Shown here: in pieces, positions 1 to 45,551 of the stretch | Position numbering within the stretch: the first letter of the stretch is position 1 | Layout of the letters: every line of letters starts with the position of its first letter | Virus record (IMG/VR): IMGVR_UViG_3300021181_000016 | Span: 1-45,551 of that record | Source of the DNA: a virus | DNA length: 45,551 nt | Reading direction: 5' to 3' (one strand) | Notes under the pieces: generated by a model | What the model was told of the DNA's origin: nothing | What the model saw: the letters and a program-made list of their open reading frames with translations, nothing else | Databases searched by the model: none | Translations under genes and position numbers: made by a program

Positions 1-145
1 AAGGCCTCCCACACTCTAACGGGGGTTTTCCCATGAATAAATTGGTGCTTTCAACCGCCTTGCTCGCCGCGATCGGCGCAACGCCGGCGCATGCGACGCT
101 GCAGATCGAGGTCTTCGACAACGGCTCGCTGATCGACAACATCAC
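1..145. repeat. left copy of terminal direct repeat
   Basis: Bases 1-145 recur at 45406-45551 with one difference: an extra C before the run of five Gs in the right copy. The repeat covers the hairpin arm, the ribosome-binding region and the first codons of the PEP-CTERM gene. Because it cuts a gene in two, it most likely marks circular closure of the assembly, or a circularly permuted or terminally redundant phage genome, rather than a functional end. The single-base mismatch suggests residual indel error or a population variant. Confidence 0.93.
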
Positions 146-680
146 TGGCGTCACCACGGGCGCGGCTTCGCTCACCGCCAGCGACGCCAATTTCGCCAAC
201 ATCACCATCGCCGCGCAGGGCTCTCCGATCTTGCCGAATGCGGACCTATCGAGCGTGACGCTCGACGCCAGCGCGGCGGCGGGCTTTACCGGCTCGCACA
301 CGCTGACCGTCGATGTGATCCAGAGCGCGATTTTCGGCACCGGAAACACGCTCTCGACGTTCACGGTCAACGGCTTGACCAACGATCCGGGTCCGACGAT
401 CGAATCGACGTTCGCCGGCGGCGGTCTGCTGGCTACGCACACCTTTCCGGCGGCGTTGCTGGACGGCTCGGCTGGGCCGTTCTCGGCGGCGACGGGCGCG
501 TTCACGACGGACGAGACGCAATTCGCCGTTGACTTCACTGCGCCGCGGCAGTCGTTTGGCGGCTCGATCCAGTTGACGACTGGCGTTCCGGAATCTTCGA
601 CTTGGGTGATGATGGGGCTAGGTTTCGCCGCGCTTGGCTTCGCCGGTTGGCGTCGTCGGGGCGCGCGTCTCGCGTTCTAG
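33..680 (+). CDS. secreted PEP-CTERM anchor protein
   Basis: A 215-residue exported protein. Residues 1-21 form a signal peptide (basic start, hydrophobic core, AHA cleavage site). The middle, about 22-180, is rich in Thr, Ser, Gly and Ala with alternating hydrophobics, as in secreted beta-sheet proteins. The C-terminus has the tripartite sorting signal of the PEP-CTERM family: VPES at 185-188, a hydrophobic helix at about 191-206 and an RRR cluster at 207-209. In hosts with an exosortase such proteins are cut near the PEP motif and retained in or released to the exopolysaccharide layer. The third motif residue is Ser rather than Pro, a known kind of variation. Five Gs lie eight bases before the ATG. 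It follows the Pro/Gly-rich gene across the circle junction. The role in infection is unknown; change of the host surface or blocking of superinfection is speculation. Confidence 0.85.
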   Translation: MNKLVLSTALLAAIGATPAHATLQIEVFDNGSLIDNITGVTTGAASLTASDANFANITIAAQGSPILPNADLSSVTLDASAAAGFTGSHTLTVDVIQSAIFGTGNTLSTFTVNGLTNDPGPTIESTFAGGGLLATHTFPAALLDGSAGPFSAATGAFTTDETQFAVDFTAPRQSFGGSIQLTTGVPESSTWVMMGLGFAALGFAGWRRRGARLAF

Positions 681-710
681 CGGTCGTTTACCCCCAAGAT
701 CGCTGGAATA

Positions 711-755
711 GGGATCGGACGTCGGAGAGAGCCGCTAGCCATGGCGTCCGATCCC
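711..755 (+). terminator. hairpin after PEP-CTERM gene, probable terminator
   Basis: A perfect 11-bp inverted repeat (711-721 with 745-755) around a 23-base loop lies 31 bases after the PEP-CTERM stop codon. It is followed by GCCGGGGTTTT. The loop is long and the T-run short, so termination is likely but not certain. It may serve both directions, because a possible minus-strand gene ends at 772. Confidence 0.5.
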
Positions 756-771
756 GCCGGGGTTTTCGATG

Positions 772-980
772 TTAGGCACCGATCATTTCACCGGTGAGAC
801 GGTTGAACAGGTTCTTACCCATCCTGGCCAGGCCCATTTCGCCATTCCCGGGGCTAAAACGCGCTGCAGCGCCTGTTGGTTCTGGTCGCCCAGGCGGGCC
901 GGCGACAAAAAGGCGATTTGCGGCAAGGCCGCCTCGATGACGTCGGGGCGAAGGCCGCGGGCCATTCCCGCTTTTGCCAC
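772..980 (-). pseudogene. possible small minus-strand gene with a frameshift
   Basis: Not recognised. On the minus strand a frame opening with GTG at 980 gives a protein-like stretch (RPDVIEAALPQIAFLSP, then GDQNQQALQRVLAPG) to about position 840. It then loses sense. After a one-base shift in the AAATGGG region near 838, the adjacent frame continues as GKNLFNRLTGEMIGA and stops at 772. One missing A would join the two parts into about 70 residues. The other strand gives only low-complexity, Arg-rich translation here. The break could be a sequencing indel, since the terminal repeat also carries one, or a real inactivation. It would be the only minus-strand gene within the late block. Confidence 0.3.
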
Positions 981-1070
981 GATTTGTCAGTACTTTACCA
1001 AGACTGCGCCAGAGATTTGACCTCAACGGGAAACACGCGATAAATCCGCGCCGGGGGATGGGGCCGGCGC

Positions 1071-1433
1071 GTGGACATCCTCGATCGTCATGCCGACAAG
1101 TGGGAGCCTCTGACTGAGGTTGGATGCTACCTGTGGACGGGTGCCGTCGCGGGCGCTCCGGTTTTGCGTCCGCAAGTCACGATCGGGAGCATGGTCGATA
1201 GGACGCGCAGAACCGTGTATGTTTCACGGTTAGTTTGCGAAGAATTTCACGGACCGCCTCCGACGCCGCGGCATCAGGCTTTGCACAATACGCCGAATGG
1301 CTGCATTGGCGGCCTTTGTGTTGCGCCCCATCATTTGCGTTGGGGAACTAGTCGAGAAAATCACGCTGACGTTCATCCTCAAGCGCGCTCGGATCGCTCA
1401 AGGCGATCTTGGGTAAGTCGACGTCTGGTATAG
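1071..1433 (+). CDS. HNH endonuclease-like protein
   Basis: About 120 residues from a GTG start preceded by a purine-rich GGGGGATGGGG. The middle matches the HNH_3 pattern of phage free-standing HNH nucleases: CYLWTGA near the start, VSRLVCEEFHGPPP, then ALHNTPNGCIGG and APHHLRWGTSRENHADV, where the His and Asn residues form the metal site. Such enzymes nick or cut DNA, often near their own insertion site. The last 25 codons are Arg-rich and look like read-through of an eroded end. It overlaps the called portal start by 25 bases, directly beside an AT-richer 5' part of the portal gene, which suggests mobile arrival or co-conversion. Confidence 0.75.
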   Translation: MDILDRHADKWEPLTEVGCYLWTGAVAGAPVLRPQVTIGSMVDRTRRTVYVSRLVCEEFHGPPPTPRHQALHNTPNGCIGGLCVAPHHLRWGTSRENHADVHPQARSDRSRRSWVSRRLV

Positions 1434-3901
1434 ATATAACAAAAATGGAACGTATTTTCGCGTCTTTCAAGGATAGCTCAAGTCTAAACACCGGTTCATA
1501 CGACCCTGGTGATCCGGAGTCCTATGAGCAATTCTTGAACGCGATGATTAAAGATGCTCGTGACTATGAAGGAATGGTATTAGCAGCTAACAGGGACTAC
1601 GCGCAGAAGTATTATTACGGACTTTTACCTACACTGTACCCTGATGATAACCCATGGTCAGATACCACTATCGTTCAAGACCCAAACGCTACTTATGACC
1701 AATTCAATAAGGATCAGGAAGACGCAGCAAATCGATCATCGTTCGTTTCAACCGATGTTCGTGATGCAATTATGCTTATGTTGCCGTCTTTAATTAGATT
1801 ATTTGGTGCAAATGAAAGTCCAATCGAGCTTGTTCCAAGAAGCGCCGCTGAAAGCGACATGGCTCAACAGGCAACGCAATATGTAAACTATACATTTTGG
1901 AATGATAACCCTGGTTTTCTCATTTTGTACGGTGCCTTTAAAGACGCAATGACGGTAAAAACCGGTTTTGTTAAGTGGTGGACCGACGATCGCAAGGAGA
2001 TGCGTCGGAAGACCTTCATGGGCATCACAGCCCAGCAAATTCAACAGCTTCTGATCGAAGACCCAACCGCTAAGTTGATCGAGGTGGGCAATCCGACGCC
2101 AGGCGTCGCGGCTCCGCCGCCGCCAGCTGCGCCGCCGCCTCCACCAGGTCCGCCAGGAATGGCTCCAGGCGGCCCACAGATGGCTCAGGGCGGGCCTGGG
2201 CCAATTCCCGGTCCTCCACAGCCTCCTGGGGCTCCCCCGCCTCCAGGGGCCGTTTCTGGCCCGCCTGGAGGCCAGCCGCCCCTGCCGCCTGGCCTCGCCG
2301 GCGCGATCGCGCCGCCGGCCTTCGACCATGTGGTGATCGAATACCAGGTGGCGAAGCCGATTATCCGCATCACCGGCGTGCCTCCGGAGGAGATGCGGCT
2401 CGATCGTTATGCGCGAACTTTTCGGGAAAGCCGGATCGTCGGGCATGAACGCGTCGCGCCGATCGATGAGCTCACCGCGATGGGCTACCAACGCGAAATG
2501 CTTCTCGACTACGTGCAATCGCAGTCGATCGCGGAGTTCACGACCGAGCCGCAATTGCGCAATCCTGGCCGGATCATGTCGACCCGGGTTGGCGACGGGG
2601 TGATGTACGGCGAGTGGTACATCCGCGCCGATCACGACGGCGACGGCTTTCCGGAACTCCGCCACGTCATCACGATGGGCGAGAACGCCACGCTGATTTC
2701 GGACGAGCCGGCGAACCGGATCAAGTTCGCCCTGTTTTCCGTAGACCCGATTAGCCACACGATCGTCGGGGATTCCATCGCGGATCTGACGATGGACATT
2801 CAGCGGATCAAAACCAACCTCTCGCGCGCCATTCTCGACTCGGCCGCCGAGAGCATCAACCCGAAAACCGTCATCAACGAGCTCACGACCAACGTCGACG
2901 ACGCTTTGAACGACGACTTAGGCGCGGTCATTCGGACGCGTGGGGATCCCAACGCCGCGGTCGCTTTCAACAACATCCCGTTTCTTGGTCAGGCGGCGAT
3001 GCCAATCATCGAATACCTGAACGACGTGCTCCAGCGTCGTACTGGGTTGTCCGATGCGGCAAAGGGCCTCGACCCGAAAGCACTTCAATCGTCCACGATG
3101 GTCGGCGTTGAAGCGATAATCAATGGGCAGCAAGAGCGCACTGAGCTTGTCGCGCGCGTACTCGCTGAGACGGGTTTCAAGGATTTGTTCAGCGGCTTGT
3201 TTAACGAGGTCTGTGAGAATCCCTCGCAGCAACGGACTCTGAAGGTCAACGGCAACTGGGTAGATTACGACACCTCGACGTTCGACGCCTCGATGGGGGT
3301 GGAAGTCAACCCAACCCTCGGCAAAGGTTCTGACACCGTCAGACTGATGACATTGCAACAGATCAAGACAGATCAGCAAACGATCGTAGCGCAAATGGGC
3401 CTCAACAACCCTGTTTGTGGCCTACAAGAGATGATGAATACGCAAACTGACATGTTGGCAATCGCCAACATTAAAAATGTGAACAGATATTTCAAGATGC
3501 CCAATCCGGTGCAGCTGCAAGCGATGCTCAGCGCGCCGAAAGAGCCCGACGCGATGACCTTGGCGGCCCAAGCCCAGTACCAAAAGGTGAAAGCCGACGC
3601 CGCGGAAGCCTTGGGCAATCAAAACCTCAAGAAAGCGCAGCAAGACCAAGACAATGCGCTCGCACAAGCGCAATTGCGCGAAAAGACACTCTACGACCAG
3701 GCGAAGATTCAACTCGAGGCTGACGCGCTGCATGCTCAGCATGTCCAGGCGCTCGGCAAGATGGCGAGCGACATGTTCAAGACCGCGCACGACGGCGCGA
3801 TCGACGTGCATCAGACGCACGTTCAGGCGGCCAGTGACCAGGCGGTCGCGGACACCCAGGCCGAAGCGGCCGCACAGCAACCGCAGGGAGGCGGAGCGTG
3901 A
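1409..3901 (+). CDS. portal protein
   Basis: An 830-residue protein with the features of podovirus portal proteins, which form the dodecameric DNA gateway at one capsid vertex. Recognisable core stretches are YGEWYIRADHDGDGFPEL, then GDSIADLTMDIQRIKTN, the RRTGLSDAAKGLDP segment and a Gln/Ala-rich helical C-terminus (about 715-830). Residues about 230-300 are an unusual Pro/Gly-rich insertion. The TTG at 1409 has AAGG six bases upstream; the ATG at 1445 is an alternative start with poor ribosome binding. Codons up to about 1975 are clearly AT-richer (TTA, AGA, ATA) than the rest, pointing to recombination inside the gene. It overlaps the next gene by four bases. Confidence 0.85.
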   Translation: MGKSTSGIDITKMERIFASFKDSSSLNTGSYDPGDPESYEQFLNAMIKDARDYEGMVLAANRDYAQKYYYGLLPTLYPDDNPWSDTTIVQDPNATYDQFNKDQEDAANRSSFVSTDVRDAIMLMLPSLIRLFGANESPIELVPRSAAESDMAQQATQYVNYTFWNDNPGFLILYGAFKDAMTVKTGFVKWWTDDRKEMRRKTFMGITAQQIQQLLIEDPTAKLIEVGNPTPGVAAPPPPAAPPPPPGPPGMAPGGPQMAQGGPGPIPGPPQPPGAPPPPGAVSGPPGGQPPLPPGLAGAIAPPAFDHVVIEYQVAKPIIRITGVPPEEMRLDRYARTFRESRIVGHERVAPIDELTAMGYQREMLLDYVQSQSIAEFTTEPQLRNPGRIMSTRVGDGVMYGEWYIRADHDGDGFPELRHVITMGENATLISDEPANRIKFALFSVDPISHTIVGDSIADLTMDIQRIKTNLSRAILDSAAESINPKTVINELTTNVDDALNDDLGAVIRTRGDPNAAVAFNNIPFLGQAAMPIIEYLNDVLQRRTGLSDAAKGLDPKALQSSTMVGVEAIINGQQERTELVARVLAETGFKDLFSGLFNEVCENPSQQRTLKVNGNWVDYDTSTFDASMGVEVNPTLGKGSDTVRLMTLQQIKTDQQTIVAQMGLNNPVCGLQEMMNTQTDMLAIANIKNVNRYFKMPNPVQLQAMLSAPKEPDAMTLAAQAQYQKVKADAAEALGNQNLKKAQQDQDNALAQAQLREKTLYDQAKIQLEADALHAQHVQALGKMASDMFKTAHDGAIDVHQTHVQAASDQAVADTQAEAAAQQPQGGGA

Positions 3902-4131
3902 ACGACAAGCGGGATTTTACTTTTGGTGAGCGTGCAGTTGGAATTACGTTTAATCCGAGCGCGTCTGGCGAGGTTGACGTGCTTAAAACGCGTGCCGGGA
4001 ACTTTATCGACGCGTGCAATGATTTGCGCGAGGCGGCGACGAACCCCGAAGTCAAGCGCATGTACTCGATCGCGATCACCGAAGCGCAGACGGCGCAGAT
4101 GTGGGCGGTGAAGGCGGCGACGTGGCGATGA
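3898..4131 (+). CDS. Acb2/Tad1-hairpin-like small protein
   Basis: A 77-residue protein starting at GTGA over the portal stop. It begins FTFGERAVGITFNPS, has a helical middle (VDVLKTRAGNFIDACNDLR) and ends with an amphipathic helix and the signature ITEAQTAQMWAVKAATW. From memory of the family, small phage proteins with this ending are grouped with the Acb2/Tad1 helical-hairpin domain. Characterised members bind cyclic nucleotides and so blunt CBASS or Thoeris immunity. The fold assignment is by motif recall only; signal sequestration is inference. Its place between portal and scaffold would give late expression, so a structural or regulatory role remains possible. Confidence 0.55.
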   Translation: MNDKRDFTFGERAVGITFNPSASGEVDVLKTRAGNFIDACNDLREAATNPEVKRMYSIAITEAQTAQMWAVKAATWR

Positions 4132-4433
4132 CCGGCTTGCCGAACATCGATCCGACACAGACCGACACGCGGGCGAACGACACGCAAGCGAAGCGCGAGC
4201 TTTTCCTCGAGGCGAACGATCTCCTCAACGAAAAAGGCGTCTTCATGCTCGCGGTTCGAGCGCTTCGCATTCGTTGGTATGGCGAATGGCTGGACGCGAC
4301 CGAGCGCGACAAGGAACGCGATCTGAAGGCCAAGTTGAAGGTGCTCGACGCGGTGCCGGCGGAAATTAAACGCTTCGTGAGCGATTACAGCATGGCGTTG
4401 GATAGACAGGCGAAGAATGCCCGAAGGCCTTGA
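4128..4433 (+). CDS. hypothetical helical protein between portal and scaffold
   Basis: Not recognised. 101 residues from the ATG at 4128, which overlaps the preceding stop (ATGA). It is charged and predicted largely helical: RELFLEANDLLNEKGVFML, then many Glu, Asp, Lys and Arg residues (WLDATERDKERDLKAKLK). No cysteines, membrane segment or nucleotide motif. Position and composition suggest an accessory of head assembly, but this is inference. It overlaps the scaffold gene by 17 bases. Confidence 0.75.
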   Translation: MTGLPNIDPTQTDTRANDTQAKRELFLEANDLLNEKGVFMLAVRALRIRWYGEWLDATERDKERDLKAKLKVLDAVPAEIKRFVSDYSMALDRQAKNARRP

Positions 4434-5631
4434 TAGCGCCGCGCAAGCGTTTGAGCGCGCGATCGATCCGGCTCAGACGCAGAGCGAGGGAACGCCGCGC
4501 GCGCCCGCGCCGCGGGATACGAGCGGCCGTTTCGCCCAGGTCGCGGAGAAGCCCGAACCATTTCTCGAGATCCGGACGATCGAAGGCGATCCGGAGACGG
4601 GAGACACGAACGACGCGGGAGACGATCCTCGCCTCCGTGCTCGAGAGAGGGAGATAGCCGATGGTCGGTTTGACGAGAGGGCGCACCGCGAAAGTCAATC
4701 ACGCGCCCGACAAGCGCCCACCGAAACTGAAAGGCAGAGTGGCGAACGACGTAGCCCCGACGCCCCGGTCAGCGATGATGCCGCCGCCGACGATGGACAC
4801 TTGCGAGCCGATGATGAGTCGCAAGACGCCGAAGCCGACGCCGCCGGCGATGAAGAGAGTGAAGACGGCGATCTCGAAAACGCCCAGTTCGAAATCACGG
4901 TCGACGGCGAGCCTCAAACCGTATCGCTAGGCGAGCTCCGTGACGGCTACATTCGGACGGCGACGTTCCATTCGCGGCTGAACAAGGTCAACGAGCACAA
5001 GCAAGCGGTCGACCAGGAGAACGCGCGCGTCGCTCAGATGCGCGATATTTACATCCAAGGACTGACCAACCTCGATCAGGATCTCCAGGCGCTCGTGCCG
5101 CCTGAGCCAGATTGGGACAAGGAATACGAAAAGGATCCGCTTAGGGCGAGGCGTTGGCAGAAAGAACTTCAGGCGTACAACGCCAAGCTCAATCAGATCC
5201 GCGCCAACCGCGCCTGGGCGTTGCAGAATGCGCGCGAAGAGCACGATCGCGCGAGCGCTAAATACGCGATCGATCAGTTCACACAGTTCGTCCAAGATCA
5301 TTCGAAACTGATCAAGGATGAGCCATCACTGCAGCGAGTAATCGGCGGCATGCGCAAGACTGCGCTAGCCGAAGGTTTCACCGAGCCAGAGGTGGCGGGA
5401 GTCTACGACAAGAGGATGCTCAACGTGCTCCTCAAGGCGTGGCTCTATGACCAGGGGATGACGGTAAGACCCCAAGCGGTCCTCCCCGGTAAAGGCAAGT
5501 CATTGGTACCCGGTTCCGCTACGCCCCTTGGGAATGCTGGACGCCGGAACATCGATGAAGCCCAGCGGCAACTAGCCCGCACAGGAAAGATGGAAGACGC
5601 CGTAGGCTACTTCCAGAGGCTTCTCAGATGA
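4417..5631 (+). CDS. capsid scaffolding protein
   Basis: 404 residues, placed directly before the major capsid gene. The first third is disordered and highly acidic (Asp/Glu-rich about 50-150). Next comes a short beta segment FEITVDGEPQTVSLGEL and a hydrophilic coiled-coil core rich in Gln, Lys and Glu from about 180 to 300. A helical C-terminal region (about 300-404) would hold the coat-binding part. This arrangement is typical of internal scaffolds of P22-like and SU10-like phages, which guide shell assembly and leave the head before DNA entry. Catalytic protease residues are not evident. The name rests on position and composition. Confidence 0.75.
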   Translation: MPEGLDSAAQAFERAIDPAQTQSEGTPRAPAPRDTSGRFAQVAEKPEPFLEIRTIEGDPETGDTNDAGDDPRLRAREREIADGRFDERAHRESQSRARQAPTETERQSGERRSPDAPVSDDAAADDGHLRADDESQDAEADAAGDEESEDGDLENAQFEITVDGEPQTVSLGELRDGYIRTATFHSRLNKVNEHKQAVDQENARVAQMRDIYIQGLTNLDQDLQALVPPEPDWDKEYEKDPLRARRWQKELQAYNAKLNQIRANRAWALQNAREEHDRASAKYAIDQFTQFVQDHSKLIKDEPSLQRVIGGMRKTALAEGFTEPEVAGVYDKRMLNVLLKAWLYDQGMTVRPQAVLPGKGKSLVPGSATPLGNAGRRNIDEAQRQLARTGKMEDAVGYFQRLLR

Positions 5632-5649
5632 TCCGGAGAATAAAACCCC

Positions 5650-6672
5650 ATGGCGAAAGTCACGAACGCCTTTACTACTTACCAAGCGGTAGGTAATAGA
5701 GAAGATCTCAGCAACGCTATCTACAATATCGATCCCTTCGATACTCCAGTTATGTCCGCTATACGCAGACGTAACGTGAAGAACCGGCTGTTTGACTGGC
5801 AAACCGAGTTCCTGCCCACCGTGGCGCAGCCGGCTATCCCTGGCGCACCGGCGGCGGGCGCGCCTGGCGCTCCGAATGCACAGGTGGAAGGGTTTCAACT
5901 CGTCAATCAGCCGGCACAACCGACGATTCGTCAAAACAATGTCACGCAAATTTCCGAACGCGACGCTACGGTTTCTGGCTCGCAGGAGGAAAGTGACGCC
6001 GCCGGCAAAGGCTCGGAAATGGCGCACCAAATGGCCATGACTTCGAAGGTTTTGAAGTCGGACATCGAGGTGGGTCTGTGCTCACGCCAGGCGCGCGTCG
6101 ACGGCACCGACGCCGCCACGCCGGTCGCGCGCGTCAGCGAGGGCTTTGCGCACTGGCTCGGCCGCGCCACCGACAAGACCAACGCGCCGGCCGCTTCGAT
6201 CGCGCCTGGCACCTCGGTGACGGGTCTGCCGACGACCGCTTACCTGCCGTTCGCCGTGCCGACAGCTGTCCAACTGACAGAAGACATGTTGGGCGACGCA
6301 ATGCAGAAGGCATACACGAATGGGGCGAGCCCGACACTTTGGGTAGTGCCGCCTGGGCCCAAGAGAACAGTCTCAACATTCGTCGGCCGTTCGACTACGC
6401 AAGTGCTTGTCGGCAAGACGGAAGTTGTCTCTACCGTTGACGTTATTGCGACGGACTTTGGTCGTGTGAAGTGCATCCCTTCACGTTGGGTTGCGCCAGA
6501 CGTTGGACTATTGATCGATCCAGACTACGCCGCGGTCGCTTTCTTCCGCAGCTTCCGGCAATACTTGATGGCTCGCATCGGTGACGCTGAGAGCCGCATG
6601 ATCGTCGTGGAATGGGGCGTGGAGATGAGAAACAGTCTCGCTCATATCCTATTTAACGGCATAACCCAGTAA
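5650..6672 (+). CDS. major capsid protein, SU10/DUF5309 type
   Basis: 340 residues. The N-terminus (AVGNREDLSNAIYNIDPFDTP) and the following FDWQTEFLP are hallmarks of the DUF5309/SU10-like major capsid family, an HK97-fold coat protein. The C-terminal part RSFRQYLMARIGDAESRMI and VVEWGVEMRNSLAHI also fits. Residues about 65-80 are an Ala/Pro/Gly-rich loop. A purine-rich GATCCGGAGAA precedes the ATG. It follows the scaffold by 18 bases, the expected order. This will be the most abundant virion protein. Confidence 0.88.
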   Translation: MAKVTNAFTTYQAVGNREDLSNAIYNIDPFDTPVMSAIRRRNVKNRLFDWQTEFLPTVAQPAIPGAPAAGAPGAPNAQVEGFQLVNQPAQPTIRQNNVTQISERDATVSGSQEESDAAGKGSEMAHQMAMTSKVLKSDIEVGLCSRQARVDGTDAATPVARVSEGFAHWLGRATDKTNAPAASIAPGTSVTGLPTTAYLPFAVPTAVQLTEDMLGDAMQKAYTNGASPTLWVVPPGPKRTVSTFVGRSTTQVLVGKTEVVSTVDVIATDFGRVKCIPSRWVAPDVGLLIDPDYAAVAFFRSFRQYLMARIGDAESRMIVVEWGVEMRNSLAHILFNGITQ

Positions 6673-6677
6673 AGACG

Positions 6678-6974
6678 ATGGAAACGAGGCGGCTCTACAT
6701 GGTCCGCGACGGGATCGTCCGTGAGACGATCTACGACGCCAGTGAGGGCCGCCTCGTTGTCAACGCGACGCAATATCTCGACGAGATCCTCGCCGGCGTG
6801 GCGCGCGATCGCGAGACCATGCGCAAGACCGAGAACAAGAAGATCGCGACGCTGCCGGCGATCGTCGTCGAGGATCTGATCAAGCGCGAAATCTACGACG
6901 ATCCGGAGCGGTTCGACCGCTGGCTCAACTCGAGCGAGGCGACGCCGTGGCGCGTCTGGCAGGGGAGAGTCTGA
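6678..6974 (+). CDS. hypothetical protein downstream of capsid
   Basis: Not recognised. 98 residues beginning with a short beta-like stretch (RRLYMVRDGIVRETIYD), then a helical charged region containing VARDRETMRKTENKKIA and ending SSEATPWRVWQGRV. No cysteines or membrane segments. Genes of this size after the coat gene in podoviruses are often structural accessories, but nothing here proves it. Its stop overlaps the endolysin start as TGATG, so the two are translationally coupled. Confidence 0.75.
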   Translation: METRRLYMVRDGIVRETIYDASEGRLVVNATQYLDEILAGVARDRETMRKTENKKIATLPAIVVEDLIKREIYDDPERFDRWLNSSEATPWRVWQGRV

Positions 6975-7591
6975 TGGCGAAAGCGCCTGAGAAACCACCT
7001 GAGAAACAGACCACGCTGACCGATGCGGACTTTGAGCGCGCCGCGAAGGAGCTCAACGTTGAGGTGGCGGCGATCCGCGCCGTTGCCGAAGTCGAGGCCG
7101 CGGGTGCCGGTTTCCTCCCAGACGGGCGGCCCGCGGCCTTGTACGAAGCGCATATCTTCCACAAGCACAGTAAAGGCGCGCACGCCGCGGCGAAGGATCG
7201 CAATGGCGTCGCGTTGTCTTCGTCGGGATGGAACGCGAAGCTCTACGGCGCTACTGGGACTAATCAACATAACCGCTACGAAGATGCACGTCGGTTGAAC
7301 GCCGACGCCGCCAACAAGGCGTGCTCCTGGGGCACCTTTCAGATCCTCGGTGAGAACCACGCCGTCTGCGGCTTCGACAATTCGCAGGATTTCGTTGACG
7401 CCATGTGGTCCGGAGCGCCGGCGCATCTCGACGCCTTCGTGAAGTTCATCAAGGGCAACCGGCTCGACGCGCCGCTGCGCAACAAGAACTGGGCCCAGTT
7501 CGCGCGCGGCTACAACGGTCCCGGCTACGCTCAGAACCAGTACGACCGAAAGATGGACGCAGCTTATCGGAAGTGGAAGGCGAGGGGATGA
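6974..7591 (+). CDS. N-acetylmuramidase endolysin (DUF3380 type)
   Basis: 205 residues from the ATG at 6974. It carries the DUF3380/N-acetylmuramidase signature: AIRAVAEVEAAGAGF near residue 40 with the likely catalytic Glu, the RPAALYEAHIFHKHSKG segment, then SWGTFQILGENHAVCGF and FARGYNGPGYAQNQYD near the end. These enzymes cut the beta-1,4 glycan bond of peptidoglycan. No signal peptide is present, so access to the wall would need the holin-like protein encoded next. The first 15 residues are a Pro/Lys-rich extension. Confidence 0.85.
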   Translation: MAKAPEKPPEKQTTLTDADFERAAKELNVEVAAIRAVAEVEAAGAGFLPDGRPAALYEAHIFHKHSKGAHAAAKDRNGVALSSSGWNAKLYGATGTNQHNRYEDARRLNADAANKACSWGTFQILGENHAVCGFDNSQDFVDAMWSGAPAHLDAFVKFIKGNRLDAPLRNKNWAQFARGYNGPGYAQNQYDRKMDAAYRKWKARG

Positions 7592-7906
7592 GTGGCCGAC
7601 AACAATCTGGTCATTCCGCCGCCAACGCCGAAGCTGTTGGACTATCCGGCGTCGATGGGGCTGAGCATCGCGGTCGTTCTGACCATCGTTCTGGTCATCG
7701 TGGCCAATCGGTTCGACAAGACCGGCGGCACGCTCACCGTTTCGATTTTGGTGATCTTGGCCTTCATCAGCCTGGTCACGTTCTGCGTCTATTTCACCGT
7801 TCCAACCGACGAAATCACCTCGGGCGCGATCGGCGGCCTGGTCGCCGCTTTCGGCGCGGTCGTCGCCTACTGGCTCAGCCGAACTCCGAGAGGACCGCCT
7901 GAATGA
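7592..7906 (+). CDS. holin-like membrane protein
   Basis: 104 residues from a GTG immediately after the endolysin stop. Three hydrophobic segments are visible, at about 20-38, 48-68 and 77-97, with a short charged tail ending RTPRGPPE. Size, three spans and position right after the endolysin fit a class I holin that makes the inner-membrane lesion at lysis. No family motif is recognised, so the function comes from context. It overlaps the next membrane peptide by four bases. Confidence 0.65.
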   Translation: MADNNLVIPPPTPKLLDYPASMGLSIAVVLTIVLVIVANRFDKTGGTLTVSILVILAFISLVTFCVYFTVPTDEITSGAIGGLVAAFGAVVAYWLSRTPRGPPE

Positions 7907-8085
7907 GCCCGCTTGGTCTGATCCTCGTCGTCATTCTCGTCATCATCTTGCTGGGCGGAATCGGGCCGCATTTCTACACCGGTGCGCCTTGGCGGCCAGG
8001 CTACGGTTTTGGCAACGGCGGCATCGGCATCGTCGGGGTCGTGCTCATTATCGTCCTCGTGCTCTGGCTGATGGATCGGCTATGA
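7903..8085 (+). CDS. DUF3309 small membrane peptide
   Basis: 60 residues with two hydrophobic segments (about 4-20 and 39-57) separated by a Gly/Tyr/Trp-rich turn, PHFYTGAPWRPGYGFGNGG. That layout is the DUF3309 pattern, a family of tiny bacterial membrane proteins of unknown function also seen in phages. Lying between the holin-like gene and the head-tail adaptor, it may be a holin partner or a spanin substitute; this is inference. It starts and ends in four-base overlaps. Confidence 0.7.
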   Translation: MSPLGLILVVILVIILLGGIGPHFYTGAPWRPGYGFGNGGIGIVGVVLIIVLVLWLMDRL

Positions 8086-8708
8086 CCGACTTTTCCGATT
8101 TCACAACCCAGATCGCGGAATGGGCGAATCGGCAAGACTGGTCACCGACGCTCGTGACTTCGTTCGTTCGCATGGCCGAGCAAAAGATAAACCAGGAGCT
8201 CCGTCACAATCGGATGATCAAGAGCGCGATCGTCACCTCGACTGAGCGCTGCGCGACGATTCCCGACGATTGGCTCGAGTTCGATCTGGTCGAGATGGCG
8301 AGCGATCAGGTGCCAGGCGGCTGGAAACCGATTCGTTACAAGAGCCGCGACGAATTTATGAAGCTGCCCGACAAATGGGCGCTCAATCACTACACGATCG
8401 AGGGGCGGACGATCTTCTTTGGCGGCACGCCTGACGACGTCGAGGGCATTCAGTTTCAGATTTTTTATTTTGGCGAGGTGCCGGTCTTCTCCGACACGGT
8501 CGATTCCTGGGTCTACACCAAGTATCCGAGCCTCTACCTCTCCGCCGCAATGATGCACGCCTACTTGCACGCGATCGGTGAAGAGGCGCAAGCGGCGAAC
8601 GCGAAGCAATTCACAGAAGACATGATCCAAAAGCTCAACGTCGAGCACAACCTCTCGAAGGCGAGCGGCTCGAGGCTCACGCGATCGCGGGTGAGGAGCT
8701 TTGGATGA
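8082..8708 (+). CDS. head-tail adaptor protein (SU10-adaptor/gp4-like)
   Basis: 208 residues from the ATG at 8082 overlapping the previous stop. The N-terminus (FTTQIAEWANRQDW, then VRMAEQKINQELR) and the following CATIPDDWLEFDLVEM and FYFGEVP segments match the adaptor family that docks under the portal in SU10- and P22-like phages. A helical C-terminus, AAMMHAYLHAIGEEAQA, completes it. It extends the DNA channel and gives a platform for tail parts. Its stop overlaps the start of the first fibre gene. Confidence 0.75.
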   Translation: MTDFSDFTTQIAEWANRQDWSPTLVTSFVRMAEQKINQELRHNRMIKSAIVTSTERCATIPDDWLEFDLVEMASDQVPGGWKPIRYKSRDEFMKLPDKWALNHYTIEGRTIFFGGTPDDVEGIQFQIFYFGEVPVFSDTVDSWVYTKYPSLYLSAAMMHAYLHAIGEEAQAANAKQFTEDMIQKLNVEHNLSKASGSRLTRSRVRSFG

Positions 8709-11002
8709 ACCAGTGGGTCGATCCCAACGGCGACACGGTTCCTAACGACTGGGCCCCTGGTCTGCCGCCCAATGGCGAATGGCAGGACGGCTGTGGCTGC
8801 GAGCCGCCTGGCGGCGCGGCCAGCGTCAGCGGGATCACCATCACCGGCGTGCCGGCGACAGTAAGCTCATTGTACTGGCAGGTTTCGCTCAACGACGGCT
8901 CGAGTCCGCCGAATTTTCAGATCAATCAACTCGACGGCAAGGGCGCTTTTGTCTCGACCGCGGCTGAGATCACGCCCTCGATGATTTATTTCGACTATCC
9001 GGTTCTGCTGAGCCGCGATCCAGTCGAGCCGATGGAGGCGGTGACTCTTGAATATCTCGAGGCGCACGAGACCGGTATTCCGGAGCCGCCTGACAACCAG
9101 ACTTATGGGCGCGCTTTAGGGGCTTGGAACCTCGTGGTTCCGCAGTCGGGCGGCACTTACACCGGAGCGGTCTCGCTGGGCGCAGGCGGCGCAGTGACGT
9201 CGGGCGCGCTGCAGTTCTTTGGCTCGGCGGCGGCTTATTTCCCCGCGCTGGCGCAGTTGCAGATTGGCGATGGTCCCGCGGGTCAGGTGCCGACAGCGGA
9301 CGGCAGCGGCAATCTGACTTGGACGACTCCGGTTACTGGCGGGCCTTACCTGCCCATTGCGGGCGGCACGGTCACCGGCAGCTTGACAGTCAATCAGGTT
9401 TTGACCGTTCAGGGCAGCAATTCGATGGTGCTGAACGCCCCAGTCACCGGCGGCAGTCAGCGCACCATTCTCGGCATGGCCGCTAACGTCGCTCGCTGGG
9501 GGTTGACGCTCGGCGACGGGACCGCTGAAGGCGCGAACAACGTTGGGGCGAATTTTAGCCTTGCGGGTTACGGCGTCACCGGCGCGTTTCTCGGCACTTG
9601 GCTTTCCATTGCGCGTGCGGACGGTTCGACGGTCTTTAACGGCTCGGGCGTCACCATTCAGGGCGGCTTGGCGGTTAACGGGCTTCTCGCGCTCGCTAGC
9701 CCGAACAATCTCGCGATCTATGGCGGGACGCCTGGTCAATTCTTGTCGACGAATGGCTCAGGCGTGCTCTCCTGGGCCAGCGCGGCTGGCGGCGGAGCGT
9801 CGATCACGGTTAGCGACACACCCCCTTCAGCGCCCTCCGTAGGGGCTCTGTGGTGGGACAGCGTCGGCGGGCAATTGTACGTCTATTATTCGGACGCCAA
9901 CAGTTCACAGTGGGTTCCGGCCAGCAACGCTGCGAGCCTTCCGCCGCCCGCTTCGACGACGGTATTGGGCTCGGTCAAGGTTGACGGGACGTCGATCAAG
10001 GCGGCGGCGGACGGCACGATTTCGACCGTGCTGATCCCGATGGGCGACAACAGGCTCATCAACGGCGACATGCGGATCGACCAAAGGTGGAACGGCGCGG
10101 CCGAGGCGGGGGTCAATACCTATACCGTTGACCGCTGGTTTTATGGTGCAACTCAGGGGGCCAAGGGAACGTGGGGCCGTTCTAGCGCCAGTGGACTTAA
10201 CCCATTTCCTTATTGTCTTTGCTTCACGTCATCGTCTGCGTATGCGGTCGTGGCTGGAGACAGTTTCAATTTTCAACAACGAATTGAAGCGGATCTTGTC
10301 AGCGACTTTGCATTCGGAACGCTGCAAGCGCAAGCAGTGACGCTGTCCTTTTGGGCGTATTCCAGTTTAACTGGTACATTCAGTGGAGCATTGGGCAATA
10401 ATCCGGCCGGATCAACCCGCTCATATCCTTTCACTTTCTCACTTCCAACAGCCAATACATGGACGAGGATTATTATTACTGTCCCTGGCGATACTAGCGG
10501 CGCTTGGACAATGTTGGGCAGTGGAGCAGGGTTTTTATTAACCTTTGATCTCGGCACGGGCGCGACTTATCGCGGTCCCGCCAACGCATGGGCAAGCGCG
10601 AATTACATCGGCGCGAATGGCGCGGTCAGCGTCGTCTCGACCAACGGCGCGACCTTCTACGTGACCGGCGTCAAGCTAGAGATCGGCTCGGTAGCAACGC
10701 CGTTCAATCGGCAGTCGCTCGCTAAGAGTATGGCGGATTGTCAGAGGTATTTCGCCAACTCTCAGGCAGTTCAGCTCAGTGCCTATGTCACGGCTGGGTT
10801 GACTTTTGGTCAAAGCGTAACCTTTCCAGTGACAATGCGAGTTGCTCCAACAATTACGCTTGTGGGGCCGACCTACTCCAATGCGAGTGGCGCGGCGGTT
10901 ACAACAAATAGCCTTGGCGCTGTCACTGTCTATGCGACTGGAGCAGCTGCGGGGCTCGGATCGTTTACAATTTCTTCTTTGCAGTTGAGCGCGGAGCTTT
11001 GA
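8705..11002 (+). CDS. tail fibre / receptor-binding protein 1
   Basis: 765 residues. The N-terminal 130 would attach to the tail. About 130-430 is Gly/Ser/Thr-rich with repeats of the tail-fibre kind (PIAGGTVTGSLTVN). From about 445 comes a jelly-roll-like tip starting GDNRLINGDMRIDQRW, with YTVDRWFYGATQ and ending in the common fibre motif ATPFNRQSLAKSMADCQRYF plus a small beta domain. The tip is shared with the next gene (41 identical bases at 10043-10083 and 11246-11286) while the intervening tip-coding part (about 10130-10560) is AT-richer and divergent. It likely binds the host receptor. Confidence 0.8.
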   Translation: MNQWVDPNGDTVPNDWAPGLPPNGEWQDGCGCEPPGGAASVSGITITGVPATVSSLYWQVSLNDGSSPPNFQINQLDGKGAFVSTAAEITPSMIYFDYPVLLSRDPVEPMEAVTLEYLEAHETGIPEPPDNQTYGRALGAWNLVVPQSGGTYTGAVSLGAGGAVTSGALQFFGSAAAYFPALAQLQIGDGPAGQVPTADGSGNLTWTTPVTGGPYLPIAGGTVTGSLTVNQVLTVQGSNSMVLNAPVTGGSQRTILGMAANVARWGLTLGDGTAEGANNVGANFSLAGYGVTGAFLGTWLSIARADGSTVFNGSGVTIQGGLAVNGLLALASPNNLAIYGGTPGQFLSTNGSGVLSWASAAGGGASITVSDTPPSAPSVGALWWDSVGGQLYVYYSDANSSQWVPASNAASLPPPASTTVLGSVKVDGTSIKAAADGTISTVLIPMGDNRLINGDMRIDQRWNGAAEAGVNTYTVDRWFYGATQGAKGTWGRSSASGLNPFPYCLCFTSSSAYAVVAGDSFNFQQRIEADLVSDFAFGTLQAQAVTLSFWAYSSLTGTFSGALGNNPAGSTRSYPFTFSLPTANTWTRIIITVPGDTSGAWTMLGSGAGFLLTFDLGTGATYRGPANAWASANYIGANGAVSVVSTNGATFYVTGVKLEIGSVATPFNRQSLAKSMADCQRYFANSQAVQLSAYVTAGLTFGQSVTFPVTMRVAPTITLVGPTYSNASGAAVTTNSLGAVTVYATGAAAGLGSFTISSLQLSAEL
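10043..10083 (+). repeat. 41-bp direct repeat, copy 1, in tail-fibre tip
   Basis: These 41 bases, coding for GDNRLINGDMRIDQ, are identical to 11246-11286 in the second fibre gene. They mark the start of the shared tip domain and could serve as a recombination site between the two genes. Confidence 0.85.
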
Positions 11003-11024
11003 TCATGACCTATACGCAAGTCTG
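10985..11024 (+). repeat. 40-bp direct repeat, copy 1, at end of fibre gene 1
   Basis: The last codons of fibre 1, its stop and the following 22 bases match 12218-12257 at the end of fibre 2 with one T/C difference. In the second copy the sequence continues into a full gene; here it is cut off after six codons. This is direct evidence for duplication or insertion of a fibre gene. Confidence 0.85.
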
Positions 11025-11025
11025 A
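11005..11025 (+). pseudogene. six-codon remnant of fibre-assembly gene
   Basis: ATG followed by TYTQV and a TGA. The intact gene at 12238 begins with the same MTYTQV and continues WDHMRG. Here the G after the sixth codon is replaced and the frame stops. It lies between the two fibre genes and is the scar left where the second fibre gene now sits. Confidence 0.75.
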
Positions 11026-11029
11026 ACGC

Positions 11030-12235
11030 ATGATCGACTTCCCCGCCAGCCCCACAATCGGCCAGCAGTTCACCGCTGCGGGCGTGACTTGGGTTTGGGA
11101 TGGGGTGAAGTGGGCCGCGAGCGGCTTGAGCGTCGCCTTCCTGCCGTTGGCGGGCGGCAACATGAGCGGCCCTATCGTCCTCGCCGCCGATCCGACCGCC
11201 AATTTACAGGCCGCGACCAAGCAATATGTCGACGGCGTGCGCTATGGCGACAACAGGCTCATCAACGGCGACATGCGGATCGACCAGCGGAACGGCGGCG
11301 CGCAGGGAACGTTGGCTGGCTATACGGTTGATCGGTGGGTTTATGGAGCAACGCAGTCAGGAAAAGTTCAGTGGGGACAAGCAGGCGGGCCAACCGGCTT
11401 TGGTTACTGCCTCAACGTCACATCGTCATCGGCATATACACCTTTGGCTACTGATTTGTTTTATCTCTATCAATCTATTGAAGCCGACATGGTCAGCGAT
11501 TTCGCTTGGGGGAGCGCTAGCGCCCAGCCAGTGACGCTGTCGTTTTGGGCCTATTCCAGCAAAACGGGATCGTTCAGCGGTGCTATTACTAATTATGCTG
11601 GGACACGCTCCTATCCGTTTTCTTACTCTTTACCTACAGCCAGCACCTGGACCAAGCTAACTGTCACTATTCCTGGCGACATCGCCGGAACATGGGTGAT
11701 GAAAGGCAATGCTGGGTCGGTGATTGTTTATTTTGACGTTGGATGCGGTACGGCTGGCCGCGCAGCAGCGGGCGCGTGGCTTGCGGGTAATTTCAATGGC
11801 GTTACGGGCGCGCAAAGCATCATCAATACTAACGGAGCGAGTTATGGTTTAACCGGCGTCAAGCTGGAGATCGGCTCAGTAGCAACGCCGTTCAATCGGC
11901 AGTCTCTGGCGAAGTCTTTGGCGGATTGCCAAAGGTATTATTATCAGGGCGTGCCGCCACTAAAAGGCCTCGTTTCTGGAACCTTACCCTCAACGGTATT
12001 AAGTCGCTTAAGTTGTCGTCACCCAGTAACTATGCGAGCAGCGCCGACCATTACGATGCCGTTTGCTATCGCTGCTTATGATGGTGTGAACCCTTATGGG
12101 CTAACTACTATTGGCGCAAACGAAAGTTCAGTCGATGTGCTCGAGTTTGAGGCAACAGCATCAGCCCCATTTAGCAATCGTGCGGTCACTGTCTATCAAG
12201 GTACTGGCCTATTGCAATTGAGCGCGGAGCTTTGA
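11030..12235 (+). CDS. tail fibre / receptor-binding protein 2 (paralogue)
   Basis: 401 residues. The short N-terminus (IDFPASPTIGQQFTAAGV, then WDGVKWAASG) and PLAGGNMSGPIVLAADP with TKQYVD are common phage fibre attachment elements. From about 73 it repeats the tip of the preceding protein: GDNRLINGDMRIDQR, YTVDRWVYGATQ, and ATPFNRQSLAKSLADCQRYY. The stretch coded about 11330-11760 is AT-richer and differs from the paralogue, as expected for a receptor-contact region. It lacks the long repetitive shaft. Two fibres with different tips would broaden host range or bind two receptors. Confidence 0.8.
   Translation: MIDFPASPTIGQQFTAAGVTWVWDGVKWAASGLSVAFLPLAGGNMSGPIVLAADPTANLQAATKQYVDGVRYGDNRLINGDMRIDQRNGGAQGTLAGYTVDRWVYGATQSGKVQWGQAGGPTGFGYCLNVTSSSAYTPLATDLFYLYQSIEADMVSDFAWGSASAQPVTLSFWAYSSKTGSFSGAITNYAGTRSYPFSYSLPTASTWTKLTVTIPGDIAGTWVMKGNAGSVIVYFDVGCGTAGRAAAGAWLAGNFNGVTGAQSIINTNGASYGLTGVKLEIGSVATPFNRQSLAKSLADCQRYYYQGVPPLKGLVSGTLPSTVLSRLSCRHPVTMRAAPTITMPFAIAAYDGVNPYGLTTIGANESSVDVLEFEATASAPFSNRAVTVYQGTGLLQLSAEL
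11246..11286 (+). repeat. 41-bp direct repeat, copy 2, in tail-fibre tip
   Basis: Identical to 10043-10083; codes for the same GDNRLINGDMRIDQ start of the tip domain in the second fibre. Confidence 0.85.
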
Positions 12236-12257
12236 CCATGACCTATACGCAAGTCTG
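12218..12257 (+). repeat. 40-bp direct repeat, copy 2, at end of fibre gene 2
   Basis: Matches 10985-11024 with one mismatch. It spans the last codons of fibre 2 and the first codons of the intact downstream gene. Confidence 0.85.
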
Positions 12258-12516
12258 GGACCATATGCGGGGCCAAGTCAGTGACAGATCGATCCAGCGC
12301 GATGAAGATGGCGCGTTCATCCCGTTCGATCCCGACAACGTCGATTATCAGGATTATCTGGCGTGGCTCGACGAGGGCAACGCGCCGAAAGAACCGCCTG
12401 CGATCCCGACGCCGCCGATGGAAGAGCCGCTGCCGCCCGACATCCACGACGTCAACGCTCAGGTGCAGGACATCGACGCGCGGCTGATGGATCTCGAAAC
12501 AAGCCTGGGGAGATAG
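12238..12516 (+). CDS. tail-fibre assembly-like protein
   Basis: 92 residues from the ATG at 12238, with GGAG about nine bases upstream inside the fibre stop region. The stretch DEDGAFIPFDPDNVDYQDY then LAWLDEGN is typical of small proteins encoded after phage fibre genes, many of which are fibre chaperones. The tail has a Pro-rich linker and a short coiled coil (NAQVQDIDARLMDLETSL). Its start was copied into the scar after fibre 1. Chaperone function is inferred from position and pattern. Confidence 0.65.
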   Translation: MTYTQVWDHMRGQVSDRSIQRDEDGAFIPFDPDNVDYQDYLAWLDEGNAPKEPPAIPTPPMEEPLPPDIHDVNAQVQDIDARLMDLETSLGR

Positions 12517-12520
12517 GCGC

Positions 12521-13300
12521 GTGGTTGAAACGACGACCAAGAACTACGGCTGGGTCAAGCCGCAAATCCAGGGCTCGCCAACGACCTGGGGCGGCTTTCT
12601 CAACGACGATATGGACGACATCGACGCCCTCGTCTTCGCCAACCAGCAGGGTATCAATCCGATCGGCTCGGGCGCGCTTTGGTTTACCAATACGCCGCCG
12701 GCGAATTGGCTGATCTGCGACGGTTCGTCGCTCTCCACCACGACTTACGCGGCTTTGTTCGCGGAGATCGGCTACACTTTTGGCGGGTCAGGTCCGAATT
12801 TCAATCTACCCCCTCTCGCCAATTTCTTTCCATTCGGCGCGGGCGCGACCGCCGCGCTGGGCGCAGTCGGAGGCGAGGCGAATCACGTTCTCAGCGTCAA
12901 CGAAATGCCGGTCCATGCGCATAGCGTCTATGATCCGGAGCACGGGCATAGCGCGTTTCAGAACGCCCATGCTCACGCCATCGCGACCGGAGGGCATTCG
13001 CACGGCGTCCATACCGGAGCTCACGCGCATAGCGGGGTTGTTGTCGGTCTGACCACGCCGGGGGCGATCGCCGGCGGCGCGGGCGGCAACGTTCTCATGG
13101 GCAATACGAGCACGGTTGGCGATCTTGGCGGCAGTACCGATGCGGCCGGGAATCTTGGCGGCAACACCGACACGCAAGCGCCAGGCGTCGGAGTCAACGC
13201 CGCCGCGACCGGCATCTCCCTCTACAACGCCGGCGGCGGCGCGGCGCACAACAATATGCCGCCCTTTGTCGGAATTAACTTCATCATTCGGTATCAATGA
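12521..13300 (+). CDS. phage tail-collar domain protein
   Basis: 259 residues from a GTG start. After an N-terminal KNYGWVKPQIQGSPTTWGG comes a tail-collar domain (about 50-115: PANWLICDGSSLS, NFNLPPLANFFPFGAG). Then a His-rich region (about 127-170) with many HAH, HSH and HGH units, which in phage fibres coordinate metal ions along a trimeric needle. It ends NNMPPFVGINFIIRYQ, the typical collar-protein C-terminus. Likely a fibre or collar part contacting the host surface. It overlaps the next gene by four bases. Confidence 0.8.
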   Translation: MVETTTKNYGWVKPQIQGSPTTWGGFLNDDMDDIDALVFANQQGINPIGSGALWFTNTPPANWLICDGSSLSTTTYAALFAEIGYTFGGSGPNFNLPPLANFFPFGAGATAALGAVGGEANHVLSVNEMPVHAHSVYDPEHGHSAFQNAHAHAIATGGHSHGVHTGAHAHSGVVVGLTTPGAIAGGAGGNVLMGNTSTVGDLGGSTDAAGNLGGNTDTQAPGVGVNAAATGISLYNAGGGAAHNNMPPFVGINFIIRYQ

Positions 13301-14943
13301 GCTCGCAATTCAAACCGCTGAGCATTCCGCCTGGCGTCGTCGCGACGGCGACGAAGCAGATGAGCTCGACCAATTACGCCGCCGCCAACATGGTGCGCTG
13401 GGTCGAAGGCCAGCTTTCGCCAGTCGGCGGCCAGGCGAAATACAATTACACCTTCGCCTCGCGCTGCAAGGCGATCCATGGATTCTACGATCTTTCCCAG
13501 AATTATCACGTAGCTTATTTGTGCGAATCGAACCTCTACATCGACACCGGCGGCGCGCTTCTCGACATTACGCCGGTCGACGGCATGATCCCGCCGACGC
13601 CGCCGAGCGAGGGCGGCTATGGCGACGGGCTCTACAACGACGGCACCTATGGCACGCCGCGCTCGATCGGCTCCGATGCGGCGATCGACCGCGTGCCCGA
13701 CGCTTACAGCCTGAGCAATTTCGGCGCGGTTCTCCTCGCCATGACCTCGGCTGATGGGCGTCTCCTCTACTGGAATCCAGCCGATCCGCCTGGCACGGTG
13801 GCGCAAGTTGTGCCGCCGAAAGACGCCAACTCCGTGGTGCCGAACGGCCGCTGCTTCGTCGTCACGCCTGAGCGCTTCGTCCAAATTTTCGGCTCCTACA
13901 ACGACGGCACGCTAAATGACGGCGGCTCGTTCCGACGCTTCGCCTGGTGCGAGCAAGAGGACTACACGAACTGGAATTACGAAGACACGACGACGCAAGC
14001 GGGCTTCATCGATATCGAGCCCTCGAGCCCGATCATCACCGCGTGCGCGACTCGAAACGGCACGATTTTTTGGACCGGCAAGAAGGTCTACGTTTCGAGG
14101 TTTCTCGGAACGCCCTTCATCTACAATTTCACCGAGCTCGGTGACAGTTGCACGCCGTGGTCGCCGCAGAGCGTGGTTACGACTTCGAGCATGGTGCTCT
14201 GGTTCAGCCAACAGGGCCCCTACAGCTTCGACGGCACCTCGGTTTTGCCGATCCAGTGCATGGTCCGCGCCTGGGTCGACGATGACATTGATCTTCTCAA
14301 TGTTCGTGAGCAAGCGTGCGCGGTGCATGTCGCCAACTTCAACGAATTTTGGTGGTTTTTCCCGCAGGGGCCGCAAATCAATCCGAGCGGATTCAATACC
14401 CGCGCCGTCATCTATAATTACAAGGAAGGCTGGTGGGGTCAGGCGCAATGCGCCCGCTCGGCCGGGATCACCGCCAGCTACACCAGCCACACGATCATGG
14501 CGAACGGGACCGTCTCGTACGAGCACGAGTACGGCAATCAGTACAACGATTGCGATCTGCCCTGGATCGAGACGTTCGACCTCAACGTTTTCGGCTATGG
14601 CGCGAGCACCTCGCCGTACATGGTGGGCTTCACGGCTGGGAGCACGTTGACCACGGTCAAACAGCTTCTTCCAGACATCAAGGGCGCGGTTAGCAACCTC
14701 CTTTATTCGCTGTTCTACCGCAACAGTCGCAGCCTCGGCACGCCTGAGCTCCAATCCGTTCCTTCGCCGGTGCGCAGCGACGGCTATGTCGACATGCGGG
14801 TCACCGGACGCGACCTTCGATTGCGCATCGATTTCGCCATTCCGCCTGGTCAGATCGTTAATGGCGTCGCCTCGTCGGGCGCGGTTTATCCGGTGACGGT
14901 GGGCCAGCATCTGATCGACGCCGTGCCTCGAGGAGACCGATGA
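13297..14943 (+). CDS. tail nozzle / gp10-like DNA-stabilisation protein
   Basis: 548 residues. The opening KPLSIPPGVVATATKQMSS and NMVRWVEGQLSPVGG, and regular Trp/Tyr/Gly-rich beta segments such as RFVQIFGSYNDGTLNDG and FSQQGPYSFDGTSVLP, suggest a beta-propeller. This is the pattern of podovirus nozzle or packaged-DNA stabilisation proteins (P22 gp10, SU10-type nozzle). It would cap the adaptor, hold DNA in and carry fibres. Position after the fibres and before the ejection proteins fits. The exact family was not tested. Confidence 0.7.
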   Translation: MSSQFKPLSIPPGVVATATKQMSSTNYAAANMVRWVEGQLSPVGGQAKYNYTFASRCKAIHGFYDLSQNYHVAYLCESNLYIDTGGALLDITPVDGMIPPTPPSEGGYGDGLYNDGTYGTPRSIGSDAAIDRVPDAYSLSNFGAVLLAMTSADGRLLYWNPADPPGTVAQVVPPKDANSVVPNGRCFVVTPERFVQIFGSYNDGTLNDGGSFRRFAWCEQEDYTNWNYEDTTTQAGFIDIEPSSPIITACATRNGTIFWTGKKVYVSRFLGTPFIYNFTELGDSCTPWSPQSVVTTSSMVLWFSQQGPYSFDGTSVLPIQCMVRAWVDDDIDLLNVREQACAVHVANFNEFWWFFPQGPQINPSGFNTRAVIYNYKEGWWGQAQCARSAGITASYTSHTIMANGTVSYEHEYGNQYNDCDLPWIETFDLNVFGYGASTSPYMVGFTAGSTLTTVKQLLPDIKGAVSNLLYSLFYRNSRSLGTPELQSVPSPVRSDGYVDMRVTGRDLRLRIDFAIPPGQIVNGVASSGAVYPVTVGQHLIDAVPRGDR

Positions 14944-15089
14944 GAGCCTTGCTGCAGCGTTTCAGATGTCATTTCGGCTGGTGTGGCGGCCATGTCGTTT
15001 CGGGCATCCATGCCAACGTGATTTGGATCGGCTGGCAATGCGATCGCTGCGGCAAAGTGAAGCACTATGCTCCGGATAGGAGTCTTTGA
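14940..15089 (+). CDS. 49-residue Cys/His-rich zinc-binding-like protein
   Basis: A small gene in an ATGA overlap with the preceding stop and a TGATG overlap with the next start, with AGGAG six bases before the ATG. The product has Cys10 and Cys15 and a CDRC knuckle (34-37) plus several His residues, a likely zinc ribbon, and ends KHYAPDRSL. Function unknown; the tight fit between two structural genes argues that it is real. Confidence 0.7.
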   Translation: MRALLQRFRCHFGWCGGHVVSGIHANVIWIGWQCDRCGKVKHYAPDRSL

Positions 15090-15367
15090 TGGCGACTTTT
15101 CCCTCTCCGCCCGCCGCTCAAGCGCCGCCTGAGCTTCCGCATGATCCCAAAGTCTCGGACATCTTGGCGAATTATTTGCGCAGTTTTTCGCTTTGGTGCC
15201 GGCATGGATTCAGCGCCAAGCTCGACGCCAATACCGCGCTGCCCGGGATTATGCTGCAAGCCAATGACGCGCCGCCAGGCACAGCGCCTGCCGTGTGGTT
15301 GCTGCAGGTTCAGAGCAACGGAACATTCGTCGCCACGCCGGTGCCGCTTGGAGGCGGCAAGCCGTGA
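15089..15367 (+). CDS. small conserved-type virion-module protein
   Basis: 92 residues, ATG at 15089 with AGGAG upstream. A Pro-rich N-terminus is followed by a helix (DILANYLRSFSLWCRHGF), then TALPGIMLQANDAPPG, VWLLQVQSNGTFVATPVP. Similar short proteins are seen beside podovirus tail genes, without known function. No membrane segment. It overlaps the next gene by four bases. Confidence 0.7.
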   Translation: MATFPSPPAAQAPPELPHDPKVSDILANYLRSFSLWCRHGFSAKLDANTALPGIMLQANDAPPGTAPAVWLLQVQSNGTFVATPVPLGGGKP

Positions 15368-15723
15368 ACGAGGCTTTCTATCATCGCAAGCTCGCCCGCG
15401 CGCTCGACACGCAGGGCGGCCTATGGGCGCTTGCCGACATCCTCGAGCGAATCAGCGACGGACGGATGCAAAGCTTTGTCCACAATAATTCGTGGATCGT
15501 GACCCAGATCTCCGTTTATCCGCGGAGACGATTGCTGGAAATCGTGGCGGCTATTGGCGATCTCAAGGATTGTCGGATCTTGCACGGCGAGGTTCTAGCC
15601 TTCGCCAACAGAATGAACGTAGATCTGGTCGCCGCGTACGGGAGGCGCGGCTGGGCCCGCGACGCTGATCGTAACGGCTGGAAGATCAAAACGACCAGCT
15701 ATCTCTACCATAAGGATCTGTAG
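15364..15723 (+). CDS. conserved-type phage protein of unknown function
   Basis: 119 residues from a GTG overlapping the previous stop (GTGA). The sequence is a mixed alpha/beta globular domain: RISDGRMQSFVHNNSWIVTQ, YPRRRLLEIVAAIGDLKDC, then VAAYGRRGWARDADRNGW and a final KDL. The central strand-helix-strand part and the GRRGW turn resemble small GNAT-like phage proteins encoded before internal virion proteins, but acetyl-CoA residues cannot be assigned with confidence. Confidence 0.7.
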   Translation: MNEAFYHRKLARALDTQGGLWALADILERISDGRMQSFVHNNSWIVTQISVYPRRRLLEIVAAIGDLKDCRILHGEVLAFANRMNVDLVAAYGRRGWARDADRNGWKIKTTSYLYHKDL

Positions 15724-15725
15724 CC

Positions 15726-16997
15726 ATGGGCGGACAGACCGGCTCTCAGCAACAGCAAACGCAACAAACGACGCAGCTGCCGCCCTGGATCAACGATGCT
15801 GCGCAGCAGAATTACGCCGTAGCTCAGCAAATCGCCACGACTCCGCTACAGCAATATCAAGGGCAGATGACGCCCAATGTCTCCCAGCAACTGCAGCAAA
15901 GCTGGAACACCGCGGCGACGGCCGGCAACGCGGGTCTGCCGCAGATCAACGCCGCGACCGCCGGCTTTACCGGCGCGCTCGGCCAGACGCCCTCGTCGAT
16001 TTTGCCGCAGACGCTCGCCGGCACGAATTTGCAGCCCTACGAGAATCCGTACACGCAGAACGTCATCAACGCGACGCTGCCGATCATGCAGCAACAGCTT
16101 GGTCAAACGCTTGCGACCAACGCCGGCAACGCGGTCAACCAGGGCGCTTTCGGCGGCTCAAGATTCGGGGTTCAGCAAGGCGTGGCCCAGGCTCAGGGCG
16201 CGCTTGGCGAAACGCAAATGGCTGAGCAACTCAACCAGGCGAACTACGCGCAAGCGGTGCAGGGCGCGCAGTACGACATCGGCAACAATATGACTGCGCA
16301 ACAAGCCAACCAGGCGGCGCAGCAAGCGAAGATCAATTCCGATATCCAAGCTTCGCAGGGACTGAACGCGACGGCGCAGACCGCGGGCCAGCAAGCCCAG
16401 AACGCCTTCACCATGCAGAACACCGCTGGCACCCAGCAAATGTCGACGGCGCAGGATCAGATCAACGCCCAGATGCAGAAATTCCAGCAAGCCTGGGGCT
16501 ATCCGACCCAGGAGCTCGGCGTCCTGCAGAGCGCTCTCGGCATGACCCCTTACGGCCAATCTACAACAGGTGCGAGCGATACCCAGACCTACACACCCAC
16601 CGATTGGGCGGCGCTCGCCGGCGCGGGCATCGGCGCGCTCGGCAACATCTTCAAAGCGCCGACGTCGGATATCCGGCTGAAGAAGAACCTGAAGAAAGTT
16701 GGCGTTCACGGACCGACCGGCATTCCGCTCTACGATTTCAACTGGAAAGGCCAGAAGAAAGGCGCTCCGAAAACCCGCGGACCGATGGCGCAGGACATCG
16801 CTAAGGTCATGCCGCACGCCGTTGTGCAGCATCCGCATACCGGCGTGCTTCACGTTCATCCGACCGTGCTCGGCGCGCTCTCGCGTTCGACGCCGGTGGG
16901 CGCGAGCGGCGCGCTGCGGACACTGACGCCGGTTTCGCGCACCCAGCATCGCCGTCGCGTGCGGCCGCCGCAACTGAGGGGCGCGCTCAGTGGCTGA
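15726..16997 (+). CDS. Gln-rich virion protein with C-terminal S74 chaperone domain
   Basis: 423 residues. About 1-290 is extremely rich in Gln, Ala and Asn with helical repeats, like DNA-ejection or internal virion proteins (gp7/gp20 type). From about 313 comes a Peptidase_S74 intramolecular chaperone signature, SDIRLKKNLKKVG, with YDFNWKG and RGPMAQDIAKVMPHAVV. S74 domains normally fold trimeric fibres and then cut themselves off at the Ser of the SDxRxK motif. The tail after the domain is Arg-rich. It overlaps the next gene by eight bases. Confidence 0.75.
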   Translation: MGGQTGSQQQQTQQTTQLPPWINDAAQQNYAVAQQIATTPLQQYQGQMTPNVSQQLQQSWNTAATAGNAGLPQINAATAGFTGALGQTPSSILPQTLAGTNLQPYENPYTQNVINATLPIMQQQLGQTLATNAGNAVNQGAFGGSRFGVQQGVAQAQGALGETQMAEQLNQANYAQAVQGAQYDIGNNMTAQQANQAAQQAKINSDIQASQGLNATAQTAGQQAQNAFTMQNTAGTQQMSTAQDQINAQMQKFQQAWGYPTQELGVLQSALGMTPYGQSTTGASDTQTYTPTDWAALAGAGIGALGNIFKAPTSDIRLKKNLKKVGVHGPTGIPLYDFNWKGQKKGAPKTRGPMAQDIAKVMPHAVVQHPHTGVLHVHPTVLGALSRSTPVGASGALRTLTPVSRTQHRRRVRPPQLRGALSG

Positions 16998-18555
16998 CGT
17001 CAATTCCAACTTCGATCCTGCATTTGGGACGCTTGCCGAGAAACTGCGCGCCACGGCGGCGGCGCAAGGCATTACGACGCACTACATTTCCGGCGTCCGT
17101 TCGCTCGACGATCAGAAACAGCTTTACGCCAATTACCAAGCTGGAAAAGCGGGTCAGCCTCTGCCTTATCCAGCGCGCGGTCCGGTGCCGCTCGCGGCTG
17201 TGCCAGGCACTTCGATGCATGAACGTGGACTCGCCGCCGACATCGAGGCGGATGATCCCAACCAGCAAGCGAAACTGCGAGCGCTTGGCAATCAAATCGG
17301 GCTGCGAACGATCGGACCGAGCGATCCCAACCATTTCGAGATGGCGAGCGCCAACATCCCGAAAGGCGGCGGAGCGCCTGGCGCAATCGCCTTCGCGGAC
17401 AATCCTGCAGCGTCTCTCGCCGCGGCGTCGCCCGCGAGCGCGGCGCTGAACAAGGTTGCGGGACCAGGCGCGCCGTCGACGCCAGGTACGACGATCAACG
17501 CCGCCAGCGCGCCGGTGCCTGGCGCGCTCGCCAACCAGGGGCCCGAAAGCGTCGGCTCGAGCGGCTCGACGGCGGCGCAGCCTGGCGATCCGATGGACGT
17601 GCGCCAGATCGTTTTCAACAAGCTCACCGGCGCGGGGCTGCAGCCGCACCAGGCGCTCGGCGCGGTCTGGAGTCTCGCCGGCGAGAGTGGCAAAGGCCTC
17701 AATCCAAACGCCTACAATCCGAACGATCCCGGCGGCGCAGTCGGCATCGGACAATGGAACCAAGAGCGGCGAACCGCGCTCGAGAATTTCGCTCAGACGC
17801 GCAGCACCGCGGTCACCGATCCGAACACGCAAGCCGACTTTCTCGTCGACGAGCTCACCAACAAGAACGCCGCGACGTACCAGCCAGGCGTGTTCGCTGC
17901 GATGCAGAAGGCCGGCACAGCCGCGGATGCGACCAAGACTTGGACGACGCAATTCGAGCGGCCGAAAGTCGACAATTCCGACGCAAGAATCAAAAACGGG
18001 ACGCAAGTTGCGTCTCTCGACGCCAACGGCAATTTCGTCCTCGGAGCTGGCGGCGGCGCGACTGCGTCCTCGACGGGTACAAGCGGTACAGCGGTCGCCG
18101 CCGCGCCGGCGGATCAGTCCTGGTGGAGCAAGCTGACCGGCTCGCCGGTCGACGCGCAGGGCAACCCGGTTCAAGGCGGTCAATCGCCGCTGCAGCAACT
18201 CACCCAGGCCTCGATCGCGAAGCTCGGCAAGGAAGGCCAGACGCCCCAAGAGGAAGCGCCGCAGGATTCTTCGCCCGCCGCGGCGCAATTCTCCAACCAA
18301 CGCTTTGCGCCCGGGGCGCGCAATGTTTCGCCTGGCCTCGCCAACGTCCAACAGACCTACGGCACGACGATCAACGCCGCCTCGCAGCCGCTGACCTGGA
18401 CCGATGCGCCGCCAGGAGCCCCAAAGCTGCCCGCTGCCGGCCTTCGCGGCCCGATGTACGCTCAGGTGCCAGGGACATCGATCAACTCAGTCCAACCCCT
18501 GCCGCAAGGGCTAGGCTACGGCGTCGACCCTAACATTGGATACGGCTATGGCTGA
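16990..18555 (+). CDS. virion peptidoglycan hydrolase: M15 peptidase plus lysozyme domain
   Basis: 521 residues from a GTG start. The N-terminal domain is VanY/M15-like: SGVRSLDDQKQLYANY, zinc ligands His77 and Asp84 in SMHERGLAADIEAD and His115 in NHFEMA. A second domain from about 200 to 330 looks like phage tail lysozyme: GAVWSLAGESGKGLNPNAY with a candidate catalytic Glu near 233, then GGAVGIGQWNQERR. Together they would cut both peptide and glycan bonds during DNA entry. The C-terminus is disordered, with GTTINAAS-type repeats also found in the following protein. Confidence 0.8.
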   Translation: MADVNSNFDPAFGTLAEKLRATAAAQGITTHYISGVRSLDDQKQLYANYQAGKAGQPLPYPARGPVPLAAVPGTSMHERGLAADIEADDPNQQAKLRALGNQIGLRTIGPSDPNHFEMASANIPKGGGAPGAIAFADNPAASLAAASPASAALNKVAGPGAPSTPGTTINAASAPVPGALANQGPESVGSSGSTAAQPGDPMDVRQIVFNKLTGAGLQPHQALGAVWSLAGESGKGLNPNAYNPNDPGGAVGIGQWNQERRTALENFAQTRSTAVTDPNTQADFLVDELTNKNAATYQPGVFAAMQKAGTAADATKTWTTQFERPKVDNSDARIKNGTQVASLDANGNFVLGAGGGATASSTGTSGTAVAAAPADQSWWSKLTGSPVDAQGNPVQGGQSPLQQLTQASIAKLGKEGQTPQEEAPQDSSPAAAQFSNQRFAPGARNVSPGLANVQQTYGTTINAASQPLTWTDAPPGAPKLPAAGLRGPMYAQVPGTSINSVQPLPQGLGYGVDPNIGYGYG

Positions 18556-19318
18556 CAACAGCGCCAACATCTATCCCTATCCGTTCCAGTTCGATCCCTC
18601 GCAATTTTCGAACAAGTACAGTCCGTACAACGGCGTCCCGCTGCCCAGCTTGGCGAATTACGCCGGCATGCCGACCGACGCGCACGGCAATCCGATCGGC
18701 AGCTACCAAGCGATCGTGGCTCAGCAACAGGCCGCCACGCCGGGAGCCGCGCCGCCGATGGCTCCGTCGACGTCGATCAACTCGAGTCCATTTTCCGGCG
18801 TTCAAATCCCGCAAGGCCAGAATGACGCGGCCTATCAGCCGCGCGGCGGTTTGAATATGCAACAATGGCAGGCGCTAACGCCGCAGCAGCAACTCGCCGC
18901 CGGCGCGTCGCTAGGTCAGGTTCAAGCTGGCGTAGCTGCGACGCAGCCCGACAGCTTCGTCGCCTCCCACAACAATCCCAGTGGCGGTTCGCCCGGAGCA
19001 GGCGCGTATCTCCAGGGTTTAGGCGCAACCGCTTTCAACCAGATGGCTAACCAACCAGCCGCCGCGCCCCAGGCTCCGTCGACGCCCGCGCCCGACATGG
19101 GCAAAGCTTATCTCCAGGCGCTCGCCAATCCTGGCCAGGTGACCACGCCTGGCGCGACGGTGCCTCAATCCGCATTGCCCTCGAGCCAGTCGGGCGTCCT
19201 GCAGCAATTCCTGCAGAACTGGCAGAACAAGGGAGCCCCAACCACAGGGGCCGGAAACTACAACAACCAAGGGTTCTTCGCAGGACTCCAGGGAGGCCAG
19301 AATGCCCAACCCAGCTGA
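18548..19318 (+). CDS. low-complexity virion-module protein
   Basis: Not recognised. 256 residues from the ATG at 18548, overlapping the preceding stop by eight bases. The composition is Gln, Ala, Pro, Asn and Gly with no charged core, starting SANIYPYPFQFDPSQFSN. It contains STSINSS, related to the GTTINAAS units of the preceding protein. Likely an internal or ejection component by position; low complexity prevents a family call. It overlaps the next gene by 17 bases. Confidence 0.65.
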   Translation: MADNSANIYPYPFQFDPSQFSNKYSPYNGVPLPSLANYAGMPTDAHGNPIGSYQAIVAQQQAATPGAAPPMAPSTSINSSPFSGVQIPQGQNDAAYQPRGGLNMQQWQALTPQQQLAAGASLGQVQAGVAATQPDSFVASHNNPSGGSPGAGAYLQGLGATAFNQMANQPAAAPQAPSTPAPDMGKAYLQALANPGQVTTPGATVPQSALPSSQSGVLQQFLQNWQNKGAPTTGAGNYNNQGFFAGLQGGQNAQPS

Positions 19319-19604
19319 CATTCTCTCCGAAGAAACCGACGAAGATCCGGAAGACCAACTCCGGATGCAACTGGCTCAGGGTCAGGGCAACAACCTCGCC
19401 GGCGCACCGCAACCGCCCGGGCAAGCCGGCCTGGCGGGCCAGGGGCCGCCGCAGCCGATGGCTCCCTCGCCCAACGTGCCTGGGCCGCTCGCCGCCTTGG
19501 CTAAGCGCCCAGGCAAACCGCATATCAAGCTTAAGAGTCATCCGCCGAAGAAGGGCAAGCCACGCATCAAACTGAGGGCGTCAGCATATGGCGGGACCAT
19601 TTGA
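19302..19604 (+). CDS. small protein, acidic start and strongly basic C-terminus
   Basis: Not recognised. 100 residues. The first 20 are acidic (ILSEETDEDPEDQL), the centre is Pro/Gly/Gln-rich and the C-terminus is Lys-rich with two similar units, KPHIKLKSHPPKKG and KPRIKLRAS. Such a basic tail would bind DNA or the inner capsid surface. It overlaps both neighbours by 17 bases, within the ejection-protein cluster. Confidence 0.65.
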   Translation: MPNPADILSEETDEDPEDQLRMQLAQGQGNNLAGAPQPPGQAGLAGQGPPQPMAPSPNVPGPLAALAKRPGKPHIKLKSHPPKKGKPRIKLRASAYGGTI

Positions 19605-21210
19605 TTGGGCCAGGTACGTCACTGGCGACACCGACAATCCGGAAGAGGACATCGGCCAATGGGCCGACGCCAACCAGAAGCGGAACCGCGCCGCGCTCGG
19701 GCTCGACGCCAATGGCAACCCGTTGCCGGCGGCCGCAGCGGCTCCTGCAGCCGCCGCCGCGCCGACTCCAGCGGGCCCGGGCGCGGCCGCGCAAGACCCG
19801 AACGCGCAAGCCGCAGCCCAAGCGCAAGCCTCGAGCACGCTGCCGCCTAACCAAGAGCCGAACGCGACCAAGACGCCGGTCAGCCTCGGCCACTTGATGA
19901 TGAACCTGCAGCAATACAACGAGCGCGAACAGGGCTTCAATCAGGCGCTCGGCATGGGCTTTGCCGCCTTTGCCCAGCCGCGCGATCGGCAGATGGTCGC
20001 GGGGATGTTTAACACCACGCCGGCCGATCCGACTAAGATCGCGCAGACGCAGATGAGTCTGAGCACACAGCAACAAGGCCAGGACCGCGCCAACGCCATT
20101 AGCATCATCGCTAACGATCCGATCAGGGGCCCAGCGCTCGCGGCGCAACTGCATATGGATTGGGGCGCGCTCAAAGCCGGCCTGGTCACCGATCCTGCTA
20201 TGGCCGGGAAGATCGCGGAGGCGCTTGGCACGCCGTCCGAAGCGATCCGAAATCTCACCCAGCTTGGCCACATGGGCGGCGGACCTGGCGGACCTGGCGG
20301 ACCTACCAGACCCAACGGAAGCCCGCTGATCAAGGATCTCACGACCGGGATCACGACCAGCATCGCCGGTCCGGAGTCAGCCCCCATGATCTCGGCACAG
20401 AACGCCTGGCGCGCGGCGCATCCTGGTCAGCCGGATTCGGCCATGCCGTGGCAAGTCGGCAATCTGCAATCGTTCAATCAGTACACCACCAACGAGAAGG
20501 GAAAGGAGGACGATCGCGCTGCAGCGTCGGCGGCTCTTCCCGATAACAATGAAACCGCCATGCGGCTGCAGAATGATCTCGAGACGCTACGAGACTCGCC
20601 TGGTTTGAAGAGCATCCTTACGACGTCGGGTAAGCGAGCAATCGCTCAGCAAGTCTTGAAAGATCCTAATCAGAACGACGCCGCGACGATTCTGGCGAAT
20701 AATGTGGGACTAACTCAACAAGAAGCAGACGCGATGGCGCTTCTGAAGCGCGTTGGCGGCGCGACGACCGAAACGGCGATGAAGGGCATGGCCGGCACCG
20801 GTACGCGCGTTACGCAAGCGGAGGTTGGACCGCTGAAAGACGCGATCACCACGACGCAGAACCTGAACCAGAGCTACGATTCCTACATCCATGGGGCGCT
20901 CGGCAGCGCGATCACGCGAGCAAAGAAAACGATCGCCACAAATTTCGGCGCGACCGGCAACGTCAAAAACATGGACCCGCAATATACGCCGTGGTTGGAC
21001 GACAATTTCAAGCCTGGCGGCGAGCTCTACAAGGAAGGCGGCGGCGCGGAGGCGCTTCCGGCGGCCAAGCCTATTCCGCCCGATATGTTGGCTCAGGTGA
21101 GACAAGAAGCCTCGAACTATCCCGTTGGGAAAGACGATCTTCTCGACAACCTGCAGCAAGCGGGGTTCGACACAAAGAGGCTGCGTCATATGCCGGTTTC
21201 GGGATGGTGA
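19588..21210 (+). CDS. probable internal virion / DNA-ejection protein
   Basis: 540 residues. After a short structured start (FDWARYVTGDTDNPEEDIG) comes an Ala/Pro/Gln-rich linker (about 45-90), then a long helical region with few hydrophobic runs, interrupted by a Gly/Pro stretch near 230. The C-terminal half (NDLETLRDSPGLKSILT, then QEADAMALLKRVGGATTETA) is helical. The layout resembles podovirus ejection proteins that leave the virion with the DNA. No enzymatic motif seen. The family call rests on context. Confidence 0.65.
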   Translation: MAGPFDWARYVTGDTDNPEEDIGQWADANQKRNRAALGLDANGNPLPAAAAAPAAAAAPTPAGPGAAAQDPNAQAAAQAQASSTLPPNQEPNATKTPVSLGHLMMNLQQYNEREQGFNQALGMGFAAFAQPRDRQMVAGMFNTTPADPTKIAQTQMSLSTQQQGQDRANAISIIANDPIRGPALAAQLHMDWGALKAGLVTDPAMAGKIAEALGTPSEAIRNLTQLGHMGGGPGGPGGPTRPNGSPLIKDLTTGITTSIAGPESAPMISAQNAWRAAHPGQPDSAMPWQVGNLQSFNQYTTNEKGKEDDRAAASAALPDNNETAMRLQNDLETLRDSPGLKSILTTSGKRAIAQQVLKDPNQNDAATILANNVGLTQQEADAMALLKRVGGATTETAMKGMAGTGTRVTQAEVGPLKDAITTTQNLNQSYDSYIHGALGSAITRAKKTIATNFGATGNVKNMDPQYTPWLDDNFKPGGELYKEGGGAEALPAAKPIPPDMLAQVRQEASNYPVGKDDLLDNLQQAGFDTKRLRHMPVSGW

Positions 21211-21213
21211 CCG

Positions 21214-22458
21214 ATGGCTGATAGAATCCAGGGTCTGCCTGGCTACCATCGCGCGCAGGACGATCTGCCGCCGACGCAGCCGCAAACCGTTTTCCCTAAG
21301 TCGCAAGGGAATCAGCAACCGGCTGCGCCGGATGCGACGCCTATTCCCGGTTTGCCGGATTATAAACGGGCGACGCCAACATCTTCGACTGCCGCGCCGG
21401 CAAGCCAGAACAGCCTTCTGTACGACATGTTTCATCCAACTGATGCCGATCTTAGCCGGCCTCAGACCTGGCATGATTGGCTGACCAAGACCTACAGTCC
21501 CTCCGCGAGCCAGGTGGGCTCCGCGGCGCTTGACGACGTTTCTTTCGGCACAGCCGACGCTATTCAGTCGAAGATTACAGGCGAGAATGTCGGCAATATC
21601 CGCGCTCGCACCGCGGACGCCCAGGCCGCGCTCGGGCCGATGGGCCCAGTCGTCAATGCGCTGACTTACGCCGTTCCTGGGACCGGCGAACTAAAGTTTG
21701 CCGTCACGCCAGGCAGGCTTATTCACAGCGCTGCGGAGCTCGCCAACGCAGGGCGCTACGGCACGGCGGCAGTGGAAGGCGGCACTGCGGCGGCGCTGAG
21801 TTCGGCTGGGCACCAGGCCGGCGATCCTAACGGCATCGATGCTCTGAAAGTCGCCAAGGACGCTGGCTGGGGCGCGGCGGGCGGCACGGTGATGCAGGGA
21901 CTAGGCGACGTCACCGCGCCTGTGGCGCAGAAGGTTGGAAACTGGGCGACAGGCAAGCCAGGGACAAGCAGCGAACAATGGTCAAGCAACCCGCAAGATA
22001 ATTGGCGCGCACGCGCTGCGGCTGGCGATCCGACTCTGCAGGGCGACATTGCGGTTTCCCAGGCGACGCTGCCGCCAGATCATCCAGCGCAGCCGGCGCT
22101 CGCCAAGGTGCAGGGCGCGCTCGCTCAGCCAACGGATCCAGGCAATGTCGCTCATGCCGTGACCGGCGCGGGAGCTTGGTACGGGTCGAAATTACTAGGC
22201 GGCGACGAGCTTACTCAATTGGCGGCTGGCGGCATATCGCCGTTCGCCTCGAAATATTTCGTCAACAAGCCAGCGCAAATGATTAATACGGTTGATCGCA
22301 ACATCAACGTCGGGCAGTCGATGGATCAACTCTATCCGGCGCTGACTAACAATCCGGCGTCAACAACTGACACGTCAGGCTGGGCGAACGCTCTCCGCCA
22401 GGGTTGGATTGGCGGCGAGCGGTCGACCGACCAGGCTGGAGACGCTCAGTGGTGGTGA
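21214..22458 (+). CDS. probable DNA-ejection protein with amphipathic segments
   Basis: 414 residues, last gene of the plus-strand block. Two similar units, LPGYHRA and LPDYKRA, sit in the disordered first 55 residues. The region about 110-260 is Ala/Gly-rich with weakly hydrophobic helices (GPVVNALTYAVPGTG, AALSSAGHQAG, GWGAAGGTVMQGLGDV), as in proteins that form channels in the host envelope. It ends 13 bases inside the convergent minus-strand gene, so the two transcription units overlap tail to tail. Confidence 0.65.
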   Translation: MADRIQGLPGYHRAQDDLPPTQPQTVFPKSQGNQQPAAPDATPIPGLPDYKRATPTSSTAAPASQNSLLYDMFHPTDADLSRPQTWHDWLTKTYSPSASQVGSAALDDVSFGTADAIQSKITGENVGNIRARTADAQAALGPMGPVVNALTYAVPGTGELKFAVTPGRLIHSAAELANAGRYGTAAVEGGTAAALSSAGHQAGDPNGIDALKVAKDAGWGAAGGTVMQGLGDVTAPVAQKVGNWATGKPGTSSEQWSSNPQDNWRARAAAGDPTLQGDIAVSQATLPPDHPAQPALAKVQGALAQPTDPGNVAHAVTGAGAWYGSKLLGGDELTQLAAGGISPFASKYFVNKPAQMINTVDRNINVGQSMDQLYPALTNNPASTTDTSGWANALRQGWIGGERSTDQAGDAQWW

Positions 22459-22673
22459 CTGTTTGCGAGTTTGTTCTTTTCCGCTTGCGCGATCATCGCG
22501 TAGACCCGCATCTTACTTGCCACTAATTCTTCCGGCGTGGCGACATGAGCCGGGGGCTTAGGCTTGGCGGTCAGCTTGTCTACGAAGCTCGCCCACGCCA
22601 TGAACACAGCGAAGAGCAAGATCCAGGGGCCGAACACAACGAGGTAGAAGGGGATTTCCTGTAGCACGATCAT
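22446..22673 (-). CDS. single-span membrane protein
   Basis: 75 residues, last gene of the minus-strand block. A hydrophobic segment at about 8-29 (FYLVVFGPWILLFAVFMAWA) is followed by a Lys/Pro-rich linker and a cytoplasmic helix (EELVASKMRVYAMIAQAEKN) ending in HHH. AAAGGAC precedes the ATG. Function unknown; small early membrane proteins of phages often act on the host envelope or on superinfection. Its end overlaps the convergent ejection gene. Confidence 0.7.
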   Translation of the reverse strand: MIVLQEIPFYLVVFGPWILLFAVFMAWASFVDKLTAKPKPPAHVATPEELVASKMRVYAMIAQAEKNKLANSHHH

Positions 22674-22683
22674 TGTCCTTTCG

Positions 22684-22699
22684 TGCTCTTATTTAGCGC
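22684..22699 (-). repeat. 16-bp intergenic repeat, copy 1
   Basis: On the minus strand GCGCTAAATAAGAGCA spans the helicase stop codon and the start of the spacer. It is identical to 39029-39044, which likewise spans a stop codon. Both copies are followed within 60 bases by CGAAAGGAC and an ATG. It could be an internal promoter part, a processing site or a translation signal. Confidence 0.7.
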
Positions 22700-24165
22700 G
22701 TAACTGCGCTGTCTTCAAGGGGCGCGGCGAGTTTTAATTTGCTGAAAACTGCCTCGTAAAGATCCTCTTTCTTCTGCAGCGCCTTGACCACGCGCCGATC
22801 GATGTCCGAGCCGGATAGATCGATATAGAGCACGTTCTCGCCGCGCTGCCCGCGGCGGTGGATCCGGTCCTCGTCCTGCGTGCGCGTATCGAGGCTGTAG
22901 GAGCTTTCGAAAAAGATCATCGTCGAGCAATGGTCGCGCGCCGCCGCGCCTCCTAACAGCGTGTGTCCGTACTTGATCGCTTCGCTCTGGCCGAGCATGT
23001 GCCGGCACTCCGAATCTTCGTTGAAACGGCGCTTTTGCTCCGTCACTTCAGCGGGCTTCATCTGCCCTTTGATGTAAGCTGGGAAATGCCCCTTGAGCGC
23101 CGTCGCGAGAATCTCGAACGTGTAGCGGTGTCGGTAGATGATGATCACCTTGCCCTCGATCTGAGCAAGCAGATCGAGCAAAACCGCCAGGCGCGGGTTC
23201 TTTTCCGGTTCGACCAGAACGCGCGGATCCCCATTTTCGTTGAGGATAAAACCGCACTGGATCTGCGACAGTTTCTCGTATTTCGAAACAGCGATGTTGA
23301 CCGCGACGATCTCAGTTTCCAACTCGAGAAGAAATTCATCCCGCATTTGTTTGTACTGGGCCGCTTGTTCGCCACTCATCTCATAAGTGCGAATGGTGAA
23401 ATCTTTGCGCGGGAGCTCCGGAAGCCAGTCGGCTTTTTTGGCCTGGAAGATTACTGGGGCCATGATTCGCGCGAGCGTGTCGGCGTTTTTAACCCCTATG
23501 ACTTGCTTGTTTTCCCAGCCGCCCATCTGACAAAAATTATTGCGAAACGCCCAGAATCGGACGCCCTGGAACAGCCCGATCGCACGCAATTGGGGATAGA
23601 GGTCATGTGGCCCCTGTGTTTGTGGCAATCCGCTCAGGCAACGGACGATCTTCGCCTCGAGGGCGAGTTTGAGCGTCGCCTTGGTTTGCTCACTGTCGTG
23701 CGTCTTGATCTGGATTGATTCGTCGATCGCCAGCATCGTCGGCTTGACTCGCATCCAAGCCATCACGCGCAGGAGAACCGCCGGCATCCGCACCGCTTCG
23801 TAATTGATGACCAGGATCGGCGGAGCGCCGTATTTCGTCGTAGCGAACCAGTGATCGTTAGCTTTCGAGCCCGAAACATAGATGAATGGCTGGAAGGCCA
23901 GCCCGTGCTTGAGTATCTCCTCAATCCAGCCAGGTTTAAACGAGTTGGGCGCAATCACCACTAAACGCGTGACAACTCGATTCTTCGCTGCGCAGTCGAA
24001 CTCAGCCAAGGTTAGGAGCGTCTTGCCGAGCCCCATTTCCATGAAGTAGCCGACGCCGCGCTTGCCCTCGCCAAATCTCAGCGCCGCTTCCTGAACCGGA
24101 TCAAGCTTCACCGTCTGATTCTCGCCAAGAACTCGTTTCGCTGTGCGTCCGTCGTCGTGAGCCAT
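22693..24165 (-). CDS. SNF2-family DNA helicase / translocase
   Basis: 490 residues with two RecA-like domains. Walker A is MGLGKT at 44-49, preceded by the Q-motif-like LDPVQEAALRFGEG. A DES box (LAIDESIQ) is near 150, the IIYRHR segment lies near 335 and motif VI, DEDRIHRRGQ, near 437. This is the SNF2/RAD54-like superfamily II layout; ATP hydrolysis drives movement on duplex DNA, in phages thought to aid replication or recombination. The ATG at 24165 overlaps the upstream gene by 58 bases; a GTG at 24111, overlapping that gene's stop as GTGA, is an equally good start. Confidence 0.85.
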   Translation of the reverse strand: MAHDDGRTAKRVLGENQTVKLDPVQEAALRFGEGKRGVGYFMEMGLGKTLLTLAEFDCAAKNRVVTRLVVIAPNSFKPGWIEEILKHGLAFQPFIYVSGSKANDHWFATTKYGAPPILVINYEAVRMPAVLLRVMAWMRVKPTMLAIDESIQIKTHDSEQTKATLKLALEAKIVRCLSGLPQTQGPHDLYPQLRAIGLFQGVRFWAFRNNFCQMGGWENKQVIGVKNADTLARIMAPVIFQAKKADWLPELPRKDFTIRTYEMSGEQAAQYKQMRDEFLLELETEIVAVNIAVSKYEKLSQIQCGFILNENGDPRVLVEPEKNPRLAVLLDLLAQIEGKVIIIYRHRYTFEILATALKGHFPAYIKGQMKPAEVTEQKRRFNEDSECRHMLGQSEAIKYGHTLLGGAAARDHCSTMIFFESSYSLDTRTQDEDRIHRRGQRGENVLYIDLSGSDIDRRVVKALQKKEDLYEAVFSKLKLAAPLEDSAVTR

Positions 24166-24539
24166 AGGGCTTCAAGCGCATCCGCAGTCGGGGGATGATT
24201 GACGTTGTACTCGACTAGTTCGAGCGACATGGTCCCTTTCATCGCGAGGCTTTCAAGCCTGGCGGCGTCGAGCGGCCGCTTTTCGCGGATCGTTTCGATG
24301 CGCCGAATATGGCGCTCAGAGATGTTGAACATCGTCGATCGATCCCGCTTCCCGATCCTGATCTTCCGATTCGGATCGAGAATCGAGAGCGCCGTGTCAC
24401 GGCTGTAGAGGCGCATGAGTGGGATGAAGCCAAGCTCGAAGGCGGCGATCGCGCGATGCGCTTTGTCGGCGTCGGTATCGCGCGGCCAGCGCATTTTCGT
24501 CCTGAGCGCGGCTTCCTTGACCTCCTCGAGGACGCCCAT
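24108..24539 (-). CDS. hypothetical protein upstream of SNF2 helicase
   Basis: Not recognised. 143 residues, ATG at 24539 just after the previous stop. Largely helical and charged: EEVKEAALRTKMRWPRDTD, DKAHRAIAAFELGFIPLM, NISERHIRRIETIREKR and a C-terminal helix ending FLARIRR. The RHIRRIETI part could be a DNA-binding helix. It is coupled to the helicase and may be its partner; inferred from position only. Confidence 0.7.
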   Translation of the reverse strand: MGVLEEVKEAALRTKMRWPRDTDADKAHRAIAAFELGFIPLMRLYSRDTALSILDPNRKIRIGKRDRSTMFNISERHIRRIETIREKRPLDAARLESLAMKGTMSLELVEYNVNHPPTADALEALWLTTTDAQRNEFLARIRR

Positions 24540-24540
24540 C

Positions 24541-24915
24541 TCAGCCGACTTGCTTCCATTTGCCGTCGCCCATGCGCTCGATGACGCCAACTTTGCGCAG
24601 TTCCTCGAGCCGCGAATTGACGGAATTTGCTGAAAAGCCGGCGGCCACGACTTTGGGCTGAAGGTCGAGCGCGCGCTTGGGTCCGGTCGAAAACTCCGCC
24701 ATGATGATACCGTTGATGCCCTTCTTCAGATTCGGGCCTGGCGAGGCGCGCTTGTTGGTTTTCTTCTCCGCTCTTGGCAAGTGAAGCGTCGGCGCTTTCA
24801 ATTTCGGCACGATTTCGGTGACCGAAACGTCTTCGACCGGCAGGAACTTGGCGATCATGGCGATCAGCGTATCGGACGCGATCGTGAACCCGATCTTGAA
24901 TTTGACCTGGCTCAT
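24541..24915 (-). CDS. winged-helix-like DNA-binding protein
   Basis: 124 residues from the ATG at 24915 (ATGA overlap). The N-terminal half has short strands and a Lys-rich linker (RAEKKTNKRASPGPNLKKG). The last 45 residues look like a winged helix: LDLQPKVVAAGFSANSVNS as helix-turn-helix, RLEELRKVGVIERMGDGKW as third helix and wing. A role in transcription or replication control is plausible. No specific family is recognised. Confidence 0.6.
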   Translation of the reverse strand: MSQVKFKIGFTIASDTLIAMIAKFLPVEDVSVTEIVPKLKAPTLHLPRAEKKTNKRASPGPNLKKGINGIIMAEFSTGPKRALDLQPKVVAAGFSANSVNSRLEELRKVGVIERMGDGKWKQVG

Positions 24916-25193
24916 AGGCGGGCCTCGATGCCACAATTGACCTGGTGAACGATCGTTGCTGCGCGAATGAGATCAGCCAGGTCGCGCGATTCCATAAGGA
25001 TCTCGACCTCCTTATCGCAGAGCTTATGGGCTAGGCGTTCTTGGCGCGCGTCCGTGGTTTCGACCGGCGCAGCGACAGTTGGGCAGAGATTTCTCAGCGG
25101 TGATAAGAGAACCCAGACGGCGAAAAAACACACAGCAAGCACGGCGCACATGTTGAGCGCGCCTTGCCAAAACGCTTCCTTCTCTGGCGTCAT
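24912..25193 (-). CDS. membrane-anchored small protein
   Basis: 93 residues. A hydrophobic segment at about 14-31 (MCAVLAVCFFAVWVLLSP) is followed by a soluble helical part rich in Glu and Arg (ARQERLAHKLCDKEVEILM, RDLADLIRAATIV). Starts and stops in four-base overlaps. Function unknown. Confidence 0.7.
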   Translation of the reverse strand: MTPEKEAFWQGALNMCAVLAVCFFAVWVLLSPLRNLCPTVAAPVETTDARQERLAHKLCDKEVEILMESRDLADLIRAATIVHQVNCGIEARL

Positions 25194-25534
25194 CGCGCGG
25201 CCCTCCGGATCTTCGCCATGCGGACAACGTGGCCCATAGAACGGCTAGGGATGACCGCTGGCGTGGGTTGGACGACGGAGGCCTCATTGATCGGGACGAA
25301 GCCCAGCTTGTGGCCCAGCGCGCGCGCCACGGCGTTGAGCGAGGCGGCTTGCGGGCGGCGCGTGTCTCCGGAGAACCAGTTCGCTAGCGTCTGTGTCGAG
25401 ACGCCCGAATCCTCGTGGATCTGCTTGTAGGTCGCGCCGCTGCCCTGAACGACCGTTCTGAGCTCGTCGATAATCGGGTCTTTCTCGACGAAATTGTAGG
25501 ATTTGTAAGTGAAGCCTTTAATCGTCATCGTCAC
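25190..25534 (-). CDS. XRE-type helix-turn-helix regulator
   Basis: 114 residues (second ATG two codons on is an alternative). Residues about 17-75 hold a lambda-repressor-like domain: IIDELRTVVQGSGATYKQI, then the recognition part DSGVSTQTLANWFSGDTRRP and LNAVARALGHKLGFVP. The tail is basic (HVVRMAKIRRAAR). It probably binds an operator in this genome; the inverted repeats near 39880 and 41895-41998 are candidates. No integrase is present, so a lysogeny repressor is not implied. Confidence 0.75.
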   Translation of the reverse strand: MTMTIKGFTYKSYNFVEKDPIIDELRTVVQGSGATYKQIHEDSGVSTQTLANWFSGDTRRPQAASLNAVARALGHKLGFVPINEASVVQPTPAVIPSRSMGHVVRMAKIRRAAR

Positions 25535-25896
25535 ACCATGAACTTGGGCGGGAGGGGGATATCGCGGTCGTGCGGCCGCCAGATGTGCAGCGTGTACGGG
25601 TGGCAGCTAATATGATCCTTGGCGGTCAGATGCAGCTGCATCGCCGTGACGTCGCCAAGAAACGCCTTCTTGGCGATCTCCATCTCCGCCCAGGTGGGCG
25701 TGCGTTGCTGGCCCCTTACGGAGACGGAAATGTGGTCCCAGCCATCGCCATTGGAGGCGAGAACCTTGAGCGCGGTCATTTGGCCAGGCACCGGGATGAT
25801 GAACGCGCCGTTGCCGCCGTCGCCATAGGAACCATAGCTCTCGAGCACGAAGGAATCGCGAAGCCGGAACTGATCGAGGTTGTGCAGGTCACGCAT
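25531..25896 (-). CDS. DUF7694-type protein
   Basis: 121 residues from the ATG at 25896. It shows the pattern of a phage family of unknown function: MTALKVLASNGDGWDHISVS, TPTWAEMEIAKKAFLGD, MQLHLTAKDHISCHPYTLH then WRPHDRDIPLPP. Conserved Trp, His and Asp residues look like a small enzyme or ligand site, but no reaction is known. The family name is from memory of the pattern. It overlaps the next gene by four bases. Confidence 0.7.
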   Translation of the reverse strand: MRDLHNLDQFRLRDSFVLESYGSYGDGGNGAFIIPVPGQMTALKVLASNGDGWDHISVSVRGQQRTPTWAEMEIAKKAFLGDVTAMQLHLTAKDHISCHPYTLHIWRPHDRDIPLPPKFMV

Positions 25897-26182
25897 TGCC
25901 AGTCCTGGCGACTTTTTCGACCAAGGTGCGCATGCCGCGCTCGATATCGACGACCGGCGGATCGTCGGTTCCAGGCGGCCTCGCTGCCTGAGCGTAATTG
26001 ATGATCTCATCCCAATGCAGGCTCTCGCCGGAAACCATGCGGGCGATCAAAGTCGTGATTTGGTCGAGAGATTCTTTAGCCGCCGGCGAAAGCTCGTCCC
26101 AAGACGAGCCAGTGCGAATCTGATACTTCATCGCCTGCGCGATGCCGCCGATTGCCGGATAGTTCACTTTATTTGTCGCCAT
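25889..26182 (-). CDS. hypothetical helical protein
   Basis: Not recognised. 97 residues from the ATG at 26182. Helical: YPAIGGIAQAMKYQIRTG, DELSPAAKESLDQITTLIAR, SLHWDEIINYAQAARP, then an acidic to basic tail. Overlaps its upstream neighbour by 19 and downstream by 8 bases. The SLHWDEIINYA stretch recurs in small phage proteins of unknown role. Confidence 0.65.
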   Translation of the reverse strand: MATNKVNYPAIGGIAQAMKYQIRTGSSWDELSPAAKESLDQITTLIARMVSGESLHWDEIINYAQAARPPGTDDPPVVDIERGMRTLVEKVARTGNA

Positions 26183-26550
26183 ACAAGCCAGTCTCTCAGG
26201 GTTTCGGCGTGCGGTCCGTAGCCGCCGCCAGGGGGAAAGGAATCCGCCTTGGTCGCTGTTCTCGCCCAGTCGTGGATGAACATGACCTTGGTCTTTTTGT
26301 CCCAGCCGATCAGGGCGCAGATTCCGCCGGCCTTGATGTAACGCTCGCCTTCTTCCCATTGGCGCAGCGTCGGCGCGAACGACTGATGTTCGACGAGCTT
26401 GCCTTCAGCGAGCAGGTGTGGGTGATCGGGAAACTTGATTGCCATGTCCAATAGCCCAACGGCGCGTCTGTCCTCGTGCCGGCGGGCGTATGCTCCAAGG
26501 CGACGACAATCTGCCACAAGCTTAGTTTTAAGTGTGCTTTCAAGGTTCAC
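26164..26550 (-). CDS. PD-(D/E)XK-like nuclease (VRR-NUC-like)
   Basis: 128 residues. The GTG at 26550 has an excellent GGAGG eight to ten bases upstream; a TTG at 26604 would add 18 residues. The core GLLDMAIKFPDHPHLLAEGK followed by TLRQWEEGERYIKAGG and CALIGWDKKTK resembles small phage nucleases: the Asp of LLDMAI, the Glu and Lys of AEGK and the RQ/EG helix are the expected active-site parts. Proposed role is DNA processing or host DNA breakdown. Similarity is by motif only. Confidence 0.55.
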   Translation of the reverse strand: MNLESTLKTKLVADCRRLGAYARRHEDRRAVGLLDMAIKFPDHPHLLAEGKLVEHQSFAPTLRQWEEGERYIKAGGICALIGWDKKTKVMFIHDWARTATKADSFPPGGGYGPHAETLRDWLVWRQIK

Positions 26551-26572
26551 CTCCCCATCCTCCAGAAGCGGT

Positions 26573-26776
26573 TCATTCGCGCTTCCACTTTGGTCGAAGG
26601 GCAAACGTCATAAGGACGCGATTAGATTGCGCATCGTGTGCGATCAGGAGCTCGTGATGCAGAAACACGAGCTTGTGCTCGTTGACTTGCTGATGAAGGA
26701 GCTTCGTTATCGAATCGAGAAAGCTCTCCACGCGCGCCTTTGTTTCCTCGATGGCAATCTCGACCTTTTCATTCAT
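26573..26776 (-). CDS. hypothetical small helical protein
   Basis: Not recognised. 67 residues from the ATG at 26776 (ATGA overlap). First half an amphipathic helix (KVEIAIEETKARVESFLDS), then HKLVFLHHELLIAHDAQSN and a beta-like RVLMTFALRPKWKRE. Function unknown. Confidence 0.65.
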   Translation of the reverse strand: MNEKVEIAIEETKARVESFLDSITKLLHQQVNEHKLVFLHHELLIAHDAQSNRVLMTFALRPKWKRE

Positions 26777-26985
26777 TCGCCCTCGTCCTCCGCCTGGTAG
26801 AACTCGCAAACCGTCTGGTGAAGATCGAACGCAATCAACGCATCGACGATGAATTCAGCCTCGGGCATCGCCTGTCGCCAGAGCTCTTCCGGCAAGCGCC
26901 GACCGTTGGGATCTTTGATCAGGCCTAGCTTGCGCGCCGCTAGGCAGCGAGCAAGGAACTCAGAGAGCCTTATCGCCGCTCTCAT
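26773..26985 (-). CDS. hypothetical small protein
   Basis: Not recognised. 70 residues, ATG at 26985, joined by ATGA overlaps on both sides. Basic helical N-terminus (RLSEFLARCLAARKLGLI), central PNGRRLPEELWRQAMPEA and an acidic end (YQAEDEGE). Confidence 0.65.
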   Translation of the reverse strand: MRAAIRLSEFLARCLAARKLGLIKDPNGRRLPEELWRQAMPEAEFIVDALIAFDLHQTVCEFYQAEDEGE

Positions 26986-27152
26986 GGCTTCCGGTCCCTG
27001 ATAAGATTAGCGAGTTCCCTAGCTTGCCTCGCTATGGGCTCCATCTGACGCGCGCAGTATTTGACCCCGTCTCGGTAACCCCAGAGATACGAAACGATCA
27101 TCGCCACACTGACGAGCGCCGCAATAGCGAGGTTCTCCCAGTTGACGCTCAT
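26982..27152 (-). CDS. 56-residue single-span membrane protein
   Basis: Starts at 27152 in an ATGA overlap. One membrane segment at about 6-24 (LAIAALVSVAMIVSYLWGY) followed by a short basic tail (RQMEPIARQARELANLIR). Function unknown. Confidence 0.65.
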   Translation of the reverse strand: MSVNWENLAIAALVSVAMIVSYLWGYRDGVKYCARQMEPIARQARELANLIRDRKP

Positions 27153-27328
27153 GGCGCGGGCCGCCAGACAACGGGCGAATCCAGAAGCTTGCGCAGCGCT
27201 TCGCGGTCCACTGGATCGGAAATCTCGGCAAGCCACTGGCAAGTGAGGCAGCGTTTACGCACCTGGCCAAGCGCGTCGTAAACGGGACAGCCGCAATCGA
27301 CGCAGATGAAGGTGGGTTCGTCGCTCAT
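27149..27328 (-). CDS. 59-residue zinc-ribbon protein
   Basis: ATG at 27328 and TGA at 27149, each in a four-base overlap with neighbours. Cysteines in CVDCGC (9-14) and CLTC (28-31) form a zinc ribbon, followed by QWLAEISDPVDREALRKLL. Possible nucleic-acid or protein adaptor. The exact fit between two genes strongly supports it. Confidence 0.75.
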   Translation of the reverse strand: MSDEPTFICVDCGCPVYDALGQVRKRCLTCQWLAEISDPVDREALRKLLDSPVVWRPAP

Positions 27329-27918
27329 GGCTTCAACAGAAGTCCGAGCGCAGTTTGCAGCGCTCTCGAGGCTTGCAGGATGTGAAACTGAATGAAGTAC
27401 GGATTGTAGTCGCCAACCTCGGCAAGTTCCCTTGCTCCCTCGGCGTGCTCGATCACGGCGTCGAGTGCCTCAGACATCACGTCGCGCTTGCCTGGGATCA
27501 TCGCTTGCTTGAGATCCGGCCGCTCGTGCTCCTCGATCGCCTGAATGACGACTTGGCATTCGGAGTCTACGACTGCGGGATGATCGCCAGCGGCTTTCGG
27601 ATACTCGCTCATCGGCTCGACGCTGGGTGCGAAGAAAGCGTCTTGGAGATATTTGCGAAGCGCTTCAGTCGGGATCGGCTTCGACGTCGGCCGCAGCGTG
27701 CGCAGATGCGGATCCGACATGCGGGCAATGAAAGCTCTGCCCAAGTCGGGCACGAACTTGTCGTCGAAATTGCCGCCGCCAGGATGGCTGCAGGGGGCGT
27801 AAAAGGCCGCGCCTGGCGAGGCAACCGCATAGCCAAACTCGAGCCGCTGGAAGGCGATCAGCGGCGCTTTGCGCACCAGGTCAAGAAACCCACTATCGTC
27901 GATCTTGGGAAGAATCAT
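27325..27918 (-). CDS. hypothetical protein
   Basis: Not recognised. 197 residues, ATG at 27918. The N-terminal part has mixed strands (PLIAFQRLEFGYAVASPG, CSHPGGGNFDDKF), the C-terminal half is helical (SEALDAVIEHAEGARELAEV, FHILQASRALQTALGLL). No clear metal or nucleotide site. It overlaps the 60-residue gene upstream by 26 bases and the zinc-ribbon gene downstream by four. Confidence 0.7.
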   Translation of the reverse strand: MILPKIDDSGFLDLVRKAPLIAFQRLEFGYAVASPGAAFYAPCSHPGGGNFDDKFVPDLGRAFIARMSDPHLRTLRPTSKPIPTEALRKYLQDAFFAPSVEPMSEYPKAAGDHPAVVDSECQVVIQAIEEHERPDLKQAMIPGKRDVMSEALDAVIEHAEGARELAEVGDYNPYFIQFHILQASRALQTALGLLLKP

Positions 27919-28075
27919 GCTTGCGTCTCACCAGACCGGGGTAAAACTTGGCGTACTTCGCCAGAATGCGTTTGGCGTTTTTGCGCGTCATCGGCTCCCC
28001 CCGACTGTCGTTGGCGAGCGCGATTAGCTTCTCTAAGCGCGCCAGCGTCGGACGATCGGGGGGAGTTTCCACCAC
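27893..28075 (-). CDS. small basic helical protein
   Basis: Not recognised. 60 residues from a GTG two bases after the SSB-like gene's stop. Lys/Arg-rich (TRKNAKRILAKYAKFYPG), which suggests nucleic-acid contact. It runs 26 bases into the following gene. Confidence 0.55.
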   Translation of the reverse strand: MVETPPDRPTLARLEKLIALANDSRGEPMTRKNAKRILAKYAKFYPGLVRRKHDSSQDRR

Positions 28076-28077
28076 AG

Positions 28078-29037
28078 CTAGAACGGGATATCGTCGTCGA
28101 CAACGCCGGACTCACCTCTGGTTTCGACTGGGCGAGCGCCACGTTCCGACATTGCGTCGCGGGGGGATGATGCACGACGCACTGTCGCCTCCCCATCGAC
28201 GTCCTCGTCCTCGTCCGCCGTGGCGAAAGCGACGTTCTTCCACTGGTCGAACAGCGGCTCGGTGATCGCGGAAAGGGCCGGATCGGTGTAGCCGTCGCCG
28301 CGATATTTGTAGCCGAAGTAGGCTTCGCCGGTGGGCCCGCGGTTCTGCACCGCGACGACCTTGTAGCGCTGGAAGAACGGACTGAGCGGCCGCGCGTCGA
28401 CCATGGCGAACAGCTTGCGCGCCTCTTTCACGCCCGATCGCGTGTTCAAGGTCAGCGCCAAAGTGTTCCACTCAGGCAGGAACCAGAGCACCTCGAAGGT
28501 CAGCGTCGCCGCCGGCGGGCTCGAGGGATCGTCGATGCGGCTCGAGCCAAACTCAGCCAAGCCCGATTCCTTGACCGTGCGCGCGAGCTTCCAAGTGTAA
28601 GTCTTGGGGTTCATCGGGTAACGCACATGGAACTCGCCTTCCGGCGGATCCCAATGGATGAAGTCGCGGGCGCGGGCGAGAATGCCACGATCCTCGCCAG
28701 GCGAGCGCGGTGCCCAAAGGTTGTACGTCTGTCGGCGCATGATCGGCACGCCGATGAACTCAGGCCCAAGCGATTCGGTCAGCGTCGTGTGCCAGAATTC
28801 GCCCGCGCGGGCTTCGCCGGGATAATCGACGCATTCGGGGTTCGACGCCTGGAGGAGCTTGATGCGCGGCAGCATCCGCTGACGCGGATCGATTTCGCCC
28901 CAGCTTTCCACCTTTTGCTTCCCTTGCAGATGCGCCGGCAGCGCGTTTTTGCTGACCGGCGTGACATCGTTGACCATGACTGTCTTGCCTTCCCTGATCG
29001 TGTAGCGAGGCTTGGTCGCAGCGGTCGCGGCGCTCAT
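28078..29037 (-). CDS. single-stranded DNA-binding-like protein with DDDIPF tail
   Basis: 319 residues. The last ten residues, GVVDDDIPF, match the acidic tip of bacterial SSB, the part that docks replication partners. The body is globular with many aromatic residues (FIHWDPPEGEFHVRYPMNP, LTFEVLWFLPEWNTLALTL, PFFQRYKVVAVQNRG) and an Asp/Glu-rich linker near 275. The body does not look like the standard SSB fold by eye, so this is a phage-type ssDNA-binding or annealing protein by inference. It starts in an ATGA overlap with the next gene. Confidence 0.6.
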   Translation of the reverse strand: MSAATAATKPRYTIREGKTVMVNDVTPVSKNALPAHLQGKQKVESWGEIDPRQRMLPRIKLLQASNPECVDYPGEARAGEFWHTTLTESLGPEFIGVPIMRRQTYNLWAPRSPGEDRGILARARDFIHWDPPEGEFHVRYPMNPKTYTWKLARTVKESGLAEFGSSRIDDPSSPPAATLTFEVLWFLPEWNTLALTLNTRSGVKEARKLFAMVDARPLSPFFQRYKVVAVQNRGPTGEAYFGYKYRGDGYTDPALSAITEPLFDQWKNVAFATADEDEDVDGEATVRRASSPRDAMSERGARPVETRGESGVVDDDIPF

Positions 29038-29528
29038 TTCGACCTCGTCAGCGACACATAGCGGGCGACAGACGTCTTGAAGACGTCGTCGGGCGGCTCT
29101 TTGCCCTTGTCCTCAGTTTCGCTGCGCGCCCATGCGCCCAGAGTTAAGGCGTTGATCGTCTCGATGATCATGCCGCCCTGTCCATTGTCGCGCAGGTATT
29201 TATAGCCCTTGGGCTTATCGAGGATTGAGCACGACCAACGGCGGTTAAGGCCGACGAGTCCATAACCGGGGATTCGGATGTTCTGGATTCCGTGCGCGTC
29301 GAAGCAGGCCGGGACGCGCGTGTAGGAGAGATCTTTGTCGAGCTTATTAAGCTCAGAGATCGTCGACGCCATCGATTCGAGTTCTTCACGCATGTCGGCG
29401 TAGAACCTGACGAGATCAGGGGCTTCGTTGACGCTGATGGCGGATTCGGCTTCTGCAAAGAGGGCGGCGCGGGCCGTTTCGAGCGCCTTTTTCGCCGCTT
29501 CACAGGCGGCTTGAGTCTCGGGTTTCAT
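29034..29528 (-). CDS. hypothetical protein co-transcribed with SSB-like gene
   Basis: Not recognised. 164 residues; ATG at 29528 with GGAG ten bases upstream. A coiled-coil N-terminus (about 1-65: ACEAAKKALETARAALFAE, DMREELESMASTISELNKL) leads to a globular domain (IQNIRIPGYGLVGLNRRW, GYKYLRDNGQGGMIIETI). First gene after the promoter at 29586-29613. Confidence 0.7.
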   Translation of the reverse strand: MKPETQAACEAAKKALETARAALFAEAESAISVNEAPDLVRFYADMREELESMASTISELNKLDKDLSYTRVPACFDAHGIQNIRIPGYGLVGLNRRWSCSILDKPKGYKYLRDNGQGGMIIETINALTLGAWARSETEDKGKEPPDDVFKTSVARYVSLTRSK

Positions 29529-29585
29529 TGCTATCGTTGCTCCATGTTGCGGGGCTTCGCCGGCTTTCACGGCGTCGCAAGGCGC

Positions 29586-29613
29586 AACATATCGCTCGAT
29601 AGAACAATGTCAA
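29586..29613 (-). promoter_or_regulatory. sigma-70-like promoter, minus strand
   Basis: On the minus strand a perfect TTGACA (29608-29613) is followed after 16 bases by TATGTT (29586-29591). Transcription would begin near 29579, about 50 bases before the ATG at 29528, and drive the SSB-like and downstream early genes. It lies in one of the few real gaps of the minus block, between genes ending at 29636 and starting at 29528. Confidence 0.65.
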
Positions 29614-29635
29614 CGTTTAGTAGACGGCAAACTGT

Positions 29636-30364
29636 TCAGGATCGATTAAAAAGCCTGGATAAGTCGAGCGCCGTTGCCTGGCGGCCAAAACCGCTCGGGC
29701 CGTAACGCGACAACGCGCCGCCTGACCAATCCTGATTTTGTGCGGCGATCGGGACAAAGGGCGAGTTGCCAGGCGCGGGTGCAAGCGCCGTTGCGCTGCC
29801 TGGGATCCGCGCGCCCGCTGGCCTATTCGAGCCTCGCGCCACGGCAGGGTTCGATACTGGCCGCGGCCGCGGCGGCGGCAGCGGAGCGGCAACGGCCGGA
29901 TAAGCATCCGGCGTTACACCTCGGGCTTGCGGCAGAATGGACGGTCCAGGCGGCATTGGCGGCCCCATGACCGGCATCACGCCACGCGCTTGCGGCAGGA
30001 TCGAAGGTCCGATCGGCGGGCTAGCGCCAGCACCGCCTGAACTTCCGCCCACAACCTGACCAGGCACCGGCGGAGTCGGAGCGCCTGGCGGCATCGGCGC
30101 GGGCGGTTGACCTCCGCTCACCAAGCCCGGAGGCACCGGCGGACCGCCGCCGGCGAGCGCCGCGGGCACCGGCGAAGGATTGTTGAGCGGATTGCCGTTG
30201 TTGCTCAGCGTGTCCGCCGCCGCCGGCTGCACCGGGTTGGCGTAATTCATGCTGCGCATGATCGAGGCTTGCGTCGCGGCTGGAAGGCCAGCGAGCCAAG
30301 ACATAAAGCCGCCCTGGTCGCCGGTGCCGGAGTCAGGCGTATCGCCGGGAGCAAAGACCGCCAT
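29636..30364 (-). CDS. Pro/Gly-rich protein with repeated motif
   Basis: 242 residues. Starts with FAPGDTPDSGTGDQGGFMSW and a short helix, then is mostly Pro, Gly, Ala and Ser. The unit GPSILPQARGV occurs twice (about residues 118 and 140). The C-terminal 40 residues (DWSGGALSRYGPSGFGRQ) look ordered. Probably an extended virion component; it is odd that it lies in the minus-strand block. Ends 23 bases before the promoter at 29586-29613. Confidence 0.65.
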   Translation of the reverse strand: MAVFAPGDTPDSGTGDQGGFMSWLAGLPAATQASIMRSMNYANPVQPAAADTLSNNGNPLNNPSPVPAALAGGGPPVPPGLVSGGQPPAPMPPGAPTPPVPGQVVGGSSGGAGASPPIGPSILPQARGVMPVMGPPMPPGPSILPQARGVTPDAYPAVAAPLPPPRPRPVSNPAVARGSNRPAGARIPGSATALAPAPGNSPFVPIAAQNQDWSGGALSRYGPSGFGRQATALDLSRLFNRS

Positions 30365-30369
30365 GGCCG

Positions 30370-30729
30370 TTATCGCTGCGGGCTGTTAACGCGCGGCGGC
30401 CCGAAATCGCTGGGATACTGGGCCCCTTCGACTTGCGGCTGAACGTCTTCTGCAGGGGGGCGATCGTCATACTCGGCCTTAAACGCTTCGACGCCGATCG
30501 ATTCGATGTAAGCCGAGCGCTCGCGCTGTTCGTCACCGATCGTCTTTACCGGCTCGGGCGGCGGATAAGCCTCGCCTTCAACGCGTTCGATCGGAAAGCG
30601 TCCGCCTCCGGAGGCGATGATGCGATTATCCTGCACCGCGGGCGGCGGATAATTGTCTTCCTCTGTGCGCAGAGGCGGAGGATCGCGGCGTTGCGGCTGT
30701 GGCGGCGGGCGTCGGGGAGGTTGAGCCAT
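30370..30729 (-). CDS. Pro-rich hypothetical protein
   Basis: Not recognised. 119 residues. N-terminal Pro/Arg/Gln-rich (PPRRPPPQPQRRDPPPLR), then repeated YPPP units and an acidic helical part (DEQRERSAYIESIGVEAFKA). Intrinsically disordered by composition. Five bases separate it from the next gene. Confidence 0.6.
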   Translation of the reverse strand: MAQPPRRPPPQPQRRDPPPLRTEEDNYPPPAVQDNRIIASGGGRFPIERVEGEAYPPPEPVKTIGDEQRERSAYIESIGVEAFKAEYDDRPPAEDVQPQVEGAQYPSDFGPPRVNSPQR

Positions 30730-30753
30730 GAATGGACTCCGGGTCAGGGCCCC

Positions 30754-31008
30754 TCAACGAGCATCCATCAAAGCGTGCAGCTTAGCAATGCCCTGAAATC
30801 GCTCGTCGCCGTCTGGACAGGGGATGAATTCGAGCGGCGGCAAAGCAATGTCGATTCGTTCCTCTGTGCTGAACCGTTCGCTACTGTGTTGAACCGGCTC
30901 AGTACGGCGCGGCGCGAGCGCGGTGAAACACTTTTGAGGTTTGGGATAGTGCCAGACTGAAAACAGGTGACATTTCGCAGCCGCGGGGTTTGGCCACATC
31001 GACGTCAT
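30754..31008 (-). CDS. possible small protein, weak support
   Basis: 84 residues from an ATG at 31008 without a clear ribosome-binding site. The sequence (MWPNPAAAKCHLFSVWHYP, then ERFSTEERIDIALPPLEF) reads like a protein, but there are no overlaps with neighbours, unlike nearly all genes on this strand. The 89 bases upstream (31009-31097) hold no gene. Confidence 0.35.
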   Translation of the reverse strand: MTSMWPNPAAAKCHLFSVWHYPKPQKCFTALAPRRTEPVQHSSERFSTEERIDIALPPLEFIPCPDGDERFQGIAKLHALMDAR

Positions 31009-31097
31009 GGCCAGAAAAAGGATGCAGGGGCGGCGGAGTAGGGCTCCCCGACGATGGAGACTCCGCACACAGCGCCGTCGCGCTGGCCCCTGCAAGC

Positions 31098-31319
31098 TCA
31101 CAGAACTTCGTCCTCAAGCTCCTTAACCTTGGCTTTGAGCTTGTCGACATCCATGGTCAGGATCTCGAGCCCCTGCAAGTAGGTTTCGCCCAAGCCTTTC
31201 ATTTGAATCTCGAGCGCTTTCGCCAGGCGCTCGCCGCGCGCCATGAGCATGCCCAACTCAATCGCGCAGACCAGGCCGATGCCGATGATCACCAAGTCGA
31301 GCGTAGTCGTGAGCGTCAT
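31098..31319 (-). CDS. membrane-anchored coiled-coil protein
   Basis: 73 residues. One membrane segment at about 8-27 (LDLVIIGIGLVCAIELGMLM) followed by heptad-like sequence to the end (LTMDVDKLKAKVKELEDEVL). The ATG overlaps the stop of the 29-residue gene upstream. Function unknown; could be a spanin-like or envelope protein. Confidence 0.7.
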   Translation of the reverse strand: MTLTTTLDLVIIGIGLVCAIELGMLMARGERLAKALEIQMKGLGETYLQGLEILTMDVDKLKAKVKELEDEVL

Positions 31320-31405
31320 TTCAGCCCGAACAGAGCGAGGAGGATCTGGCCGCCATAGGCGATCAGAAACATGAACGCGAGAACAGTAAGCGGATCGAGC
31401 CTCAT
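31316..31405 (-). CDS. 29-residue membrane peptide
   Basis: ATG at 31405 and TGA at 31316, both in four-base overlaps with neighbours. The product is nearly all one membrane helix (LTVLAFMFLIAYGGQILLAL) with a single Lys at the end. The double overlap is the main evidence that it is translated. Confidence 0.6.
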   Translation of the reverse strand: MRLDPLTVLAFMFLIAYGGQILLALFGLK

Positions 31406-31593
31406 ACTGGATGCTTATGTCGCTGAGCGCGCGTCATCTGACCGCGTTTGACGCCCAATTTGGTGGGCTTGTTGTGCCCCTTCTTGAGCTCGCCGGCTTT
31501 CTGCAGCGTCGACGTCGCGATTGCATAAGCGCTCGAGGTCGAGTGCCCCTTCGCTTTGATTCGCTTCACTGCGGCGTCGAGGATTTTCGGCAT
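31402..31593 (-). CDS. small basic conserved-type phage protein
   Basis: 63 residues from the ATG at 31593 (TGATG-type junction). Lys/Arg/His-rich: AAVKRIKAKGHSTSSAYAIA, TSTLQKAGELKKGH, then MTRAQRHKHPV. Short proteins with the AYAIATxxLQKAGxLK pattern recur in phages near structural genes; role unknown. Confidence 0.65.
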   Translation of the reverse strand: MPKILDAAVKRIKAKGHSTSSAYAIATSTLQKAGELKKGHNKPTKLGVKRGQMTRAQRHKHPV

Positions 31594-32135
31594 CACGGCA
31601 CCGCAATCGCGTTCGAAGTGGCGTTGGCTGAGCCCGCAGCGTTGCTCGCGGTGACGCGACACGAAACGTTGGTTCCGCTGTCGGCCGCCTGGACGGTGTA
31701 GGTCGACTGCGTTGCGTCGGCGATCGGTGTGCCGCCGCGCAGCCAGGCATACGCATAGCTGGTTGGCGAATATTGCCAGATGCCTTGGGTGCAGGTGAGC
31801 GTCGTGGTGCCGGTGACCGCAGGCGCAGTGGTGTTCACCGGCGCGAGGTAGTCGCCCATGGCGTTGCTGATCGCGTCCGCCATGTCGGTGTTCGCGAGAT
31901 TGCCGCCTTTGCCGATATTGATGATCGCCAAAACTTCGTTGGTGAACGGCGTATTCGCCGCCTGGCCAGGGATCAATCCAGCCGGCGCGGTTTCCATCGT
32001 CGTGTCATGCGTCGTGGTGTCCGGATCGAGCAAAGCGACGATGGCGTTGAGCTCTGCCGCCTTATTCGGATACCATTTGTAATTCTTGGCGACGAGCTCG
32101 AGCTCGCCTTGGAAAGTCACGACATCGTAGGACAT
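31593..32135 (-). CDS. Ig-like domain protein, possible capsid decoration
   Basis: 180 residues from the ATG at 32135. Residues 1-95 form a helical domain (KWYPNKAAELNAIVALLDP). From about 100 to 180 there is an immunoglobulin-like beta-sandwich with repeated Thr/Ala strands: TTTLTCTQGIWQYSPTSYAY, the TYTVQAADSGTNVSCRVT core and NAAGSANATSNAIAV. Such Ig-like domains decorate phage heads or tails and bind surface carbohydrates. Its place in the minus-strand block, away from other virion genes, is unusual. Confidence 0.7.
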   Translation of the reverse strand: MSYDVVTFQGELELVAKNYKWYPNKAAELNAIVALLDPDTTTHDTTMETAPAGLIPGQAANTPFTNEVLAIINIGKGGNLANTDMADAISNAMGDYLAPVNTTAPAVTGTTTLTCTQGIWQYSPTSYAYAWLRGGTPIADATQSTYTVQAADSGTNVSCRVTASNAAGSANATSNAIAVP

Positions 32136-32638
32136 CAGTAGTTGTCTCCTCGAAGAAAGCCGCCTCGACCTGGCACGCAATTGCAATAGGGCCAGTTATT
32201 TTGCGCGCCGCTTTGCTCGCCAAGCGCCTGGCCTAGCCCTTGGAAGTTTAACTGTTGCTGCGCAAGCGCCCGATTTTGCTGCACCTGAGCTTGCTGCGCG
32301 TGAGCCTGACTTTGCAGCATCATGCGCTGGCGCATCTCCTCAGTGATCTGATGATACGGCAGTGGATTCATCGCCGCTTGCGCATGGTCTTGCTGACGCA
32401 AGCGATGCGCTGCATCCGCGCGATCGCGCCAGGCGTGAGCGATCTCTCGCCAACCGTCGATATCCCCTCGGACGTGCTCAAGCTGGCGCTCGAGGTCATC
32501 GATGCGCGCCTTGAGCTCAGCGATCTCCGCGTTGGGCTTGATCGAAGAGAGAAGCTCCTTCGATGAGGAGTCGCTCGAAGTTTGCCGCTTCGCGACTGGG
32601 ATCATCGCTAGGAGTGCTAGAGTCGACATCAAACCCAT
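32135..32638 (-). CDS. coiled-coil, Gln-rich protein
   Basis: 167 residues (ATG at 32629 is an alternative). A short hydrophobic start (LMSTLALLAMIPVA) may be a membrane anchor or signal. Residues about 35-60 are a coiled coil (NAEIAELKARIDDLERQLEH), then a Gln/Ala-rich stretch (about 105-150) and an end with CNC. The first 122 bases overlap the methylase-like gene in another frame. Confidence 0.6.
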   Translation of the reverse strand: MGLMSTLALLAMIPVAKRQTSSDSSSKELLSSIKPNAEIAELKARIDDLERQLEHVRGDIDGWREIAHAWRDRADAAHRLRQQDHAQAAMNPLPYHQITEEMRQRMMLQSQAHAQQAQVQQNRALAQQQLNFQGLGQALGEQSGAQNNWPYCNCVPGRGGFLRGDNY

Positions 32639-33236
32639 TTTTGTCCTCCTCCCGCCAGCTTATGCGTGACGCGGTGAACAGTCCATCCTGATTTTTCTCC
32701 GGAAAGAAACAAAACCAGCCAAACGGCATCGCGCCTTGCTTCAGCTTTTTACCCTTCCAGCCAGGCCTGTGCATCATCGGCAGTCGTTCGACGCCGATAA
32801 AGACATGGTGCAAATGTTGCATGATGTCGGAGCGGCCCGCGCCCTCAAGCGCCATCAGCCGCAGGAGCACATAGACCGGCAGACCAAGCTTGAGCCCGTG
32901 GCGAATGAAAGCGTCGGCCCAGCGGTAAGGCGGATTGGTCACAATCGCCTGGAGGTAGGTCACATTGCAGGATTTGAAAAAATCGATGCCGGTCTGGATC
33001 TCCGAATCGCGCCCTGCATAATCGACCAAGTCGTGGCTGATCACGCGCCAGCCGCCAGCCAGGAGCTCCCGCGAAATCGCGCCGCGGCCGGCGCACGGTT
33101 CGAAGAGTACGCGATAAAGGTCGAGGGCTCCGGTGCGAATCAGCGCGCGCGTCGCTTCCGGCGGCGTTTCACGCAAATCGTAGGCGCGGTCTTTGAACTT
33201 GCCCTTAACCGCGCCCTGTCGCGATTTCGCTTTCAA
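32517..33236 (-). CDS. N6-adenine methyltransferase-like protein
   Basis: 239 residues from a TTG at 33236 that overlaps the preceding stop (TTGA). Motif I is FEPCAGRGAISRELLAGGW, with SHDLVDYAG for the second strand; motif IV is TNPPYRW, the NPPY catalytic loop of DNA adenine methylases. The region after it (GLPVYVLLRLMALEGAGR) fits the core fold. The C-terminal 50 residues are acidic and dual-coding with the next gene. It may protect phage DNA from restriction, alongside DpdA two genes upstream. Catalysis is inferred from motifs. Confidence 0.65.
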   Translation of the reverse strand: MKAKSRQGAVKGKFKDRAYDLRETPPEATRALIRTGALDLYRVLFEPCAGRGAISRELLAGGWRVISHDLVDYAGRDSEIQTGIDFFKSCNVTYLQAIVTNPPYRWADAFIRHGLKLGLPVYVLLRLMALEGAGRSDIMQHLHHVFIGVERLPMMHRPGWKGKKLKQGAMPFGWFCFFPEKNQDGLFTASRISWREEDKNGFDVDSSTPSDDPSREAANFERLLIEGASLFDQAQRGDR

Positions 33237-33409
33237 TTGACTCGCCCCAGCGGTTCCTTGAGTTCCTCGAGGATGACCGCAACCAGCTTGATCAGCGCTT
33301 CTTCCGGCGGGCACACGCACGCAACCGGCTCATCCGCTTCGAAAATGACCAGGCTTAAGCGGCCGCAGTTCTCGCAGCGCGCGACCGACAGTCCGTTGCC
33401 TTCAATCAT
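33233..33409 (-). CDS. 58-residue zinc-ribbon-like protein
   Basis: ATG at 33409 and TGA at 33233, both overlapping neighbours. Cys residues in RCENCGRLSL (12 and 15) and ACVCPPEEA (32 and 34) form a likely zinc site, followed by a helix (LIKLVAVILEELKEP). Function unknown. Confidence 0.7.
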   Translation of the reverse strand: MIEGNGLSVARCENCGRLSLVIFEADEPVACVCPPEEALIKLVAVILEELKEPLGRVN

Positions 33410-33522
33410 TTGCAGCGCTCAATCACGTAAATGATTACGCCTAGAATTACGCAAAACTCGCCGATAGACCAGCTAAGCTGATCAAGATTCGTCGTCCAAG
33501 TCGGCGGCGAATGCTCAATCAT
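33406..33522 (-). CDS. 38-residue membrane peptide
   Basis: ATG at 33522 and TGA at 33406 in four-base overlaps with the DpdA-like gene and the zinc-ribbon gene. One membrane segment at about 18-34 (WSIGEFCVILGVIIYVI). Evidence is the perfect fit in the overlap chain. Confidence 0.6.
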   Translation of the reverse strand: MIEHSPPTWTTNLDQLSWSIGEFCVILGVIIYVIERCK

Positions 33523-34226
33523 GCCGCCATCCTATCGACAAAGGCTTGGGCTTCGCGCCAGTCGTTTTGATTGCGCCCTTGCCGCCTGGCTGAATAACTC
33601 CACGCCATGCTGTCAGCCGATTCGAGGCAATCGCGGATCGCTTTGACGCTAAGACTTGTGGTCTTGAGGCCAAACCCGTGTAATCGAAGATCAGGACGCG
33701 CATCGAGGATAGCCTCTAGAACAGCCAGAACAGCCCCAGGATTGCCGTTGCGCTTACAGACGCTGCCGACGCCCACATAAGCGCCCTTGGCCAGTCTTGA
33801 GCCATAAGCGAGGACGTGAGCTCCGTAATCGGGGGGCGCGTAGCCTTGCAGAACCGGCATAATGGCGATCCCGCCAGTATCGAGGGCGACGAGCGCGTCG
33901 TAACGCTCGATCGTCAACCGCTGATGCTCAGCAATCGTCAAACCTGTCTTGGCCAGCATCGCCGGCTCGCACATGTAATCCTGAGCGACCGCGGTGATGA
34001 GATTAGGCGCAGCCCATTTGCGAATCATCTCAGCATAAACCTCGACCGGCTCGGGATAGCCGCCATGCTTAGCAATCGTGGTGAATGCGCCCGAATCCAT
34101 GATCCAGGGCTGGTCAGTAAACTTGCTCTTGCGCCCCTTGGGTCCGATTAGCGTTGAGACACTGACGAACACCGGGCCCAGGTGCTTGGCGTCGGAAGGA
34201 TGGTGGACGCCGACATAGAATTTCAC
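33519..34226 (-). CDS. dpdA: DpdA-type DNA transglycosylase (7-deazaguanine DNA modification)
   Basis: 235 residues from a GTG at 34226 overlapping the primase stop (GTGA). It shows the phage DpdA pattern: FYVGVHHPSDAKH at the start, MDSGAFTT with Asp44, AQDYMCEP with Asp83, PVLQGY, GVGSVCKRN and LHGFGLK, ending DSMAWSYSAR and NDW. DpdA is related to tRNA-guanine transglycosylase and swaps guanine in DNA for a 7-deazaguanine such as preQ0, which hides DNA from restriction enzymes. No folE, queD, queE or queC is present, so precursor would have to come from the host. The two Asp residues are the expected nucleophile and general acid. Confidence 0.8.
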   Translation of the reverse strand: MKFYVGVHHPSDAKHLGPVFVSVSTLIGPKGRKSKFTDQPWIMDSGAFTTIAKHGGYPEPVEVYAEMIRKWAAPNLITAVAQDYMCEPAMLAKTGLTIAEHQRLTIERYDALVALDTGGIAIMPVLQGYAPPDYGAHVLAYGSRLAKGAYVGVGSVCKRNGNPGAVLAVLEAILDARPDLRLHGFGLKTTSLSVKAIRDCLESADSMAWSYSARRQGRNQNDWREAQAFVDRMAA

Positions 34227-36766
34227 TTGCCGCGGCCTTTCCACGGTTCCATCGCATCGCCCTCGCGCCAGTCGTTGGGCATGTCGTCATTGGGCTCGAG
34301 CTCCCAATGCGAGCGCAGCGGAACGCCGAGAACCTGGCTGAATAAGCGTTGTAACGCGCCGATCTTGTACTTGAACAAATACTCGCCGTTGGCGAGACTT
34401 TCTAATAAGCCGGCATGAGTGTAGAGCGCCAAAACGGCATCGGCCAAAACAGGTTGCCGAAATCCCATATCCTTGCATGCTTTTCTGACACGCTGCGTGA
34501 TGTGAAACGAGCGGAAAGGCATAGCAATATCGAACCCGCTGTGAATCGTGCCGTTTTCGAGAATTTCTTTGGCGACGAGTTGAGTCGGCGTCAGTTGCTC
34601 CGCCGCAACGTCGGCGTCGCGCACCGCAGAATGAGTCAAGTCTTCCACTTGTGCGATATCGTCAGGCGCGCAGTCAATCAAAAGCTTGACGTAAGCCTGG
34701 CGCACGTCATCGCGCTTCAAAAAGGCGGCGTAATCCCGGTAGAACGGTTTCGCCTCTCGGTTCATACGGTCTTGGAATTCGCCAGGCAAAAGGCCTTCGC
34801 TCGTTGCGGTGATTGACGTCACCTGGAAAATTCCGCGATCTGCGCCCCTCGAAAGACCAGGATTGGGCTCATTCGATGTGAAGGCCAATCGAGCAAAGGT
34901 TATGTGCGTTGTTGGATTTTGGTTTTTAAATTCGCCAGAAATTTTGGTCGAACGGATCAGGTCTTTTATCGTTTCAATGACTTCCGACTTCGAGACAACT
35001 TCGTCGTGATTGACCCAAAGTCTATCCACGTAATTTGGAATGTAGAACTGGCTCTCAAACGCTTTCATGCTCCCTTTGCCGGCATAATTGCCAAACACAG
35101 CTTCCGCAAAATCCTGGCAGAGAAAAGTCTTCCCGGTGCTCTGATCGCCGGTGCAGACAAGCGCGACTTGTTGTTTTTTGCCGGGATGTTTCAGCGTCCA
35201 GCCAAAATGCGCCTTAATCCATTCCATACGCCCTTTGTGGTTCTTGGTGACAAGGCTTAGCATGTGATCAAGCTTGTCGATGCACTCAGCCTTGAGCGCC
35301 TCATCGATTGTCTTCGCCGGCAGAATGTAAAGGCCAGCCCATTTATTGAAGATCAGGCGCGAATGCGGCGGCGCGTAATCATTGTCAGGAACGATTACGC
35401 CTTGGCGAGTCACACGAACAATGGAGCCAGGCGGATAATCGGGATGAATCTCAACGTCGGTGACATCCTGACGGAGCTTCGACTTGATGAAGATTGGAAA
35501 CGCTTCGACTGGCTTTTTCTTGGTTTGAATCAAGTCGGGCGCATGGCGAAGCGTCAAGCTCTCGCGAGTGAAGATGAATTGCGCCTGGCCTTCGCGAAAG
35601 GCTTGGCGGTCTATAAATGCGCCCTCGCCCAGATGGAACAGATACCGCTCCGCGAAGTCTTCAAGCAGGGTTGAATCTGCGCCGACGTTGAGAACCGTGC
35701 GCAGCGCCTTGCGCGCTTCGTCGCCAAAGAAATTGCCGATTCCGGTCCAGCCCATGACGTCGAGGCGCGCAGGATCGGCGTCGAGGCGCTTGCGAGCGAA
35801 TTGGAACATCTCCAGGCATTCCTCGCGATCCGCCGGCTTGCCGCGCTGCTGACAAATGTGTTCGAGCAAAAGCTCAGCGTGCGAGGGATCCGCGATGATC
35901 GCGCGCGAGGCGCGCGAGAACACGACATTGGCGTTGATCGCCTGGCCGTCCCGGACGATGCGCGCCATGAGCTCGGAGAACGCGCGCCGCTTCGAATAGT
36001 CCTCCCAGGCTTTCTGGCTGACGATGTTGAGAATCGACGCGAACGCTGCAGCGCGGACAATCTGAAAGAACTCGACCGGCGCAGCCCCTGTTCGCCAGCG
36101 TGCAGCGGGCCCCTGGCCGCTCTCCGCGCGCCAGGTGATCAGATCATAGTCGACGCCGTTCTCGTGCCACAGGAGGCTTCCTGGCGCGATCGTCGTGACC
36201 ACATGCGCGTTCGAGCCTTTCTTGATCGCCGGCGCGTAATTGATGGCGATGCCGCGGCGCGTGTCCTCGAGCGTGAACGCCTTGGGCTTGAAGCCGGAAT
36301 ATTCCTCGTCCAGGCGTTTCGCTTCGTCGTCGCGGAGCTTGAACAGGATCGACGTCGCAATCGGCTTCGAAGCGCGGCCAAACGCATAGCGCGACGTGAT
36401 CCCAAGCCTGGCGCATGCGGCGAAGAAACACTCGTTGATCGATTGATCCGGACCAAAGAAGCGAACTTCGACGACGCCGTTCTGCAGATAGGCGAGCGCG
36501 TTGAGCTTCTGCTTGCGGTCGTTGTCAATCCAAACGCGAAGATCGTCGTCGGTCTGATGAAGCTTCTCGTCCTCGTCGGGCGGCAGCGGCTTATCCGCGC
36601 GCGGCAAGCAATAATGAACCGGAGCCATGAGTTGACGCGCCGCGAGCACGGTGAGCTCGCGCTGATCCATGACGGTTTTCTTCTGATCAGCCGGTAAATC
36701 CAACGTCCAATCGACGTCGGGCACGAGTTGCACGACAGAACCATCGGGCTTAGGCTGTTTAGGCAT
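34223..36766 (-). CDS. primase-helicase, DUF5906/SF3 type
   Basis: 847 residues from the ATG at 36766 (GAGG upstream; ATG at 36784 also possible). The C-terminal half has a superfamily-3 helicase: TGDQSTGKTFL as Walker A near 540, RLWVNHDEV as Walker B near 587, then IRSTKISGEFKNQNP and ARLAFTSNEPNPGL with the sensor Asn. The segment before it (WIKAHFGWTLKHPGKKQ) is typical of DUF5906. The N-terminal 300 residues, with acidic patches, may be a primase domain, though no clean active site is seen. It is probably the main replication initiator; no phage DNA polymerase accompanies it. Confidence 0.8.
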   Translation of the reverse strand: MPKQPKPDGSVVQLVPDVDWTLDLPADQKKTVMDQRELTVLAARQLMAPVHYCLPRADKPLPPDEDEKLHQTDDDLRVWIDNDRKQKLNALAYLQNGVVEVRFFGPDQSINECFFAACARLGITSRYAFGRASKPIATSILFKLRDDEAKRLDEEYSGFKPKAFTLEDTRRGIAINYAPAIKKGSNAHVVTTIAPGSLLWHENGVDYDLITWRAESGQGPAARWRTGAAPVEFFQIVRAAAFASILNIVSQKAWEDYSKRRAFSELMARIVRDGQAINANVVFSRASRAIIADPSHAELLLEHICQQRGKPADREECLEMFQFARKRLDADPARLDVMGWTGIGNFFGDEARKALRTVLNVGADSTLLEDFAERYLFHLGEGAFIDRQAFREGQAQFIFTRESLTLRHAPDLIQTKKKPVEAFPIFIKSKLRQDVTDVEIHPDYPPGSIVRVTRQGVIVPDNDYAPPHSRLIFNKWAGLYILPAKTIDEALKAECIDKLDHMLSLVTKNHKGRMEWIKAHFGWTLKHPGKKQQVALVCTGDQSTGKTFLCQDFAEAVFGNYAGKGSMKAFESQFYIPNYVDRLWVNHDEVVSKSEVIETIKDLIRSTKISGEFKNQNPTTHITFARLAFTSNEPNPGLSRGADRGIFQVTSITATSEGLLPGEFQDRMNREAKPFYRDYAAFLKRDDVRQAYVKLLIDCAPDDIAQVEDLTHSAVRDADVAAEQLTPTQLVAKEILENGTIHSGFDIAMPFRSFHITQRVRKACKDMGFRQPVLADAVLALYTHAGLLESLANGEYLFKYKIGALQRLFSQVLGVPLRSHWELEPNDDMPNDWREGDAMEPWKGRGK

Positions 36767-36823
36767 GGCCCAGCCTCGGTCCATTGTCGTCTTGGTTGGG
36801 AATTGGGCGAGGGTTGTCGATCG

Positions 36824-36857
36824 GGGCGCATCCTGTTTTGAGCGGCAGGATGCGCCC
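36824..36857. other. 12-bp perfect hairpin upstream of primase gene
   Basis: GGGCGCATCCTG (36824-36835) pairs perfectly with 36846-36857 around a 10-base loop. No T-run follows on either strand, so it is not a standard terminator. It lies in a gap of about 135 bases before the primase start. It could be an attenuator, RNA-stability element or replication signal. Confidence 0.6.
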
Positions 36858-36903
36858 TAGCGTCAGACTCGATCAAGCTTGCGAAAAGTTTTCCACTGAC
36901 CCG

Positions 36904-37125
36904 CTAGCGCTTGTGCGTCGCCTCGCGCGGTCCTACGAGCGGCGCGTACAGTTGCATGTTGGCTAATGCGATGATGCACTCTGATTCGGTCTTGCTCGGA
37001 TAATCGAACATCAACAATCCGAGCACTGATTCGTAGGCGTGATGATCCCAGTCGAGCGTGCGCGGCGCGAGCTTCTTGCACTGCGCATGATAGTACGCGT
37101 AATAGTCGGAGCGGCCGCGCTTCAT
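36904..37125 (-). CDS. hypothetical small protein
   Basis: Not recognised. 73 residues from the ATG at 37125, overlapping the upstream stop. Tyr-rich start (GRSDYYAYYHAQCKKL), then helical (YESVLGLLMFDYPSKTESE, IIALANMQLYAPL). Last gene before the hairpin at 36824-36857. Confidence 0.65.
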   Translation of the reverse strand: MKRGRSDYYAYYHAQCKKLAPRTLDWDHHAYESVLGLLMFDYPSKTESECIIALANMQLYAPLVGPREATHKR

Positions 37126-37313
37126 ACCCAGCCGCCGCGCCCAATCGGCGGCAATAAGCGCGCCAAGCAAATCGGGCAGAGGCGCTTGTCTTGATCGCCC
37201 TCAACCGTAGCCACGCGTACGACGCGATAATCGTCGCTGGAACACGGTTGGCAATCGGGGCGCGTGAAGCCCTCGCATTTAAGCGGCGTCGGCGGGTCTT
37301 GGTCGTTTGACAT
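37122..37313 (-). CDS. 63-residue Cys-rich zinc-binding-like protein
   Basis: ATG at 37313 (GTG one codon earlier also possible). Cysteines in KCEGFTRPDCQPCSSD and LCPICLARL give a treble-clef or ribbon-like zinc site. It overlaps the upstream gene by 35 bases and the downstream gene by four. Confidence 0.65.
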   Translation of the reverse strand: MSNDQDPPTPLKCEGFTRPDCQPCSSDDYRVVRVATVEGDQDKRLCPICLARLLPPIGRGGWV

Positions 37314-37500
37314 CACCCATCTTCAATTCAAGCTCAGCCAGGGTATCCGAGACGAGCGCCCACTTTTTCGCTAAGTGCGCGTCAAGCGGCGCGACCGCTT
37401 CCATCCGCGCCATCGTCTGTTGCTTGAGGTAGGCGATCAGAGCTTCCGGCTCGTCGAGCACGAGGGCTACGGCGAGCGTTCCTGCGATATCCGCGGTCAT
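37279..37500 (-). CDS. hypothetical helical protein
   Basis: Not recognised. 73 residues; ATG at 37500 with AAGGGA about ten bases upstream. Helical: IAGTLAVALVLDEPEALIAY, MARMEAVAPLDAHLAKKW, VSDTLAELELKMGDVK. The reading frame of the gene upstream continues 119 bases into it, see the entry at 37382. Confidence 0.6.
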   Translation of the reverse strand: MTADIAGTLAVALVLDEPEALIAYLKQQTMARMEAVAPLDAHLAKKWALVSDTLAELELKMGDVKRPRPADAA

Positions 37501-37819
37501 TGAGTTCTTTCCCTTCAAACAATTTGCGCATGCCTTCGTTGATCGATTCGGTCTGCGCTTCCGTCACGATCTCCGCCCAAACGCGCGCTTCGCCATATTG
37601 CTCAAACGCCTGCTTGGCGTTTTCGTGCGCGGCTGTGTGCTCGTAGTTGGTGATATAGCGAATGGCGTTTGGCGTTACAGCGAAGGTGCGCGCGATGACT
37701 TTGATCGGCACGCCCTTCAACGCAAACGCGTAGACGGCGACGCGTTCGCCGGTCGAGAGCTTGCGGTCGCGCGACGTCGATTTGATGCCGGCGAGCGTAT
37801 CCGTGTCCAGGTAGGTCAT
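37382..37819 (-). CDS. helix-turn-helix protein with over-run C-terminus
   Basis: 145 residues as read. Residues about 20-65 have a homeodomain-like helix-turn-helix: RKLSTGERVAVYAFALKG, VPIKVIARTFAVTPNAIR, as in small phage regulators or terminase-like DNA binders. From about 107 the sequence becomes Arg-rich nonsense (RGYRRNARRSPRARRAGS) that is the out-of-frame reading of the next gene. A one-base indel near 37500 would end it at the usual ATGA overlap. So the true product is probably about 106 residues. Confidence 0.6.
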   Translation of the reverse strand: MTYLDTDTLAGIKSTSRDRKLSTGERVAVYAFALKGVPIKVIARTFAVTPNAIRYITNYEHTAAHENAKQAFEQYGEARVWAEIVTEAQTESINEGMRKLFEGKELNDRGYRRNARRSPRARRAGSSDRLPQATDDGADGSGRAA

Positions 37820-37986
37820 GCTTCCTCACAATCGTTCCACGCGTCGCAATAAGGGCATTGCCACTCGCTGGCCTCGTCCTGTACGCGTTCGCGCCCACAA
37901 TTCCAACATTCGCGGCGCATGCTCTCCTCCACCATTTGGTCGTGAAGAGCGTCTAGCTGCGCTTGTTCTTGTTCAGAGATGGGCAT
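37816..37986 (-). CDS. 56-residue double-CxxC zinc-ribbon protein
   Basis: ATG at 37986, TGA overlapping the next start (ATGA). A helical start (EQEQAQLDALHDQMVEESM) leads to CWNC and CPYC knuckles (27-30 and 44-47), a rubredoxin-like zinc ribbon. Such ribbons in phages can act as transcription-modulating or adaptor proteins; no evidence for either here. Confidence 0.75.
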   Translation of the reverse strand: MPISEQEQAQLDALHDQMVEESMRRECWNCGRERVQDEASEWQCPYCDAWNDCEEA

Positions 37987-37988
37987 GA

Positions 37989-38462
37989 TCAATCCTCCTG
38001 CAAGAGGTTGTGCAAGTGGCCGCCCACTGCGGTGATGTCGTCGGCCTTGTCGTTTGCGACCAGGTTGGTGACCACGCCATCGGGTCCGCGCATGATTTCG
38101 AGCGAGATCATTTTGCCGCCTTGCTTGTCGAAGGCGTTGAGGATCACGACCTCTTTGCGGTCCTGGCGATCGCTCGGCCTGAGCCCGATCGGATGATCGA
38201 CGTCCTCGTAGGCTTGCCAGGCCTCCGACCAAAACAGGTAGCTTACGACGTGCTTGCGATACGCTTTGAGCATCATGCGCATCGCTCCGATTGTGGCGTA
38301 TTTTTCGTCATCGCCATGCCACGGCGTGGCGATCATGGCGGGCGGCCGATCCTTGAACTGGACGACAAACGCCGGCGTGAGCTCCGCGCCAGGCTTGCCA
38401 ATGAGCACATGCTTCGCCTGGTTGACGCCAGAGTCGAGCAACTGGTCGATGGTCATGGTCAT
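37989..38462 (-). CDS. hypothetical protein
   Basis: Not recognised. 157 residues, ATG at 38462 (second ATG two codons on). Alpha/beta: HVLIGKPGAELTPAFVVQFK, RPPAMIATPWHGDDEKYATI, MLKAYRKHVVSYLFWSEAW, then KEVVILNAFDKQGGKMISL and GHLHNLLQED. The strand order and His/Asp residues suggest a compact enzyme-like fold, without a known family. Confidence 0.7.
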   Translation of the reverse strand: MTMTIDQLLDSGVNQAKHVLIGKPGAELTPAFVVQFKDRPPAMIATPWHGDDEKYATIGAMRMMLKAYRKHVVSYLFWSEAWQAYEDVDHPIGLRPSDRQDRKEVVILNAFDKQGGKMISLEIMRGPDGVVTNLVANDKADDITAVGGHLHNLLQED

Positions 38463-38749
38463 ATCAGGCTCTCCGCTTCCGCTTTCATCCGAGCTTCACG
38501 ATTGAGCGCCGCGCACAAGCGCTTAGCATTCTCCAAGGCTTTGCTATAGGCGGTGCCACGCCCGCGCTCACGACCGGCGTGCAGCTTATCCTCGAGCGCG
38601 ACCAGGCGGACGACGCCCTTGGCGCGCTCGGAGATCATTTTCGGCTCAACGCCGATTTCGACCTCAAGGATTGCGACTTTGCGATAGACGCCCTTGCATG
38701 ACGAGGGCATTTTCGCAGAGGCGGTCATGACGATGAATTCGGTTTTCAC
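38459..38749 (-). CDS. hypothetical basic protein
   Basis: Not recognised. 96 residues from a GTG overlapping the upstream stop (GTGA). Beta-like start (YRKVAILEVEIGVEPKM), then Arg/Lys/Ala-rich helices (KALENAKRLCAALNREARMK). Possibly nucleic-acid binding by charge. Confidence 0.65.
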   Translation of the reverse strand: MKTEFIVMTASAKMPSSCKGVYRKVAILEVEIGVEPKMISERAKGVVRLVALEDKLHAGRERGRGTAYSKALENAKRLCAALNREARMKAEAESLI

Positions 38750-38979
38750 CGCGGTGTCTTTCCGTTGAGCGCGCGCTCAAGCTTGGCCTTAAAGGCGTTG
38801 CTGACGTTGCCGGCGACGATGATGCGCGGCTGCAGCCTGGTTTGCTCGCCATGCTTGAGGACATGGTCGAGGTAGGCTTGCGCGCCAGTGCGCGAGGTGA
38901 AGTCGCGATGATGCACGCCGTCTTTGAAGACCCACCAGATGGGCGAATCGGGTTCCGGCTTGATTTCGTAATTGGGCAT
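38746..38979 (-). CDS. hypothetical small protein
   Basis: Not recognised. 77 residues from the ATG at 38979 with AAAGGAC upstream. NYEIKPEPDSPIWWVFKDG, then RTGAQAYLDHVLKHG and a basic C-terminus with RIIVAGNVSNAFKAKLERA. First gene after a spacer of about 50 bases carrying the second 16-bp repeat. Confidence 0.65.
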   Translation of the reverse strand: MPNYEIKPEPDSPIWWVFKDGVHHRDFTSRTGAQAYLDHVLKHGEQTRLQPRIIVAGNVSNAFKAKLERALNGKTPR

Positions 38980-39028
38980 GAGCGTCCTTTCGAGGGTTGG
39001 GCATGAACGCATGAGGGTTCTGCGCTCA

Positions 39029-39044
39029 TGCTCTTATTTAGCGC
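39029..39044 (-). repeat. 16-bp intergenic repeat, copy 2
   Basis: Identical to 22684-22699. On the minus strand it covers the last codons and stop of the 39034-39279 gene and runs into the spacer, where a 7-bp inverted repeat (39009-39015 with 39025-39031) and CGAAAGGAC before the ATG at 38979 follow. Confidence 0.7.
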
Positions 39045-39279
39045 TTTCCTTGTGCTTAGCAAGCGCGGCGTGCTTCAAATTATGGGCGAGATCAATGATC
39101 TCGTGCGCGCTATCCATCACCTGGTTGACCAAATACTCGAGCTTCTCCGGATAGTCGGGATCCGGATGGGCGTTGAGAGCTTTGGCCTCACGCCCCATGC
39201 GGGCGAGCGCCTTGGTTAATTTGAGATAGGCGAACTCGAATTCGAATTCGGAACCGAGTTCTGCAGGTGTGAGACTCAT
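39034..39279 (-). CDS. hypothetical helical protein
   Basis: Not recognised. 81 residues, ATG at 39279 in an ATGA overlap. Glu/Phe-rich start (SEFEFEFAYLKLTKALAR), then DYPEKLEYLVNQVMDSAHEI and a Lys/His/Ala tail. Probably all-helical. Confidence 0.65.
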   Translation of the reverse strand: MSLTPAELGSEFEFEFAYLKLTKALARMGREAKALNAHPDPDYPEKLEYLVNQVMDSAHEIIDLAHNLKHAALAKHKESAK

Positions 39280-39515
39280 TGGTCATGGTCCTGGTGAAAC
39301 TTCCAATCGCCATAATCGGCCGCCGGATCGTCGTCGTTTTCGTTGTCCCGATCGTCGATCGCGCGGATGGCTTGAACGACGCGCGACCAAAAGCCATCGG
39401 TGGTGCGGTTGGCGCAGTGGATGGCCCAGGCGAGGGCGTTGAAGAGGCCGCGGTCTTCGACCAGGGTTTCGGCGTGTTCTTGCGCCTCACGCTGCAGGCG
39501 GTCAGGGTTGCTCAT
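39276..39515 (-). CDS. hypothetical acidic protein
   Basis: Not recognised. 79 residues with AAAGGAC upstream of the ATG at 39515. Helical (LQREAQEHAETLVEDRG, SRVVQAIRAIDD), with an Asp/Asn-rich end (NENDDDPAADYGD). An acidic tail could mimic DNA or mediate protein contact; inference. Confidence 0.65.
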   Translation of the reverse strand: MSNPDRLQREAQEHAETLVEDRGLFNALAWAIHCANRTTDGFWSRVVQAIRAIDDRDNENDDDPAADYGDWKFHQDHDQ

Positions 39516-39528
39516 GGGCGTTGTCCTT

Positions 39529-39738
39529 TTAGCTATCTGAGGGTTCGAAGCGGCCGAAACTGGCGCGCACGAGGCGCGACTCGACCATGGACGTGAGGAT
39601 GTCGAGTTGCGTGCAATCGAGTTCGCTGCCGCTGGCCAGGTCGCATTCGTCGCGAATGGCTTGCGGGTTCAGATTGGCGACGCGCAGCAAACGTTTGCTG
39701 ATACGGTCCGCCAGTTTGCTGAGATAAGCGCGTTGCAT
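39529..39738 (-). CDS. hypothetical small protein, first gene after operator-linked promoter
   Basis: Not recognised. 69 residues, ATG at 39738 with AGGAG nine bases upstream. RAYLSKLADRISKRLLRVA, then NPQAIRDECDLASGSELD and ILTSMVESRLVRA. The leader (39739-39853) contains a 7-bp inverted repeat (GAGGCTC/GAGCCTC) and the promoter at 39854-39883. Confidence 0.65.
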   Translation of the reverse strand: MQRAYLSKLADRISKRLLRVANLNPQAIRDECDLASGSELDCTQLDILTSMVESRLVRASFGRFEPSDS

Positions 39739-39853
39739 TTGCGTATTCTCCTATGAGGCTCGCCCGTCCTGAGCCTCAATTTGCCTGGCGTTGCGGCCCT
39801 CTTTCCAACTATCATTTGGACGATTTGGCAACCAGGTCGTTCTTTCGATGAAT

Positions 39854-39883
39854 ACTATATGGGGGCTATCATGCGCTTATCAA
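39854..39883 (-). promoter_or_regulatory. minus-strand promoter overlapping operator-like palindrome
   Basis: TTGATA (39878-39883, minus) and TATAGT (39854-39859) are 18 bases apart. The -35 lies inside TGCGCTT-ATC-AAGTGCG (39872-39888), an almost perfect inverted repeat. The 18 bases at 39867-39884 are identical to 41890-41907, where another promoter has the same arrangement. A repressor bound here would block transcription of the genes from 39738 down. The site overlaps the stop codon of the gene at 39880-40533. Confidence 0.6.
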
Positions 39884-40533
39884 GTGCGCAAAGTGCGATG
39901 ATATTGATAATAATTGCTGTCATCGACGGCTTGGTCGTATTCCCGCGTGCTCATTTGCGCGTCGGTTGGAACGAAGCGAAGGCGGCAAAAATTGAAAGCT
40001 TCCTGGCTGGAGGCGAAACGGCGTTCGTCGTAAGCGGGATGGCCGCGCAGGGGTCCGGTTTCGCTCTCGCGCCAAGCCCAGCCAGGTTTCTCGCCCCGAT
40101 CGAATTCGATGGTGAAAGTTTGGCTCGGGCCGCCCAAGGGGTCTTTGAGCGTGTGAGCTCCGGCGAAACGGGAGGCGCGCGGATTGGCGCGGCCGACGTC
40201 GAGGGCGGCGAATTTTGAACGTTTGACCTGGTCGGCGGCGACGCGCAGGCGATCGCGAATCGCGGCGTTCACGTATTTGTGGATAAAGGCCTCGCGACCG
40301 AGCGAACGGTATTCGGCGGCCACTTTGGGGTAGCGCATTTGACCGGCGTGCCAGGTTCCGGCGGCGCGGAGGCTCGCCATCGTGGCGGGCCGCAACCCTG
40401 ACGCGCGGGATACAACTGAAGGTTTAACGCCCTCGCAGAGGGCGGCGTAAAAGGCGCACATTTCGTCGAAGGGGAGGCGCATTGCATGTCGATCTATTTG
40501 GTTTTCCACAATGTCGGCGAATGGGTTTTCCAT
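39880..40533 (-). CDS. putative HTH DNA-binding protein next to large inverted repeat
   Basis: 217 residues, ATG at 40533. Residues about 20-75 look like a helix-turn-helix region: LPFDEMCAFYAALCEGVKPS, VVSRASGLRPATMASLRAAG, similar to initiator or terminase-small-like DNA binders. The rest has basic helices (NAAIRDRLRVAADQVKRSK) and a C-terminal part with many aromatic residues. The start is 33 bases from the 47-bp inverted repeat, so it may bind that element. Function otherwise unknown. Confidence 0.6.
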   Translation of the reverse strand: MENPFADIVENQIDRHAMRLPFDEMCAFYAALCEGVKPSVVSRASGLRPATMASLRAAGTWHAGQMRYPKVAAEYRSLGREAFIHKYVNAAIRDRLRVAADQVKRSKFAALDVGRANPRASRFAGAHTLKDPLGGPSQTFTIEFDRGEKPGWAWRESETGPLRGHPAYDERRFASSQEAFNFCRLRFVPTDAQMSTREYDQAVDDSNYYQYHRTLRT

Positions 40534-40565
40534 TTTCAGTCCTCAGAACATATTAGAACGCTTGG

Positions 40566-40716
40566 GACTTTAGTTCGCTAATACGGTTTAGGTCTATAAC
40601 TATTGCGCGAGAGAAAAGAAAAAATCCGCTAGCATGGAAATCCATGTCAGTGAAAACGAGATCATGTTGTCTCGCGCAATAGTTTTAGGGGTAAATCGTA
40701 TTAGCGACTTAAAGTC
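40566..40716. repeat. 47-bp imperfect inverted repeat with 57-bp spacer
   Basis: Left arm 40566-40612, right arm 40670-40716, about 39 of 47 positions complementary. Perfect blocks include GCTAATACG and ACTATTGCGCGAGA. The spacer has an A-rich run (40612-40625) and a small palindrome CATGGAAATCCATG. It occupies the only gene-free stretch near 40.6 kb (40534-40826). Possible roles are a replication origin, a twin regulator-binding site or the footprint of two facing promoters. Confidence 0.75.
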
Positions 40717-40718
40717 TG

Positions 40719-40737
40719 AGGGCTTCTATAGAACCCT
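40719..40737. other. hairpin around TTCTATAGAA
   Basis: A 10-bp self-complementary TTCTATAGAA (40724-40733) is flanked by AGGG and CCCT with one bulged C, directly beside the large inverted repeat. Regulator binding or RNA structure is possible. Confidence 0.5.
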
Positions 40738-40765
40738 ATCAGACTAAGCGGAGAACCTCTCAAAC

Positions 40766-40789
40766 GCCGGCGCGAAGTCTCGCGCCGGC
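40766..40789 (-). terminator. strong GC hairpin after the glycosylase operon
   Basis: GCCGGCGCGA pairs perfectly with TCGCGCCGGC across a 4-base loop. It lies about 40 bases beyond the last stop (40827) of the minus-strand operon starting at 41845. Only a short GTTTGAG follows on the minus strand, so factor-dependent or structural termination is more likely than a classic intrinsic one. Confidence 0.55.
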
Positions 40790-40826
40790 TCGCCAGTTCT
40801 GTCAATCTCCCGAATGCCCGTTTCCC

Positions 40827-40922
40827 TTATCCGCCAAACCAAACGCAGCAAACGAACGCGCCAAACCCAGCAAACAAGCAAACCAAAAAGCCCGTCCAAT
40901 CAAGCTTGTCATCAAGGCTCAT
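40827..40922 (-). CDS. 31-residue membrane peptide
   Basis: ATG at 40922 overlaps the preceding stop (ATGA). After a charged start (SLDDKLDWTG) it is one membrane helix with three Cys (FLVCLFAGFGAFVCCVWF). Last gene of the small operon ending at the hairpin 40766-40789. Confidence 0.6.
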   Translation of the reverse strand: MSLDDKLDWTGFLVCLFAGFGAFVCCVWFGG

Positions 40923-41170
40923 CGCAAACCTCCCTTGAAACTGAACCGCGCAAGCCAGGTCGGACCAAGCCGATTGCGCAACCCATGCAGCAATGGCGCG
41001 TGATCGCTCGGCAAACAGCGACCGTAAACGTGGTCGCCCCAGGCCTTCATGAGCTCGGCCTTCCAATGGCGGCCATGGTGCAGCTGCCAATAGGCCAAAG
41101 CTTGCAACTCGGCCGGCGAAAGGCGCGCGCCGCGTTGCGGCCGCTTCTCGCGTGTTTTTGTCTTTTCCAC
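40919..41170 (-). CDS. hypothetical basic protein
   Basis: Not recognised. 83 residues from a GTG with AGGAAAGG about nine bases upstream. Lys/Arg-rich start (EKTKTREKRPQRGARLS), then ELQALAYWQLHHGRHWKAEL and HGLRNRLGPTWLAR. Charge suggests nucleic-acid contact. Confidence 0.6.
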   Translation of the reverse strand: MEKTKTREKRPQRGARLSPAELQALAYWQLHHGRHWKAELMKAWGDHVYGRCLPSDHAPLLHGLRNRLGPTWLARFSFKGGLR

Positions 41171-41174
41171 TTTG

Positions 41175-41258
41175 TTAAACCTTTCCTGTTGCCAGCATCG
41201 CCAGTGCAAAGACTAGCGATGCAAATGTTAAGATGTTTGGTAGTATAGCGCCGATCAT
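41175..41258 (-). CDS. 27-residue membrane peptide
   Basis: ATG at 41258 in an ATGA overlap with the glycosylase-like gene's stop; TAA at 41175. The product is a single hydrophobic helix (NILTFASLVFALAMLATG). Small size limits certainty; the start overlap and the GTG gene five bases downstream support it. Confidence 0.5.
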   Translation of the reverse strand: MIGAILPNILTFASLVFALAMLATGKV

Positions 41259-41845
41259 GCCAAGCACTCGACATGATAGGCGCTAACGGCGTCCGCGCTT
41301 GCCAATGAGCGGTTGGCGCGCGAACCGGCGACGGTTTCGCACCAGGTATTCCACCAATGGCGCGCGCCGCCTGTTTCTAAGCATAGTTCCAAGTAATGCT
41401 TGATCTTGGCAAGCTTAGTATTATGCTTTACTGTTTTCGCAAGCTTAAACGCGCTCTCGCCAAGACCAAGTCGGCGCAAGTTGTGGGTGTCGAGGCATGA
41501 GGCCTCGAGACCGCAAATTTGCGCAACGAACGCCGCCTTGACAATGCCGAGACCTGGCACGTTCGACAAGACGTCGACCGCGCCAATGGCGTCATTGACT
41601 TGGCAAGCCTTGACGATTGCAGCGTGAAGCACATGCTTATGCTCGAGAGCATAAGCATAGCCATCGCGCTTGCTGCCAAACAGATACTTCGATGTTGCGC
41701 CGTTGGCGCGGACATCGCGCATCTGGTTGGCGACGGAGCTCAACGGTTGCTGGATTGTGCAGAGCACAAAGCCGATCACGTCGACGAGTCCATCGGGCGA
41801 GGCAAGCGCATGCGCTTGCATGATAGGCATATCGCGGTCATACAT
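41255..41845 (-). CDS. HhH-GPD DNA glycosylase-like protein
   Basis: 196 residues from the ATG at 41845 (several in-frame ATGs up to 41875). A helix-hairpin-helix is visible at about 92-110, VLSNVPGLGIVKAAFVAQI, followed by CLDTHNLRRLG with Asp119 in the place of the catalytic Asp of the HhH-GPD family. Such enzymes remove damaged or modified bases. It is the first gene after the operator-linked promoter at 41879-41906, so probably expressed early. The link with base modification by DpdA is speculative; activity is not shown by sequence. Confidence 0.6.
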   Translation of the reverse strand: MYDRDMPIMQAHALASPDGLVDVIGFVLCTIQQPLSSVANQMRDVRANGATSKYLFGSKRDGYAYALEHKHVLHAAIVKACQVNDAIGAVDVLSNVPGLGIVKAAFVAQICGLEASCLDTHNLRRLGLGESAFKLAKTVKHNTKLAKIKHYLELCLETGGARHWWNTWCETVAGSRANRSLASADAVSAYHVECLA

Positions 41846-41878
41846 GATAAGTCTCATTAACCTCATTAGTACCAATGA

Positions 41879-41906
41879 GATATAAGGCTTATCATGCGCT
41901 TATCAA
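41879..41906 (-). promoter_or_regulatory. minus-strand promoter with -35 inside a perfect palindrome
   Basis: TTGATA (41901-41906) and TATATC (41879-41884) on the minus strand, 16 bases apart. The -35 is the centre of TGCGCTT-ATC-AAGCGCA (41895-41911), a perfect 7-bp inverted repeat; TATCATGCGC occurs twice around it (41890-41899 and 41912-41921). Shares 18 identical bases with the promoter at 39854-39883. It would start the whole minus-strand block. Confidence 0.65.
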
Positions 41907-41969
41907 GCGCATATCATGCGCTATGTTAGCATGGCAGCTATGCCGGAGCTCGGGGCCAATTGTGGCGCG

Positions 41970-41998
41970 ATGTCCGATAATGTTAAATTATCGGACAT
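41970..41998. promoter_or_regulatory. 12-bp perfect inverted repeat, putative operator
   Basis: ATGTCCGATAAT (41970-41981) and ATTATCGGACAT (41987-41998) flank a 5-base AT-rich spacer. It sits in the 302-base region between the minus-strand operon start (41845) and the plus-strand late genes (42148), where a switch regulator would bind. The rest of this region (41999-42147) shows no gene; a TATACC lies just before the ATG at 42148 but no good -35. Confidence 0.65.
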
Positions 41999-42147
41999 GA
42001 CATGCGCCTTGCTGCGCGCATGATTTAAACACATCCGCCTTGGTCTAATCGCTATTGCGGAAACGCAGAAGGCCCCCCTCGAGGTTTTCTGATTTGGGGC
42101 CCCGGGCGCACTTAAGTCATGCCTCGGAATGTGTTAAACTATACCAC

Positions 42148-42537
42148 ATGACAAACTGTGAATACTGCGAACGGATCTTTAATGCCAGTCTTCACGAGTT
42201 GTTTTGCAGTAATCGCTGCTGTACGGCTTTTTCGCGTGAGAGGGATCTTGCGGAGAGGTTGGAGGCGTTATCAATTCCGGAGCCAAATAGCGGCTGCAAA
42301 TTGTGGTTGGGCCAATTAAATTCGAGGGGTTACGGGCAACTTCGCATCAGGAGAAAGTTTCGAAGAGTTCATCAAGTTGCTTACGAGCTTGCGAAGGGGC
42401 CTATTCCGCCAGGCAAGATGATTTGTCATCGCTGTGATGTACAGATCTGTATAGAGGCTAATCATCTTTACGCTGGAACAGCGAAGACCAACTTTGACGA
42501 CATGGTGCGCAGGGGGCGCTATAAACCGCCTCCATGA
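42148..42537 (+). CDS. HNH endonuclease with N-terminal zinc finger, upstream of terminase
   Basis: 129 residues from the ATG at 42148. CEYC and FCSNRCC near the start form a zinc finger. The HNH part follows: CKLWLGQLNSRGYGQLRIRR, VHQVAYELAKGPIPPGKMI and CHRCDVQICIEANHLYAGT with the conserved His and Asn residues. Codon use is more AT-rich than the neighbours, a sign of transfer. Its stop overlaps the TerS start (ATGA). HNH proteins beside terminase can assist genome packaging in other phages; a homing nuclease is the alternative. Confidence 0.78.
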   Translation: MTNCEYCERIFNASLHELFCSNRCCTAFSRERDLAERLEALSIPEPNSGCKLWLGQLNSRGYGQLRIRRKFRRVHQVAYELAKGPIPPGKMICHRCDVQICIEANHLYAGTAKTNFDDMVRRGRYKPPP

Positions 42538-43052
42538 GCCTTCCGGCCTATCCCTGGGACGCCCGTCCGGACGCGATGCCTCTCACCGCGGACGAGGTGT
42601 GTGAAGCCCTCTACCAAGCGGAGGGCGACATCACCGCGGCCAGCCAGCGGCTGAAGGTTGGCTCGCTGATTTTGCGCAAGTTCATCGAGCGTTCCTCCCG
42701 CGCCAGAGCCGTGGTCAGAGAAATGGACATGCGGCTGGCGGACAAGGCGCGATCGAAGCTCGCCCAAGCTCTGGACGATCACGACAATCGGCGGGTGGAT
42801 TGGGCGATCCGGTACGTTCTGAACTCGAAGAACGCGCGTCCGTTGGGTTGGGCCAGCAGCGATCCGAGCGAGGACGCTCAGCGCAACGCGCTTGCGGGTC
42901 CTCTCGTCACCCTGAACCTTCCGCCGGCGCAATGGGCGGACGGCACGGCGATTGGGCCCAGGGAGCTTGCCAAGAACGTGATCGAGTTGCATCCCTCGTC
43001 CCAGCTGCCAACGATCCCGAAGGCAAGCGAGACGGACCCCGGTGACCGGTGA
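42534..43052 (+). CDS. terminase small subunit
   Basis: 172 residues. Residues about 15-50 have a helix-turn-helix typical of TerS (TADEVCEALYQAEGDITAA, SQRLKVGSLILRKFI), then a helical oligomerisation region (ADKARSKLAQALDDHDNRR, VDWAIRYVLNSKNARPLGWA). It would bind the packaging site and recruit TerL, which follows in an 11-base overlap. The C-terminus is Pro-rich and polar. Confidence 0.8.
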   Translation: MSLPAYPWDARPDAMPLTADEVCEALYQAEGDITAASQRLKVGSLILRKFIERSSRARAVVREMDMRLADKARSKLAQALDDHDNRRVDWAIRYVLNSKNARPLGWASSDPSEDAQRNALAGPLVTLNLPPAQWADGTAIGPRELAKNVIELHPSSQLPTIPKASETDPGDR

Positions 43053-44379
43053 CGACGGAGCTGACTTCGATCTGGTCGACGAGCCGGAGGCCAAGCTTGC
43101 GCCGGCGATCATCCCGTACATTCCTCGCCCGCATTTTCGTCCGCTGCATGCGTCGACCAAGCGCTGGATTTTCGCCGTCGCCCATCGCAGGGCTGGAAAA
43201 ACCGTCGCCCTGGTCAACCAGCTGATCAGAGCCGCTCTATCGAACCCGCGACGTCATCCGCCGCCCCGGTATGCCTATGTTGGGCCCTCGTTCGACCAGG
43301 TGAAGGATTTATGTTGGGCCTATTTGAAGCACTATGCTGGCGGTTACCCTGGGGTGCGCTTTCTCGAGGGCGAGCTGACGGTGATTTTCCCGCATGGGGC
43401 GACGATCCGGCTGTATGGCGGCGGGCAGGCTTATGAACGGATCCGGGGGATTTATCTCGATGGCGCGGTGTTGGACGAATATCCCTTGCTCAATCCGCGC
43501 GCTTGGACCTCTGTGGTTCGCCCCACTTTGGCGGATTACCGGGGATTCGCGGTCATTTCCGGCACCAGCAACGGCGACGACCATTTTCACGCCGTCAAGC
43601 TCAAGGCCGAAGACGACGAGCAATGGGATGTATTCGACATCAAGATTACTGACACCGGGGAAGACGCGCTGAGTTTTGAAGAGCAAAGGGAACTAACGCG
43701 CGACATGCCGGCGGACGAATACGCTAGAGAAATGCTCAATGCTTTCGATGCGCCGGTTGAGGGCGCGTATTATACGGAGAGTCTGAACGCCATCCAATCC
43801 CAGCATCGCATCGGTTCAGTTCCTGTCAATCTTTCCGGCACTTTGATCACCGGTTGGGACATCGGCATTCACGATTTTACTTGCATTTGGGTGTTTCAGT
43901 TGGTTGGCAAGGCGATTCATTTCGTCGATTACATTGAGGATCGGGGGCACAAGGCCGAGCATTATCTGAATATTCTGGATCTAAAGGCGAAAGCTTGGGG
44001 GGTGCCGTTCAAGGCGCATATCCTGCCGCATGACGTCGAGGCGCGGGAGTGGATTTCGGGCGAGAGCCGGCGTTTCGGGCTGATGGACGCGACGCCGACG
44101 CCGATTCTGACCGCGGAACGCGTTTCCGACGCCGATGGGGTGAGCGCGGTGCGGGGAATTCTGGGGATAAGCTGGTTTGACGAGCAACGCTGCCGGCGGG
44201 GGCTGGCGCGGCTTCGAGGCTACAAGAAATCGAAGTTTGGCACGCCGGTGCACGACGATCACAGCCATGGCGCGGATGCGCTGAAGACGGTGGCGGTGGG
44301 GTTGCCGCATGTGACGGCGCTGAGTTCGAGCCTGAGTTTCGGCCGGCGGCTGAGAAGGCGGATTCGGGGGCTTGTTTAG
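43042..44379 (+). CDS. terminase large subunit
   Basis: 445 residues from a GTG. Walker A is HRRAGKT (48-54), Walker B GAVLDEYP (141-148 with Asp145, Glu146), with SGTSNGDDHF as the coupling motif. The nuclease half has ITGWDIGIHD near 270 and HDDHSHGADALK near 410, supplying acidic metal ligands. It is the ATP-driven packaging motor that also cuts the concatemer. An adjacent non-coding gap of 29 bases separates it from the next gene. Confidence 0.92.
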   Translation: MTGDDGADFDLVDEPEAKLAPAIIPYIPRPHFRPLHASTKRWIFAVAHRRAGKTVALVNQLIRAALSNPRRHPPPRYAYVGPSFDQVKDLCWAYLKHYAGGYPGVRFLEGELTVIFPHGATIRLYGGGQAYERIRGIYLDGAVLDEYPLLNPRAWTSVVRPTLADYRGFAVISGTSNGDDHFHAVKLKAEDDEQWDVFDIKITDTGEDALSFEEQRELTRDMPADEYAREMLNAFDAPVEGAYYTESLNAIQSQHRIGSVPVNLSGTLITGWDIGIHDFTCIWVFQLVGKAIHFVDYIEDRGHKAEHYLNILDLKAKAWGVPFKAHILPHDVEAREWISGESRRFGLMDATPTPILTAERVSDADGVSAVRGILGISWFDEQRCRRGLARLRGYKKSKFGTPVHDDHSHGADALKTVAVGLPHVTALSSSLSFGRRLRRRIRGLV

Positions 44380-44408
44380 CTCAACCCTGTTCTGCTAGCA
44401 TCGGACAG

Positions 44409-44615
44409 ATGACCACGCATGGGATTCGCGCCGATCGAGTGACGCTGAGCGTCAGTCCGGAACAGCAGGAATGGCTCAACGGTTTGGCGACGCGGTACGG
44501 CGTTTCGGTCAGCGACATTTTGCGTCGGCTGATCGACGAGACGCGGGGCGCGTATTTGACGCCGCGCGACGCACGCTCGTCACGGGAGACGAGTAGTCAA
44601 CGGGAAGCCGCCTAA
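44409..44615 (+). CDS. ribbon-helix-helix DNA-binding protein
   Basis: 68 residues. The N-terminal strand DRVTLSVSPEQQEWLNGLA and helices RYGVSVSDILRRLIDET are a textbook Arc/MetJ-like ribbon-helix-helix fold, which dimerises and reads DNA with its beta ribbon. It could bind one of the inverted repeats in this genome. Position between TerL and the Pro/Gly-rich gene suggests late expression. Confidence 0.7.
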   Translation: MTTHGIRADRVTLSVSPEQQEWLNGLATRYGVSVSDILRRLIDETRGAYLTPRDARSSRETSSQREAA

Positions 44616-44633
44616 CCAAACTGGAGGACGCGC

Positions 44634-45326
44634 ATGGGTCAAGGATTTTACGCCTACATTCAGCCGATCGACGACGCCGCGCATCCCGATCAGGGGCTTC
44701 CTGGCGGCGGGCGTCCGGGTCATCGTCCTGGTCGTCCCGGCCGGCCGATCGATCCTGGTTTTGGCTGGGGCGGCGGCGAGCGTCCCGGTCATGGGCTTCC
44801 GCGGCCGCCGCACACTTGGCCGCGCCCGCCTGGCGGCGGCCTTCCGGTCGATCCCGAATGGGGGATTCCGGAGGGCGGGCACTTGCATCCGGATCATGGT
44901 CTGCCGATCCATCCGATCGATCCGGAGCATCCCGATCAAGGCTTGCCGGAAGTTCCCGGCGTCGAGCCGCTGCCGCCCGATCCGCCCCCGGGCACGGTGT
45001 GGCCGCCTTTGCCGCCCGACGTTCCCGCCGGCCGCGCGCTCGCTTTGGTGGCGATCGAGGGCGTCGGTTATCGCTACGTGGTGATCGAGATTGGCGAGCG
45101 GCCGGTCGATCCGGATTACGGCGTCGAGGAGGGAACCCCGGAGCATCCGGACGTGCAGCCGCCGCGCCCTGGCGTTCCGCCGCGGCCCGGTCAGGGGCTT
45201 CCGGGTCAGCGTCCGCCGGTCGCCGGTCAGCCGCTGCCGCCGCAGCGTCCCGGTCAACCGCCGCAGCCTGGCCAGGGCTTGCCGCAACCGCCGACCGCCC
45301 AGCCCAAGCCCGGGCAGCGGCGGTAA
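44634..45326 (+). CDS. Pro/Gly repeat protein
   Basis: 230 residues with GGAGG before the ATG. Built from imperfect repeats such as HPDQGLP, HPDHGLP and RPGQGLP, with many RPG and PPQ units. One ordered beta segment at about 134-153 (ALALVAIEGVGYRYVVIEIG) breaks the repeats. Extended Pro/Gly-rich proteins near the terminase are known in podovirus-like genomes, without a proven role. The PEP-CTERM gene follows after about 110 bases. Confidence 0.7.
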   Translation: MGQGFYAYIQPIDDAAHPDQGLPGGGRPGHRPGRPGRPIDPGFGWGGGERPGHGLPRPPHTWPRPPGGGLPVDPEWGIPEGGHLHPDHGLPIHPIDPEHPDQGLPEVPGVEPLPPDPPPGTVWPPLPPDVPAGRALALVAIEGVGYRYVVIEIGERPVDPDYGVEEGTPEHPDVQPPRPGVPPRPGQGLPGQRPPVAGQPLPPQRPGQPPQPGQGLPQPPTAQPKPGQRR

Positions 45327-45395
45327 GAGATCCGGACCTGGTGGCTCGACGCGCGTACCAGGCGAGGATGGCGCTAAAGGCAAGCATCCGGCCCA

Positions 45396-45415
45396 GGGAG
45401 GCTGAAAGGCCTCCC
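45396..45415 (+). terminator. 7-bp hairpin before PEP-CTERM gene
   Basis: GGGAGGC (45396-45402) pairs perfectly with GCCTCCC (45409-45415) over a 6-base loop. It is followed by CCGGGGGTTTT, giving a weak T-run. It could reduce read-through from the late operon into the PEP-CTERM gene. Confidence 0.4.
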
Positions 45416-45551
45416 ACACTCTAACCGGGGGTTTTCCCATGAATAAATTGGTGCTTTCAACCGCCTTGCTCGCCGCGATCGGCGCAACGCCGGCGCATGC
45501 GACGCTGCAGATCGAGGTCTTCGACAACGGCTCGCTGATCGACAACATCAC
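45406..45551. repeat. right copy of terminal direct repeat
   Basis: 146 bases equal to bases 1-145 with one extra C at about 45426. See the left copy for interpretation. Confidence 0.93.
45439..45551 (+). CDS. 5' part of PEP-CTERM protein, second copy cut by window end
   Basis: The first 37 codons of the gene at 33-680, identical in this stretch and cut off by the end of the sequence. In the circular genome it is the same gene, now seen with its true upstream region: the Pro/Gly repeat gene and a 7-bp hairpin. This shows that the PEP-CTERM gene belongs to the plus-strand late block. Confidence 0.85.
   Translation, partial: MNKLVLSTALLAAIGATPAHATLQIEVFDNGSLIDNI

Follow-up and report, generated by a model that had tools for sequence, protein, structure and literature searches.

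The sorting of proteins by exosortases is, to our knowledge, known only as a bacterial (and archaeosortase) route for building the cell surface. Exosortase substrates are exported by the Sec pathway and retained in the inner membrane by a C-terminal segment; the exosortase then cuts them, and they reach the cell surface or the exopolysaccharide (EPS) (PMC12188702). PEP-CTERM proteins stabilize EPS at the surface (PMC12188702), and a PEP-CTERM protein can turn soluble EPS into bound EPS and drives floc formation (PMC9850573). The models describing the bacterial system are TIGR02595, PF07589, and NF035944 (PEPxxWA-CTERM) for the substrates, PF09721 for the EpsH/Xrt exosortases, and NF035943 for XrtV. 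The lipoprotein Llp of phage T5 is a superinfection-exclusion protein of the cell surface: a small, exported protein of the envelope that this virulent phage produces while infecting its host. The literature searched contained no paper on PEP-CTERM proteins encoded by phages.

The DNA analyzed here, referred to as the window, is a stretch of 45,551 bp that constitutes the single IMG/VR virus record IMGVR_UViG_3300021181_000016. The window belongs to a podovirus-like phage with genes encoding the large terminase subunit (TerL), portal, scaffold, and major head protein, together with tail and lysis genes. One of its proteins resembles the substrates of the bacterial PEP-CTERM/exosortase system in having a signal peptide, PE motif, membrane helix, basic tail, and variable cargo. 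The resemblance extends to candidate hosts, which have an exosortase that is encoded beside an EPS gene in Roseiarcus fermentans. Unlike the genes of bacterial PEP-CTERM proteins, however, the gene is carried by phages, and its cargo is phage-wide and nearly invariant, whereas those of bacteria are genome-specific. By analogy, the protein is comparable to Llp of T5, because it is a small, predicted exported envelope protein of an apparently virulent phage. By contrast, its signal peptide does not contain a lipobox cysteine, and its predicted sorting is by an exosortase.

The protein from the window matched 67 loci in a scan of viral contigs. The core family considered here is a set of 59 loci, including the window, in which the whole cargo domain and the tail are readable. 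The gene in the window has the following organization.

33–680, + strand: gene of the phage PEP-CTERM protein, 215 residues; an open reading frame with a TIGR02595 match above the cut-off and relatives in the 67 viral loci
33–95, + strand: signal peptide, residues 1–21, read from the sequence, with a predicted cut after AHA (AxA site); the N-terminus is hydrophobic in 59 of 59 members
99–584, + strand: middle (cargo) domain, 162 residues, predicted to be β-rich; equal in length in all 59 core-family loci, with 94 of 162 positions invariant
585–605, + strand: sorting motif VPESSTW; the TIGR02595 match covers residues 185–209
606–677, + strand: membrane helix followed by the basic tail (WRRRGAR), read from the sequence; AF2 predicts a helix at residues 188–207, with low overall confidence

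The signal peptide, VPES motif, membrane helix, and RRR tail that the earlier note had reported are all present in the open reading frame. Its product starts with MNKLVLSTALLAAIGATPAHA, followed by the predicted cleavage and TLQIEVFDNG..., and ends with ...LTTGVPESSTWVMMGLGFAALGFAGWRRRGARLAF (the C-terminal part is also given as TGVPESSTWVMMGLGFAALGFAGWRRRGARLAF). Its predicted export is well supported by this anatomy, and the architecture suggests that the cargo is located at the cell surface. The match to TIGR02595 exceeds the curated cut-off of 16, with 20.7 bits for the protein and 24.6 bits in the genome scan. The proposal that a phage encodes a PEP-CTERM protein therefore holds, although Pfam PF07589 is narrowly missed (19.0 bits versus a cut-off of 20.7, a difference of 1.7 bits). 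The best full-length match is that of residues 44–208 to NF038126 (FxDxF PEP-CTERM; E 2.6e-7); however, membership of this family is rejected by the curated rule, because the score of 31 bits is below the cut-off of 50. The TIGR02595 cut-off is passed by 43 of 48 phage records, with one gene each except for two in contig L072, but by none of the 14 control genomes, which indicates that the PEP-CTERM match is more than chance. The signal peptides and tails of the 59 core members vary in sequence and length but retain their character. All of the members have a hydrophobic N-terminus and an alanine before the cargo, and 58 have a membrane helix above the chosen score. The tail is net basic in every one of them, and all contain [VI]PExxTW, the pattern that was itself used for delimiting them. 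The third position of the motif is occupied by proline in 45 members, alanine in five, threonine in five, serine in three, and leucine in one. The serine in the window, which had been singled out as notable, is thus an ordinary variant.

The cargo of the core family has no insertions or deletions in any of the 59 loci, which comprise 50 different sequences at the nucleotide level and 47 at the protein level. In comparisons across phage types, dS of the cargo has a median of 0.94 and dN/dS a median of 0.10; the cargo is therefore far diverged at synonymous sites and under strong purifying selection. It is very probable that these are real PEP-CTERM proteins of phages that are maintained by selection. 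The core cargo has no match in 50,697 records of isolated phages or in 72,556 plasmids, and the PEP-CTERM protein of the window has no match in PHROGs. The AF2 model of the full-length protein has a pLDDT of 49 and was set aside. The cargo alone is predicted with medium confidence (pLDDT 69, pTM 0.70) to form a β fold with 12 strands. A fold search with this model gave no secure structural match, and the weak ones, similar to jelly rolls or carbohydrate-binding modules, have TM scores mostly below 0.45. Because these matches are weak, no ligand or receptor is claimed. A scan for sigma-70 promoters and terminators around the gene found nothing above chance.

The PEP-CTERM gene is carried with the late genes of the window genome, as had been proposed. 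The gene order at the site is TerL, a small gene, a Pro/Gly-rich gene, PEP-CTERM, HNH, and portal.

43042–44379, + strand: terminase large subunit, left flank of the cargo site (phrog_2, E 8.7e-22)
44634–45326, + strand: Pro/Gly-rich protein, 230 residues, without a known family; directly upstream of the PEP-CTERM gene in the circular genome
45406–45551, + strand: right end repeat of 1–145 with one 1-nt indel, containing the first 37 codons of the PEP-CTERM gene again
1–145, + strand: left end repeat, which repeats at the other contig end
1071–1433, + strand: HNH endonuclease (phrog_1872, E 6.4e-14)
1409–3901, + strand: portal protein, right flank of the cargo site (phrog_1216, E 5e-108)

The end repeat marks a circle or terminal redundancy. 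The 5′ end of the gene recurs, over approximately 110 bases, at positions 45439–45551, because the ends of the contig overlap. The indel falls within a run of C/G shortly before the ATG (AACGGGGG versus AACCGGGGG). The longer form is present in contigs L003 and L065, and an assembly or strain variant may therefore be present at the window's left end. The earlier note had allowed that the gene might be a chimeric-assembly join at the circle junction. Contig L003, which is a separate IMG/VR record, covers the region from TerL to the head genes, including the junction and the complete gene, with 99.65% identity over 11,365 bp. Since this independent contig spans the junction, the PEP-CTERM gene is not an assembly join, and the chimera is ruled out.

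The Pro/Gly-rich protein contains repeated PDQGLP and a conserved core, PPGTVWPPLPP...KALALVAIEGVGYRYVVIEI, and it accompanies the PEP-CTERM gene in several phage types. This core recurs in 28 of 64 core-family loci and in 11 of 52 loci of the second cargo family described below, mostly at most 0.5 kb from the PEP-CTERM gene where measured. The protein may be a partner or may merely share the moron region. Between the portal and scaffold genes of the window, positions 3898–4131 (+ strand) encode a 77-residue protein that matches the Acb2/Tad1 hairpin domain PF24729 (37.8 bits, cut-off 27) and is likely an anti-CBASS/anti-Thoeris cyclic-nucleotide sponge; its relatives occur in several other PEP-CTERM phages. 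An intergenic inverted repeat at 40554–40728, upstream of the late operon, has 62-nt arms that are 79% complementary and a 51-nt spacer, and is a possible origin or regulatory site. Repeated TATCATGCGCTTATCAAGCGC-like units at 39857–39887 and 41880–41921 are perhaps operator sites.

Grouping by flanking genes places the core-family loci in approximately ten gene contexts, and their TerL genes form three or more separate BLAST clusters. Type A is the podovirus group of the window. Type B is distantly related to type A and has the PEP-CTERM gene at another place, with an SNF2 helicase on one side and convergent tail genes on the other. Type C has another TerL and another head protein, type D genomes are 71–78 kb and have RecT, and type E encodes a primase related to that of Rhizobium phages RHph_TM (29%). 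Type F combines a low GC content (39–41%) with a DnaE-like polymerase, type G has a GC content of 49% and the third TerL cluster, and types H, I, and J are further contexts. The GC content of the contigs ranges from 39 to 65%, whereas that of the PEP-CTERM gene itself is 55–68%, and this narrower range fits movement of the gene between phages. The cargo tree mixes the phage types, with 19 label changes relative to a minimum of nine, and its deep branches are poorly supported. The position between TerL and portal in type A would suit a virion component, that is, a protein built into the particle or tail in which the C-terminal helix has no sorting role. However, a signal peptide is present in all members checked, and elsewhere the gene is located away from the structural genes (between the helicase and tail genes in type B, beside early genes in others), which makes such a component highly improbable. 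In 46 records, many of them fragments, the search for a tyrosine integrase was negative. Lysogenic conversion is therefore unlikely, and the PEP-CTERM phages are apparently virulent.

PEP-CTERM genes were also found at the same genomic position in sister phages: among the nearest sisters of the window, every contig that reaches the TerL–portal site has one there. The middle domain at this site is not always that of the core family. In the type A sisters L073, L074, L075, L078, L105, and L137 it belongs to a second family, which has no detectable similarity to the core cargo outside the tail, and L076 has a third kind of middle domain. The second family occurs on 55 viral contigs with a GC content of 0.40–0.67, and 51 of the 52 members with the frame read have a PEP-CTERM tail (44 with PExxTW by pattern, seven slightly different by eye). 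It also takes the position of the core family in similar phages of types B (L112, L129), D (L126, L146), E (L113), and F (L107, L143). Exchange of the cargo with the tag left in place would be difficult to account for if the tag had no function. The main point, which the earlier note missed, is that the gene represents a broad phage family with exchangeable middle domains rather than a single odd gene.

Contig L072 carries a tandem pair of unlike PEP-CTERM genes (3748–5262) in its TerL–portal interval; the first kind of cargo is found on nine viral contigs and the second on three. The second-family cargos of L132, L133, and L134 have another form of tail (VPEPASLGILGLGMLGLGMV..RRR), which suggests phages of hosts with a different exosortase. 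In L059 (1339–1995), the core cargo is kept and the PEP tail is replaced by DVVPGPVVGAGLPGVIVGCGFLVLLAMTRRKARG (beginning VPGPVVGAGLPG), which has no NCBIfam match. This replacement, seen in one phage, counts against the exosortase mechanism proposed below; it may represent a natural swap of the sorting tag and could indicate that another sorting enzyme is used.

A genome scan with the second family identified only R. fermentans, metagenome-assembled genomes (MAGs) of Roseiarcus and Rhodoblastus, and a palsa Hyphomicrobiales MAG, essentially by the similarity of the tail. Members of the Hyphomicrobiales (Ochrobactrum, Sinorhizobium, Rhizobium) are the hosts of the isolated phages that come closest to types A, B, and E. 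The four candidate host genomes have one exosortase each, and several of these exosortase-bearing genomes contain many PEP-CTERM genes. Exosortases are uncommon in these bacteria, with 7 of 149 in the family of the candidate hosts and 16 of 298 in the order. The exosortase of R. fermentans is closest to XrtV (303 bits versus a cut-off of 313), and its gene adjoins that of an exopolysaccharide glycosylphosphotransferase. Because tail-similar genomes have an exosortase and the nearest phages infect Hyphomicrobiales, Roseiarcus and Rhodoblastus are plausible hosts, as candidates only.

The cargo was not found in an exact-pattern scan of 84,980 cellular species with two peptide patterns only, nor by profile in 398 genomes of the order and ten exosortase-bearing genomes, a weak negative because no positive control matched. 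These limited searches disfavor the capture of the cargo from a host. The earlier suggestion of a captured host gene thus fits the signal peptide and tail, which are of the host type, but not the middle domain, for which no cellular relative was found. That the gene is nothing but a captured host gene or assembly contamination with no function for the phage, as its signal and tail resembling host PEP-CTERM proteins might suggest, is very doubtful: its 59 loci in many phage backbones are under purifying selection, the cargo is not found in the cellular genomes searched, and an independent contig spans the junction. The combination of one exosortase with many substrates in the candidate hosts, together with the retention of the tag while cargos are exchanged, is also what would be expected of a decoy that floods the sorting enzyme and strips host PEP-CTERM proteins from the surface. 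However, a decoy would not need a conserved cargo, yet the cargo is the most conserved part of the protein, whereas the helix and tail of the tag vary. A decoy function is therefore less likely, and we regard it as improbable.

The preferred mechanism is that the cargo protein would be expressed during infection by an apparently virulent phage, exported by Sec, and freed of its signal peptide. It would stay in the inner membrane, anchored by the C-terminal PEP-CTERM segment, until the host exosortase cleaves at this segment and passes the cargo on to the cell surface or the EPS layer, where the cargo would remodel the outside of the infected cell. The cargo may occupy or mask a surface target and so block adsorption by other phages, and likewise the adsorption of progeny virions to surviving cells or debris. 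Different cargo domains at one genomic site would then be alternative specificities. The protein from the window displays all the sequence hallmarks of an exosortase substrate, and the processing of phage PEP-CTERM proteins by a host exosortase is judged likely. A conserved cargo carried by many phages that probably share hosts, together with unrelated cargos at the same site, points to an activity at the surface of the infected cell. The reading as a whole, in which a secreted cargo uses the host exosortase and remodels the surface of the infected cell, most likely excluding other phages, has in our estimate an even chance of being correct.

Exclusion of competing phages, a possibility already raised in the earlier note, is probably the most natural benefit for a virulent phage, and the remodeling of EPS is probably its main rival. 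So conserved a cargo is unlike the exclusion factor expected from an arms race, which counts against exclusion, and we place this function at or slightly below an even chance. Alternatively, the cargo could bind or reorganize EPS for the spread of the phage, so that cells aggregate or virions are freed or retained without adsorption being blocked. Bacterial PEP-CTERM proteins provide precedents, as they turn soluble EPS into bound EPS and drive flocs (PMC9850573) and stabilize surface EPS (PMC12188702). Moreover, the predicted cargo fold is similar to a β-sandwich, with carbohydrate-binding modules among the weak matches (TM 0.3–0.4). However, these matches are too weak for naming a ligand, and several unrelated cargos at one site suit a switch of specificity at least equally. 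EPS remodeling is thus a possible but rather unlikely function. Whichever benefit applies, we lean towards the view that virulent phages of exosortase-bearing soil alphaproteobacteria share mobile, cassette-like surface proteins, in which a constant tag of the host type is joined to unrelated, exchangeable, phage-specific cargos at a fixed site, and that they would use the host exosortase to reprogram the cell surface.

More than one hundred phage contigs carry exosortase substrates in which the cargo is swapped at a fixed site and the tag is kept, which makes it very likely that phages exploit this route. No earlier phage system relying on sorting by exosortases came to light, and this one would then be the first. 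The phage PEP-CTERM proteins are a natural set of substrates under selection that can be used for studying the specificity of exosortases. They also offer a directly testable mechanism of superinfection control or surface remodeling in abundant, little-studied soil bacteria. The findings suggest that soil phages have a widespread and so far undescribed way of remodeling the infected cell.
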